Shown: positions 1-64,000 of the stretch, piece after piece | Numbering within the stretch: position 1 is the first letter of the stretch | Layout of the letters: each line of letters starts with the position of its first letter | NCBI RefSeq assembly: GCF_000003815.2 | Contig: NC_049981.1 | Span: 850,636 to 914,635 of the forward strand | Source: Branchiostoma floridae | Taxonomy: Eukaryota > Chordata > Leptocardii > Amphioxiformes > Branchiostomatidae | Length of the DNA: 64,000 nt | Direction: 5' to 3' | Position numbers and translations under genes: made by a program | The notes under the pieces: model-generated | Seen by the model: the letters and a program-made list of their open reading frames with translations, nothing else | The model's database searches: none | What the model was told of the DNA's origin: nothing

Positions 1-3000
1 TCTAGTTAAGTACAAATTGGCGAAGTTGTCCAGCTTTGGGCTAGCAGATTGAATATTGTTTTGGAGAAAAGATCCATACTTTGGATAGTTCCCCTTGACC
101 CTTGTCCCGTTCTGCACAGTTTGAAATATGCCGCTAGGATGGCGACCATGTGTCACATGTGCTAACGTTCTCCTGTCCAAGTCTGCAAATATTATGAAAC
201 GCTCGTTTGGGCCGTTTGAACTCGATCCATCTTAAATTTCCCTTCTTCAGAACGAAATAGAAATATTTTGAAGCACCGCCCGAGTAAGGAAGGTTCAGAG
301 AATGTGCCGTTTAAATGCCATAGGGTGAACTGAGTTACCGGCTTTGGTAATGTTGCCAAACTCGGCAAAGAGCTTTGAAAATCGTTTCCAGATTTTCTTT
401 TCTTTCCAGCCGTAAGTTCGTTTGTGTAAGCACACAATGTCAGCCTGGGAGATAATGAATAAATACGTGTTGATGCGGCGTTTATTTGTGGTCTATTCTC
501 GTCTTTGCGTTTTCTTTTTATCTCAAGGATCATCATGTCAACTTGTTAAAACCCAGATCCTAGCCCGTTTGAAATATTTCAAATAACTTGGCGACTTGGA
601 GCATCGTACCCTAGGCTACAAGACTTGGGGCCTTTTCATTGCTTAAATGATAGGGGGTAGAGTAATATACACAATGTAGTGTGACAATATTGGCGTCCAT
701 AAATTCTATTGCCCCAACACACGCTTGTTTTTGTCTATAAAACTAGGCTATGCTAACTATAATTAGCTATAAAAGCCCATGATTCAACATGTGGATAAAT
801 ATTCATTTGTCTTCTTTGCTTTCTTGTCTTAGCGAAAACTAACCGGTATTACGTTGTTTTCAAACATATGTATTAATAACATTTTTATAGTTTCGAGGCA
901 TACAGAGTATGAAACAATAGCAATTGCAATTTCTCGCTATTGAATCTGTTTTTCATGTAATATTCAAAGGATTGAAAAGTCCTGTGTATGTAAGAGATGA
1001 CTTGTTGGTTTATTTGATCACCTGACTGTCCAGTGGCCGGTTCCGTTGACCAATACAAACAACTGCCCACTCAACAAACCAAACAACCCGATGACCAACA
1101 GGGAAAATACACACAATTATAGCATGATTCATACCATCCACACAACAATCGAAATTCTATTTCTGTATTGTGTAAATAAAGTTTCCTTTTATGTAGTTTT
1201 AAATGGGCGTACATTTTATTTTCAAAAGCCTTTTACGAAATCAACGAAGATGAAGTGTACCGTTGCTTCTTTCCTACGACAAGAAAACGATCTGTAAAAG
1301 TCATAATCATCAAAGCCACTGATTGGTTTCATAAAAAGGTCATGTTACTGCCCTTTGAAGTGTGGACGTTGAGTTAAGCCAATTAGGAACTTTGTTTCAT
1401 CGCGTATTTGTCAACGCGTCTGAGCGTAAAAACCCGTAGACAGGATGTCCGCCATTTTGTTTCCGGTCGAATACAATGCAACTTGTTGTGCGTTATGTAG
1501 GTAGCGACAGGTGTAATTTCACAACAAGTGTAGTGAAAAAAATGTTTCTACGTTCCAAACCTGGATAAGAAACTAAAATCAGTCGACAAAGTTTTGAATA
1601 CATGCTCGCGGCTTGCAAAGTTCGGACAATGAGGGGAGCGAATTTGACTAATTGTTAGAAAAACATTCAATCACCTACGATAGAATGCAAATCAAACAGT
1701 TAATTAGTGATGGCAAACTAGGTGTAAAGTGACGATACACACTAGCTGCTAGCAGTGCATTGTTCAACCAAGGATGTACAGAGAAGATTGGTTTGCAAAC
1801 ATGTACAACCAGACTTCTTAGTAAATACAACAAATTACATTTCCCTGTGTGGTACACGATTTCCCACAGTTTCCACCTAAAACGGCAAGCCAGGTAAACA
1901 ATGTACGTTTGTATTTTAGCTCACAACATCTCCCTTCCCACAGACACAAAACAATGTATATATGCAAAACGAATTCTAACTTTATACATGCTTATGTTAA
2001 CACTAATTACTGTCTTTAAACAATAATTATTTTGTTTATGAACGATACAAGGCTACCTTTTTGATGAGAATAACGGGAAGTTAAGGTAGACAAGCGAAAC
2101 GCTTGGAGTACACTGAAAACTACTCAACGTGAGTCATGTTTCCTTTGCTGTCTGTAATTTTTGAGCCGACGCCTTTTCTTTCAACACAGACCAAACTACT
2201 GACGGCTTTGGCGAAACTAAAAAAGGAAAAGAAGATCTTTCTATGTACACAATGAAAAGAACAGTACTGTTTTCAATTTCACAAAGTATAGTCACCGTGA
2301 GCAATATACTTTTTTGGACATTTATAAACTCTTTCAATTTCGATCTTCAATACTTTCTGTTCTGTTTGCCATAGACAATTTAAACGTTAACGACAGTTTT
2401 GGTGTTCAACGCTGTATACAATCGACTTTTTACCGATTCTCTGTATACTCAGAGCTTCAAATACTACAATATAGCCCTTTTTTACTAGATTATTTTCACA
2501 AGGTACTGCACTGGAGTAACAGTTGATACTGTATGTACTAGACAAAAATGGCGCTGGGGTTAGAATTTTGGGAAGAAGACAGGTTACCAACATAATATTT
2601 GCTTTAGTTGAGGAAACATCCTTGTAACTTTAAATTCAAATATTTCTCGGGTACGTGTTTAGATGTTAAGAAAAGTTTACAGATATCCGTAACGGTACAT
2701 ACTATTTAACAGTAGCTATGCACTTAGTAATAGCAAAAACGCGGTTGGTACTGTTATGATAACTTGTTCGACCTTTCCAATGGGTCCGGTTAGAACCCAA
2801 AAAAACACATGCCCGCCATGTTAAAAGGTTGGTATTTAGATATTGATCTAGAGAATATACACCAGTTCTAACCCCCGCACACGCTCTCACGAAAACCCTG
2901 GTCTATCTATCAGAACCGTTATCACCCCCTTGTTGTGTGTTCCCGTTAAAAAAAGAAACGTGCAAGACGATACCGCCATGTTAAATACTTGTTTGTTCGC

Positions 3001-3200
3001 AAACAACGTTAATCTACAAACTACGAATACTGTATCTTCACTACTGCTACTACTACTGGCACAACACATGTGTAGTCGCTTTCTGCAAGGTTTTCGGCCT
3101 TTCGACTTAACGGTTCACAATGATATGGTTGGAAAGCCAGCCCCAAACGTTTGGGAATGAAGGCTTAAGCCTACCGTAAAGTAAGGTTTTGTTGCACTGG
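1..3200. other. Gene-poor AT-rich flank, no supported gene
   Basis: I see no exon with convincing protein similarity or splice structure on either strand; open frames here are short and low-complexity. Two spots look like start regions but cannot be supported as genes. Near 1441-1470 a CCGCCATTTTG (YY1-like) box sits beside TTTCCGG (ETS-like). At 2549 an ATGG in strong context opens a frame of only 15 codons. The stretch is most likely intergenic. Confidence 0.5.
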
Positions 3201-3600
3201 CATGTTTTACGCCTGGCCGGGTGACGCTAGCGTCCCTACCTCAAAACGACAGGTGTACCGCTGTTAAGGTGTGTACGTGCGTGCTGTACGTCAACTCACC
3301 TGACGCGACGCAACAGGTAAGGATGATGGCGTGAAGTAACGTTGACGTTCCCGGTGTCATCTTGACGTGTGAGGTGCGCGACAGACGTCCGACATGAGCT
3401 CAAGTTTGTCCCGTTTGGCAATTTGCCGTTATGACGTATGCGGGGAGAAGGACTTCCGGGTTAGAGGTCACATGTGGGCGGTGTTTATCTTTAGGGCAGG
3501 GCCAAGGTGGGCGGAGCTTAAGTCTTTTGTAGTTCTAGTTTGATCCGCATAGTGGCGCCTGTGATTGACCGCGGGTTGTAAAAGACTTATGAAGATATCA
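3200..3600. promoter_or_regulatory. GC-rich, CpG-bearing promoter-like region upstream of the kinase gene
   Basis: Against an AT-rich background this 400-bp block is rich in CpG and contains several TGACG/CGTCA half-sites (for example TTATGACGTATG near 3430), an ETS-like CTTCCGGG near 3452, an E-box CACATGTG near 3470 and two GGGCGG GC boxes near 3478 and 3510. These are typical of TATA-less animal promoters. The first coding exon downstream begins at 4578, so a 5' UTR exon spliced into the 4.5-kb region is possible. Which strand is driven is inference. Confidence 0.35.
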
Positions 3601-4577
3601 TAGAATTCCCCGTGGCCAGAGGTTTTGTTCATCAAGCCTAAATGAGATTGAAGACGAGCGTCATTTTATCATGAATTGTTTACGATATGATGATAAACGC
3701 ACAAAACCTGCTCGAAAGAATTTGATATGTTCTGTTTGCAAAATAAATTCAACTATATTCGAGGAGGTGATAACCCTTTCTGTGTACAAATAGGCAAATA
3801 TATCAAAGAATGCTTAGACCTTGCAACCAGTAATGTAAATGATTCTATAGAGTCAATGTATTATGCAGATATTGATACTTATTCGTAGACACACATATAG
3901 ATAATTCATTGTATACACTTTTCTGTCCACATAGATATTTGTAGCAGACCTTACAAAAGTCGCCGTACTTTTGCAATTGTTTCGCCAATAAAGATGTCCA
4001 AAGTTATGTTGCCCTTCACAACATAGCTCTTTAAATACTTTCTGTGTATATCGTCAGTACTTGGTAGAACCGGATGGTGGCGCTCTTGATTGGTCCGATA
4101 GTGCTGGTGCCTGGTAGTAAAATACTTTCGCTGCCATTCACTACGTAGCTGTTTCAATACTATCTGACAGGGTGTATATCTTCAATCGAATAGCTACATA
4201 CATCTTAAAGCTTTATCCTGAGGCATGGACGTATTATTTTGGTGTGTCTGTGTGCTTGTTTCTGTAAGGTGTGAAATTTAGCATACGTGATATATGCTTG
4301 TGTTTTACAAATATGTCTATAGCTGCCGGGTTACTGCATAGCCAGCAGTTACCATGTGTTTAACAAACAATCAAATATAGAGTGAACAACGATGGGTCAC
4401 TGTTACACTACAACCCATTGAATGATCCCATTTTAATGTGTTGTGGGGCAATCAAATAAAAGTTAAAATCCCGAGTGCTCCAAAGGCATTGGATCTTTTC
4501 ATGGTTCGTCTTTTGACTTTGTTAAACGTTAGTCCATCCGACGGACTTACTTGCACACGCTTCTAGTAGAAAGCAAG

Positions 4578-5822
4578 ATGGAAAGGTGGTCTGGAGGAAA
4601 ACTAAGAGCCTACGAAGCAGCAAGAAAAGATGTTAGTGGCTCGAAGACGTCGCCGAGGGTTCAAGATTCAACTGAAACTATCCGAGGTTACGAACTGACG
4701 CGTACCCTCGGCCGAGGGGAGTTTGGTAAAGTCTACGAGGCGAGATTCGAGGACAATCATTATGCCATCAAGCAGATCAAGTTGAAGCGTAGTCGGAGAT
4801 CTAACTGGTTGGCCTTTCGGTCCCTCCACTCCGTCGGCCGCCTGCGGGCGGTGGGGGAAGAAGGTGCCGCCGCCGAACTCGAACCACTCCTGGCGCTAAG
4901 CAAGCTGAAACACAAGCACCTCGTGACATTCTACCAGGCTTTTATTGCACAGAAATCTATGTGGATTGTGTTAGAGTTGTGCCCCCTGGGAGACATGGAT
5001 GGTTTCGTCCTGTCAGAGGAATACGATCGTGCGTTGGACCTGTCAATCATGAGACAGGTGGCGGCGGGAATCGCGTTCCTCCACGAGAATGGTATCGTCC
5101 ATCGTGACGTCAAACCCGCCAATATTCTCTTCACTGGAAAGCCATGGAGTCCGGAGGCTAAGATAGCGGACTTCGGACTAGCAAAGCTGTACAATGCCGT
5201 TTCAGAGGGTGGGCATGGGGGGTTGGTGTCTGGGAAGGGGACGCCATGTTTTGTTGCCCCTGAAGTTGTCCAACCTCCTTACACCGAGAAATGTGACGTG
5301 TTCTCTATGGGCGTGGTATTCGCTGCTCTCACAGACCTCACAACAGTTGCAAGAGGGAAGTTGGGACTACTCATAAAAGGTGAACCGATTTTCGAGGCTC
5401 TTATTGAGAATCCCCAACTGAACCTGTATAGACGATTGATGACGTCACTCCCGTCAGGAAGCCCTCTGAAAGACCTGTGCTTGGCCATGCTGGCGTACAA
5501 GCCAGAAGACCGACCCTCAGCTGCGCATGCGCAAGAAGTCCTGTTACAAATACGCCATCAAGATTCCCAGCATGCCCCGCATCGGCAGGAGGATAATGAT
5601 GTTGGCGCATGCGCGGACGTCCTTGGGACGGTTTTGACGCTGCGACATTTGGAACTCACGGACAAGACAGAACATGACAGTGGGGACGAAGTGACGCAGA
5701 CTGAAGTACGTTGCCGTAACGACAAGAGCTTTTCTGACGAACATTATCATTCTGACGCGTCTGATGACGTCAGCAGTTCTGAGGACGACGAGCATGACGA
5801 AATCACATGTCGCTTGCTTTAA
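4578..5822 (+). CDS. STK35/PDIK1L-like serine/threonine protein kinase (single coding exon)
   Basis: The predicted protein has 414 residues, with a kinase domain at about 36-330. Visible motifs are the glycine loop GRGEFGKV (46-52), the ATP-binding lysine in YAIK (K65), catalytic HRDVKPAN (175-182), DFG (198-200) and APE (227-229), so it should be active. The GDMDGFVL segment after the hinge and the LIENPQLNL segment in the C-lobe match the STK35/PDIK1L (CLIK1) family, nuclear and actin/PDLIM1-linked kinases in vertebrates. The 80-residue tail is acidic, rich in Ser/Asp/Glu. I chose ATG 4578 because it has A at -3 and G at +4; the frame stays open upstream without another ATG. An AATAAA lies about 420 bp past the stop. 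The exact subfamily is inferred from motifs. Confidence 0.85.
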   Translation: MERWSGGKLRAYEAARKDVSGSKTSPRVQDSTETIRGYELTRTLGRGEFGKVYEARFEDNHYAIKQIKLKRSRRSNWLAFRSLHSVGRLRAVGEEGAAAELEPLLALSKLKHKHLVTFYQAFIAQKSMWIVLELCPLGDMDGFVLSEEYDRALDLSIMRQVAAGIAFLHENGIVHRDVKPANILFTGKPWSPEAKIADFGLAKLYNAVSEGGHGGLVSGKGTPCFVAPEVVQPPYTEKCDVFSMGVVFAALTDLTTVARGKLGLLIKGEPIFEALIENPQLNLYRRLMTSLPSGSPLKDLCLAMLAYKPEDRPSAAHAQEVLLQIRHQDSQHAPHRQEDNDVGACADVLGTVLTLRHLELTDKTEHDSGDEVTQTEVRCRNDKSFSDEHYHSDASDDVSSSEDDEHDEITCRLL

Positions 5823-6238
5823 GTTTTGTGTCATACGTCAGGGACAACATAATTTGATTAGGGTCATGTGTATTTTAGGACTCAGACATTCCTTTTACTT
5901 TGCGATGAGTTCGAGTATACTCGAAATGTCAGTTGATTCAAACAATGATTTTAACCTCCTTACTTAAAAAAAGCAAAACAATAACAACATCGTAAACTCT
6001 TATTGAAGAGGAAGGGGCATGAGCAGTTAGCGTACGTCACTTATCAGTCTTGGGATATACAGCATAAAACGTTGTTTTATAATATATTGTTCTCCTTGTC
6101 CCCGTGGCACAGTACAGTCGTATCAATGCGTTGTGAATATTGCTGTGCAGTGTAATAACTTTGAAGGTAGATTCAACTCATAATATAGAAAAATGACCAA
6201 ACACGCTGACTTTATTCTTACAATATGTCCCAAAAGAC

Positions 6239-6244
6239 AATAAA
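6239..6244 (+). terminator. Poly(A) signal of the kinase gene
   Basis: AATAAA about 420 bp downstream of the kinase stop codon and about 460 bp before the next gene's start codon on the same strand. It is the first such hexamer after the stop and is the likely 3' end signal. Confidence 0.5.
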
Positions 6245-6579
6245 GCTTTTGAGATTTTTACTCTTGTGTTTATTATGTGAGCTTATTCAATTTTGCTGTA
6301 AGGTGTCACATTTTAAGCAGTGGTCCGGACTATGGTTTCAATATCAGTCATGCCGGAATTTATGCTTTATTTTGTATCAAAATCGGTACATTTCTTACTC
6401 CAGAGGATATCAGTTGTAATCAACGGTTGTCGAGCCAACAGGGCTGTGGTTGTCAACCGCCTTTGGCTCTAGTATTCAATATTACATATACGATTGATTC
6501 GCTCTCACGTGTCAGTGGGGAACCCTAGCGGTTTTTAAAATATTGGCAGCACCCAGTTGTTCTACATGCAATAATATCA

Positions 6580-6703
6580 CCGATTGCTAGGCGTCGCTTT
6601 TAGACCGCGCAGAAGCTTTAAACCACTGCTTTACTTTCGACCAATCACAGGACGCAAATTTTATAGGCCTGGGACGAGAAGCTTTTTCTACATCAAGGGT
6701 AAA
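6580..6703 (+). promoter_or_regulatory. Promoter-proximal region and 5' UTR of the Z-alpha/dsRBD gene
   Basis: A CCAAT box (GACCAATCACAG, near 6639) and CpG-containing sequence lie 40-120 bp before an ATG in excellent context (AAAATGG). An in-frame ATG near 6584 also exists, but its translation (Arg/Phe-rich, overlapping the CCAAT box) looks like untranslated sequence, so I start the protein at 6704. Confidence 0.4.
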
Positions 6704-7803
6704 ATGGCGGACCAACAAGGTCTGTCCAACAAAGACAAGGTTTGTCAGTTTTTTGCGTCCAATGCCGGGCTGCATTTTCGCTCGGCAGACGTGGCGGCTG
6801 CCCTGGGACTGGACGGGCGAAGCGTAGGGCAGCAACTCGCCCGGCTATGGCGGGCCGGCTTCGTAGAGAAGGTTCAGGTACGCCTAGGGCTTGTTGTTGC
6901 ATGTTGTTCTGCTCTATAGTTAGTAGTTGTGGAATTGTGCGACTTCCCCCCTCCCCAAAATGAAGACAAGCTTACAGAAATTTATTGCGTTTTCTGGTCC
7001 GCAAATGGTTATGGATACCGTTCTTGAACTTGTCGGGGTCTTAGATTTAGTTTATGAGGTAACGGAAGATTAGAGTAGCTAGGACGTTCAAGTGTGTTAT
7101 TGTTCGAGGGCCGTGCAAGTACACAAATCATTCAACGATAGGTAATTGTTATGGATGACATTCAGTACCAAGGACAGTGATGGAAGTGTTGTTGTTTCTA
7201 CTTATCCGTCGTTACCCTGAAATAGACAAGTACACGTAGCTATTTTAAGGAAAGAAAGTTAGGAAAATGTAAAGGTAAAGTTCAAATTCATCAGCAAAGA
7301 GTACAAGACACCAAAGCCTTTGTTCTAGCCGCCACATGCTCAAGTTGTATATGTATCTGTCTGTACATGTCAATAAGCATTCAATTGTTACAAACTGTGC
7401 TAGCCATCTTGATGCATTATGTATAATTGCCTTCTGCCCTGTTTGGGGCCAATTGTTTACTGCTTTTGCTGTTTGAATACTGCCATTGCTCCCAATAGAT
7501 CTGCTTAGAGATTGAGCAAAAGTGCTTTTCTAAAGGTTCCAAAGTAGGATTTGAACCCAGGACCTCCAGATCCTAAACATAGCAGCTTAGCCACTAATCT
7601 AAAATACCAGTGAGACTTTTTTTGTGTGTAAAACTAACTAAAAATCCTTTCCCTCTGCCCCACCCCAGACTACCCCCTATGCTACCTGGCGTATGAAGCT
7701 TCACACGTATCCCGGGAGAAACTTACACGGGCCGGCTGCGCCAAAACCCGCCATTCCGACACCAGCGAAGAAGTCTACAAGGGGGTCAAGATCACACGAG
7801 GAA
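6704..7803 (+). other. First Z-alpha-like winged-helix domain, split over exons 1 and 2
   Basis: Exon 1 (58 codons) supplies helices 1-3 with the pattern VAAALGLD...LARLWRAGFVEKV, and exon 2 starts with the beta-wing TTPYATWRMK. The wing matches the proline-containing wing of the Z-alpha family with its conserved tryptophan, and joining the exons in phase 0 restores the motif exactly. At the recognition helix the position of the canonical Asn is Gly and that of the canonical Tyr is Ala, so the usual Z-DNA contacts are missing. The rest of exon 2 is Lys/Arg/Pro-rich. Confidence 0.7.
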
Positions 7804-10800
7804 GTAAGAAATGTAAGATTTTCTGCAGTGTTGATATCAGTCCAATAATTACGTATCACATATAGAATGGTTGCAAGCATTTGCACAAATTTTATGACAT
7901 TCAACTTTTAATGAAAAATACACCATACCGTGGTAATCTCTTTACAAAAAATTGCAAATTGTAGGATAATGCAAGTCTTAGAAGACTATGCAAAATGCGA
8001 TCGACATATTGAAACCAGTGTCTTTCAATTTCTCTTTCTGGCTTTTGAACTTAATGTATCAGGGTATGGATTGCCATTGACAGAATTGCTAAATTTTCCT
8101 CTGTCAAAAGAATGCAGAATGTGTTATGGTGGTCTGCTATGTATTAATCCTCAATTTCAATGTATTGATCTCAAGTAAAGAGAATCTATATTGAAAAGTT
8201 CTGTCTTTTAAGAAAACATCAGATTCTCTGAATTTTTTTTTCTTTAAGATCTAGTTAACATTTGAAGGATGGAATAAGACAATCAGTCATAACTTAATTT
8301 TCAATCCCAGGACACTGGACACTGTCCCATGGGGTCACCCATGGTTCAAGGATGGAGAGAAGGGGAGAATGAGGAGCAAGAAGAAGAGGAAGAAGTCGGC
8401 CAGGAGAGCTCTCTAGTTGAAGGTAAGGAACAACTCAATAAAACTTAAGTTTAAACCAAGTTAAAACAGGATAATGCAAATATAGAACTTAATATGTCAG
8501 ATAATCATCAGAAATTTCAGATAGCAACTACTTGAATAATGTTATTGTCCGTGCCCCCAGTATTGTCCGTACCCCAAGTAGTGTCCGTACCCCCAGATGT
8601 GTTCGTACCCCCAGTAGTGTCCGTACCCCCAGTGGTGTCTGTACCCCCAGTAGTGTCCGTACCCCCAGTGGTGTCCGTACCCCCAGTGGTGTCCGTACCC
8701 CCAGTGGTGTCCGTGCCCCCAGTGGTGTCAGTACGCCCAGTGGTGTCCGTACCCCCAGTAGTGTCCGTACCCCCAGTAGTGTCAGTACCCCCAGTAGTGT
8801 CTGTACCCCCAGTAGTGTTGTACCCCCAGTAGTGTCCGTACCCCCAGTAGTGTCCGTACCCCCAGTAGTGTCCGTACCCCCAGTAGTGTCCGTACCCCCA
8901 GTAGTGTCCGTACCCCCAGTGGTGTCCGTACCCCCAGTGGTGTCAGTACCCCCAGTGGTGTCCGTACCCCCAGTAGTGTCCGTACCCCCAGTAGTGTCCG
9001 TACCCCCAGTAGTGTCCGTACCCCCAGTAGTGTCCGTACCCCCAGTAGTGTCTGTACCCCCAGTAGTGTTGTACCCCCAGTAGTGTCCGTACCCCCAGTA
9101 GTGTCCGTACCCCCAGTGGTGTCAGTACCCCCAGTAGTGTCAGTACCCCCAGTAGTGTCCGTACCCCCAGTAGTGTCCGTACCCCCAGTAGTGTCCATAC
9201 CCCATGTAGCCTCCTAAACCACAGTTATGTCAGATGTGGATTATCACACCAACATGGTCATTATCAAAAATAATGTACAACCTGTCTGGTTGCTTTAGAT
9301 AGATAATATGCTGGTAGAAATAAACACACAATACGCAAAAAGATTTGCTGATAATTAATTTCATAAGACCATATGAATAATGCCCAAGGTAAGTTTTGGG
9401 AAAATGTTGTGACCCAATTCAAGAAACTGGTGTTGAAAGGTATACTCTCAACACCCTGTATCAGAATCTGTGTCTGAATCAGGTTGAACTTCTTTGTAGC
9501 AGGTTGAACTATATGCACTTGTTATATATAGTTGTGACTACTAGTTAACCTAAACTATTGCAATATTTCCAAGGTTTCTAACTTTCAGTGTTGGATGTAA
9601 GAAGAAAGTTTAGCGTCGTATTTCATCATGGGCAATAGGCCTTGGAATGTTTTTTTTTTTTCTAATGGCAACAAAGATGAATGGTGCTACACTCTGTTCA
9701 AGTTTTAAGCATAATGTGAGCTATCTAGTGAGGATTCTCCTACAGTGCTTGGTGGCAAATTGTTCAGCTCTATGGTAGGTCTAGGAAAATTTGCCCCAGT
9801 ATTGCATTAAATGTTATTATGATGCTTACAAACTTAGTGTTTCTGAGTTTTCTAAACAAAGCCCTTTTCTTCTTTTTTTTAGTACCCAGTGTTAGGATGC
9901 CAGCTTTCCACAGTGTTTCTTCAAAACCTCCACCTTCAACAAGAAGAGAAGCAACATCATCCCAAGAGAACATCTCAGTTCAAAAAAAGGCTGCTGAAAT
10001 TCCGACAACCAAGAGGAAATTAGGACGCTTGCCCGGTAACAAACTGTCAGCAACAACACTTCAGGTTGGACTTAGAGGAAGCAAAACTGGGAAGACAACT
10101 GCAGGGTTTTGCCAGAAAACTGCATGTGTTGCAACTGGACTGAAAAGAAAGGTTTCTTCAGATTCAAAGAATGCAGACCAAGGAAGGAAAGGGAGAGTAA
10201 AGAAAACAGTGTCACAAACCCAAGGTAGAGAAGTCAACAGTGACAGATGTTTGTCAGATTCTGAGTCCTCATTAACAGAAATTGTTGGAACTGTACAGAA
10301 AAGGAAAGTTGTAGCTGAGACAACAATTGGAAACCAAGGAGTGAAAGGAAAAGTGAAGAAAAGAAAGTCACAACCTGCACTGAGAGAAGACAGCATTGAC
10401 AGAAGTAGTACAGATTCTGAGTCCTCTTCTCCAAAAGTTGTTAGAACTGTACTAAAATGGAAAGTTGGAGCTGAGAAAACAAAAGGAAACCAAGGAATGA
10501 AAGGAATAGTGAAGAAAACCACGTCACAAACCATGGATAAAGACTGCAGTGACAGAAGTGGCGTAGATTCTCAGTCCCAAGTACAGAACAAGACACAGCT
10601 TATGCCTACCACAGTGTCATGCCAAAGAACATCTACAACTGCAGTGAAAAAGAACACAGACAAAGTACAGAAAAGGAAAGTGATCAAGAAAACAATGACC
10701 CAAACAACATGTAGGGAAGGTGAGGGTGGTGCAGGTGGCATACCTGGTTCTCTACAGAACAAAGCGCGACTAATGCCTGTCACCCTTGCACCCACATTGA

Positions 10801-13800
10801 TCAAACCAGCAGGGAACATGGAAACCAAACTGTTAAACTTCATTCAGGAAGCCCAGGGCATGTTGGTGATGACAGGTAACGATGTAGCGAAGGCCCTGGG
10901 TTCCAAGCCCAAGGAGACGCACAGACTGTTACTCCACATGCAACGGACTGGTCAGGTGAGGAAGGTTTGTGACAAACCCACACGGTGGATGATGTTAGGT
11001 GGTGGCCAGGGTAGAAGGGGGCTTGCTAGGAAAGGACAGAGACAAGGATCGCCTAGCACTAAGTATCAATCAATGTCTATCCCAGCTTCCAGGAATCTCC
11101 ATAGTGGAACAGCAACTTCTACCCAGGCTTCCAGGAATCTCCACAGTGAGACAGCAACTTCCACCCTGACTTCCAGGAATCTCCATAGTGGAACAACAAC
11201 TTCCACCCTGACTTCCAGGAATATCCATAGTGGAACAGCATCTTCTACCCAGGCATCCAGGAATCTCCATACTGGGACAGCAACTTCTATCAAGACTTCC
11301 AGGAATTTGCATACTGGTACAGCAACTGAAGGATCAAATTCCAGGACAAGCCACAGTGTCAGAGCTCAGTCAGGTGATGGTCTAGTGGAAGAGAGACAGA
11401 CATTCCTGACATTACCCAGTAAAGAAGAAGAAGAAGATGATACAGAGATAGCCTTCACATCCACTCAATGGTCCATAGAGCCTGAGAGATGTCTTACCAC
11501 TGAAGAAGAAGAAGACGAAGACATCAGCTGTGTTTCTCATGAGCAAGAGAGTATCCTCCTTGAAGATGTGGAATTCTGTANNNNNNNNNNNNNNNNNNNN
11601 NNNNNNNNNNNNNNNNNNNNNNNNNNNNNNNNNNNNNNNNNNNNNNNNNNNNNNNNNNNNNNNNNNNNNNNNNNNNNNNNTCAAGAGACCACTTCTCACA
11701 AAGACCTAAGAACTCAGATGACAGTTTGTCCAAAACCTGAAGACTCACATCAAGGCAAAGGGATGTCTTTGACCGTTCCACCTTCCAAGGCTAAAAACAA
11801 CAAACTTGACCCAAACAAAGACGACACTCTCAAGGACGAACAAGGTTCTAAGACACAAAGAGCAGGTACTAGCAAGATACCGCCTCACATCCTTAAGCAC
11901 TCAGTCAGCTACTTTGCCAGTGCCACTACAGAACCTAACACCACACCTAAACCTCGCCGTGCTTTCAAAATCACAAGAAATGACCGCACAGAACAAGACA
12001 GATCAGAAAGACCTTTTGTGAGGGCAACAGACAGTGACGTCTTCAAAGATCCCTTGGCTGATATAGATGTCGCGGTCGACTTAACACTTAACAAGACACA
12101 TCTTAAGAGTGGAGCACACTGTTGTAGTAGTATGTGTGACAATAACAGAGGTCTTCTACACTCGCCGCTTAGTTCCTCCATCAGAAAACCTCCCTCTCGT
12201 CCACCTAAACTTTACCCACATACAGCAGGGGAATCTGCCAGAGAGAAGCGCATGGTCCGAATGTTTGGAAGCTGCGATAGCCCACCTGTACTTGTCAAGC
12301 AAGGTGAAAATATCAGACGTGACAGCACAGAGGGTCCTGCCTTCAGAGCTGCCAGAAGAAATCTTTACCCTTGGCTGGCTTCTGAGACAAGTAAACAACA
12401 TCAGCAAAGTAGTACTAGTATTTCATCGAGGCCTGAACAGTCTCTGTACAACGAGGATGAAAACAGGTGTTTCAGTTCAGGACTTGTTGAGAATGATGCA
12501 TCCCTTACTGCTGGAAGTTCACATGGTTCCCAAGCAGATGCTGAAATGGAGATAGAACAACAGTCCACATGTTGCTTTGCAGGGAACTCAAATGAGTTCA
12601 ATAACAGAGAGACAGCATCAAGAATAGGTGGACAGAAGTATAATTCAGAGAAGGGAGGCTTCATGGCTGGAAGTGATGGCTGTAAGCAGAGCACCTGTTC
12701 CTTGTCACTTGTTGAAGATGTAGGGACAGATCCTAGGAGAGCCCGTGGGCAAGGAGTGTATGCAGAACAACATGGCAACAGCAGGGTAACCAGTAGTGAG
12801 GTCATAGGGCAAGCAGGTCAAAGGTCGGGCACTTTGCTTCATGCTAGAGGTCACAGCAAAGACAGAACAGGTCAAGGCACTAGATCAGGATCTTCACTCG
12901 CTTCCCAAGTTAGACCAAGAGAGGGAAATGTGTTTGGACACTGCTGCAATACAGCTGCAAACAGTAAGGTGGCATCAGTGCACTGTAGGGGTGCTGTCCC
13001 TAGTGCTGAACAGCTAGTCTACAATACTACTAGAAACAGCGAAATGGCATTGGCGCATAGAAGAGGTGCTGTCCCTGGTGCTGAAAAGTTATTCTGCAAT
13101 ACTACTACAAACAGCAAGATGGCGTTGGCGCACGGCAGAGGTGCTGTCCCTGGTGCTGAACAGATTGTCTGCAGTGCTGCTACAAACAGCAAGATGGCAT
13201 ATACACACTGTACGGGTCCTGTCCCTGGTGCTAAACAGTTCAACAGTCATCCACGTAGCTGTTGCGCAACTGTTGCAGCATTGCACACACATCATGATGA
13301 AAAAGAGGCAGCACGTGCAAAATCAGAACACGGACAAAGACATGTCCAAATGCAGAGCAGAGTCACAGCTGCAGATGTACATTGTAAAAACAAGTCTAAG
13401 AACGAAGACTCTAACAATACACTTACTGCGGAAAATATCCATCTTTGTCATGATGGCAACGTTACTGCTGGAATGAGGCAGTACAGAAAGAGAGACAACG
13501 CAGGGAGACTGCTAGCACAGGCCATCAAGTCAGCTGTGAGCCCTCTGAATGTACCTGGTGGGAGAAAGACAACTTGCAACATAAGAGATGTCAAAAGGAC
13601 TGAGGACAGAAGTGAGGGAATGAGGCATACTGTTCTTCAGTGTGGAGCATCACAACATGTGAAAAGTGATAGTATGCTGCAACCTGCTAGTGAAAGTCCT
13701 TGTCTGAGCTTGAGAAATGAAACCCATCAGGATCAGAGGGGAAACAAAGGACAAGGAAACCTTCAAAGTTTTGAAGCTGGGAAAGCTGTGTCAAGTGTCA

Positions 13801-16800
13801 GCACGGAAAGGATGGGTTCCTATGTCCCAACAAAACAACATAGAACCACAACTGTTGACAACAAGGTACCAGTACACTATTTGGGTGCTGTCCCTAGTAC
13901 TGAACCCTTAGTTGGCCATCCAGGGGGCTATCCTGAAACTGTTAAGGCTTTGAATATGTGCTCGGTTGGCAATATAGAGCAAGCTGGACATAGGCCAAAC
14001 TCAGAGAGACTGCCAAAGTCAGAGAGCATCCACCAAGTAACTGAGACCAGGAATTCTGCCTGTTTAGAGGTGCCAACACCACATGATGCGGCCACCAGGT
14101 CTGTATGTAGACAAGAAGAAATGTCGTCGAGATTCAAAACTGATCTTGAGAAGGAGAGAACAAAGGCATCATGTCCCCAGCCAACAGAAGATTGCTGCAG
14201 TGGACAAGAGGATGTCTCCCCTGTAAAGTCCAGAAGGATTTCTTTGGGCACAGAGGTGACAGTGACACACACAAGAGCTACACACACTGCAAGGAACAAT
14301 GATGAGAACTTGTACAAATCTGACAATGCTTCCGTTCCCATAGAGCAAATATCACGTGCTATGATGTCAAAATCTCAGAATCATACGACAGCTATGCACA
14401 CAGAAAGGAGCAATGCAGGGAACTTGTCCAAATCCGACAATGCTTGTTTTCTTGGAGAGCAAGCATCACAGGCTACATTGTTAGAAACACAAAGCGGAAG
14501 ATTGTACAAAGTTTGTGATGTCTCACGTAAGAGTGGAAAGACAGTAAGCACTACAGGTGCTAAAGGTGTTGAACCTTCTTTGACAAGAGAGAAAAACACT
14601 CTGGTTAGGCTGGATGCATCACAGAATGCAGAGGAACTTATGTCTGAGAAATTCCTACAGATTGAGAGTGCAAGATGGCAGAGACCAAGATCACCCAAGA
14701 GCTTCTTAACAGACTATTGGTCTAAAGCAGATTCCAAGGATGCAAAACGTTTTGATGCAGAGAATAAGACTGTAGACAGCTTCAACTCCAGACTGCTTGC
14801 CTACCCGACCACCAGTGTAGAGATCATTGACAGTGAAGAAGAGTGCCCTAGTGATCTGTCAAAGAACTGCAGTAAGAGTAAGATCTGTATTAGCAAGGTT
14901 TCATTTAAAGACAACGCAAACCTTACAGATGAAAAATCTCAGATTGTTCTAAAAGAAGAACCTAAAACTTTCCACACTACAAAAACACAAACCAGCCAAG
15001 AATTTGTGCACTCTTCACAAGCGATGACCAGTAAGAGTATTGACCAGAGATATTCTCTCAAGAACTCACCTACCAAAGTGCAGTCAGATGAAGATGATGT
15101 AGTGGTCAGTCTTGAAGAAAGGGCTGGTGGTCAAGCTGTTTCCAGTCCCATCGGTCCATTGGAACAGAGTACTTGGACACAGCCAAAAGCTTTGTACACT
15201 TCAAATGAGACAGAGCCAGTGGAGCAAGGAGAGACAGAGGCTGAAGAAACTGGTGGTCAAGAGAAGGCACCTGTGGGTGAGGGTAAAGGTCATGATGGGT
15301 CAGAGGTTGGCGAGGTCATCATACATCAGAGTTCGGTCGCCAGGGTTACGCCACAGGGAGGCAGACAAGTGGCAACGTTGGGTAAGTTCTGTTTGTGCTG
15401 CCTATTTTGTTCCAATCATCTATGTACAGTATTCAATATTTTACATGTCACCAATACAAGTGATTGTGATGACGTCACAATGACATACTCACAGGCAGAA
15501 ATCAGGTGAAGGACAAAGATTACTTTACATATTGTAATTTGATATGGTAATTAGGATATTTATAATAATCTATTCTGTTGACACCCTGATAGGCACCAGT
15601 CATAAAATACCCTGGATGTAAGCAAAATATTACTCATATTGCATAATCTGAAGCCATTGTATTGTCTTATGTTTACCTAATTATTTTGAGGGGTAGTTTG
15701 TACAATGTATACCCTTAATGTATGCCCTTAAAACCACCGGGAATATTTTTGAATTTTGCAGTATATATGAAATGTGTGGGTAATTAGCACAGAAAGGGTT
15801 AAGATCAGCATTCTAAAAGTCTATGATATGCCCCTACAGACCAGCCCAGTGGTACACCCCTACTGCAGGGACATCCCATAGTGCAGCTGAACGAGCTGTG
15901 TCAGAGGAACCGCCTCAGGATCTGCTTCCAGGACATTTCAGTCACTGGACCTGCACACAGGCCAAGGTACATGTATATCTGTTATGATTATTATATTGGA
16001 CTAACAATTCATCTGTTGGTAATGCTGTACAGACAGAGCAATTATCATCACCCACATCTAACTAACTCACTTATCACTCATTTACTCACTTAATCACAAT
16101 AACTCACTCTCACTCACTTATCACCCACACATGAACTCTCGCTCGTTCGCTCTCTCTCTCTCACTCTCACTCACTCACTCACTCGCTCACTCACTCACTC
16201 ACTCACTCACTCACTCACTCCCTTACTCGCTCGCTCACTCACTTACTCAATCCCTCACTCCCTCGCTCACTTTTTAGATCTTAGATGAACTTGAACAGAA
16301 ACAATATCTTTGTAGGTTGTCCTGTATGTCTGGATATAACATTTTCCTTGCTTGCTGTCTTCTACGTTCCTCTAATTAATTCCTCCTCATAAAAAGTGTT
16401 GTTTATCAAGTTCTGATCCCTTGAACCTAGCCTTGCTTTCACTGTTGCCTTTCCTTCCTTCTTTCCTTGTTTTTTCCAACTTTCCTTCCCTCTCTACCTT
16501 CCTCGTCCCTTACCTCAACTAACTCTGATTTCTTCTTGTCTAGACGTCTCTTAATATGTAGTTTGTGTGACAAAAATTCTCACTGAACAATTGGCACTAT
16601 TGATCCCCTACACCTGTTTTACCAGTAAGCTAGAATTCTGGCAGAAGCAATGCATTGATTTAGCCAAGCTGTGTCTAACCCATGGAAGGATGTCCCTGTG
16701 GCTCAACTGGTAGCATGCTGAAAGTTGGTTCAGCTCCTGGTTCCAATTAGTAAGTAAATGGGAGACCCCGGGTTCATTCTGGGTGGGGCATCTAAGCTTC

Positions 16801-17094
16801 ACATTGCAGTTGCAATGCCTTTTGGAAGAAACATGAATTTTCAAATGGGGATGATCCTATGTTAGAGGACTGGTGCCAAGCTTGAGCAGTTCAAGGGAGA
16901 TCCACGTCTATTGACTCTTAGACTAACAAAAAAGAAACCTTCTCCCTGCACCCCCCCCCCCCCCCTCCAGGGTTCAGTTAGCAGCAGTAGTTGGAGAGAG
17001 AGCGTTCCAGGCCGAGGCCAGCTCCAAGAAGGCAGCTCGCAGACAAGCAGCCCAGAAGGCTCTCCAGGCCTTGTACCAAGAGGGGTACAAGTAG
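6704..17094 (+). CDS. Large Z-alpha-like x2 / dsRBD protein (six coding exons, one assembly gap)
   Basis: Coding exons read 6704-6877, 7669-7803, 8311-8422, 9883-15381, 15840-15966 and 16971-17094; all junctions are GT-AG and phases agree (0, 0, 1, 1, 2), ending in TAG at 17092. The product is about 2,056 residues, counting the 100-N gap as drawn. The order is: winged helix of Z-alpha type (about 8-73), acidic linker, Lys/Ser-rich repeats, second Z-alpha-like helix (about 453-513), a very long Ser/Thr/Gln/Lys-rich segment without recognisable folds, and a single dsRBD at the C-terminus. Z-alpha plus dsRBD is the architecture of ADAR1, but no deaminase, kinase or other enzyme domain follows before the stop. 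Known Z-alpha proteins sense Z-form nucleic acid in innate immunity; that role here is inference. The central exon of 5.5 kb is unusually long for this window. Confidence 0.8.
7525..7612 (-). repeat. tRNA-like SINE head or tRNA pseudogene
   Basis: On the minus strand an A-box-like TAGTGGCTAAGCTGC is followed about 35 bp later by a B box GGGTTCAAATCC. The arms do not close into a good acceptor stem, so it is more likely a tRNA-derived SINE head in intron 1 than a functional tRNA. Confidence 0.4.
8545..9206 (+). repeat. 18-bp minisatellite, about 37 copies, in intron 3
   Basis: The unit is GTGTCCGTACCCCCAGTA, with variants at the A/G following CAGT and at C/A/T in GTC(C/A/T)GTA. Two copies are 17 bp long (GTGTTGTACCCCCAGTA, near 8814 and 9065) and lie 251 bp apart, consistent with thirteen 18-mers plus one 17-mer, which suggests duplication of a multi-unit block. 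The array yields long open frames on both strands only because 18 is a multiple of 3; no splice sites support coding. Confidence 0.95.
10200..10570 (+). repeat. In-frame degenerate repeats, about 55 residues, Lys/Ser-rich
   Basis: Within the long exon, three diverged units share the order SDR..DSES, V..TVxKxKV, xGNQGxKGxVKK and SQ. They are basic and low-complexity and probably disordered. They lie between the two winged helices. Confidence 0.6.
10818..11000 (+). other. Second Z-alpha-like winged-helix domain inside the long exon
   Basis: Residues about 453-513 of the predicted protein show the same fold pattern: METKLLNFIQEA, then VAKALGSKPKETHRLLLHMQ, then TGQVRKV and a wing ending KPTRWMM. 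The wing tryptophan and a helix-3 arginine are kept, whereas the canonical Asn and Tyr positions read His and Leu. ADAR1 also carries a second Z domain (Z-beta) with altered contacts, so this may be a protein-interaction or altered-specificity module. Confidence 0.65.
11085..11320 (+). repeat. In-frame 48-bp coding repeats (SRNLHSGTATSTxT)
   Basis: Six units of about 16 residues with the core SRN(L/I)H(S/T)(G/E)T follow one another directly after the second winged helix. They are Ser/Thr-rich with no charged runs. Such an array is prone to copy-number change. Confidence 0.75.
11581..11680. other. Assembly gap (100 N) inside the long exon of the Z-alpha/dsRBD gene
   Basis: Exactly 100 N, a conventional placeholder. 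The frame is open on both sides with the same composition, so the missing bases are coding; their true number is unknown and the protein length is therefore provisional. It falls just after acidic, Glu-rich sequence. Confidence 0.95.
12950..13260 (+). repeat. In-frame repeats of about 27 residues (RGAVPGAEQ...NSKMA)
   Basis: Four tandem units share the order H.RGAVPxAE, C/YNTT and NSKMA; a fifth, isolated remnant (YLGAVPSTEPL) lies near 13880. Another pair of about 40-residue repeats with KSDNA cores lies at 14280-14480. The central region thus grew by internal duplication. Confidence 0.65.
16101..16270 (+). repeat. (CTCA)n microsatellite with CTCG variants, intron 5
   Basis: Imperfect tandem CACT/CTCA tetranucleotides run for about 170 bp between the two dsRBD exons; a further pyrimidine-rich stretch continues to about 16500. 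Confidence 0.9.
16683..16815 (+). repeat. tRNA-like SINE head in intron 5
   Basis: TGGCTCAACTGGTAGCA resembles an A box and GGGTTCATTCTG a degenerate B box about 70 bp on. Pairing of the acceptor arms is poor. This is best read as a degenerate tRNA-derived SINE. Confidence 0.4.
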
Positions 17095-18258
17095 GGAGAT
17101 GGGTACCTGGATACTCACTTTAGTGCACAAGTTAATTGTTTGAGTGTCTTCATGTTTCAAGATTTGTTAGAGGAAGAACCTGACGCACACCTGGAAGGGT
17201 GCACATTTGTATGTGGATAATCTTATGTAGAAAATTAAGGAAAAGACGAGACTAAGTCACATTCAGTTTTGTAGACAGACACTATCAATAGTTAATAATG
17301 TGGCAAATCACACATTGACCAATCACTAAGTTACAAGATTCATCCCTAAGATTACGCTGTACAAATGTCATCTACAACATTTTTTGCTTGGTTTTATTAG
17401 AAAAACATAAAAGTTTAAGTCATGATAAAACTGTTTTAGGCCATAAGTGATGTAAATCAAAATAATACTTTCTACCTATGATCGGTTTAAAAGCAAGAAG
17501 CTTTGTGTGCATTTCATGCAGACTAATAATGTAGGAGTTACATTCTGAATCCTTATCCTTGCATAGGGAAAGCAGACTTGCATCAAGAACAAAGATGAGT
17601 TCCGTCCAGGTCCTAGTTCCAGGATCATTGCTGAAACCAGGAGTATCTCTTTGATGTTTGTGATCCATTTCATGCACAGTGACATCATACTTTAAGTATG
17701 GAGAATCATGACTGATGCACACAACTATAAACTTATTAGATAGTTTGGACTTCCTATCAAATGTGGCTAGAAAGGTTTGTTCAAATGCTGTTCTGTTAAC
17801 AGATTTTGTACTCTAAACTAGGAAGCTGTTATCATGATAGTATCATACACTGTAGTTACAAATTCCAAGGTTTACTGTATTTCAGTTTTTGGTTCCAGTT
17901 CACCAAATGGTTCATTTCATGTTGGGGCACAAGTTAGGATATCAGGAGTATATAATGCTTTCTGGTTATATGCACAAGTTGTAACCATTATCATAGTTTC
18001 GGTTACCATATAAACATGACCATGCAGTGGTTCTATTTTGTGGTAAAAGGGTGAAGAAGGTTTTCCCAATGTTAAACATTTTGCAACAGAACAATCACTT
18101 AGCACTGTACAGCAACATTTTTGTTAACCCAATGTTACTTGCAAAAGGGAAAAATAAACCACTGCAAATTAAGACTTCATGTTTACAGTAGCTTACAATC
18201 TTCTTACAAGGAAACTATATGTCCAAGTATAGATATCACAAAGCAAAAATCATGTTGC

Positions 18259-18276
18259 AAAATAAAGATTTATTTT
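18259..18276. terminator. Palindromic pair of poly(A) signals
   Basis: AAAATAAA and TTTATTTT flank a two-base centre, so AATAAA reads on both strands within 14 bp. It lies between two converging genes and could end transcripts in both directions. Confidence 0.4.
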
Positions 18277-19033
18277 CATGAAGAGCATTGTTTGGAATAT
18301 CTTTACAGTTGTATAAAATTTCTCTACATATACGTACATGTACAGTTGACTCTACAGTAAGGGCATAGCTGCCGGTCCAGGGCAGATGGCACCCCTACTG
18401 GGGTCACACTAAAATATTGCACACAATAGTCGCATCTGATAGACTAGTAGACTTAAAGCACAGTTATTCTGGGTGGTACAAAATCGAGGTTTTCAAAAAT
18501 CTGTTTTTCTCTAGAACTACGAGTGCAATAATCGTACAGTGAACCTATGCATGTAGTCTTGCCTCCAAGTACTGCAGCTTTAAACAATGCTTACAGCATG
18601 TGAAAAGGTTGGGTGTGACAGGTAGTTTAGTGTAATGTAACTAGCTGCTGCCACGCTGTGTGCCTGCAAAGCTGGTGTGTTACGTCGAGGGGCAGTTATA
18701 CTGGCTATGCAGATACAGATAGAGAAGATTACTCGGTTCTTAGGGTGGTTACATCGGATATACAAATACAGAATGACTGATACAGATACAAACTTCCAGG
18801 TCTGTTATACCCAAATTTGTGGGTCATGTGTTTTGTTCTGTCTATTCAATATAAAATGGGTTGTGGGTCTAATAGATGAAGAACACATTGAAGAAGTTGA
18901 AGTAATGTTTTTAAGAAGTTTCAAAGGGAACCTAGAGTCAACCTTAACTCACACGTCAAATCAATTCAAACGAAGTTTGTCAACCTTTGAGAACTGCATT
19001 ATAAACTGAGAGAAATTCCCAATTTGATGGTGT

Positions 19034-19039
19034 TTTATT
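19034..19039 (-). terminator. Probable poly(A) signal of TEP1
   Basis: AATAAA on the minus strand about 420 bp after the TEP1 stop codon; it is the first such hexamer I found downstream of the stop. Confidence 0.45.
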
Positions 19040-19461
19040 ATGAAAGCTACCAGACATTGTAAACAATACCAACCAATCTGATATTGAAGTTTACCAAAAC
19101 AAAGTAGTCTTCTGTCTAACTTAGGCCATATTGATTTGATTATATGGATGACATAATATGGGGAAAAAAGCTGACTTCTTTCTAAAATTTTAGTGATCAG
19201 GAATGACCATAATAATTGATTCTTCATTTTTGTTCTTTTACATTTACTTCTTTGACTTTGGAGAACAAATGCTGATGTTGATGTGTGCTTGGATGTCATC
19301 CTACCAATCAAATCAACAAAGTCACTGTAGACATTCTCTTACACAGAGCCTCACCTAGGACCTAATTATAACATACACTGGGGAGGCTCTCATCTGTCAA
19401 CCAATCACACAATGAGTAGAATTCTACTCTGTTCTCTGATTGGCTGACAGAGATAAATGGT

Positions 19462-21743
19462 TTAAGGTCTCCACTCCAGGAAGTACACCTTCCCCAGCTG
19501 GTCTCCACACACCAGCTTGTTGCATCCTGGGATAGGTGGGTGTGACAGGGAGGTGACTGGTGATTGGCAGTGGAACTGGCCAACCTGCAGTCAGAAAGAG
19601 AAAGTCAACATCTTCGATCTGTAGCTAAAAAAGCAACATGCCTTTTCATTGGTCTGGATATTTCCTAATGTTTGGAAAGCATTTCCTAATGTTTTACAAA
19701 CAAAACTGTACAGGGAGTGTCTTTGCCCTTGGTACTGATAACAATGTTCATTGTGCCAGCAACAAAGTTTTTCCTGTACCAAATGGTGCTTAGGGCAGTG
19801 CCCATCCCTGAAGCCCTGAGCCACACAACTTGTGCTCTGCCTCTAAATCATTGGGCTAGTCCACTGGTAGTGGTGAGAGTGTGAAACTACTAGTACCAAT
19901 GCATTTCCCCAAATGTTGAGTGCTAAGCAGAGAAAGCAGCATGTAGCAGTCTTAAAAGTCTTTTGACGTGTATGACTCATGATCAGTTAGGGATCAAAAT
20001 CACAACTTAACAAATGCAAGCCAAACACTCCCTACACTTGGTCATTGTACCAATGACAGCAAAAGTGACCTTTGGTTCCATTACAATTTGGCCAATCTTA
20101 AGAAATTGCACAGTGATCAAGAGAAAACTAGCCATATTCCAGCTGAAAATGACTCCTTTACAGCTTTCAGACTCATCGGAACCTCTGAGCTATTTTCCTG
20201 TGGAGCGTTACCTGCTTTAATAGAGCTGTACAATATGTACCGGCAGGGTCCCTGTCCTTGGTGCTGATTATCACAAAGATATCGAATACTATTTTAGGTA
20301 CCTATCAATACAGTGGGATGTCTCTCCGAGAAGAGCAATGCAGTCTTCAAGTGCACAATCACAGAAACAAAAAAAAGAAAGTGATATTGAATCAGTTTAG
20401 CTCACTAAAGAGGTAAATATATTCCACTATACATAACAGAGAAGACAGAGAAGACAGGTGTTATGTGCAGTATATACAGATTCGTTGTACCTGGGAAATT
20501 TACCTAGAAGCTTCTTCTAACAAGTACAACAAACAGTAGCCACACTNNNNNNNNNNNNNNNNNNNNNNNNNNNNNNNNNNNNNNNNNNNNNNNNNNNNNN
20601 NNNNNNNNNNNNNNNNNNNNNNNNNNNNNNNNNNNNNNNNNNNNNNGTAACTGTTGTACATTTCTTCTGTTTGACGGGAAAATGGACACCATATAGTCCC
20701 ATTCATTTTCATTTCATTATGTTGTAATCATGACTGACCTTCTTGCAGTACACTTGGGTGCTATCTTGACCCTTGACCTTCCCAGCAAAGGTCGTGTCCT
20801 TCCTCTTGGGTGGAACAAGCTCGTACACAGCCAGGTTACCAAGGTCGTCTCCCAGGATAACTCCCTTGTTTCCACGGCAACCAATGTCGGCCAGAGACTG
20901 GCGGTTGTTCAGAACAACTGCACAGCTGATCTTTGGTTGGTCAGGCTGGGTGGAACCATTGTCATCTATAGGGGGAGTCATGAATGATTAGTAACCTTAC
21001 AGATTTGAGCAATGAAGCACATTGTCAAGTTACAGGAATAAAAGAAACTTGAGCCTCTGATAACGTTATCTAAAATTCAATAATTTGTCAAACTTTTATG
21101 ATGGTTTTATCATCATGTTAATGTGTTTGCTCTACCGCAAATTATTTCGCAATTACATATCCCTTGTGTGACTATTGTATTACAGACTTGTTTTAACCAT
21201 CAATTCATCACAGAGCAAAAAACTTCCTACAGTAACTTCTGTCCTTCCTACTATGAAATAAAACGATTACCTCTGTGATGGCAAAAGCAAAACAATTTAC
21301 AATCTTTAACTGGTTTGATATGTGTATCTGAGAGAGTGTTCCAAGCTGATTAGCTACACTGGAACAAGTTAATGCAGTCATTTCTACCCATTAACTAAAG
21401 TAAGGAGGAAAATATAATAATTGTAAACTTAAAATGCATATCCCAAGGGCACAACATCCAGACCTGATAGGGATTTCAACTCAAAACATCTACAATTTTT
21501 GTCATCTGTAATAACAACAAGGCCACAAAATTCCGACAATGATAAAATACACTGTTTAGTGTTAGCCTAGTAAACACACACCTGTGACTTCATGATTGAC
21601 AGTGTAGGTTCTGGTTGCCGGGCCAACCGGGGTCTGCAAGCCTGTGGTGATGACCTCATTAGCACAGGTCGCAGCAAACATTTTGGGATCTGATTGGCTG
21701 AAACCACAACCAATCACCCAATCCTCTGCTTTCTTGCAAACAC
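19462..21743 (-). CDS. TEP1: TEP1 last exons (37-39) and probably one exon lost in the gap
   Basis: Exons are 21743-21582, 20965-20739 and 19584-19462. The last reads [12 protein letters not shown], then [15 protein letters not shown] and stop, matching the C-terminus of human TEP1 (GNVYFLNWE). Between [12 protein letters not shown] and this last exon, vertebrate TEP1 has another WD40 repeat with ASKDRDVKLW. I cannot find it, and the 100-N gap lies exactly there. Confidence 0.88.
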
Positions 21744-24700
21744 CTGTGTGGTGGTGAAAAGATCTTGGAGTCAAATTCTTCTACATTTCATTAAAATTCC
21801 CTTTCCTAAAGCTATTTGCATGCTACCATTTTCTTTGTTATTTCACATGACAATACATCAAGAAAAACCTACTAGTAGACAGAACATGTTCTCAGTTAAA
21901 AACAGAAATTCTATCACACGATGTGTGGAAACCTGCACACATCGTGGGGAAAACCCCACACATTGTGTGGAAACTCCACACATCGTGTGGAAACTCCACA
22001 CATCGTGTGGAAACTGCAATCTGTCCTATGGCGATTGATGAGCAGCGCGTGACGCTTGTCCGTGTAAACAGCCCCCGTGACGCACGGCGGCATCACGTGT
22101 CACGTGTTGCCTCCAGGGTTGGGCGTACGGCAGACATTGGGCAGTTTGCGGCATCACTGAATGTGCCGATGTCGTAGGCAGCCCATTTTCGCTTTGCAGT
22201 AGGTCAGGGGTCATATGCGAATGCCTGAGACCTTTCCCACCCTTGATTCAACCCACGCCACACTCGTCTGGTCACCAGGGTTCACGGCTGTGCGCTGCAG
22301 TGTGATGTGTTGTGGTGCGCCATGAGAGTCGCAGTGGGTTTGTGTGAACCGAAAACTATCCTAGGCTACTGTCCTAGGGGAATCATCATATGTCGCGCAA
22401 ATTCCCTCCTATGAACCGGCCTTAGTGTGTATGTTCTACCTTTGGTCTTTTGTATGTTCTACATGTAACGTTAGGTATAATCCATCAAAAGAGTGCTGTA
22501 TTTAACTAAACATTCAGTAGATCTATAGATACATGCCAGGTATCCTGACATTCCTGATAACTCCAATTCTCTTGTCTAGATTTCATCTGCTTCTAACAGG
22601 TATTTTAGGTAATACAAAATCTAGCACAAAAGGAGGATAGTCGTGACACCAAGAAATTTGATATTTTTGTGTAGCCTCTTATTCTTGTCTAGGACTGAAC
22701 TAATCTTTGAACTCTTTCCATGCAATCACTAATAACACTCCATTGACACAATACTTTCACAAGGGAAACATCTTTTGACAAATGCAATAAAGTGATTTAA
22801 AACCATGTTTCTAAATCCCTCCAAAATTTAAAGTTCTAAGGCAGTCCCAATAAGTGGCTCACAGTTTCTATTTCGTCATTTCAGTTAGCTTAGAAAGTAA
22901 TCATAGGGGCAGGAGACAAGAAACACTCTTGTTTTGTGTTCCTTGGTGATCTTTGATATCTTGTTTAGTACTCCTTGGAAAGGATGAATGCAAAGCAAAA
23001 AAGATTTGTACAGAAATGTAAGCTGTCCATAATGTTACAGCATTGTAAAATAAATGTGAAATACATCATTGCTGCTTTCTTTTCAGAGAATTTGGAGCCC
23101 TAAAAGTAAACATTTTGTTTCCAAGCTGGTCTACAGGCTAATCTGGCCTCCCATGGAGAAAGAATCATCTTGTCCCTGTTAGTGCTGTCATTAGTAATTG
23201 GCCATGAAATTAGGCTAATCTCTTAAGTACACAATGTTCTCTGGGGGCTGGATCTAGAAACCTGTCCCTGGGGTAACATCATATATTCCAAGCACCACCA
23301 ACAAAGCAACTGTAACTGTCTGTACTACTCCTATGCCGGTTTTCAAATTCAAGAGAACACATGCCTATATACCATAATACCCTGGCTCATTGTTTACAAT
23401 AGATTGGTAGCAGATGTTCAAGGCAGAGCCAGCCATGACATACTGGACATGGTGTATCAGATATCATTGCTATGTATTCAAGATCTAATCTGCAGAATGT
23501 TGGTAAAAAAAATTCTGACCAGACAGGTTTCTCTGACATCCACTACCAGTATACCCCAATTTGGGGTGAAGAGCTGGGCTGCTCATAACATTACAATCTT
23601 TCACCCCAAGATCTGCTTGGAGATCTGTTTTAGCTTCTGCCTTCCGAAGTCTAAGTTTGTATAGAAGCTGATCATAATAATAATAATAATAATGATAATC
23701 ATCTGGTGTATTTTGCCAGCCAGTAGGTACCCCAAGTATGAGTAATGAGGCTGTTTAACGTGGTCGAGGCACCTCCTCGAGCACTGAACCCCCGTTTTAC
23801 GTCCCTCCCGGAAGACGATTTCGTGGAAAACTTCGTGAGGCTACAGCAATCCGGACGTCCTTGGGTGGGGGACTCCCATCCAAGTACTGTCCGGACCGCT
23901 CGTTGCTTAACTTCTGAGATCGAGGGATCGGGTGTACCTACGCGCCACGTGGCCGTAGCTGAAAGGAGTGGATAAAAACAGGACAAAGGCAGGATTCTAT
24001 TCCCACAGATAGAATCCAGTTTCCCAAAACTGTATACTACCACTACACTATTATGGGACAACTGTACAAAGGAAATCTTCATTCTCTCCCCTCACCCATT
24101 TTCTCCATCATGTGTTTAGAATCCATGCAAGAGTCAACGTTTGATTTAATACATCTGCTTATCCTTAAAAGTTTTTTTCCAGACTCTGTGAGACTCCATC
24201 AATTACAAAATATAGTTATCGTGTCTGCACATGTCTAAAATGCATTTGACATCATCAAGTTATTGTGACAAAGTAAAGAAGAAATTCTGTACAAGGTACA
24301 GTATTCAGTTTCTTCTGTAAACACAGGGAATAGCCATCCTGGTGTACTCTCCAAGCAGAGGTTAGGCTCCGGTTGTTTTTACGTCTTTTTTTAGTCGCTT
24401 TTATAGGGCTTTCTATTTTGTATTGTTTCTTGAAGTCCGCCAGCCAAAGTTAGGTTTTGACAATACAAGATACAATACAAAACAGAAAGCCTGATAAAAA
24501 CGACTAAAAAAAATGTAAAAAAAAACAACCAGAGCCAAACCTCTGCTTGGAGAGTATTCCTGATGTTCCCAATTAGGAAACCAGCAGGGAATTATCAGGC
24601 CATCCACCAGAGTGGCCAAACCAGGTCAAAGAAAGGTTACCATACAGCTGGGTGTATTATGTTTCATACACTATGTCCCTCCAAGCCCTATCACTGTATG

Positions 24701-27700
24701 TTTATCTTTCATAGAATGTATAAAGGATAATTTTTATACAATACATGTGAATTTATGTGTGAAAAAAAAAATTCGAATATGTCCCTTTATTCACTCATGC
24801 TGGTTTAACCATTACATGTTTTTGCAATGGAAAGTCTGAAAACAAATTATGAATGCATAGTTCAACTGGAAGTTTGTTTGTTTGTTCTAGACTGTCACCA
24901 CCGTTTTCGTATGGACACTCGGACTCCAGTTTGTTGGTAGCATGAACGTTTGTTACGGATAGTAGTCTCTTTTTACCTATGTACAATATATTATGATGAT
25001 CTTTCAGTAATGACTGGTTACAGAGTAAATAGGGATTTCTAACAAGGGAAAAGGGGATATATGATGGATTTCCTGATAAGTATTTAGATGTGCCCACAAG
25101 TGACCTAGTTACAGAGGAAAGACTCAATAGTGGGGAGTCCAGGACAGTAGAGGGTTTTGCCCTGTATTAGGCCATACCAATTTAATTTCTTGGTTCACGG
25201 ATTTTCAAAAAAATAGATAGAGAGAGAGCGACAGGGCGGAAAAAAAATTGTAAAATGGTTGGGGTAAAGATAAGGGCTAATCCAAAACATAAGGAATAAA
25301 AAGTTTTCAGCTTGAAAAAAGTACAAAAACACCATACTGTACAGTAACAGAACCTGTTCGTTGAAAATTACAAAAGTAGTGTCAGTTTTTATGTTTGTCC
25401 CATCTTTCATGAATGAAAATTGTAACTGCAATAACAATGCCCACATTTTAAGGAGCTTTAATATAAAGGCCAATCTGCTACACCAGAAAGTTGGTGAATG
25501 GTCTCTTTAATGGTGAAAATTTGCTGAGTGGTAATTTTTATTTTTTATTTTCCAAAAAATAGGAGCGAGCGAATCCGTGAACCAATCATTAAAATTGGTA
25601 TGGCCTTAGTACTACATTGTAGTAGCTTTTGGGTGGAAACACACTTCAAGACTTCAAATCCTGACACCTTTGACCTTTGATCACCTTTAGAACTAACTCC
25701 ATGTAGGGGCTGTTTCGAGAGGTGGTCTGAGTTTCCACATAAAATTCTCCATGGGCAAGGAAACCATGCTAAGGGGGAACAGGCAGACCAGCAGGCACTT
25801 GGGCAAACAGAGTGTGAACAGAGCTTCTTTGTGACCTGTTCATGACCTTATTTTAGTTTCAGTGTAACTGTTATCCCTACCCAACAAAAGAAGTTCAACT
25901 CTACTCTACTCTACTATTAATATTGTATTCACATTTTCAAAACTTTTCACTTACATTGTAACTGTATATATAAAACATCATTGAGCCTGAGATTTTTTCA
26001 GCTGCTTGGGGATCGCTCATTTCATCCGTAGAGGTGGTGGAAGATCAAGACATCTGAATGGATGTATGCAACTAACAATAGATAGCAGCTTAAACATTGA
26101 GACCCAGAAAAGCTTGAACAATCATCCCTTTCCTAAGTGTACATTCAGTCAAGTATTTCACAAGCCTAGCATGGTCTACCACAGGCCTGATCCACCACAA
26201 TGAACCTCCCCAGCAGCTAGCTCCCTCTAAGAGGGCCCCAATGCCCTTTTGCGTAGAGCGTTATCGGCCGTTTTAATTTTACGTAGAGCGTAGACGGATC
26301 GCTTAATTCAACGTAGAGCGTAATCGGTGCATTTTGCGAAGAGCGTAATTGACTCTTTTCATTCTACCGAATACGTTGTAGCTCCCCGGAATTTACCGTA
26401 AAACGTAATGGATGAATTGTGCATATAGCGTTATCAAACCTGCCCTAACCATTGCCCCGTCAAAATGCAGGAAATTGCGTTTCAGATGGTCGAGATTTCA
26501 AAATTTCCGTGGACCTCCTTTGCGACGCCCCGCACAATCTGCGCTCACGGCGACATGGTTGAAATATGTTGGGGCGTCGCCCTCAAACACTTAAACTGTA
26601 TTTTTAATAGAAATGGCATTAAAGATTTTGATTTTTTGATTTTTTGAAATGGCATTAAAGATTCGTCGATGAAGGTTAGACATCCAGGTAATAAGATACG
26701 CTAAAACAGTTTCTTCAGCAAAATCATATCCTGTTTTTGGCGGCATTAAGTATTATTGCCAAGGAAATATGTGGGGGGGGGGGTTAAGCAAGCTGAAACC
26801 TTGTGTATTTTTGATGATGCAAATTTCATTACATCGAGCTAGTCTAACGGCAAAATTTACCCCTGAAAATGCGAGAAACAGCGTTTCAGTGAGTCCCGAT
26901 TTCAAAATTTTGGCAGACCTCCCTGTCCCGCGTCTACGGCACAGAACAATATGTTGAGGGAGCGTCGCTCTCAAAAATCTTTTAAACAGATAGAAATTTT
27001 ACTATCGTACTCAGCTTAGTTTACAAGCAGAATGTGGCCCCCAAATGCAGGAAATGACGTTTTAGACGGTCAAGATTTCAAAATTTTCTCCGGACCTCCC
27101 TAGCGATCACATGCGCCTCGGGCGCTCACAACGACATGGTGGGAATTTGTGTGGGTCATCGCCCTCAAACATCTCTTTCTTGACAAACATGGCATAAAAT
27201 GATAAAGTTTAGCATAGTCTTCCAGCAAAATTTGTCCCTAAAAATACAGAAAATGCCGTTTCAGAGGGTGAAGATTTCGAAATTTCCCCAGACTAACCTT
27301 GCGACAGCTCGCTGACGCACCTACGGTACTCGAAATCGTGAAAATATTTTGGAGGCATCGCCCTTGCTAAAACTATGTATGTGTCTTTCTAACTGAATTA
27401 CCATCAAACTTAGCTTTGTCTGGTAGCAAAATTTGCCTGTCAAAACGCGGGAAAAGGCGTTTTAGAGGGTCAAGATTTCAAATTTTCCCGGGGGAGCATG
27501 CCCCCGACCCCCGCGCGACGGGTTGCGTCAAAGGCGCTACATCTGTTGCAAAATTCTGTCAGGAAAAGATCGTCCCCCCAAACGATATTTCCTGCCGCCG
27601 CCTCTGGAGGAGATGCCCCCACTATGCTTGGTGATAACAAAGTCCACTCGAATTTCCACTACGAATTTTTTAACACATCAATTCTAGGTTGGTAACTCTG

Positions 27701-30700
27701 GTACTTGAAGGCATGACTGTTTCTTGTTCTTTTTTGAGCTGATATTAGATACTCATCAGTCGGTACGTCCACCAGCTTATTGGTCATTTTGTACATCATG
27801 AAAAGTCTGAACATTTTCCTTCTGTCTTCAAGTGACATCCACTGCAGTTCTGTTTTCATTTCTAGTCTGCAAGAAAAAGTTGCCCCTCAAATGCAGGAAA
27901 AAGCGTTTCAGGGGGTCAAGATTTCAAAATTTTCCCGGAGAGCATGCCCCCGGATCCCCTATTAAAGATTGTCGCGCCTTCGGCGCTCAAGATGATAAAG
28001 ATTCGGTCAGCAATATTGCGCCCTGCGTTAGAAATTTGCTGTTGCCGCCTCTGCCGACGGTTACCATGAATACTTTTAACTCAACTTTTGTACCATCTTT
28101 GACACAAACGCTCAGTCGCTCGGTGATGAGTTCTGCATAACGTTTGGGGAAGCTTTCGAATTTAGCGTAGAGCGTAGAGAGGCTTCATGAATTCAGCGCA
28201 ATACGTAGCTGGCCATCAGAATTTAGCGTAGAGCGTTGTCGGGACCCCCCCATTGGGGCCCTCCTCTAAGTAAACCACAGTGCTTGGCTCAGTGGGCCAC
28301 AGATTGTATTTCAGGACACCGTGTCATCAACCCCCAGACCACCATGTGACATGTGAAAGTGATGCAATTCCAGACTGCCTCCTGGGCCATGTGGGTCATT
28401 AGTCTGTGTAACACAAACTCCGCTGTCCAGGGCTGTAACTGTTTGGCGGGCTGCTATAAGCGAGATTTAATCAGGCTAGTGGGCCATAGAAAACACTGGC
28501 CAGCTTCCTAGCTCCAGGGACCAGGCAACATGCCCCTTTAGGACAGGCCCTCTCAGTTAGACCCAATCCTCAAATTTCCTTGAGAGCATGTATGTCCTGG
28601 AGTCAAGGAGGTGATGACTAGGAGTCGATGGTCGTAATGCTAAATAGCCTGGTATCCAAACCCCAGCCTGATCTCATGTATCTATGATCTATCGTGCAGG
28701 GGTCTGGCAGGATTTTTGAGGTTGGGGTATGGTATCCAGGCTATAATGCTAAGGCTCTGGAAGCAGTCTAGCATCCAGGCTAGCCTATTCTGCCCTGGCT
28801 TATAGTACTGTATAAGTTATACTTTGTAATGTACAGCTTGAGCAAGGAAGCAGTAATTACACAGTGATAATACTATAACACTCAAAACTGGTAACTCCAG
28901 AAGCCATCATTCTATCATCACATAAGGCTGGTTTCAGATATGCAACTGAGCTCAGCTGTGTCCTCCTCTGAAAGGAATAACATCATTCTGAGAATCTGAT
29001 CCTCCCCAAGGAGACTAGTGTCATTCTTGTTCCACTGTCTGCCTCAGGGCTATGAGCCCTTTTTTTCTGACTTCTACAATGTGTATCTGACAAACAATTA
29101 GCAATTCTTAGATCTGTTTGGTCCCCAAAATTAGTAAGTATATTTGTATTGAGTTCGATACTAAGAAATATTCTAGATTGTTCCTCTGAGTTGAGTCAGG
29201 TGGGCCAGTCTCACTGTCCGGCATGTAACCTTATACAAGGATATGATGAACGTTATACCAGGAACTGGGTGTACATTTATACCTACTAGCTGCTGAGGCT
29301 GTTATCTCCAATTGGACACGCCTTGACCTGTCACTGCTCACTGCTGGAAGTAGTTAATGGTTAACTTTTAAGCAGATGTAAAGATCTGGTTCAGTCTCAG
29401 TGTTTTCAGTGCTTTTAAATGTTTTTGGAAGTTAATACACTTTCTAGGGGTTTGCCTCTTTCAATGTGGTGACTTATAAGTAATTCGTAGTACAATTCTC
29501 TAAGATAGTCTTACTAAAATTGCAAACACAGGATTGTGCCAGGTCCTTACATCTGCCTCTGTGCTTGAACATTAGAACTTTGACTCCTAGAGGATAAAAG
29601 TGGTGGGGATCAAGATAACTGAGTGGTTGAACTTAAATATTTGACCCCAAAGTCAGTAACTGTTTTCAGCATGTAGAACACATCTTAATGATGTATGAGT
29701 AAATGTGGACTTTTATGCAAGATTTTTGACACCACAACCTTATCATCCTAGTAGACATTACCTTAAATTTACTTGGCAATTCAAAACTGAGCATCTAACC
29801 ATTACCAGAACTTCCAATGCTTCATTACATCCCAAGGCAGATTTGCAGAAACATTCAATTTTATATCATCTGATATTTTCCTCATTTTGTAGTTGACTAC
29901 TTAAGTACTTTATAATTGGAAAATGTAGCACATACTGTATAAAAGACACACAAGGGGGGAGATGGTAATTCTGGCCTCAACAGGCCAAAGCTCTAATCTC
30001 TCATCGCCTAACACAAAACAGATGTGGCTACTGTAGATCTACAATGATCCATCTTTTGTGGAACATGGGTAGACACATATAATATTGGCCCTAGATAGAC
30101 CTGTTTATAAGCCTAGGGAAACTTCTCCTGTGGAATACTATTTAAGCAAATTGGGGAAATGATCACCATCATTAAAATATTCAATCTGATCAATTTTAAT
30201 GATCAATCTTCAAGTTTACTTCTTCCTATGACCAAAGATACTAATGAAAACGATAGATCTCTTGTTTCTCTATGATACAAAGTAACTCTGTGCATACATA
30301 TGCTGTTAAATGCAACTTTATAGTAATTGGTGTGAATGAGGACAAAGTGGGTTAGAGGTTAATTCTTTGATAACAATAATTTAGTTTTGTGATGACTTTT
30401 GAGTCTACTTGTACATCTTTACCATCTGCCTGAAAGTGTTCTGTAGGGTTTTCTCTCTGTCAGAGGCTAAGTGAGGTCACATCATCACTCACATGGGACT
30501 CTGATACAATTATCTATCTGTCACGGCTTGTTATACACTAATGCTTATTAAGTAAATACAGACAGCAGGGAATAGCTTCTGTTTTAGCCAGGGCAAGACT
30601 TCAAGCATGAGTAATAGTGTATATAACTAAATATGACAGCCCTTAGGTATAATTAAGGGGTAATGACCTGACCCGCACTGTGAAGTGCGAATATGGTGTC

Positions 30701-33700
30701 ATAAGGCCTGGTCCTTTGTTATAAGCACCAAATAAAACCAACAAATGAGTGAAGCGAACAAGGGGTGGTTTTATAAGGTGGTAATAGCAAAGGACCAGGC
30801 CTTATGACACCATACACAATGAGAAATAGGTGGGTCATTAACATATTTAGCATGTAGCCTTAGCTACTGAAAATGACACATTCAAGTCTTAGAGATACAA
30901 ATTCCAATAGAACTTGTATCTCTTGAATGTAATAAATACAAACTTTAAAGTTTATCTGTGTTGGTAGAAGTCATTATTGAACTAGTTAAATTGTAATTTC
31001 CAACACACCCAAATTTTCGACTGAACAGCTCCAGCTGCTGTGACATCACGTTATGCAGATTGAACACGTGACGCAATATGCAGTGGATCATAGGGTTCAG
31101 GTTCCCTGAGCACAGACGCCCGAGTTCAACAACCTCAGAACTTTCCCAACATATTCACATAGAATCACCGGGTCATTCGGTTTCACTGGACAAAGTTAAA
31201 ATCTTGGACATAGAGCCAAACTTTTTTGCTAGAGAGATCAAAGAAGCCATCTACATCAGAGCTTTACAACCATCCCTGAACAGAGATGGTGGGCGCTATA
31301 GTAGTTTAGTTAAATACTGCACACTTTTGATGGAATATACCTAGAACATACATAAGACCGAAGGTAGAACATACTACCACCGGTTCATAGGAGGGAATTT
31401 GCGCGACATATGATGATTCCCCTAGGAAAGTAGCCTAGGATAGTTTTCGGTTCACACAAACCCACTGCGACTCTCATGGCGCACCACAACACATCACACT
31501 GCAGCGCACAGCCGTGAACCCTGGTGACCAGACGAGTGTGGCGTGGGTTGAATCAAGGGTGGGAAAGGTCTCAGGCATTCGCATATGACCCCTGACCTAC
31601 TGCAAAGCGAAAGTGGGCTGCCTACGACATCGGCACTTTCAGTGATGCCGCAAACTGCCCAATGTCTGTCGTACGCCCAACCCTGGAGGCAACACGTGAC
31701 ACGTGATGCCGCCGTGCGTCACAGGGGCTGTTTACACGGACAAGCGTCACGCGCTGCTCATCAATCGCCATAGGACAGATTGCAGTTTCCACACGATGTG
31801 TGGAGTTTCCACACGATGTGTGGGGTTTCCACACGATGTGTGCAGGTTTCCACACAATGTGTGGAATCTCCACACATCGTGTGATAGAATTTCTGTTTTT
31901 AACTGAGAACATGTTACAGTCTGTTCTAAAACAAATCAAAGCAAAGTGGCACCGGGTTCAGCACACAAAAGGAGCCATTCTTGCACTCAGTCTGACCATG
32001 ACAGAGAAGGCAGACACTGTGTACAGCTTTTACAGGTTCATAGTACCCGTGAAATTCATCTTGCTCTTTTTGACAAGCACAAGGAATAGTGGACCACGGC
32101 ATAATGTCCTGACTGTAACCATTTTCAGTAATGCACATGTCAGGTGACAAACAACTGCTAAGATTCAGACTCACAATTGGTCCTGAGGCAAGGTAGTAAA
32201 CCACATGCAGGATTACTTACAGTAACTGTAAGTACTGTTGTTACAGTTCAGTTCATCCTCTGTAGAGTGACACCACGATTACGTACTACGCTACACACTA
32301 AGTCTCTAGAAACATGCAACAAACTGTCCTCACCCCCATTGCTGTTACAGTAGTACTCGTAGGTTCCCCCACTGTCCCATGTGTGAGAGACTCCGTCCCA
32401 GCCTCCTGCTACGATCAGATGTCCATTAGAAGCCAGGCTCAGAATGGGGGAGGGCTGAGGTGGGGTCAGGGTCCGCTTAGCTCTGGAAAACAGTACATCA
32501 TAGTCTTAAAACTTGTACACAATGCATTAATACTATTAAAGACAATGTTTCAGGGACCATCCTTTGGATGATTGCTGTATGGATGAGAAAATCTAATCCT
32601 AACCACATTGAAGAATGTTGTCCCAAATGTGAATAAGTTTACTGTATATCCCCCCACATCACCTTAAATGACTTACAGTCATTTAAGGTGATGTGGGGGG
32701 AATTTTTATTATACAGTAAACTTAGTCACATTTGGGACAACATTCTTCATAATTTATATGTAAATACTATGTAGCCCTTTTTGCCCTTTACGGTAAGGTG
32801 ACTAACTGTCATCACATACATCTGGCTGGATATATAAATATATATATTATGTAACTATATGCAAGTTATATATAATATCATGTACAAAGAACTTTGCTAT
32901 ATCCAATGATTTACCAAACCTGATGAAATGTTTCATGGATGCTCTAGATATTATTCAACAATAGAGAGCATACTGAACCTAGTAAACAAGCATTTAAAAC
33001 TATAATAGATAAATGAGCTTAAATGCAGGAAGAAGATACTGAATTCTCAGACTTACTTCAAAAAGGTCTTGTCTTTCTGCTGCGTGACGGCCCACACCTT
33101 GACAGACCCGTCATCAGAGGCTGTGGCAAACGTCGCACCCTTCACAAAGCATGCAGCAGTCACAGGTCTGCCTGCATGGCCCTGGAAACAAACATTTAAA
33201 TATGATATGACATACTACCTATAATTCTAATAAACTAAAAACCAAGCCCAAATATACAGATAGACATAGACAATGTATGTCCTGTGTGCCATGCTTGGTT
33301 ATATAACTGGAACAGGACATTCCCCGGAAGTAACATCTATTAAATATTGGGCATGTGAAGTGCAGGTTTGAATGTAACTATCAAAGGGAGGGGTTCCTCA
33401 GAGAGAGTGACAATACTTGCCATAAGTGAGTGAGTGAGGGGATCCTTAATAATTAAGTACATTATACAGGTGGTCACTAGTAAAAGGTTGACAGTATCAA
33501 TGGCCTCATGGTCCTTTTGTAGACTGAGTCATAGTACAAATGGCCGGACAGTCCCCCTGTAGAGGTGGTTGTTCAGTAACAATTTTTTATTGTATGTCAA
33601 TGGCCAGGTGGTCACTTAATATATACTATTAGGTTTAACTCAGACTATAAGATGCACTATCATGCACGTCATACAGAATTTTCTTAATCACCTATAATTA

Positions 33701-36700
33701 CCTGTATGCTGCATTTCTTTGAGTTGAACTGTGACCCTTTCTCTAGGTCCAGCTCCCACAATGCAATAGTGCCGTCCCTACTGCAGGTGACCACATAACT
33801 GTCCGCTGGGAGGAATACAACACCGGTCACCTCTGTCAGGAATAAAGCATGAGGCGTTAGGATTGCAATCTATCTGTGGGGAGAGACTCCGAACTGTGAA
33901 CTTATCTCTAATGGTGAAATTTTCGATTCTGCCAGATTGCAATCTAAACCCTGAATATGATAGCATATTCTGTATTTCTGCTCTTGATAAGAGCAAATAC
34001 CAAATTTTTAGTTTAACTGGATCAAGAAGGAATTTTCCATCATTCACCTGCATCATGGGAGAAGCTGTCCTCCCCAGCTTGTTTCAGGTCAGGGTTCCAC
34101 AGTCGCACTGTACCATCCAGCGAGCTGCTCACAATGTGGTTGTTGGTTGCCATGGCAACACCGAGTACCCTGTCAGAGTGACCCGTAAGAGTCCTGATCT
34201 CGTTGCCCTGAAAAATGAAGTTGAAATATTAAAAAATTTACTATCAATAGAATATATGACTTGTACATTAATACTACAGGTTATGTAAGTTCCTAATGCA
34301 TGTATTTAGGCTATTCTTATTCACCTAACTTGCTTACCAGTTTATCTATAATCTTCAAGCAGATCCTATGATGGCATAAGATACCAAACTGGCCAAGGAG
34401 TGCAGTCAATGAAGAGGTATACATTTGCCATGTTGGTAGCCCAGTAGCCAAGCACACTCCTAGGCCGACTTCACTCCTCTGCCAGCTTTTGATACTATCT
34501 TATGCTACCGTAGGATCTGCTTGGAGATTATTCATCAAATGGTATGAAGTCCTTTTAAAAGCTAAGTAACACTGCAGGAGCAAGAGTTCAGAGACCTCAT
34601 ACCTCAATGAAATCTTTTGAGAACTTGTTAATTTATTGTTTCATTTTGTCTCATTGATTATGCAAATAAAGCTCCTTCCTTGAAGATGAATTTAGAAGAT
34701 ACTCTAGACACTCAATTTTAATTTGACAGTTATTTTGAAATTTCAACTGCCAAAACTGATGACTAACCTCTAGTGGTTTCCAGATTCTCACTGTCCCATC
34801 ATCCCCTGCTGTCACCATGGTAACCTGGGTGACCTTTGACTCTTCCTTCTTCTTGGCGCCGACCTTCCGTTTCCTGTGCTCCTCCTCCCACTCCTCCGTC
34901 TCCACGGCAACACTCCAGTCCGAGATCTCTGGCTCGTCCTCAGGAGTTTCTTCTTCCTCTACAGTCACTGATAAAGTGTTCAACAATTGTGCAAGTCAGA
35001 GTTAGGTAATCCTATAGCCTTTTTAAAGCCATTGGGGCAGTGGGTTTTTATCCAATCTATAGGACAGGGTATTTGGAGGCAGAGCCCATCCTTCTCCTCA
35101 CACTTCATTTTATGTCCCCAATGAGAGTCAGGTACCCTTTTTAATCCTGGATGGATTGAGGCAAGTCAAGCAAAGTGCCTTTCCCAAGAGAACAAGATTG
35201 CTAGCATGATAGAATTTAACCCCATGACCTCAGTGGCTTTTGGGCCAAACACCCTGCAGATACACAACAGCAAGTCAGTCTAACTCAGCGATACTGAAAA
35301 CAGTCAGCCAGACCCATGTCTTTGGGCTGTTTACCGGAATACACCAGAATCATCAGGAATACACAAACAAGGGAGAAATCTCTCAATTTGAATGCATCAC
35401 ATGCTTTTAGTAAAGTTAGTGAGATTAATGGGATTAAGTGAGAGTAGTAACCTTGTGATATCGTCACACAAAAAGTAACTATAACTAGAAAGTAAGCGCT
35501 TTCAAACTTTGTTTGGAAAATAACAGAATGCATAACATAAAATGTAAAAAAAGTTAATTGTTCATGATTAAGTTTGGAGTAACTTTTCTCTCAGATGTCA
35601 TACCTCTCAGATCACATGCGTTGACTCTCAGATCATGTCCGTACAGCGTAGTTATCTCATCGCCCTTGTGGGACCACACCTTGACCGTCCCGTCATAACA
35701 GGCCGACACGACACAGCCATGGCTGGTGGCAACTGAGTTGATGGCACTGGTGTGACCTAAAGGGCAATACAGTCAGTATTAGATACATTATTTCAGTACA
35801 ACATATGGCCAAACAAAATCAATGAAATGTGCAGGAAAAAAAATGAAGACAACATTCTACAGTACCGCGATTTCCAGTAATAAAAAAAGTGGCCATGATC
35901 TAAAGATGTGGGATGACACTGTGGCTAGAGATCTATAGGGGCCATAGGGATTACATAAGATGCAGCTCAGGCCTTAGGACAGAACAGTAAAGTATATCGA
36001 TGATACATAGAACCCCAGGTAAAAGACTGTGTTGTTGGAAAACATGTAATGAGCTAGCTTCAAGTTAGTTTCACAACACAACATATTAAAACAGTGGACA
36101 TTGAACAGGTGTAAGGACTCTTCAAGCCATACTCAATAGAGACAATGGGTAGTGAAGACTCCAAGGCAAAATTGACCTTACTTTCTGAAGATTGTAATTA
36201 CTAAGTTGTAAGAGGAGATAAGAAGTCACAATAAGCAGTTGTTGTTTCATGTTCCATCTTAACAAATCATTGACAAGTGCATGATTATGTATGTGTGCAT
36301 TTTCAACCTCCTTGTATATTGCACAGATAGCGTTGTACATAGCTACTTACCTCCTCTTACAAATTGTAGTATTTGTTACACATACTCACCCACGAACTTG
36401 ACCTTCTCCTTGCCAGAGTTCATGTCCCACAGTTTGAGGGTGAAGTCGTTGGATGCTGTGACCACGTAGTCTCCGGTCTCTGACCAGGCACAGGACGTGA
36501 TCCAGTCCTGGTGGCACTCTGAGATCACCCTAGTGGGCTGGGGGTCAGGGCTACACAAACACAGGTATGATACAATATAAGCATTGTGCCTCTAACGAGG
36601 CTTTACAAAAGAGCTTAGTTTTTGTGAAAGCTCTTGAGTATGGAAAGACCAAAACTGCTGTTCAGTAACCATAGATAAATGTACACTCAGACTTATCCTC

Positions 36701-39700
36701 AGACACTGTTTGCCAGGACCTATCAATACTATCTTTAAATTTAATTTATTTGTGAAAACAAACTTTAAGGTATAGTTAGTAACAGTAATCAGCTGGTGTG
36801 TTCACAGGTTATGAATATTAGCATGATGTAAGGACTCCCGGTACTCCCGGCTTGGTGTACTAGGATACTTGGAGAATTGGAAGTTTGGCTCCAGCCCATT
36901 ATTGTAGAGTCTAAGGCTTGAAGGCAGTGTACACATACAATCATGCAAATGGGGCATAGATTGGTAACTGACTGCTAAATCAGCTCATTATATGTCAGGT
37001 CTTTATAGGGGCTTAGCTTTATGATATAGTCATTTTTATAGCTCTACAAAAAAAAACATGAATCGGTGTGTCCTATATAACAGTAACCCATAAATATTCT
37101 TACCCAGATTTGATGTCCCAGAGGCGCAGTGTCTTGTCCCTGCTGCCTGTCACCACAGACCTACAGTCTCCACTGAAGGCACAACAGGTCACAGGTCCAC
37201 CATGGCCTCGTAACACACACCTGGGTTTTACCTCATAGGGCATGGCCTGGAGATAACAACATTGGATACAGGTCAGTTTAAGGCTAACTGCACATGACAT
37301 ACTGACCTCATCCTCACACTCAGGGTTGACATCGCGGCAAAGCCTAACGATATCACCCCTGACAATTCAGCCAGGGTATTTGGGTATTTGGGGCGTGGCT
37401 TCTAACCAACTGGCTTTTTGTTGTCGAAAGCTCGGAAAGGCGCCATATAAGGCGACTCATTAATATTCAAGAGCAAGATAACAGTACCGGCGTAACGTTC
37501 TTTCAGCGTCCAGACGTCTTTATCAGGTACCAAATTTAACATTTGTCGGTTCTGTGGGTATAGGGTAACCACGGCATCACCGTATACATGTACCGACCTA
37601 GCATACGAAAAAAAAAACATTACCATCACGCAAAGATAAACAGATCTTTGTACACGCCGCGCCGTACGCTGTTTGTTCGAAACTTGCAATCCGGTCGCTG
37701 ATTGGCCCGCGACAAATCAGGCAAGCTCATTAATATTCATAAGCAGGGCGCCCCAAATACCCAAATACCCTGGCTGAATTGTCAGGGGTGATATCGTTAG
37801 GCTTTGCCACGATGTCAACCCTGAGTGTGAGGGTGACTGACCTGAAATATGTCATGAAAATCACAACGCCAGAAGTGTGCTGACAAGGGTCTGTCAAAAG
37901 GCGTTAAATCAGTTCAGTTTTGAAATCATCTCTGAATGGTTCCATAGAAATGTAGTTTCTATAGTAAAATTCATGTCAAGGTACTACATACGGGCAGTCC
38001 TGCCTGACATCAGCACCACAAAGGAACACAGGCAAGGGAAAAACAGTCAAAATTAACTTTAAAATTAACATTAAGTTTTCTGTTTGTGGCCAGTGTTGCT
38101 CATGTGGTTTCCGAGGACTAATGGACTAAACCTGGCAATTGCATAAAATCCACTGACAAATCAGTCATGCACTTAACATGATTCTACTGTAGTTTGAACT
38201 AACAGTACTTTCAGATTACACTTGTTTTATAGAACAACTCTTACAGATTTCTTGATGGTCTGTACAGTTGGGATCCTCCACACGATAGCGGTGAAGTCTG
38301 CAGAGGCAGACACAGCGAGCGATTCCAGCTTCGTGTAGGCCACGTCAGTCACCGAGCCTGTGTGACCCACCAAGGTCATGACCTTTGACCCATCAATGGC
38401 TGACAGGACAGACAGGTGGGAGTCATCTGACCCAGTGATGATGCTGTTGTCATCTATCCATGTCACACACCTGTTGGAAATAGGTAAAGGTTATGAAAGA
38501 GGCCATTGCTTATCTTCTCCACAAATGCTCTGCCAGCCATCCCAGTGTACCTAGAATATGATTTAACTTTGTCATTCCATGATTTATCTGTGTTCACAGC
38601 ATTTGTGACTGACATCACCGCATGCGATTTGAACTTTGCCCCATTTTTAGAAGAAATTGCTCTCTTGCAGCCATAATGAAAATGACAAGAAAATACAGAC
38701 AGTCAATTGAAAAATAGCATGATATTTTAAATGATTCAATGCTGAAAAGCTGTACAAAAGTCATGTATAAACAAACTTTAACAAAGCATGGTTAATAGTA
38801 CTTACCTCACTGGTGCATTATGGGGAATGACAGACCATTTCTCCAGACCTGTATCAATGGCAACCAGACGGACAGTGCTGTCATGGTAACCAACGACAAC
38901 ATCCTCTCCTGATGGACCAATGGCCACACTCAGAGCAAAGCTCAGGTCTTTGTTGCCAAAGCAGTCGATCTGTAGAAAAGAGGAACTTACTTATAGGTGT
39001 GCATGATATGCATACTATTAGTCGAGTTCAAATCCCAGCTGTTGTTATCTAACTGATGTGCAGGCTTTTAAAAAAGGTAGCAGCCCTTGGGACCGATAAT
39101 TAAGCTGTGGTCCACTGTTCACATGCTTGTTACAAAAAGACCTAGGGGAATTTTTCTTCAGAGATCCTTAACTGCATTGAGATCAGTTTTATTTTCATAA
39201 ACAGTAATTGAAATTATATCAGCAAGACTTCATTCTGAGGTGATTTTTCATGCTCAGAGCAAAGATGGGAGTCCCTGTATAAACTTCTTACTAGGTGAAA
39301 ACAATTTGATGTTAAAGGCCTGCAAGTGTTAAATCTTTGACTGGTCAGTAATCTCAAATACATTTATCCTTTACAACACCGTTTGTGTGTCATTCCAAAG
39401 AGGATTAGATCTTACACAATGTACATATTTGAGCAATAAAGAATATGTAGGGAGATTCAAATGTTAAGAATCAAGTGTGCTCAAAATCTAATCTCCAAGC
39501 AGATCCTACGGCAGCATAAGATACTGTAATTCCTGATTTTTTCAATGTACTGTTATGTTAACGGTTTTCACAGTGACGACTGTAACGTGAACTTATCATT
39601 ACTGATAACAAATAATTCACAGACTTTTTTCATGTGCACTTGCCGCGACAGTGAACATTTAGTTCCGAGAACAAGTTAAATTTTCTGAGACCGTGAAAGT

Positions 39701-42700
39701 TTGGTACCGAGAAGACAAAGTGAATTACAGTAGTATCAAAAGCTGGCAGAGGAGTGAAGCGGGCTTAGCAGCGTATTTCGATCTACATGGCATACGGACA
39801 CCCCTTAGCTGACTACGCTCCTCGGCCAGTTTGGTACTATTTTATGCCATTGTAGGATCTGTCTGGAGATTACTCAAAATCTTCTGATCATAAGAAACAT
39901 TCAGTGTTTTTTAAAGCATGCTATAGAAAATTTGCATTCCTAAAGAAAAGACCAAATTTCCTGTAATATTTACCTGTTTGCCCAGGTTGCCAGCCCACAC
40001 CTTGACCTTGTGGTCGTTGCCGACGGTGATGAGGTGATGTCCAGCAGGGGAGAAGGTCAGCCGGTTGATCTGTCCGCAGTGCCCTGGGTGGGAGAATACA
40101 ATGTTGTCAGTTGTCTGGATCATTGACATGTTCGAATTGTCCTTTCCTAGAACCAGTTTAAGGTAGCTTTAGACAATGCTCACAAATAGATATGCAAAGC
40201 ATGGGTATGACAGATCAATTATAACCAGCTGCTGCCATGCCGCATTCCTCAACAGCTTGAATGTGTGACACCACAAAAGGCAGATACACAGAGCCATTGT
40301 GTTGCTCCTAAGGGCCAGCATACCGGTTACACAGATTTAGATATTCAAAAGGGTGGTTGTGTTGACAGATCCAGAAGCTAGTGTGTTACTCAAGAACAGT
40401 TATTCCAGCTATACATAGGCAGATATACTGTTCTTCATAGAGTGGAATCTTTTGTAACATAATGCTTCAGAATTAGTAGTGCAGAACTTAGATCAACTGC
40501 ATTATAAGCAGGTGCCACTCTGTGCCTTGGTATCTCAGTATCTCACCTGTTAGGTCTCCGACTGGAGTTCCAGTCTCAGCTGACCACAGCTTGACCTCAC
40601 CACTGAGGGCAGCAGAAGCAAGATGGCGGCCATTTGGAGAATACGCCACGTCCCTTACGGAACTGCTGTGACCTCGGATTATTGCTATCCTCTTTTTATT
40701 CAGGGTGTCGTACACTTTCAAGGTCGAGTCCCAGCATCCGGTGACGATCTTGTCGTCTTCAGGGTGGAAGGCTACACAGTTGATTGGTCGCTTGTCACGG
40801 AACTGTGTCGTGTACTTCTTATCGTTGGAATCAACCTTCCAAATCAGGATAGTGCAGTCCCAGGACGCAGAGACGACAAACTTCCCACGGGGGTCCGAGC
40901 AGCAGGAGTTGGTACGGCGCTTGTGATTGGTCAGTGATGAAATCCGATAGCCACCGCTCACGTCCCAGATACAGAGGGTACCATCAGCTGATGTGCTGCA
41001 AATCTTGTCGGTCCCTACGAAGCAGCAATCGGTGATCTTGTTCGCATGTCCGACAAACGATTTCAGCTGCTTTCCGGTGGCGAGTTCGTAGAGGTTAACA
41101 ACACAATCTTCAGTCCCACAGACAAAAACCTTCCCATCTGGGGAAACAGCTACACAGGTAACGGCATCGCCAAAGGAGTCTAGGATCCTATAACAGGGAT
41201 TGCTGACCTCTGACCTGTTAAGCTGTCTCACCATGTGGAATCCAGTGGCTGACTTGTTGTCTAGGAGAGAGGTGACAGCCTGGGCAGGTGCAGAGGTGGC
41301 CGGTTCGTTTGCTGCCTGTTGGAGTGTCAGTGCAGGGTAGGTGCTGAGTATGTGAAGATTTCTGGACACAAAGGAGGAAAACTGCTGCACTCTTGGATCA
41401 GCCAGGAACTTGGTCTGCATGCGGGCGTTGATTCTGGTGAGCGACGGGCAGCCTTGGGCCTGATAGTCCTCCATGAGATGGGCGGCCATTCCCATCATGC
41501 ACTTCGTCTATCAAAGAAAAAGTAATGTCTTATTTAATCATTTTTGGTTCATTAACTTAACAGTAATAGAAACCGAGCTACTCTATAAGTAAGTGAAAGT
41601 TGACATTGATACAAAAGTCATGTAAAGACCTGGCCTGAACGCAATTATCACTTTGAATGTAGTACCACAGAAATTGACTCTTAATAATTTTTTCTCTCAG
41701 TTTCCAGATTTCTGAATTTTTTGGCATTTTTTGGGAGACAAATACTTTATCATTTATGATAAAGAAAAATTGACTTCTCTGTTTTAGCAGCTGTAACGTC
41801 AAATGGGTAAAACTGTTTTCAGAACTGTACCTTGACAAAGTTAAGGTTTGTCAGCACTTCTTCCAACTGCCTAAAGGCCCCTGCACTGGCCAGGTGGTAG
41901 GGCAGTTCCGAGGTGGCCATGGTGTGGGTGCCTGTCCAGGAGCCATCCCTGCCTGGGTCTCCACAGGTCAGCAGGTAACCAGAAATCAGGCAGTGGAGTC
42001 TGGAGAATAGCAGGCAGCAATCAATGGTTAACATGTATATTGAACACATTACATGGCTCTTTACTTCTAAAAGTCACAGTCTAATTTTTTATTCTTGGAA
42101 CATCTGATTAATTTTAATGTTTTCACACGTCTGCTGAATGTACTGTAGTCTGGTAGTTTTTCGTGATCGATTGTACCCAACTTGTCTGTTTCCTCTTTTT
42201 TTTTGTTATCCATCTTCTACTTCTTCAGTGGATGTTGACTGTGTTAACGTTCAATTATCGTCATATTTGTTTCTTAGCAGACCAAGATTTTTCATATGCA
42301 TTTTATCTTTCCCCGTGTTTTCACTGAACAATTTTGAATAAAACGAATGTCCAAAAGTATATCTCCAATTTCATTCAGTTGCAGAGATTGAATTTTCCTA
42401 AAACAGCAAATACTGACCTAGACTGGAATTCAGTCCCCCCAGGCTTGATGTAACGCTGTGTGACAGCCCTCAGGAACTCACTGTGGGCCAGACTGAGAAG
42501 CTTGGAGCCGGACTGCTGTACTGTGGGCTGCAGGAATGTCTGCAAGCCTCGCACCAAATGGGCAAAGATTGCCTAGGGGGAGAACACAGCAGATGCCTAA
42601 TTGTTAGAACTGACTATGGATAAAGGAAGGAGTTGAAAATGCAATGTGTTGACATTGTTACAGTAATGTTTGTGGATTCACAGCATGTTAGTCATAAAGC

Positions 42701-45700
42701 TGTGGAGTGTTATGAACATCGTATGTGGTTAGGTCTCAACTTCAATGACAAAGATTGCCTACAAGGATCATTGTGGGCAAACTCAGTGCACTGGCTGCTT
42801 TGCTTTCCTAGGTATAGTGGCTTTTTTACCTCCATGAAATGTCATTTCATGGAGGTTATATTTTACCCTGCGTTTGTCTGTCTGTGTGTGTGTGTGTGTG
42901 TGTGTAAACAAGATAACTCAAGAACGGCAGGGTCACTTGGTTTCATACTTGGTGTAACAGTGTTGGTTGTGTGTGACAAAATCTAGAAATGATTAGATTT
43001 TGGGCCCCCTAGCAGCTTTCCTTGGTAGTGCAGCGCAACTTCCGGGTTTGCTATTTCTGTGTTCTGAACATGCTATGGTCACGATTTTTGGGTGTTAGAT
43101 AGCTCTTGTGCTCAGAAAATAATGACATAAGTTTGGGCCCCCTAGCGTCTAGTTTTGGGATAGCAGGGGCATTTTTGTCAAAAACTTCTGACGAGGATAA
43201 ATCAAGAAGGGAACAACTGATTTGCATGATTTTTGGTATGTAGGTACCTTAGGCAATGTTGTACAAGATACTAATTATGCAAATTAGGAATACATTTGCA
43301 TAATTAATGACAATATTCTATCATAGCCGTTTTTTCGATGTATATCTTGTCCCGGACGTGATATAGTCGAGACATTTGGGTGATAGATAGCTTTTAGCGT
43401 TATGACACAGTGGGGTAAGTTTCAGTCCCCTAACATTTAATTGTGGAACTGCAGGGGCGTTTTTGTCAAGACATTCCAAAGAGGATAACTGCAGAAAGGA
43501 AGGACGGATTGCCTGCATTTAAGGTTTGCAGCTTGGGCAAAGATGTTCATAATGATATGGATTTCATGCAAATGAGGACTTAATTTTCATAATTAATGAG
43601 GAAATTGTATAATTCTATTGTTTGCAATAACTGGACTTCGATAAAGGTAACACTTGATAATTGTAATCGGTGGAACATAATGCAGATATGAAATATGCAA
43701 ATGAGGAATTTCTTTGCATAATTTATGCAAAAATTGCAAAACAACTTAATGATTAATGATCTGAATTGGGAATTTTACTTGTGACATGTGTACTATATGT
43801 TATTCAATGATGAACAACACCATGCATAAATCATGTTAATGTTAAGTCATTTGCATGAAATTAACAAAAGCTCTAAATATTCATGGAGGTATGAGGTCGC
43901 CGAACTCTAGTTTAAAGTTCCATTTTTGCTGTCTTGTGTTTTGGACAAGCTATTGTCGCGATTTTTAGCTGGTAGATAGCTCTTGTGATTTTGAAGAAGC
44001 AACAGAAGTTTGGGCTACCTAGCAGCATCCTTTGGAACTGCTGGAGTGTTTTATTGGCAAAATGATGAAAAAGATGGTAGACAGCTCAGTGCTCAGGAGT
44101 AAATGACATCGGTTTGGGTCCTCTACCAAAACCCTTTGGAACTGCAGGTATGTTTTTGTTTAAAAAAAAGATGAACCAATAATGTTCTTCCCTACCTGAG
44201 GCAGCTGCCTGTCTGGTGACATCATCACGTTGGTGACATCATCGACGGAGTACCGTTGCTCCCCGAGCTCGCGAGAGAGACTGAGCATGCCCAGTAGGTC
44301 CTCCTCGGACACGCCACTCCGCATGCTTACCAGGAGGGACATCGACATGGAAACCAGGTCACGCCCGTGATCTGTCTCCATACGCTGTAGGATCTCCTGC
44401 AGGAGTTTGGTGACTGTCTGGGCCATGTTTCTCAGTCTTTGGGATACCTTAGAAAAATATGACATTCGACATAGTACGTAAGTTCATGATGTTATCAGAC
44501 TAAGCATCATCATATATATAGCAGTTACTGTAGAACCACTAGTAACCCTGCCTCTGAACCTACAGGTTATGAGTTTGAATCCCAGCTTTGTTGCTCACCC
44601 CACATGCAGTCCATAAGGCATTCATTATTAAGCTGTGTCCAATGTGCATGTCCAAAACAGCATGGTTCATTTCCCTCATACATTGAAGTATAAACACTGT
44701 AGTAGTGTCTGTCTTCTCTGTAAAAACCAGTGGAAGAGTAGTTTAACTATCCCTTGAGTAAATTTGAGCCAAAATGGTTTGAGTTCATTTTCACAAGACA
44801 AATCAGATCCAAACAGTTGAAGATGAATTATTAAGCAAAAAAATTGTTGTTTTTATTTTTTCAATGCCCATTTGCTACCTACACATGTACATGTACTAAA
44901 CTGCCTGAAATTAGTTCATTGCTATATACACAAAACATTGTAATCAAAATAAAGAGAAAATCACCTTTTCAAAGACGCCAAAAACTCTCAGCTCCTCACA
45001 AGCCAAGGCCAGGAACAGAGGATTGTGGGATTCCCTCTTTCCAATAAGCAGCTTCATCTGTAACCATAGCAACAACATTGCAACTGTTACATCTGATTCA
45101 GTAGAACATCCATATGGGTGACCTGATACAAATTTCAACATAACTGTTTAGGTTTTCAGGCCCACCAATTTATTTTACAAAACTATAATTGAAGATTGCC
45201 AAATATGTATGTTAACAATGTATTTTTAATGAAATTTGATAGGACTGGTGACAATCACCTTTCCAAGGTGTCAACCTGAAGGCCAGAGTGTAAAATGATC
45301 CACCAATGTTGTGGTTTAGAGTGCTTTAAATGTAGCCAAGTTTTCTCAAACACAGGATCTCCATTTTTAAGATTTATTCCAAGAAGACATTCCTAACCAA
45401 AGCTACCACTACTCAGTTTTATCTCAGTCAAGTGAGGAAATGTGTTTTAAGTGGCTTTCTTATGGTCACAACATTGGGGCCTACAAGGGATTTGAATCTA
45501 GGGCATTTCAAATTCTTAGCCATCAACACTAACCAAAGACCACCTTTGGTTAGCACCTTTAATGTTAAGGAACATGGTACTAACCTGGTTGTTGAACGGT
45601 GACTCATCCAGAGCCTTCCTGTGTTTTGCCAGTGACTGGCGCACCATGTCAGCTTTGTCTCGCCCATCCAGGCTCCCGATGTTAATGAACGTCGCATCAC

Positions 45701-48700
45701 GGCGTGAGAGCGAGCGATAGACGTCCTGGTCTTCTGTTACGGTGAAAACGAACCTGACGTTTGGAGGCATGTTGCGGGGCAACCATTCCATACTTCTGTG
45801 AAAGTAAAGTTTACACAAAACACATGGTAATTGTGTCACTTTATTTCAGGGGGAAATATCAATTACATTGTATCATTATGATAGTAACATTGTCTAATGT
45901 ACAGTTTACAGCTAATGTGTCAAATGTGCTGAATATCAGTTTGGGAGCTCCGTATAGCAGCTTAGATTTGTTTTGATTGGGCAAACACATGGCGAAATTT
46001 CAAATTAATAGAATGACTAGAAAATCTCATTTCAATGCTGTCAGGTCCAAGAAATGTTCATTCCTTGACAAAGACTGCAATAAAATGATAATGGACTGTG
46101 ACAGTCAAAAATTCATGGAAAATTGTTGGAAATTACTGTTCAATTTCCAACTTGTCCTAAATGCAATTTTATACAGAATGAACTTTCCGACGATGAACAA
46201 ATGGCCAAAAGTCAATGGCATGACGACACTTGTCCGCATTAAGAATGTGACCTACTTGGCCTGGTGTGCATCGTCCATCTGGTCCAGTCCGTCCATGAAG
46301 ATGACCACAGGAGTGTCTGGTACCTTCCCAGCAGCCTTCAGGATGTCCTCAAACTGGTTCATCAGGTTCTTATAGGACCCAGGAATCTCACAGGCTGTAA
46401 GGAGTGGAATAGAACAATGGCCTCAGACTTTTATCTAAAACTATGTACGTTGTAGTAGCTAGTCAGTGGCACTCAGGGTAGCAAGTTTCCTTGCTCTTTC
46501 AGTGCAGAAGCACACTGGGCATATTTTTTACAGGAAGGGGTTGTTAGACCTTCAGACACCTTCTAGAACACAAGATACGAAGTGTACAGTCATGTACATA
46601 GCCTTGGAAAGATGGATGCAGTGTATGACACAAAAATACAACAATTTCTTATTACACGATGGTAAAATTTGGCCCCCAAATTTCCAGACTTCTATGTGGG
46701 GATTTAGAACACGAATCATGTTCCATCTGACGTAATCGAACAGAACGCTGACGTGATCGAACAGAACGGGCGTTCTATTGGAGGTCACCCGCGGACATCT
46801 GCAGGTTGTTACAGTAAACACGCAGAAAACGTAGAGTTTGAAAAATTCCTAAGACAGAAAGTTTGATCTTAATATTATTACTTAATATATATAAAAGATT
46901 TGGATTTTCAGTCAAATTTAGGACCAATCTAAATATGGTATTTGTTTTTTTGGTCCACCAAACACCCTTTCTAAATCAACCAGTTAGGCACATTTTAGAA
47001 AACATTGCGACAAATCTGTGCAGCACACGTACACGGTAAGATTTGACGTTTACACACTGCCATTTTTCATTTAATATACGCGTGGCACATGCGAGGGGTT
47101 GCTTTTCTAACTACCATGATCTGATGGAAGATGTTCCAGTTACTGTCAGGTTCCCCGGAGCGCGCGCGCGGGAGCCCCGGTAACCCGATACCCTACGTTC
47201 GAATGGAAACTTTGGGGCCAAATTTGACCATCGTGTTATATCCAAAAACAATTATTTTTGGCAGGTCCAAAATGTATATGTAAAAATATACAAAATGTAT
47301 ATGTAAAAATATACACAAACGATGCCCAAGACTATTCTCTTTATGCCTTGTGTAGTTTGGTGACTTTTATATCATACTTTTCATTCCCAAAAGCTGCAGG
47401 GCCGGGCCCCGGTTTAGAAATGTAGTGAATGCCTTAATTGGATGAGTAAATGACAAATGATGAGAGTGACAGTCTTACCAAGGAGGAACCTCTTCTTCAT
47501 CTCCTGACACAGCCTGGTCAGGGTTGCTGCCATGTCCGTGGAGCCGGGAGCCGCGCCCACGAAGTGTAACAGGACACACTCTGGAGACGAGCAGCTGTCT
47601 GATTCCACATACTGCTCCACAAGTCTGGCTACCAGCGAGGTCTTACCACTACCTGACTTTCCTACAAGCACCAAGGTACCATTCCTGGGGAGAAAAAGTT
47701 AATACTCTGATGATTGATTAATCTCAACAAAAACTTAAAGACCTCTCACAACTGAGTACAGTGTTTCTTTTTCTTAATGGCCTAGCCTCATCCTGAGGTT
47801 TCACACTAAATACTTGACCACCCCAAACCTACACCGCACTTTCTTTATAGTACATAAGATGCTATGTACCACCAGGACATCAAGACCACAGCATTTCGAG
47901 CACAAAAGATACAAAAATTGAAAATTGTGTTGCAGTACCAATGATCACGCACCAGGGGGGGCATAATCAGCCTTGTACCTTGTCTTTCAAAGACCTATAT
48001 GTATCTTGTACCAAAATATCATTATCATAATCCATCCAAAGCTTCTTGAATTAAACTGACAATATCTGAAAACACACACAGATGCACAATTATACACTCA
48101 GATATGCCCAACGTAATATGTCAGAATCCATTTTTCATGTTTTCATGCCATAGAAATCATGATGTTGAAAGTTTTAACTTACTTGCACAGAGAGATCTCT
48201 GCAGCACACTGCTTCAGGAGTTTGTCCCTTCCCACAAACCTCCCTGCCTCCTCCAGACAGAAGGCCTTGTGAAGACTGGTCTCATTGTTACTGTCATCAG
48301 TAGACTCTTCTAGAGGAAACTCCCTTTGGTAACAAATAAGGTACAGTAACGATGTTTATTATGATTCTGTTGCAAGGTGTGTCACCATCTAAAATGAGAA
48401 TGGAACCCCCAAAACATGAACAGACTGGGGATCCACCCCCAGTGCACAGAGTTAGGTGAATATATAGCAAATATGCCAATATTGCAAAGCAGCAGGTTTA
48501 CATTACTGCTAGTGACACAGTCAAAGCTCTCCATCAAAAGTAATGTGAGTTTAACAAATTGAGCCTGTCCTTGGTGCTGACTCATTAACCATCACAGAGT
48601 AAAGTAGTTCCATAGCCTTTTGGGGGCCATGGATGCAGTGGGTTGTTTTCATTGTGTCTAGGGCACAGTATTGGAAGGTGGAACTCATTCCTCTCTTTCA

Positions 48701-51700
48701 ACTGGCTTTTACCTCGTCCTCAACCAAAATCAGGGAGTCAGTGAAGAAAGTCACATAGATTGCTTTTTCCAAGGTCACATTGTCATGCTGGGAATGCTAG
48801 GAATCGAACCATTGTCCTCTAAATTTTGTATCAGCTACCTAAGCCACTCTGCCATACAAGGCAATACAAGAATGATGCAGAATATGTATTTTCAGACTAG
48901 TACTATGTATCTCTGAGCAGAATCTACAATGTAGTTTAACACACCTGACCACAGCGTTCCACAGGTTGTTCAGCACCCTCATTCCGAACTCTTCCAGTCC
49001 AAGACACCATCGCCTTCCCATCATCCACCACTCCTCCCCAGCTGCAGGGATACCCATCATGCACCTCCAGCCCGCTTTTTCGAATCCTGTTTTTTAACTT
49101 CGCCATCTTTTCCTCAGCGGAGGAAGACTCTGCGATGAAACTCTCTCGATGTTTTCCACCAACTTCACTCTGGAATGAATTGTCACGGAAGTAGAAGAAA
49201 GCCTTCCCCTGCGCAGCCGTCGGGTCGGACAGGGCAGCATGGTAGATTTCCAGCTCTGTCATGGAACGTCCTGGAATACATGAAAACAAGACTTAACACC
49301 AAATACTTTTTCTTTATGTTTAACAAATCAATCAAAAGCGTTGACTTTAGTTTAAAAACTTTAAAACGCCATATAAAGAAATTTGTGGCATGTAGGAACA
49401 TTTAGTCAACTTGCAAATAATTTCAAAAGAGATTTTGCTCAACTTCAATACTAAAACCTTATACTTAGTCTAGCAAATTCAAGTTGTGTTTCATTGATTT
49501 TCATAACTCACCTGCTGGATATGTCTTCAGCCAATCAAACTCTGGCGTGTCTGGAGCGACGTAGTTGTCCGGTACCCAGCCGTATCGTTCTCCCAGGATC
49601 CCCAGGAAGAACTGACAGCGCGAGACCTCGCTCAGACAGATCTCAATGGACTTCTCACTACGAGACTCCTCCTCTGTTATACCCCAGCGTAGATCAACCT
49701 CATGGATATGGACAAACCTATTGGAGAAAACAACAATTGAAGATATTACAGGAAATTCCACAACTTTGAAATCTGCAAAGAAGTTTTTGCCAGAAAGTGT
49801 TAAAATGTGCATAGCAATGTTTGACATTGAACAGTTTATCTGAGGAAGCTATGCAGGGACGCATGTATTGTACTTAGTAATTATGTATTTATTACAGCTA
49901 GATCTATCAAAGTAATGATTAGATTCTGGGTCCCCAGGCATATCACATAAAAAAGTGATTTTTTTTTACAACATCATGACAATGTCAATGAAAGTAGAAA
50001 ATTACAAGGGAGAATTACAAACCTGTATCATCCAATGTCAAAGAAAGTCCTTTTTTCAGGTAATTGGTTGACTAGACTTGAATATTTTACAAGTAATACT
50101 TTAATTATAAATATTGAATCACCAAGCTCTTGTAACTCAAACAGAGTCTGAATGTAGAATGGATTATGTTTTCGATAGATTGTACATTTATATTGAATAA
50201 GGAGAGGAGAGCAATATACAGTTATTCCTTCCCCAATGCATCCGAGAATTATATATTCAGGAAAAAGATATCATAACAATACCTCTCTGCAGCACGTGCC
50301 CGCAGTTCTGGGAAGACAAACCGTGTCAGCAGGTCCCTCTCCCCGTGCATGTCACGGAATGTGGAGGAGATGAACACACGAGCAGTTCTCCACTTTGGAA
50401 CGGTCAGCGGTCGAGCCACAGACAAATCTGTCAAATACAGTCACATAATAATATTGTATTCATTGCCAAGTACCATACATGTAAGTGCCATAAAATAGAG
50501 GCTTGTGCAATTTGTTAGGATCATGCAGCTACGCTGAAAATGGGTGATTCTTGTAGTACATGAAAGACCACAACATTTTGTAGAAATATTTCTGTAAAGT
50601 ACTCTTTGTGAGCATTTCAGCTAGAGACATTGCTGACTACCATCTCAAGATCCCTATCCATGTTTGACCACAACCTATATTGACCACAACCCAATTTTCA
50701 TATGAATGTGTAAGTTTTCACTGATACGTGTAACAAAATTATACCCTTACAACCTTACATGTATATGGACAATGTATTTGTCCCTTTGTTCAGACAATTG
50801 TAGTGCTTATAGTGGCACAAATAGTGTAGGACAGCAATTGTGTCCTTCCCTCTAACATTCTTGAGTCAGCCCCTCAAACACTAGACCCCAATTTTTTATT
50901 CCTTCCAAAAGACAGGTGCATGCAGGCCCAGCCAAGATGCCTAATAGGCTTAGGTCATATTTCCAAAAGGGGCCCAGTCAGAATGTTTTAAGAAACAAAA
51001 AATTAAACTGATAATTATATACTTAGAAATATACACAGATCATTCCCATGAATCTTATTTTGACATTTTGTGTATTTTGATGTCTTTTAATAAATCATTC
51101 TTTTTGCTCCCGAAAGCTGCCCGGTTTGGAAATGTGACCTAAGCCTTAGCCAGGATTAAACAAAGATCTACAGTGTCTACAAACCTGCAGTAGTCTGCAG
51201 TTCTTGTGCAGCTGCAGTAGATCTGGAGATGGCTGCAGTAGGCACAGGTTTCAGGTTGTAAGCCTGGTCAATGTTCTCCACATGGGTCAGCTGGGCACCG
51301 CTACCTCTCTCTGCTATAAACCTGGGGTAAAGAAAGAAACACAACAGTGTTAATGTTGTGCATTTTTGATGCATTCAAATTGAAAAGATATTCTCATAAC
51401 TAAATACTGATCATCTTGACCTAAGATTTTAAAGTTTTTTTTTTTTACATAATCTATAGACAGCTTTTAAACATAAAACAGATCAGTTCTGTATAGTTGT
51501 GTGAGTAAAAGCTGACTAACACCAGATTGTACACGAAAGCTTACCGGGATAGCCCTTCTCTTATCACTAAGTGTGGTGAGAATTTTTTAACATGCTAAAC
51601 TTTGGTGTGGCTCTTCTCAAACACATGGCCATTGGGTAATTTCTTAATGCCTATAATCATAATTATATTCATGACCCAATATGTTCTTTCAAATGACATT

Positions 51701-54700
51701 GTAAAAACCATGATATGAATTCTTAGATAGTACACATTTTCCCAATCTTGGCTTGGCTAAAAAAAGTATGTCTAAACTGTACAAACTGTGTATTTTACTT
51801 CAAAGTAAAATACACAGTTTGTACAGTTTTTATTTTGCAATAATTATATTAAGAATTAATCATTATTTGAATGGCATGTTTTCATAACCATCTAAGATGA
51901 TAGGAAAGACTAGTGCATCAAATTTCTATGAAATTTTAAAAATATGATGACACTGCATCTTCCTTCATAAATCTATATTTCTATAGCTAGCTCACAAACA
52001 GACCAATAAACAACCTTCTTGGCAAGGTTGACAAGGGAGGAAATAAAAAGTTACCTGAGAATCTGGTCGCTGTACCCAGCAATGTGGATATCGTTGGGAT
52101 GTGTTTCCTGGTCCACAATCCCACAGGACCTCCCGCTGAGATCCACCGTTACAAACAGCAGGTTGGGGTTGACGTAACGACGGTACTTCTCCAGAAAGTT
52201 GTTAAGCTTCACATTCAGGCTGGCATTGTTGTACTTGCCATTCCACAGGACCAAGAGATTGTCCAGCTGGAAAATACATATTTTTACTTAAAATAATGAT
52301 GTAACCATCTGGAAGGAGAGGATGGACCTGGTCCGGGCAAGCAGCCCGCAATGATGATGATGTAACCCTAGTTCACCATATCCGCAGGGTAACCTAATAG
52401 TATACTCATTGTTTTCAAAAGCAGGGTATTTAAGGCTATCATGCTGACGAAATGTAAGTTCAAGCTGCTATATTTTGGAAATATCACAATTTGAAACAAC
52501 CATCCGTCGACTTCATATCCCTAAATACGCTGAAAAACAATCATTAAGATTACCCATAGATAAAGGATAACCAGCGTTATATCGTTATAGTGTGTTTTTC
52601 AAATCATTTATTGTGTATCACAATCTGTCAGTAAACAAAAAAGCTAAATATAGACTAAAGTGAAGTTAAACAAATTACGCAACAGTTGGTAAAGACAAAT
52701 TGGTAAACCTATTCTACATGTAAAACCCATCTTACCTGGACCCTGTTCTTGAGCATATCTGTCAGGAACTCTATGGGAACGCCAGTAGAGGACCTCTGAG
52801 ACATCAACTGGAATATTCAAATTTCAGGATTCAAATTAATGCTATTTTGGGTACAATAAAACATTCCTATCTAACACAGCAGGTAACTAGAAAGGCAACA
52901 TCTTGCAAAAAATGCAGAATGTTTTCCCTCGCATGTGTTGAGCTACTAGCATACAAAACGAAACCATTAGGCTTGCCTTAAAGTAGTGTGTGCGAGTTTA
53001 AAAAAAAGAATTTGAGCTAAGAATGGGGGTATCTAAGTAGACTAGGCCCTGACATGATAGCCAGTCCAGGAAGCCATGCCTAGTGCACAGCCCAGCTTTT
53101 TCGGTAAACCTTTTCTGCTGGAAGGAAGAGAGAAAAAGAGCACACCAGCAATCAAAAGCAACAGAAGTTGATGATAACTGGACATCCCCTGACCTGTGTG
53201 AGCCCCTTGAGCCTCTCCACGTTCTCCAGGATGGACCCTGTCTCCAGACTGACCGCCCGATGATGACCAGCTGACACCAGGTGCATGCTGGACTCCTCAC
53301 AGGCATGTTTACACATCAGGCCCAACAGCAGCCCTACCTCCGTCAGCTGGGAAGAAAAAATGATGATTTTAGAATTTTTCATTGTCTACATTATGATAAA
53401 CTATTATCTTCTCAAATAAAACACTCCCTTTCTGAATATCATTGAAGAAGTTAGTAGTCTAGAATGCTTCTTCGATCAGAGACACGTAAATTTTTGATAC
53501 AGTCTTGTCAGTACATCTTGGTCACTTAAGGCCATTCCATTATCAAGATGTACTGATCGGACATCAAAAATTGTGTGAAATACTGACATTTTTACCAACT
53601 AAAACATTAAGACAATCATTGTCTTTTATTTATGTGAAATTACTTGGGAATAGAGAGAAAAATAACATAAATTTGAATTTGTACAGCTCAAAATGTGTTC
53701 AAGACTGGTGGACAAGAGGTGTGTGCTTTATTCAAGACTTTGCATTTTATGTTTCAGATGTGCAAGTTTGCCTCAAAATGGGATTGTGTATTTCTATCAG
53801 GATATCTTATCTTGCATAAAAACAGCATCATATGGGGCTTGCACATGTCCTTTGATTGATTGCTGCTGGACAATATCTATCTGTTTCTATAACCGTTACA
53901 ATACTTCATGTGTCTGGGACTGCATTGTTATCAGTGACACCTAGCTGCAGTTATAAGAACTGCACCTACAGTTCTAGGCTTGCCGAGGCCCCGTGCGGCA
54001 GTACAGGCCATCTCCATCTCGTCGTTCATCGCCATGGCGATGACAGTGGTCCCCTTGATCGGGGCGACGTTGTAGCAGGTCGCGATCTTTACTGCTGTGT
54101 CCAGAGCGGTACGGTAACGGTTCAAGAGAGGCAGGTCGTACTTCAGACCCCTGTAAGTGGACAAAACAGTTCAAATTGAATAAAACGTAAAATGTCTAGC
54201 CCCTTTCTAGAACTTAACTTCTAGTGCCCGTAAGACACTTTTCAGTACATTCTCCTCAAGTAAATACGATACAACGCAGTGCGTTCCATATTGCCCAAGG
54301 TACAAGCCGGACCGCGGGAAGGACCCACGGATCTGACCCGTGGGAGGGCTTGGACCAAGGATGATGCAGAATGCACCATGTTGCATTTTTAGTATGTCAT
54401 ACCAATTTGATAAAACAAACTTTTCAATGCAGGGGGTTTAATGCTCTCGACAGAAAATAGTAACGATATCAATTTCAATAATTCAATTTAGTATTCAGAT
54501 TCATACACAAAGCATATCTAAAATCATTCTATGGAAGCCTGTGAGATACATGAAGAAGTAGAACCCCTTGGAATACAGAAAATACTGACCAGTCAAGAGC
54601 ACTCAGATCCAACGATATATCATATCTTGGCAGTAATAACACTCAATATAGGTGTTTCTGACCGGTTGATAACTTTGGTTATCACATACGCCTCTGCTGT

Positions 54701-57700
54701 TATCAGATGTTTTTTCAGTGTTATCACACTGGCTTACTTCTGACATATAGAAAAATAGTTCTTCCTATCAAATAGCATTGTATAATTACAAAGAATACTA
54801 AAATCTACTTACATGTGTGCATTGGTGTTCTTGGCCGATTGGTCAGAGGTCAACGCAGCCTTGAAACTCATCCCCCCTCTTCCGCCCCTGCCTCTACCCC
54901 TGCCACGCCCACCACCACGCCCTCCGCCACGCCCTCTTCCACGTCCCCGCCCACTCTGTAGTGGTTCTCCAGATTCTATAAGTTGGGATGGAAAAGAAAT
55001 TGCAACAGTGAGTTCAGCACCAAGGGCAATACCAAGCCATAATCTTAGCTATGTTAATACCCAAATATTCTTTCCTCATACGTGTAAATTTGTAATCTTG
55101 ATGTTACAAAGACATTTTTTACAGTGTAGGGGTATACAATTATCATGGAGTCGAGCCTTGTTTGCTTTGGTCACTCCTGTAGGTCGGTACCCTGCAGGAT
55201 AGCGACATTCAGGAGTGGACCGAAGCGAATAAGGCTGGACTCCAGGCTAGTATATCATTGAAGACCAATTTTTCGTGGCTCAAGCATACAAATGGAGTGT
55301 TAAAAGTTGATCACAACAGGGGATCTGGCATCCTCCCCAGGAAGATGTTAAACTCCACTCACTCACTCACACTCATTATCCAGTTTAACGTCTGTTGTTC
55401 CGCATCCCTTGGGGGTTATGACCCAGAAACTATTTTGTGCTTCTTAAAGGTCAAATTTTGAACTCCCCTACTCTTTTTCAAAAGGTGTAGTGCGTTCTGT
55501 GAAGTGCGTTGGGTGTGCCTCTGCTCAAACATGGGGCCCCTATTTAATATCCTATCCAAGGGACATCCCTAACCAAAGCTAGGCACTCACTTTCACCTCA
55601 GTTAAGTGAGGAGAGTCGTGCCTTCCGCAAGAGCAATAGATCATAAACAAATCATCAGATTCAAACCTATAGGGTATGGGCCAAACACCCTTACATTACG
55701 CCACACAACCCAACTGACATACCTGCTGCTGTGAGATCTTTCTCTAGCTGGTTCAGGACTTCGTACGCGGAGAAGAATCGGAATGGGAACTGGCGGCTGT
55801 TGATGACCGCGCCCTCGTCCGTCAGCTTGCGGAGGACCCAGCCGTGGTGTTTGGAGCTGATCCCGGCAGTCAGCATGTTCCGCAGGTTACGCAACATCGC
55901 CATGAACGGTAACTTCTTGTGATCTAAAAAAAGGAATTTGATACATTACTGTAAATGCAGAAATGTTTGCGGTGGATTAATGTTCGCGGTTTTTGTGGTG
56001 ACCACTTCACCACAAACTTAAAACCACTGCGAACATTTTCATAATGGTATTGGACTGCAGTCTATTGTGTTACCGCAAAATTAAAACCACCGCAAAACGT
56101 CCTTTTTCCAGCTACTGCGAAATTAAATCCCCGCGAATTTAAATGCATTTACAGTATAAGCAACAGCAAGTAAGATTCTAAACACATGCTGACTATTTTG
56201 GTCTTACAGTGATTGCTGATTAATTAAGTTCTCTATATCAAACAAATATCAGCTTTTTCAATTGCCACTGTCTTTCCCCTAATGTACAATACCCTGGTGT
56301 CAGGTGACCTCATGACCTCTTCCAGGTCACATGACAATCGGAGGCAACAAAGAATGGCAGACTTCCTTGTCTTAAAACTTTTATCCAATTTCAGAAACAT
56401 TAGTATTAAAAGTACTGTTTCAAGTCTGATACTAGTAACTATAGCTAACATTTCTTTATTTCCTCAGAGGCAACAAAAATATTGGAAAATTCAATCCAAA
56501 TAAGCTTTCAATATGGCTTGGTGAGGTAGAAGTAGAGGGATGCCTTAAAAAGAGTTAAATTTCTTGTTGTTAAGTAATAGCCAATGAGACCCTACTTCAC
56601 AAAATACTGACCAATCAGCTCCTCCTATAGACTCATGCATGAGGCCGGTATGAAACATTACTTGGCTGCTAATTACGGATTAACCAATGAGTAGAAGACA
56701 CATCACCAAATACTGACCAATCAGCTCCCTTCAGATCTCTGCATGCTGTATGAAGTTGTTAATTAAGGAACAACCAATAAAAAGAGTACACATCACCAAA
56801 CACTGACCAATCAGCTCTTCCCAGACCTCTGCCTTGTTTCCCCTGAGTGACACCTGTGTCTCCCATGTCTCCGGTGTGGGGAGTTTCATACGTTTGCCAG
56901 CTTGGTCAGGGTCCCACGTGCCTGGCAGTCGGCTCTGGTAGAAACTCTCAAGGTCCTCTGGATATCTATATCAGAGAAAAGGGGGCTAAAATTATCCATT
57001 CTGTATATTGAAGAGACAACAAGCCCAGAAAACATCATTCATCCAATTGTAGGAGACATACCAAGTGAATATAAGGGGCCTAAATGTACACCATGATTCT
57101 TCCACACATCAAAAGCTTAATGCACAATTTACCACCCAAACAGACACACGACAATACTTGTACATGTAAGTCAATGAAAGTTAGACATCCAGGTAATAAT
57201 TTTAAAATAAGAAAACAAATGCAAGGTACTAGGCACTCAAGTACAATTGAGTTTGTAACGGTAACACATTTTTTTGACAACATCCCTGTCTTTTGTCAGT
57301 GACTATAGATCCTCTGTTTTTCAATTAGTCACTGGCCAAAAACAGCACGAGAAATGTCTGTCAATTTTAGAATAATATTATAACAATTGAACCTGAATCA
57401 GTAATTGTTACATGTAACTTTTGTACCATATGTGTGATATTAGTAAAGTTATTGAGGAACTAACTGAAGCTGTAGTACAACAACAAACTTTAAATTTAAG
57501 TGTCTCACTTCTTCCCAATGAGAGCCATGACATGTTCCACTGGCTGCGTAATGTGCAGTTTACGAATCAGCTGCTTGAGTGTGAATGTCAGCCTGACCAA
57601 TTCCTCCTCGTTTTCACCTCCTTCACTCTCCATGGATATCTGTTGGGCAACCTTGGGCTGTTCCTTGTCTTCTTTCTTATCATCCTGGGATAAAACAGGA

Positions 57701-60700
57701 AAAAAGGCCCATTGTGAATTAAGCAGACTGAAGACAAAGTGGCCCAATGGAAAAATATAGCACGACCATCCATGAAAAATTACTTCAACCACAAAAACAC
57801 AAAGACCTGCCAGCCTGCTGTCTGCTAAATACAGTGTTTTCGTCTTCTAGTGACTGTGATTGATTGCCATTAAAGCTGATGAGAAACACATTAGAATTAC
57901 AATCTCTAATTGGCAATAAGGAAACCTTCTGGATGATACATCCTCCAAAGCAAACATTCACAAAGCGAACATACGTAACAGTTATTAGTCAGTATTACTT
58001 AATAGAGAGACCACCAAAAAGGGTCAACGAAGGTCAGTGAAACCCTATGGCTATGCAGAGGTGATCCCTTGTATGACTGTATGCACATACTAAGTAACGT
58101 AAACCTACATTCAAGCAAACACTGTACAGCGACCACTCAAGACAAAATGGACACAGTTGTGGACATTCAAGTACTAGTACACACTCAGTTAAATGTAGAG
58201 ATGATGACAGAACCAAGTTTATAGCCCTCTCATTAAGAAAATGAACTATTTGAAAGCAAACCTTCTTTTTCTGAGTTTTCTTGTCCTTGTTGTACTTGGC
58301 CAGCTGATGTTGGTCGAAGTCAGGAAACTTGGCAGCCATGACCTTCCGTAAAGCCACGGGTAAAGAGCCGAAGTTCAACGACCTGTCGTGGAACGTCTGA
58401 AAAAAATAAGATACTATTAGACTGAATACTTTTACATTTATAGTAGAACGTTAGTGATTGAATGACTTATATACTTGTTTCCTTTTCAAGCAAATCATTC
58501 ATTTCATACACTGTGAGGGCTCGAAATACTTTTTTCTGCATACCTGCACTGGTGAACATTGCAAATTACCTGCACTAGACAAATTTTACATGCACCACTC
58601 TGAAGTCTGAACCTAAGAATTATGAATCATACTAAAATTGTTCAGGAACAATGCATTGCTATTTTTTCTTTCATACTTTAACAATGCAACTAATAACAAT
58701 CCATACACACCTACATCATAGGACATTTATGTATAAAACCCAGTACATGGACAAGTGCAGGTTAGGTGCAGGTAGACACCAGAAATACCTGCACAGCTCC
58801 AATTTTACCTGCACTAACCTGCATATGCAGGTGGTAATTCAAGCCCTTAAGTCTGAATTTTGAGATATTTTTACTGTGCTTGACTACTACTAAAAATATC
58901 TCAAAATTCATGCAGTGCCATACATTCTGCTGCAATTCCATGACATTGCAACTTAATAGCAATTTGATGAATTATCGATAAATTGCTATAAAATTGCAAT
59001 TAAGGAGTGTTAAACTTAAAAAATTATACTAAAAGGGCTTTTCTGCTTTTTTTCAAGGATGACAATAATGCTTGATACATCCTAAAATTGGACAGAATTA
59101 AAGGAAATTATCTTGAGACTAAATAGACTTCTGCGTCAAACAAATAAACAAATAAACAAACACTATCAGACCTGGTATATCTCGGCCACCTCTATCCAAT
59201 CAGACGGCAGCCTGACCGAGGTGCTGAAGTACTTCTTGAGGAATGGCCGACAGGCGGGAATGTTCGCGGACAGCGCCAGGAGGAAGTTTGCCGTGACTCG
59301 GATGTTCAACTCCTGACGGGTGTACAGGGCAAGCTGGAATGGAACAGATCTAGAGTTATCATGGAAGTCTAACAGTACACATGTGTTGGTAGACTTAGTA
59401 TTCATTAGACATAATTCCACCCAAATGTCCCATGTTTACAGACAAAAAGAAAGCTACCTTACCTCTAACATCAAAAACCCACACATTACTGAAAAAGGTG
59501 GGATCCTTTGTCTTCCACTGTCTCAGGAAAAACAAGTCAAACCCAAAAAGTCACAGTTTAGAGTTAGCTTTTAGACTAGACTAGAAACATTCTATACTGT
59601 TCTACACTTAGTTATTTGTTTGCCTCCTTTCATGTTACCTACAATTAGCCCTCGGGCATGAATTTGCAATAAACTATGATAATTCATAATACAATGGTAA
59701 ACTTTCGTTCAACACAGAGGTATACACGGATCAAATTTTCAACGACCACTATCCCTTTCTTTAGAAGTTACAAAATGTATACTGAGCTCAGTACTAGTAT
59801 TGATATATATAACTGAGTTCGGTGTTGATCCTGAATAAGGCGATAGTGGTGATTGAAAATTTCCATCTATACCTTTGTCTGAGGAGTATTTTAGGCTTCT
59901 ATATCAGAATCTACCAAAAAATTTATGTACCAAAATAGTGCATGAATCTTGATACTACTTTTGATCAGTAATGTTACCTTTAAGACAAACTCAGGGTCAA
60001 AGTTCAGCAGCTGCTCGGCCAGCGTGGACAGTCTCCCCCGGGTGCTGTCGTGCTCGTCACGCAGGTTTGGGGACTGGATCAGTGATCCGCTCACCGCATT
60101 GATCAGGGTTTGCTGGGAGAGACCAGAAAATTGGTTGTGCATTACTAGTTAAAGCTTTGATGAGGTAAAAGCACTTTTAAAATGCCAGACAAAAAACAAA
60201 GGAAGCTGTAAAAAAGCATCCTCCTACGCAGGGACATCCGACGGTGAAACCACTTGTCTGGATGTACCCTGCTTTCTGAACTGTCACTCTTAGTTCCTGT
60301 GGGCGTCGCCACAAACCAGCTGTCAGCCAATCAATTTTCAAAAGAGATCTCTCACATATAAGGGTATATATAAGTTCATTTATTTATAAGTAGGGCAGTC
60401 AGGAACTAAGGTTGACAGTTGAGACAGCAGTGTACATCCAAACAGACGGTTTTGCCGTTGGGTGTCCCTGCGTAGGAGGATGAAAAAAGGTGATACACTC
60501 AAAGCATTTATTTTACCTTTAGCGCAGGCAAGTTTGTGGTTGGCATCTGTTGACAGATGGATGAGTCCAGCTCAGGTGGCAGGAAGGCTGGCTGTTCTAT
60601 CGTCTCCGTGGCAATGTCAAGCCTGATGTCATACTCTGGTTTCATCGCCTCTGCCTCAAGCATGACCTTCCTTTCTCCATGGGTCACCTTGACGTCTGGG

Positions 60701-61458
60701 TCGTGTTTGTATTTCTTTGCCGTCCTGTGCTTTTTCTTCAATGGTTTGCCTTTATCAGCAATGGCTGCTTCCTTTTTTGTTGATTTTTCAACTTTTTTGT
60801 GTTCTCTCATCTGTAGATGCCCAGATAATGGTTGCCTTTGATCAGCTTGTATCTTAATCAGCGATTCCTTTGGCTGGGGGAGAATCGTTGACTTGGTCGA
60901 CAGCTGCAAAGAACCCTGGGAGAGAACCTGATGGTTGTGGACTGAGGAACTCTGGGATACCTGCAAAAGCTTCCCAGTGTGCAGCAGGGGATTGTGGGAT
61001 GTCTGGAAACCATGTTTCAGACCTGAAGTCAGAAGATTGTTGACTGTCGTTCCAATCAGAGGTTTGCTTTGGACTAGCGCAGGATTTTGCAGTGATGGGG
61101 TCTTAATTAGCATGATTTTTTCCTTGCCAGATAACTCTACATTGCTCTCCATTCTGACAGGTTTGGACTTCTTTGTATGAGTTTTGCTGGAGCCAAGCAA
61201 GAGCTTATTGGTGGTGAGATCATTTTGTAGCTGTGGTGATGATTTGGGCTTGCTTTGAGCCAATGCAAAGCCAGATCCCAAAAGAGGATTTGGATACTTC
61301 GTTGATTGGCCAAGAAGTGGATTGACCTTTGTGAGGGACTCCATGTTTGTGTTTTGATTGACAGATGATGATGACATCAACCCTGTGCTCCCTGTTGTCA
61401 GCAAGGGATTGTGGGTAGGGAACACCATGGTGGTGGTTGCTCCCTTGGTAGGCGGCAT
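19462..61458 (-). CDS. TEP1: Telomerase protein component 1 (TEP1), 39 placed coding exons
   Basis: The exons run from ATG at 61458 to TAA at 19462-19464 and give about 2,684 residues, close to the vertebrate protein (about 2,630). TEP1 is a subunit of vault particles and associates with telomerase RNA. The domain order is the diagnostic one: N-terminal low-complexity region, TROVE (RNA binding), vWA-like region, DUF4062 ([17 protein letters not shown]), NACHT with Walker [10 protein letters not shown] and Walker [13 protein letters not shown], then a long WD40 array ending KVYFLEWRP. Every junction I joined is GT-AG with matching phase, except for a one-base frameshift near 49001. One WD40 exon is probably inside the 20547-20646 gap. 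Boundaries are read by eye and may be off by 1-2 bases. A few donors use GTAGGT. Confidence 0.93.
20547..20646. other. Assembly gap (100 N) in the penultimate TEP1 intron
   Basis: Exactly 100 N. The flanking sequence is compatible with an acceptor on one side (CCGTCAAACAG on the minus strand near 20668) and a donor on the other (CTAGGTAAAT near 20507), so an exon could span the gap; this is unproven. Confidence 0.95.
21883..22458 (+). repeat. Left inverted arm of the 10-kb element
   Basis: It pairs with 31345-31915 over nearly its whole length. Its outer 130 bp contain five tandem palindromic units CCACACATCGTGTGG spaced by AAAC(T/C). A CpG-containing core (about 22030-22400) follows. The open frames in the core occur in several frames and on both strands, so I do not call them genes. 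Confidence 0.9.
23665..23961 (-). repeat. 5S-rRNA-derived SINE (SINE3-like) with (ATT)n tail
   Basis: Reading the minus strand from 23961, the first 123 bp match 5S rRNA along its length: CTACGGCCAC at the 5' end, CCCGATC, CTCGATCTCAGAAGTTAAGC (the A-box part of the internal pol III promoter), GTACTTGGATGGGAG (C box) and a closing GCTGTAGCCT. About 110 bp of unrelated body and a (ATT)n tail at 23672-23692 follow. A 5S head plus body plus A/T-rich tail is the SINE3 layout. Confidence 0.8.
23838..23960 (-). pseudogene. 5S rRNA-like segment (head of the SINE)
   Basis: It has the full length of a 5S gene, with both internal control boxes recognisable, but there are mismatches in loops and a divergent middle. 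Continuation into a SINE body argues against a functional 5S gene. Pol III transcription remains possible because the boxes are intact. Confidence 0.6.
24345..24556. mobile_element. MITE with perfect 16-bp ends
   Basis: TACTCTCCAAGCAGAG at one end and its exact inverse at the other; the inner 60 bp also pair with few mismatches. The CTCCAAGCAGA end resembles those of the elements at 34349-34530 and 39489-39872, so they may be one family. Confidence 0.8.
25167..25608. mobile_element. MITE of about 440 bp with TAAGGCCATACCAAT-type ends
   Basis: TTAGGCCATACCAATTTAAT at the left mirrors ATTGGTATGGCCTTA at the right, and TTGGTTCACGGATT also recurs in inverted orientation inside. No coding capacity is visible. 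Confidence 0.7.
26231..28263. mobile_element. 2.0-kb non-autonomous element with perfect 13-bp terminal inverted repeats
   Basis: The ends are GAGGGCCCCAATG and CATTGGGGCCCTC, flanked by a direct CTCTAA (26225-26230 and 28264-28269), a likely 6-bp target duplication. Subterminal GCGTAGAGCGTTATCGG-like motifs occur about four times at the left and three at the right. Between them lie about six diverged units of 180-400 bp with the core AATGCAGGAAA..GCGTTTCAG..GTC.AGATTTC.AAATTT. A LINE fragment is inserted near the right end. Confidence 0.75.
27645..27870 (-). pseudogene. LINE reverse-transcriptase C-terminal fragment
   Basis: The minus strand reads [20 protein letters not shown], then [12 protein letters not shown] and [19 protein letters not shown], a pattern common at the end of non-LTR (CR1/L2/RTE-like) ORF2 proteins. 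About 66 codons remain and there is no catalytic core, so it is a dead fragment. It interrupts the repeat units of the 2-kb element. Confidence 0.65.
30661..30840. mobile_element. MITE of about 180 bp
   Basis: TAATGACC at the left and GGTCATTA at the right are inverted; inner arms GGTGTCATAAGGCCTGGTCC and its complement pair perfectly around a 90-bp centre. Confidence 0.75.
31078..31344 (+). pseudogene. GIY-YIG endonuclease C-terminal fragment (Penelope-like retroelement)
   Basis: The 88-residue frame contains [49 protein letters not shown] and RY. This is the end of the GIY-YIG domain attached to Penelope-type reverse transcriptases. The catalytic GIY and YIG strands and all of the RT are absent. 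The stop lies next to the inner edge of the right inverted arm. Confidence 0.6.
31345..31915 (-). repeat. Right inverted arm of the 10-kb element
   Basis: Reverse complement of the left arm with scattered substitutions, including the tandem CACACGATGTGTGG palindromes at 31785-31885. It starts directly after the stop of the GIY-YIG fragment. Confidence 0.9.
32334..40083 (-). CDS. TEP1: TEP1 exons 26-36: WD40 repeats, mostly one per exon
   Basis: Exons are 40083-39974, 38969-38806, 38470-38245, 37246-37104, 36550-36390, 35756-35604, 34958-34768, 34207-34048, 33832-33702, 33181-33057 and 32482-32334. Most begin at or near a GH dipeptide and end near W(D/K/A)x, so exon and repeat boundaries nearly coincide. 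Exon 34958-34768 carries a Glu-rich insert ([12 protein letters not shown]) and a Lys-rich one inside a repeat. The blades form beta-propellers for protein contacts in the vault. Confidence 0.9.
32610..32749. mobile_element. Fold-back element (near-perfect 140-bp palindrome)
   Basis: AAGAATGTTGTCCCAAATGTG and its inverse form the ends; the core CCCCCCACATCACCTTAAATGACT pairs perfectly with its complement around TAC. The right arm has a few extra bases near 32702-32712. It lies in the TEP1 intron between exons 35 and 36. Confidence 0.8.
33455..33625. repeat. Degenerate short tandem segment (GGTGGTCACT / ATGGCC..GGTCC)
   Basis: ATGGCC followed by (A/T)GGTCC or CAGTCC and TGTAGAGGTGG recur every 50-60 bp about three times. 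Weakly conserved minisatellite in a TEP1 intron. Confidence 0.35.
34349..34530. mobile_element. MITE, AATCTCCAAGCAGATCCTA family (short copy)
   Basis: TAATCTTCAAGCAGATCCTA at the left mirrors TAGGATCTGCTTGGAGATTA at the right; the inner GGCATAAGATACCAAACTGGC also pairs. Same family as 39489-39872. Confidence 0.8.
35010..35265 (-). repeat. tRNA-type SINE, family copy 1
   Basis: It resembles 48598-48860 in the order CATAGCCTTTT(G)..GGCCAT..GCAGTGGGTT, a middle with a CAGTATTGGAGG-like box, CTTTCCCAAG and a terminal inverted B-box-like sequence. The tRNA-like head would lie at the high-coordinate end on the minus strand. Confidence 0.45.
37309..37835. mobile_element. hAT-like non-autonomous transposon, 527 bp, 8-bp target duplication
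   Basis: The ends CATCCTCACACTCAGGGTTG and (complement) CACCCTCACACTCAGGGTTG continue as inverted repeats of about 85 bp that include GATATCACCCCTGACAATTC and CCAGGGTATTTGGGTATTTG. ACTGACCT flanks both sides directly (37301-37308, 37836-37843). An 8-bp duplication with C-A-starting ends fits hAT or P-type transposition. No transposase is encoded. Confidence 0.85.
39015..39160 (+). repeat. SINE-like segment shared with 44540-44700
   Basis: Shares GAGTTCAAATCCCAGCTGTTGT and AAGCTGTGxTCCAxTGTxCATG with the other copy. The GTTCAAATCCC is B-box-like, so a tRNA-derived origin is likely. Confidence 0.4.
39489..39872. mobile_element. MITE, AATCTCCAAGCAGATCCTA family, with a second element nested inside
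   Basis: The outer ends match 34349-34530. Inside, 39522-39733 starts TACTGTAATTC and ends GAATTACAGTA, a separate inverted-repeat element of the kind also seen at 55948-56156. This is nested insertion. Confidence 0.7.
40547..41507 (-). CDS. TEP1: TEP1 exon 25: long exon starting the WD40 array
   Basis: This exon of 961 bp is the longest internal exon of the gene. It begins with the helical [17 protein letters not shown] segment found just before the propellers and then encodes about five WD40 repeats, with motifs such as [35 protein letters not shown] and [21 protein letters not shown]. Confidence 0.92.
41831..42572 (-). CDS. TEP1: TEP1 exons 23-24: helical linker after NACHT
   Basis: Exons 42572-42418 and 41999-41831 read [14 protein letters not shown] and [20 protein letters not shown]. 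The LPYHLxxAG motif is the usual winged-helix/helical segment between NACHT and WD40 domains. Phases match the neighbours. Confidence 0.85.
42828..43890. mobile_element. 1.06-kb repeat element with ACCTCCATGAA ends and internal modules
   Basis: It opens with a hairpin (ACCTCCATGAAAT/ATTTCATGGAGGT, 42828-42856), carries a (TG)n run and AACTCAAGAACGG, and closes with TTCATGGAGGT at 43880. Inside, a module with GATAGCTCTTGTG, then AAGTTTGGGCCCCCTAGC, then GGGGC.TTTTTGTCA recurs three to four times, also beyond the end to about 44160. Confidence 0.6.
42876..42905 (+). repeat. (TG)n microsatellite
   Basis: TCTGTCTG followed by about eleven TG dinucleotides inside the repeat element; alternating Pu/Py sequence of the kind that can adopt Z-form. 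Confidence 0.9.
44196..48323 (-). CDS. TEP1: TEP1 exons 17-22: NACHT NTPase
   Basis: Exons are 48323-48183, 47684-47479, 46394-46256, 45795-45585, 45057-44965 and 44447-44196. The P-loop GKSGSGKTS and the hydrophobic-acidic Walker [11 protein letters not shown] are intact, so nucleotide binding is expected. [16 protein letters not shown] and [10 protein letters not shown] match the helical part after the ATPase core in TEP1. Confidence 0.9.
44540..44700 (+). repeat. SINE-like segment shared with 39015-39160
   Basis: GAGTTTGAATCCCAGCTTTGTTG (B-box-like) is followed by ATTAAGCTGTGTCCAATGTGCATG as in the other copy. Intronic in TEP1. Confidence 0.4.
45290..45545. repeat. SINE-like family copy (CCTAACCAAAGCTA), copy 1
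   Basis: Shares ACATTCCTAACCAAAGCTA.CACT, CTCAGTxAAGTGAGGA and an AGATTTGAATC-like B box with 55480-55705. It ends close to TEP1 exon 20. Confidence 0.45.
46647..47240. mobile_element. Inverted-repeat element of about 590 bp
   Basis: TTATTACACGATGGTAAAATTTGG at the left mirrors CCAAATTTGACCATCGTGTTATA at the right. Inside are a direct repeat GA(T/C)GTGATCGAACAGAACG and a GC-rich stretch CCCCGGAGCGCGCGCGCG. No coding sequence is visible. It lies in the TEP1 intron that splits Walker A from Walker B. Confidence 0.6.
48598..48860 (-). repeat. tRNA-type SINE, family copy 2
   Basis: On the minus strand from 48860, TATGGCAGAGTGGCTTAGGTAGC resembles an A box and GGTTCGATTCC is a perfect B box 45 bp later; a body shared with 35010-35265 follows. 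Interpretable as a tRNA-Leu/Ser-headed SINE. Confidence 0.6.
48945..50427 (-). CDS. TEP1: TEP1 exons 14-16: DUF4062 domain and linker (exon 16 frameshifted)
   Basis: Exons are 50427-50283, 49717-49512 and 49270-48945. [39 protein letters not shown] and [11 protein letters not shown] are hallmark TEP1/NPHP3-type DUF4062 motifs. In exon 16 the frame is right through YPCSWGGV, but GLEEFG and LNNLWNAV, which follow in TEP1 and fit the phase of exon 17, are read only after dropping one T at plus-strand position 49001/49002. Confidence 0.88.
51185..53346 (-). CDS. TEP1: TEP1 exons 10-13: Ro60/vWA-like region
   Basis: Exons are 53346-53194, 52807-52736, 52266-52055 and 51321-51185. They continue the TROVE module with alternating strand/helix sequence such as [13 protein letters not shown] and [14 protein letters not shown], matching the human TEP1 segment that reads NDVTLSGCTDAIL. 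The last of these exons is a short linker into DUF4062. Confidence 0.85.
51774..51829. repeat. Perfect 27-bp hairpin with a 2-base spacer
   Basis: AAACTGTACAAACTGTGTAT continued by TTTACTT pairs without mismatch with 51803-51829 around CA. In the TEP1 intron between exons 12 and 13. It could be a fold-back element or a recent inverted duplication; the absence of bulges argues against a typical microRNA precursor. Confidence 0.85.
53970..60112 (-). CDS. TEP1: TEP1 exons 2-9: TROVE RNA-binding module with an RG-rich insert
   Basis: Exons are 60112-59978, 59333-59172, 58396-58262, 57684-57509, 56965-56808, 55923-55723, 54975-54813 and 54150-53970. Family-typical stretches are [62 protein letters not shown] and [13 protein letters not shown] is the ring-shaped module shared with Ro60 that binds small RNAs. 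Exon 8 is almost wholly an Arg/Gly tract (about residues 645-673) not found at this place in human TEP1. Confidence 0.9.
55147..55243. repeat. Short MITE-like inverted repeat
   Basis: GGAGTCGAGCCTTGTTTGCT and AGCGAATAAGGCTGGACTCC are inverted with few mismatches; total about 97 bp. Confidence 0.55.
55480..55705. repeat. SINE-like family copy (CCTAACCAAAGCTA), copy 2
   Basis: Same blocks as 45290-45545 in the same order and orientation, ending at AGATTCAAACC and GGCCAAACACCC. Directly before TEP1 exon 7. Confidence 0.45.
55948..56156. mobile_element. MITE with TACTGTAAATGCA ends
   Basis: TACTGTAAATGCA and TGCATTTACAGTA delimit 209 bp with several GCGGT/ACCGC-type inner inverted pairs. Related ends occur in the nested element at 39522-39733. 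Confidence 0.7.
58515..58847. mobile_element. Inverted-repeat element with AGGGCTCGAAAT ends
   Basis: AGGGCTCGAAATAC at the left mirrors GTAATTCAAGCCCT at the right, and CCTGCAC/GTGCAGG motifs repeat inside. No coding capacity. A separate hairpin (GAATTTTGAGATATTTTTA, 58855-58909) follows directly. Confidence 0.55.
60218..60482. mobile_element. MITE with CATCCTCCTACGCAGGGACA ends
   Basis: The two ends pair over about 85 bp with small differences (CATCCTCCTACGCAGGGACA at the left, its inverse at the right) around a 90-bp centre; A-runs flank both sides. Located between TEP1 exons 1 and 2. Confidence 0.8.
60517..61458 (-). CDS. TEP1: TEP1 coding exon 1: N-terminal low-complexity region
   Basis: This exon covers residues 1-314. 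It is Ser/Gln/Lys/Leu-rich and carries a recurring NPLL motif ([29 protein letters not shown]), followed by a basic stretch near 250-270. The N-terminus of vertebrate TEP1 also has short internal repeats, but of a different sequence. An acceptor (TTTCCTCAG) 19 bp before the ATG shows that a non-coding exon precedes it. Confidence 0.85.
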
Positions 61459-62656
61459 GATGAAACAAGTCTGGGTTCTGAGGAAATACACATAACATGT
61501 TTGTATCAAACAATCTATCTTCTGTTACAGAATAAATGGTAGGTACTGTTTCACCTGTGATGGTTCTAGAATGTATTCAGGCAGAGACTGTAGATGTTGC
61601 TAAACCATCTATTCAGTTAAAGTGTTTATAGTAGAGTACAGTTCTGCGTGTGTGCTCAGTCCAGTGTCAGGTAGGAAAGAGATTGAATGTCCTTCTAGGG
61701 TTGCTGACTGAGCATACCATGCTTAATATTCGTGTTGATGAGCTAGTCTAAGTTCCAGAGATTGTAGATGCTATGGTAGACCAAGGAAATCCTGAATGTG
61801 TTAGGAGAGACATCAAAATGTGTGTTCTGATTATGGTATACCCATGACTGAACAGAGTCATATGAAGGTGTCAGGTGTGAAGACTAGCCGACTGCTGCCC
61901 TAAACCTATGTCAGGGATTCTAGCAGCAGTATAATCAAATACAATTACAGGATACCACTACTCAAGATTTTAACGATTTTCTTAGTAATCAGGACCATAA
62001 CTGTGAGGGTCTGCATGGAAGTCCTGACAATTCTTTACGCTGAATTCAGAAAAACTGTATTATGTTATTAATAAAGCCAAAGTAGCCATGGGAGTGAGTG
62101 AGTGGCAGCCAATTACACAAAATTGCAAATAAGGCAGCTTTGCATATGAACTATGGGCAACCAAAATAGGCTGCCTACTCCTTACAGAAAAGGGGCATGC
62201 AGACCCTCACATCTACTATTATACCTGCACTAAGTGATCACCTATCTGAGTCTATATGCCCACCTGTATGGGCTGTCTTGTGGTCACTTTGTTTTCCCAT
62301 TTGACCCATGCATTAAAGCCTGGTGTCTTTAATAGTAAAGATACTAAGTACTAGTAATGGCCACCTGTCTACCGTTACCATTTTTTTAAATCTCTTCGGA
62401 GTTCACTAAAACAGGTTTGACTTATACAATTTGTCAAGTTCCTCATACACGTTTGGTAGTTGGAAAAAAAATAACTTTTTATTTAACTCTTGCAATCAGA
62501 ATGCAATTGACCTATTTTGGTGAAATAACCTACCTAACTAACGACATAACTTATTACACATTGTATCAGGTATATATGAAAGATATAAACCTGAAACAGA
62601 CGCACAAAACATTATGAGACAACGTTTACATCTTCTTGGAGATCAGCCCCTCCTCT

Positions 62657-63387
62657 TTAAAGGCATACTACGGGATTTTTGAACAAAACAAAAAGTAGCT
62701 TTTCCTACTTTTTCTTTACATTGTTAGCTCAATCAACCCTATAGCATTGCATACCAATATTCATGGAGAGATGCTGCGACATCAATGCACCACATTATGA
62801 TGTATAAAAATTGTGATCTTCCAAGAAACAGATGGGCACAGGCTGGTTACTGCCTCTGTGTGTTGTTGTTTCTTGCTTATCAGCCTGGCTTCCCAGTGGG
62901 GGGCCAGTTGACAGTTCCTCTGAGTACAGTAGACCAAGGACGTTATATAACGTCCTTGAGTAGACTAGCTTTCTGTACAAGGTTTCTTGCAGTTTTGAAG
63001 GGAATATGACCTCAGCTTGTTGATATCCTACAAAATAGACTAATAAGTTCATGATTATATGCTATTTTAGAATGATTAGATATAGGTGTTTCCAAAGAAG
63101 ATCTCCATTGTGTTCTTTATCTGCAGTCTGCCATGCATGTGCTAACTGATTACCCCACCCCGGGGGACCTACCGGTGGCAAGCAAGACCTGGAGGGTCTA
63201 ACTTGGGGGGACACAAGGTTACAGGGTGCCTAGAGCGGAATGTTTGTAGGCTAATCCTTAACGTTGCAAACGTGAAATAATGACACAAAAGTGTCAAAAA
63301 GTGACAAAAAGTAGTAGTAAATCTGATATTTCTTAATTCTAGAATATTTCAAATTTGAGCGCAAAAAACTGCGTAGTATGCCTTTAA
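62657..63387. mobile_element. TTAA-flanked inverted-repeat element (piggyBac-like MITE)
   Basis: TTAA plus AGGCATACTACG at the left and CGTAGTATGCCT plus TTAA at the right are exact inverses. TTAA duplications are typical of piggyBac-type transposition. AAAAAGTAG sequences inside also pair. It lies in the first TEP1 intron (5' UTR). Confidence 0.65.
62936..62957. repeat. 22-bp perfect palindrome
   Basis: AAGGACGTTATATAACGTCC followed by TT is fully self-complementary; it sits in the middle of the TTAA-flanked element. Confidence 0.7.
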
Positions 63388-63448
63388 GAAATCTGCCTAG
63401 CAACAACATGCTATGCCAGAAAATTGAGAAAACTTTTGTCACCCTTAC

Positions 63449-63590
63449 CGACTTGCTTCTGCCACCCAAGACACCCTATTCCTTCTTCACAGACTTCTAG
63501 AAGACCCAGAATTCCGCCAAGACACGAGACAACGTAGCAGAGGAACCTTGAAAAACACGTCCGTCGACAAGATTGCAACAATTTTTGCAA
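63449..63590 (-). other. TEP1: Probable 5' non-coding exon of TEP1
   Basis: A consensus donor (TCG|GTAAGGG, minus strand) at 63449/63448 lies between the promoter motifs and the acceptor at 61479/61478 just before coding exon 1. The exon has no long open frame. Its 5' end is not defined by the sequence. Confidence 0.45.
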
Positions 63591-63645
63591 TCCTAACCCG
63601 GAAGTGAGATGCGTCCTGCCTGCTGCATCATGGGATATGTTTACC
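63590..63645 (-). promoter_or_regulatory. TEP1 promoter with ETS and ZNF143-like sites
   Basis: CCGGAAGTG (63598-63606, a consensus ETS/GABPA site) lies next to TGCATCATGGGATA (63624-63637), which on the minus strand reads TATCCCATGATGCA, similar to the ZNF143 core. Such pairs are common in TATA-less housekeeping promoters and can be bidirectional; a divergent gene may lie beyond the window. Confidence 0.45.
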
Positions 63646-64000
63646 TTAGACTATCCCATTCGTTCCTAAAGCAGGGGGTTGTTTGTGCTTTGTCGCTATG
63701 TATATGGTACAATGTATCATGTTTGTGAACATGTTGCGAGGATATCGTGTGGGCTTTTTCGATGAAAATCGTATTTTGAGGATACAAGAATGAATCGAGA
63801 TTCGTGTTAATCCCCTTGCAATTTGAATAATTTTCAATTTCAGATCGTAAGGCAGGGCCAGGTGTACCAGGTGTGATTTAAGCAATTTCTACTTTCTATT
63901 TTCTTATTTTGCATCGTACTTTCTCTCTCGAAGAATTCAATTGTCAGTATTTTACAACCAAACTTGGCCAATGAAATGTTCTGTTACTTTTAATGCGTCA

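What the first reader, a model, noticed from the sequence alone, without database searches (positions are those of the whole stretch)
6704..17094. Deaminase-less Z-alpha x2 / dsRBD giant protein: candidate new nucleic-acid sensor or ADAR antagonist
Six phased exons join two Z-alpha-like winged helices to a C-terminal dsRBD across more than 1,800 low-complexity residues. Known Z-alpha proteins pair the module with a deaminase (ADAR1), kinase (PKZ), RHIM (ZBP1) or viral dsRBD (E3-like). A cellular Z-alpha plus dsRBD protein without an effector domain would be a non-catalytic competitor or scaffold. The domain calls are read from motifs; the role is inference.
Basis: partly seen in the sequence, partly recalled or inferred. 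Interest (0 to 1): 0.8.

Follow-up and report, generated by a model that had tools for sequence, protein, structure and literature searches.

The report
Deaminase-less ADAR1-like dsRNA-binding lancelet gene
A lancelet-like genome carries a long gene that looks like the front half of the RNA-editing enzyme ADAR1 without its catalytic part: it probably still holds double-stranded RNA, but it has lost the contacts that would let it read left-handed (Z-form) nucleic acids.

Summary
Six GT-AG exons at 6704-17094 join in phase into a 2056-residue frame (a 100-N gap read as X): two winged helices of the Z-alpha family, about 1820 disordered-looking linker residues, one C-terminal dsRBD, then a stop. 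Pfam z-alpha hits only the second helix (21.2 bits, cut-off 21). A profile of canonical Z-alphas finds both, and nothing else, in the window. The dsRBD is clear (50.6 bits).

None of the genome's 14 deaminase matches is on this contig. The same genome has a true ADAR1 elsewhere with the same order plus deaminase; its dsRBD is the window dsRBD's best-scoring lancelet relative, with an intron in the same arginine codon.

Both helices lack the Asn173 and Tyr177 equivalents that read Z-form (Gly/Ala and His/Leu). Published Z-alpha-like domains without them neither bound nor converted Z-DNA or Z-RNA (PMC11298590). Best reading: a catalytically empty, Z-blind, dsRNA-binding ADAR1 relative, probably a competitor or scaffold; a new variant of a known kind. 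Transcripts and orthologues could not be checked.

The parts
6704..6877 (+). Exon 1: start codon and most of the first Z-alpha-like winged helix
   Evidence: In-phase chain; 4.6e-5 on its own against a canonical Z-alpha profile
7669..7803 (+). Exon 2: wing of the first Z-alpha-like helix (TTPYATW) and start of linker
   Evidence: Joined with exon 1 the profile E-value improves to 2.1e-7; phase 0
8311..8422 (+). Exon 3: short acidic linker exon whose 112 bases bring exon 4 into phase
   Evidence: no homologue tested
9883..15381 (+). Exon 4: long linker with the second Z-alpha-like helix and three tandem-repeat arrays; contains the 100-N gap 11581-11680
   Evidence: 1925-codon stop-to-stop frame, null maximum 284; repeats of 156, 42 and 75 bp, all multiples of three
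10815..10994 (+). Second Z-alpha-like winged helix
   Evidence: Pfam z-alpha 21.2 bits, cut-off 21; 24.9 bits in the genome-wide search; phmmer to human ADAR1 Z-alpha in PDB, E 1.3e-5
15840..15966 (+). Exon 5: first half of the dsRBD
   Evidence: dsrm 50.6 bits for the joined exons 5+6; intron in the same Arg codon as lancelet ADAR1
16971..17094 (+). Exon 6: second half of the dsRBD and stop codon TAG (17092-17094)
18153..18266 (+). Two AATAAA hexamers (18153 and 18261), candidate poly(A) signals
   Evidence: Pattern match only

Best explanation
The locus encodes a catalytically empty relative of ADAR1: two Z-alpha-family winged helices, a long disordered-looking linker and one ADAR1-type dsRBD, ending before any deaminase. 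Shown by sequence: the anatomy, no deaminase match on the contig, the best dsRBD score with the lancelet's own ADAR1, and loss of the Z-reading residues in both winged helices. Inferred: the protein binds ordinary dsRNA through its dsRBD; the winged helices no longer read Z-form and serve, like ADAR1 Z-beta, as structural or protein-contact modules; by occupying or gathering dsRNA without editing it, the protein competes with or tunes ADAR1 and dsRNA sensors.
For: Both winged helices score as Z-alpha family: 28.6 and 23.5 bits with a lancelet-only profile against 18.0 for the best PDB chain not named or known to me as Z-alpha, LexA (chains 4hob and 2l4m are unnamed there and recalled as Z-alpha). 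Asn173/Tyr177 equivalents are Gly/Ala and His/Leu, Trp kept. dsRBD 50.6 bits with the usual contact stretches (recalled). Closest by local score among the rows compared: lancelet ADAR1 132, human ADAR1 dsRBD2 106, dsRBD1 105, C11 102. In the genome search the places after the window itself are, in order, C11, C16, C2, C237 and C17, the first four next to deaminases. Same intron codon and phase as ADAR1. Lancelet ADAR1 has the same order, with a single dsRBD, plus deaminase exons. None of 14 deaminase matches on C3. Z-alpha-like domains without Asn/Tyr do not bind Z-form.
Against: No transcript and no orthologue seen. One 100-N gap. dsRBD trees are weak: grouped with ADAR1-type dsRBDs in two of three builds (94/85 with two rows misread; 90/85 with seven rows left out), not in the third, and never as sister of the lancelet ADAR1 alone, though that is not rejected (p-AU 0.21 and 0.26). 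The first winged helix is closer to a single Z-alpha at the end of C237 than to ADAR1, so the gene may be a patchwork. Several known PDB Z-alphas (PKZ, ZBP1) score below LexA with that profile, so the margin is not a sharp border. Deaminase exons that are short or diverged could escape a six-frame search. Competition with ADAR1 is untested.
Confidence: 0.5

Rival explanations
1. A true Z-nucleic-acid and dsRNA sensor or competitor: the winged helices still bind Z-form by other contacts.
For: Z-alpha fold and wing Trp kept in both; first Pro of the wing kept in both; two copies plus a dsRBD, as in ADAR1.
Against: Asn173 and Tyr177 equivalents are gone in both, the second Pro too; published Z-alpha-like domains without Asn/Tyr failed to bind Z-form, and ADAR1 Z-beta needs its Ile changed back to Tyr for partial function (PMC11298590).
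Confidence: 0.12
2. Winged helices used as ordinary B-form DNA-binding or purely structural domains in a nuclear DNA- and dsRNA-binding protein whose role has nothing to do with editing.
For: The first helix gets only generic winged-helix hits in Pfam (TrmB, LexA, MarR_2, HTH_24; E 0.06-0.18); a basic KKRK cluster in the first linker.
Against: Both domains score above any non-Z-alpha PDB chain listed with the Z-alpha profile.
Confidence: 0.12
3. Gene-model artefact: two genes, or a decaying ADAR1 copy, joined by a wrong exon chain or by the 100-N gap.
For: Chain derived from splice motifs alone; other in-phase chains exist; 100-N gap in exon 4; decayed exon-1 copies elsewhere; linker repeats give no clear sign of constraint.
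Against: 1925-codon open frame against a null maximum of 284; five GT-AG introns in phase; both domain halves rejoin correctly at exons 1/2 and 5/6.
Confidence: 0.14

Closest known systems
Lancelet ADAR1 (this genome, C237:60-76 kb, minus strand)
   Same: Two Z-alphas, then a single dsRBD, in the same order; best-scoring dsRBD relative (44% over 71 columns); intron in the same Arg codon
   Different: Has deaminase exons, Asn/Phe and Asn/Tyr in its Z-alphas and a short linker; here no deaminase, no Asn/Tyr and about 1820 linker residues
ADAR1 Z-beta (human)
   Same: A Z-alpha fold that lost the Tyr and does not bind Z-form (PMC11298590)
   Different: Z-beta lost the Tyr (Ile335); here both domains lost Asn and Tyr
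Poxvirus E3
   Same: Z-alpha plus dsRBD with no enzyme (PMC11293857, passages)
   Different: Viral, short, one Z-alpha that acts on ZBP1; no close sequence kinship shown here (E3 dsRBD 21.4 bits against 78.4 for human ADAR1)
ADAD and squid ADAR1
   Same: ADAR relatives with lost catalysis (ADAD; PMC9989829, passages) or with one dsRBM and an added serine-rich region (squid ADAR1; PMC10278661, passages)
   Different: ADAD keeps an inactive deaminase domain, squid ADAR1 a deaminase domain; here none is found
Branchiostoma floridae LOC118428708, Z-alpha + RIP-type kinase (PMC9573974, passages)
   Same: A non-ADAR Z-alpha protein of a lancelet
   Different: Has a kinase and no dsRBD tabulated; the matching gene here (C13) has a canonical Z-alpha

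Membership tests
Z-alpha (Z-form-binding) domain | Z-alpha fold by profile | tested here: met
   Second helix 21.2 bits, cut-off 21; both by canonical profile, E 2.6e-8 and 2.1e-7; first helix fails Pfam z-alpha
Z-alpha (Z-form-binding) domain | Asn173 and Tyr177 equivalents | tested here: not met
   Gly/Ala and His/Leu
Z-alpha (Z-form-binding) domain | Binding or conversion of Z-DNA or Z-RNA | not testable with these tools
   Needs CD or binding assays
ADAR1 | Adenosine deaminase domain | tested here: not met
   0 of 14 genome-wide PF02137 matches (16 candidates scored) on this contig
ADAR1 | ADAR1-type dsRBD | tested here: inconclusive
   Best local score with lancelet ADAR1 and same intron codon, but tree support under the starred level and one of three builds does not group it
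dsRNA-binding (dsrm) protein | dsRBD over the curated cut-off | tested here: met
   50.6 bits, cut-off 23
PKZ / ZBP1 | Kinase domain or RHIM on the same protein | tested here: not met
   No kinase or RHIM family at E<=10 in the four pieces scanned (HMMER filters drop most weak hits, and the 36 residues of exon 3 were in piece 1); the kinase ORF at 4533-5822 is a separate upstream ORF

The most novel reading that the evidence does not exclude
A cellular counterpart of E3: an animal built its own non-enzymatic Z-alpha-fold + dsRBD antagonist from ADAR1-type parts, in which the winged helices recognise nucleic acid in a new way without Asn/Tyr, or pair directly with ADAR1 to hold it off dsRNA.
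Probability: 0.12. Interest if true: 0.75.

Novelty: new variant of a known kind. Interest (0 to 1): 0.42.

Why it matters
If transcripts and orthologues bear it out, this is a natural ADAR1 relative without an editing domain: a test of what the N-terminal half of ADAR1 does by holding dsRNA alone, in a chordate lineage outside the vertebrates. It also shows Z-reading residues lost in two Z-alpha folds of one protein while the folds are kept. A 2023 review (PMC10523160, abstract start in the search listing) counts only ADAR1, ZBP1 and PKZ as eukaryotic Z-alpha proteins; besides ADAR1 this genome has at least three further loci with Z-alpha-family domains (the window, the end of C237, and C13), of which the kind on C13 is already tabulated in print.

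Tried and rejected
Considered and dropped:

Deaminase exon further on: no A_deamin match on the contig, and no further Z-alpha or dsRBD ORF passes in the window. Short or diverged exons could escape.

Intron position as proof of ADAR descent: weakened, because several lancelet dsRBDs are split near there. Of the split dsRBDs looked at (ADAR1, C9, C8, C17 and C10), only ADAR1 shares the codon and phase with the window; C8 is one residue off.

My note that the wing intron of the C13 gene is shared with the window was wrong by about five residues (corrected).

A second whole copy of the gene: not found. Two decayed exon-1 copies at C235 and a 70-bp exon-4 fragment at C3:1.19 Mb; exon 4 was searched with 300 of its residues and with the 90 of the second helix only.

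Synonymous and nonsynonymous counts among the linker repeats are mixed (pN above pS in the 156-bp array, below in the other two) and prove nothing.

The first dsRBD tree and score list had the two C16 rows read on the wrong strand, so C16 is not ranked there. The trees were rebuilt with them corrected, C17 and C8 rows trimmed and C7 and C8 left out (20 rows), then also without five C12 rows (15 rows).

Structure prediction was never available. Orthologues in other lancelets: no animal genome but the window's own is on hand.

Papers: nine searches of the held library listed no paper that I recognised as reporting this gene. I saw passages of six papers (PMC11293857, PMC11298590, PMC9989829, PMC9573974, PMC6651903, PMC10278661) and one whole section of PMC11298590; the rest as listings only. 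Subscription journals and preprints are mostly not held.

Full report
What is there. The window is C3:850636-914635 of a genome of 513 Mb in 431 contigs. Its size (recalled) and a Z-alpha/RIP-kinase gene like a published Branchiostoma floridae entry make it a lancelet, B. floridae or very near; no tool names it. Exons 6704-6877, 7669-7803, 8311-8422, 9883-15381, 15840-15966 and 16971-17094 join (entry phases 0, 0, 0, 1, 1, 2) into 2056 codons and a TAG at 17092-17094. Several other in-phase chains exist; this one was picked for its splice sites and complete domains. Donors match 6-8 of 9 consensus positions and acceptors have 7-11 pyrimidines in 11 (consensus recalled). The exon-4 frame is 1925 codons from stop to stop; 100 first-order Markov sequences of 64 kb had a mean longest frame of 179 and a maximum of 284. 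A 100-N gap at 11581-11680 lies inside it.

Domains. Pfam finds dsrm in the last piece (50.6 bits, cut-off 23), z-alpha in exon 4 before the gap (21.2 bits, cut-off 21), nothing in the 1233 residues after the gap, and only weak generic winged-helix hits in exons 1-3. To test the first winged helix I built a profile from four Z-alphas of this genome and the human ADAR1 Z-alpha. Over 1246 sequences (1245 six-frame ORFs of 30 residues or more and the joined exons 1+2), three pass: the exon-4 frame (E 2.6e-8), joined exons 1+2 (2.1e-7) and exon 1 alone (4.6e-5); the next is 0.25. With the four lancelet domains only, PDB chains of known Z-alphas score from 68.3 bits down to 14.8 (human Z-beta 34.8; PKZ 18.3 and 17.3), and the best chain that is not a Z-alpha, LexA, 18.0 (two unnamed chains recalled as Z-alpha). 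The window domains score 28.6 and 23.5. In shuffles, 0 to 2 of 500 reached the local score with each of six partners. So both are Z-alpha-family winged helices, the first far diverged.

Z-reading residues. In the alignments Asn173 and Tyr177 are Gly and Ala in the first domain and His and Leu in the second; the Trp is kept in both, the second Pro in neither. The four comparison domains have Asn/Tyr (two), Asn/Phe (one) and Ser/Tyr (one), so the Asn is not absolute even there. Romero and others (PMC11298590; passages, one section) use Asn173 and Tyr177 to part Z-alpha from Z-alpha-like, and found that their Z-alpha-like domains neither converted nor bound Z-form. Those were bacterial, so the carry-over is an inference. 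It makes a Z sensor unlikely here.

The dsRBD. It keeps LNEL, GPAH and SKKAAR, the usual contact regions (recalled). By local score it is nearest to the joined dsRBD of the lancelet's own ADAR1 (132), then human ADAR1 dsRBD2 (106), dsRBD1 (105) and the C11 dsRBD (102) (C16 rows misread there). In the genome search, of nine places, two are the window itself and the rest are C11, C16 (two), C2 (two), C237 and C17; all but C17 lie near a deaminase. Trees are weak: the window groups with ADAR1-type dsRBDs in two of three builds (94/85, with two rows misread; 90/85, with seven rows left out), not in the third; it is never sister to lancelet ADAR1 alone, but that is not rejected (p-AU 0.208 and 0.255). 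The intron lies in the same Arg codon, phase 2, as in ADAR1.

The true ADAR1 and the missing deaminase. On C237 (minus strand) are two Z-alphas in one 491-residue frame (74.5 bits, two stretches), one dsRBD in two half-exons (2 of 342 minus-strand ORFs at 60-80 kb pass a dsRBD profile), then deaminase exons. The genome has 14 deaminase matches at E<=0.001, on C16, C2, C237, C6 and C11, none on C3 (16 candidates scored). The window gene has the order of this ADAR1 up to the dsRBD, and then stops. Two AATAAA hexamers follow at 18153 and 18261. ORFs on the minus strand from about 61.5 kb down look like a long convergent TEP1-like gene (name recalled, not tested).

How it most likely works. Shown: a frame with one dsRBD that looks intact, two Z-alpha folds without the Z-reading residues, and no enzyme found. 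Inferred: it binds dsRNA; the winged helices are Z-beta-like structural or protein-contact modules; the long linker lets one molecule span or gather RNAs; the net effect is competition with, or tuning of, ADAR1 editing and dsRNA sensing. I put 0.5 on this reading as a whole, about 0.85 on the anatomy, and 0.12 on a real Z sensor.

Mixed origin. The first winged helix is closest to a single Z-alpha at the end of C237 (score 83, next 50; also in the genome search), the second to human ADAR1 Z-alpha (86) and lancelet ADAR1's first Z-alpha (83, and 78). The gene may be a patchwork of ADAR1-type parts rather than a truncated ADAR1. Only decayed exon-1 pieces at C235 and a 70-bp exon-4 fragment on C3 were seen as copies.

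What is known. ADAR1, ZBP1 and PKZ are the usual Z-alpha proteins (PMC10523160, listing only); squid ADAR1 has one Z-alpha, one dsRBM and a serine-rich domain (PMC10278661, passages); ADADs are inactive ADAR relatives (PMC9989829, passages); pox viruses join Z-alpha and dsRBD (PMC11293857, passages). In nine searches of the held library I saw no report of a cellular Z-alpha-fold + dsRBD protein without a deaminase; most hits were seen as listings only, and the library lacks most subscription journals and preprints.

Limits. No transcript, no second lancelet, no structure model, one unsequenced gap.

Noticed in passing
G000:C13:8536820-8536960 (L023) and L056:3388-5579: A canonical Z-alpha (Asn, Tyr, Pro-Pro, Trp once its second exon is joined) is followed a few kb on, same strand, by protein-kinase exons that read as RIP-like (by eye). 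This fits the Z-alpha + kinase protein LOC118428708 already tabulated for B. floridae (PMC9573974, passages; Pfam).
   Followed up: partly
G000:C237:156069-156197 (L003): A single Z-alpha (33 bits) with Ser in place of Asn and a Pro/Gln-rich tail, near the end of its contig; its gene could not be followed. It is the closest relative of the window's first winged helix.
   Followed up: partly
G000:C235:209700-209822 (L068:831-898 and 1201-1322): Two decayed side-by-side copies of the window's exon 1 (about 73-77% DNA identity in pieces), with an ORF that reads like retroelement polymerase nearby (by eye).
   Followed up: partly
window 8546-9203: An 18-bp minisatellite of 36.7 copies in intron 3; as the unit is a multiple of three, long frames such as 8505-9083 stay open. 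Whether it is ever spliced in is unknown.
   Followed up: no
window 4533-5822: A single-exon-looking protein-kinase ORF (Pkinase 155.6 bits) just upstream on the same strand; it recalls the STK35/PDIK1L kind (recalled, not tested).
   Followed up: partly
window about 19400-61524, minus strand: ORFs that read as a long TEP1-like NACHT/WD40 gene convergent with the window gene (name recalled, no family search run).
   Followed up: no
G000:C237:68579-68707 and 67570-67677: Two separate matches to the same start of the deaminase profile (positions 2-44 and 3-38) in the lancelet ADAR1: possible alternative exons.
   Followed up: no
G000:C16:8882836-8883810 and G000:C2:4631521-4632495: Two full-length deaminase matches (329 of 329 positions) in single open frames, each with two dsRBDs in one frame about 2 kb away: ADAR-type genes with unusually few introns.
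   Followed up: no
window 21923-22015 and 31784-31883: Two arrays of about 20-bp units (GTGTGGAAACTCCACACATC kind) that look like inverted copies of one another, each within a longer repeated stretch.
   Followed up: no
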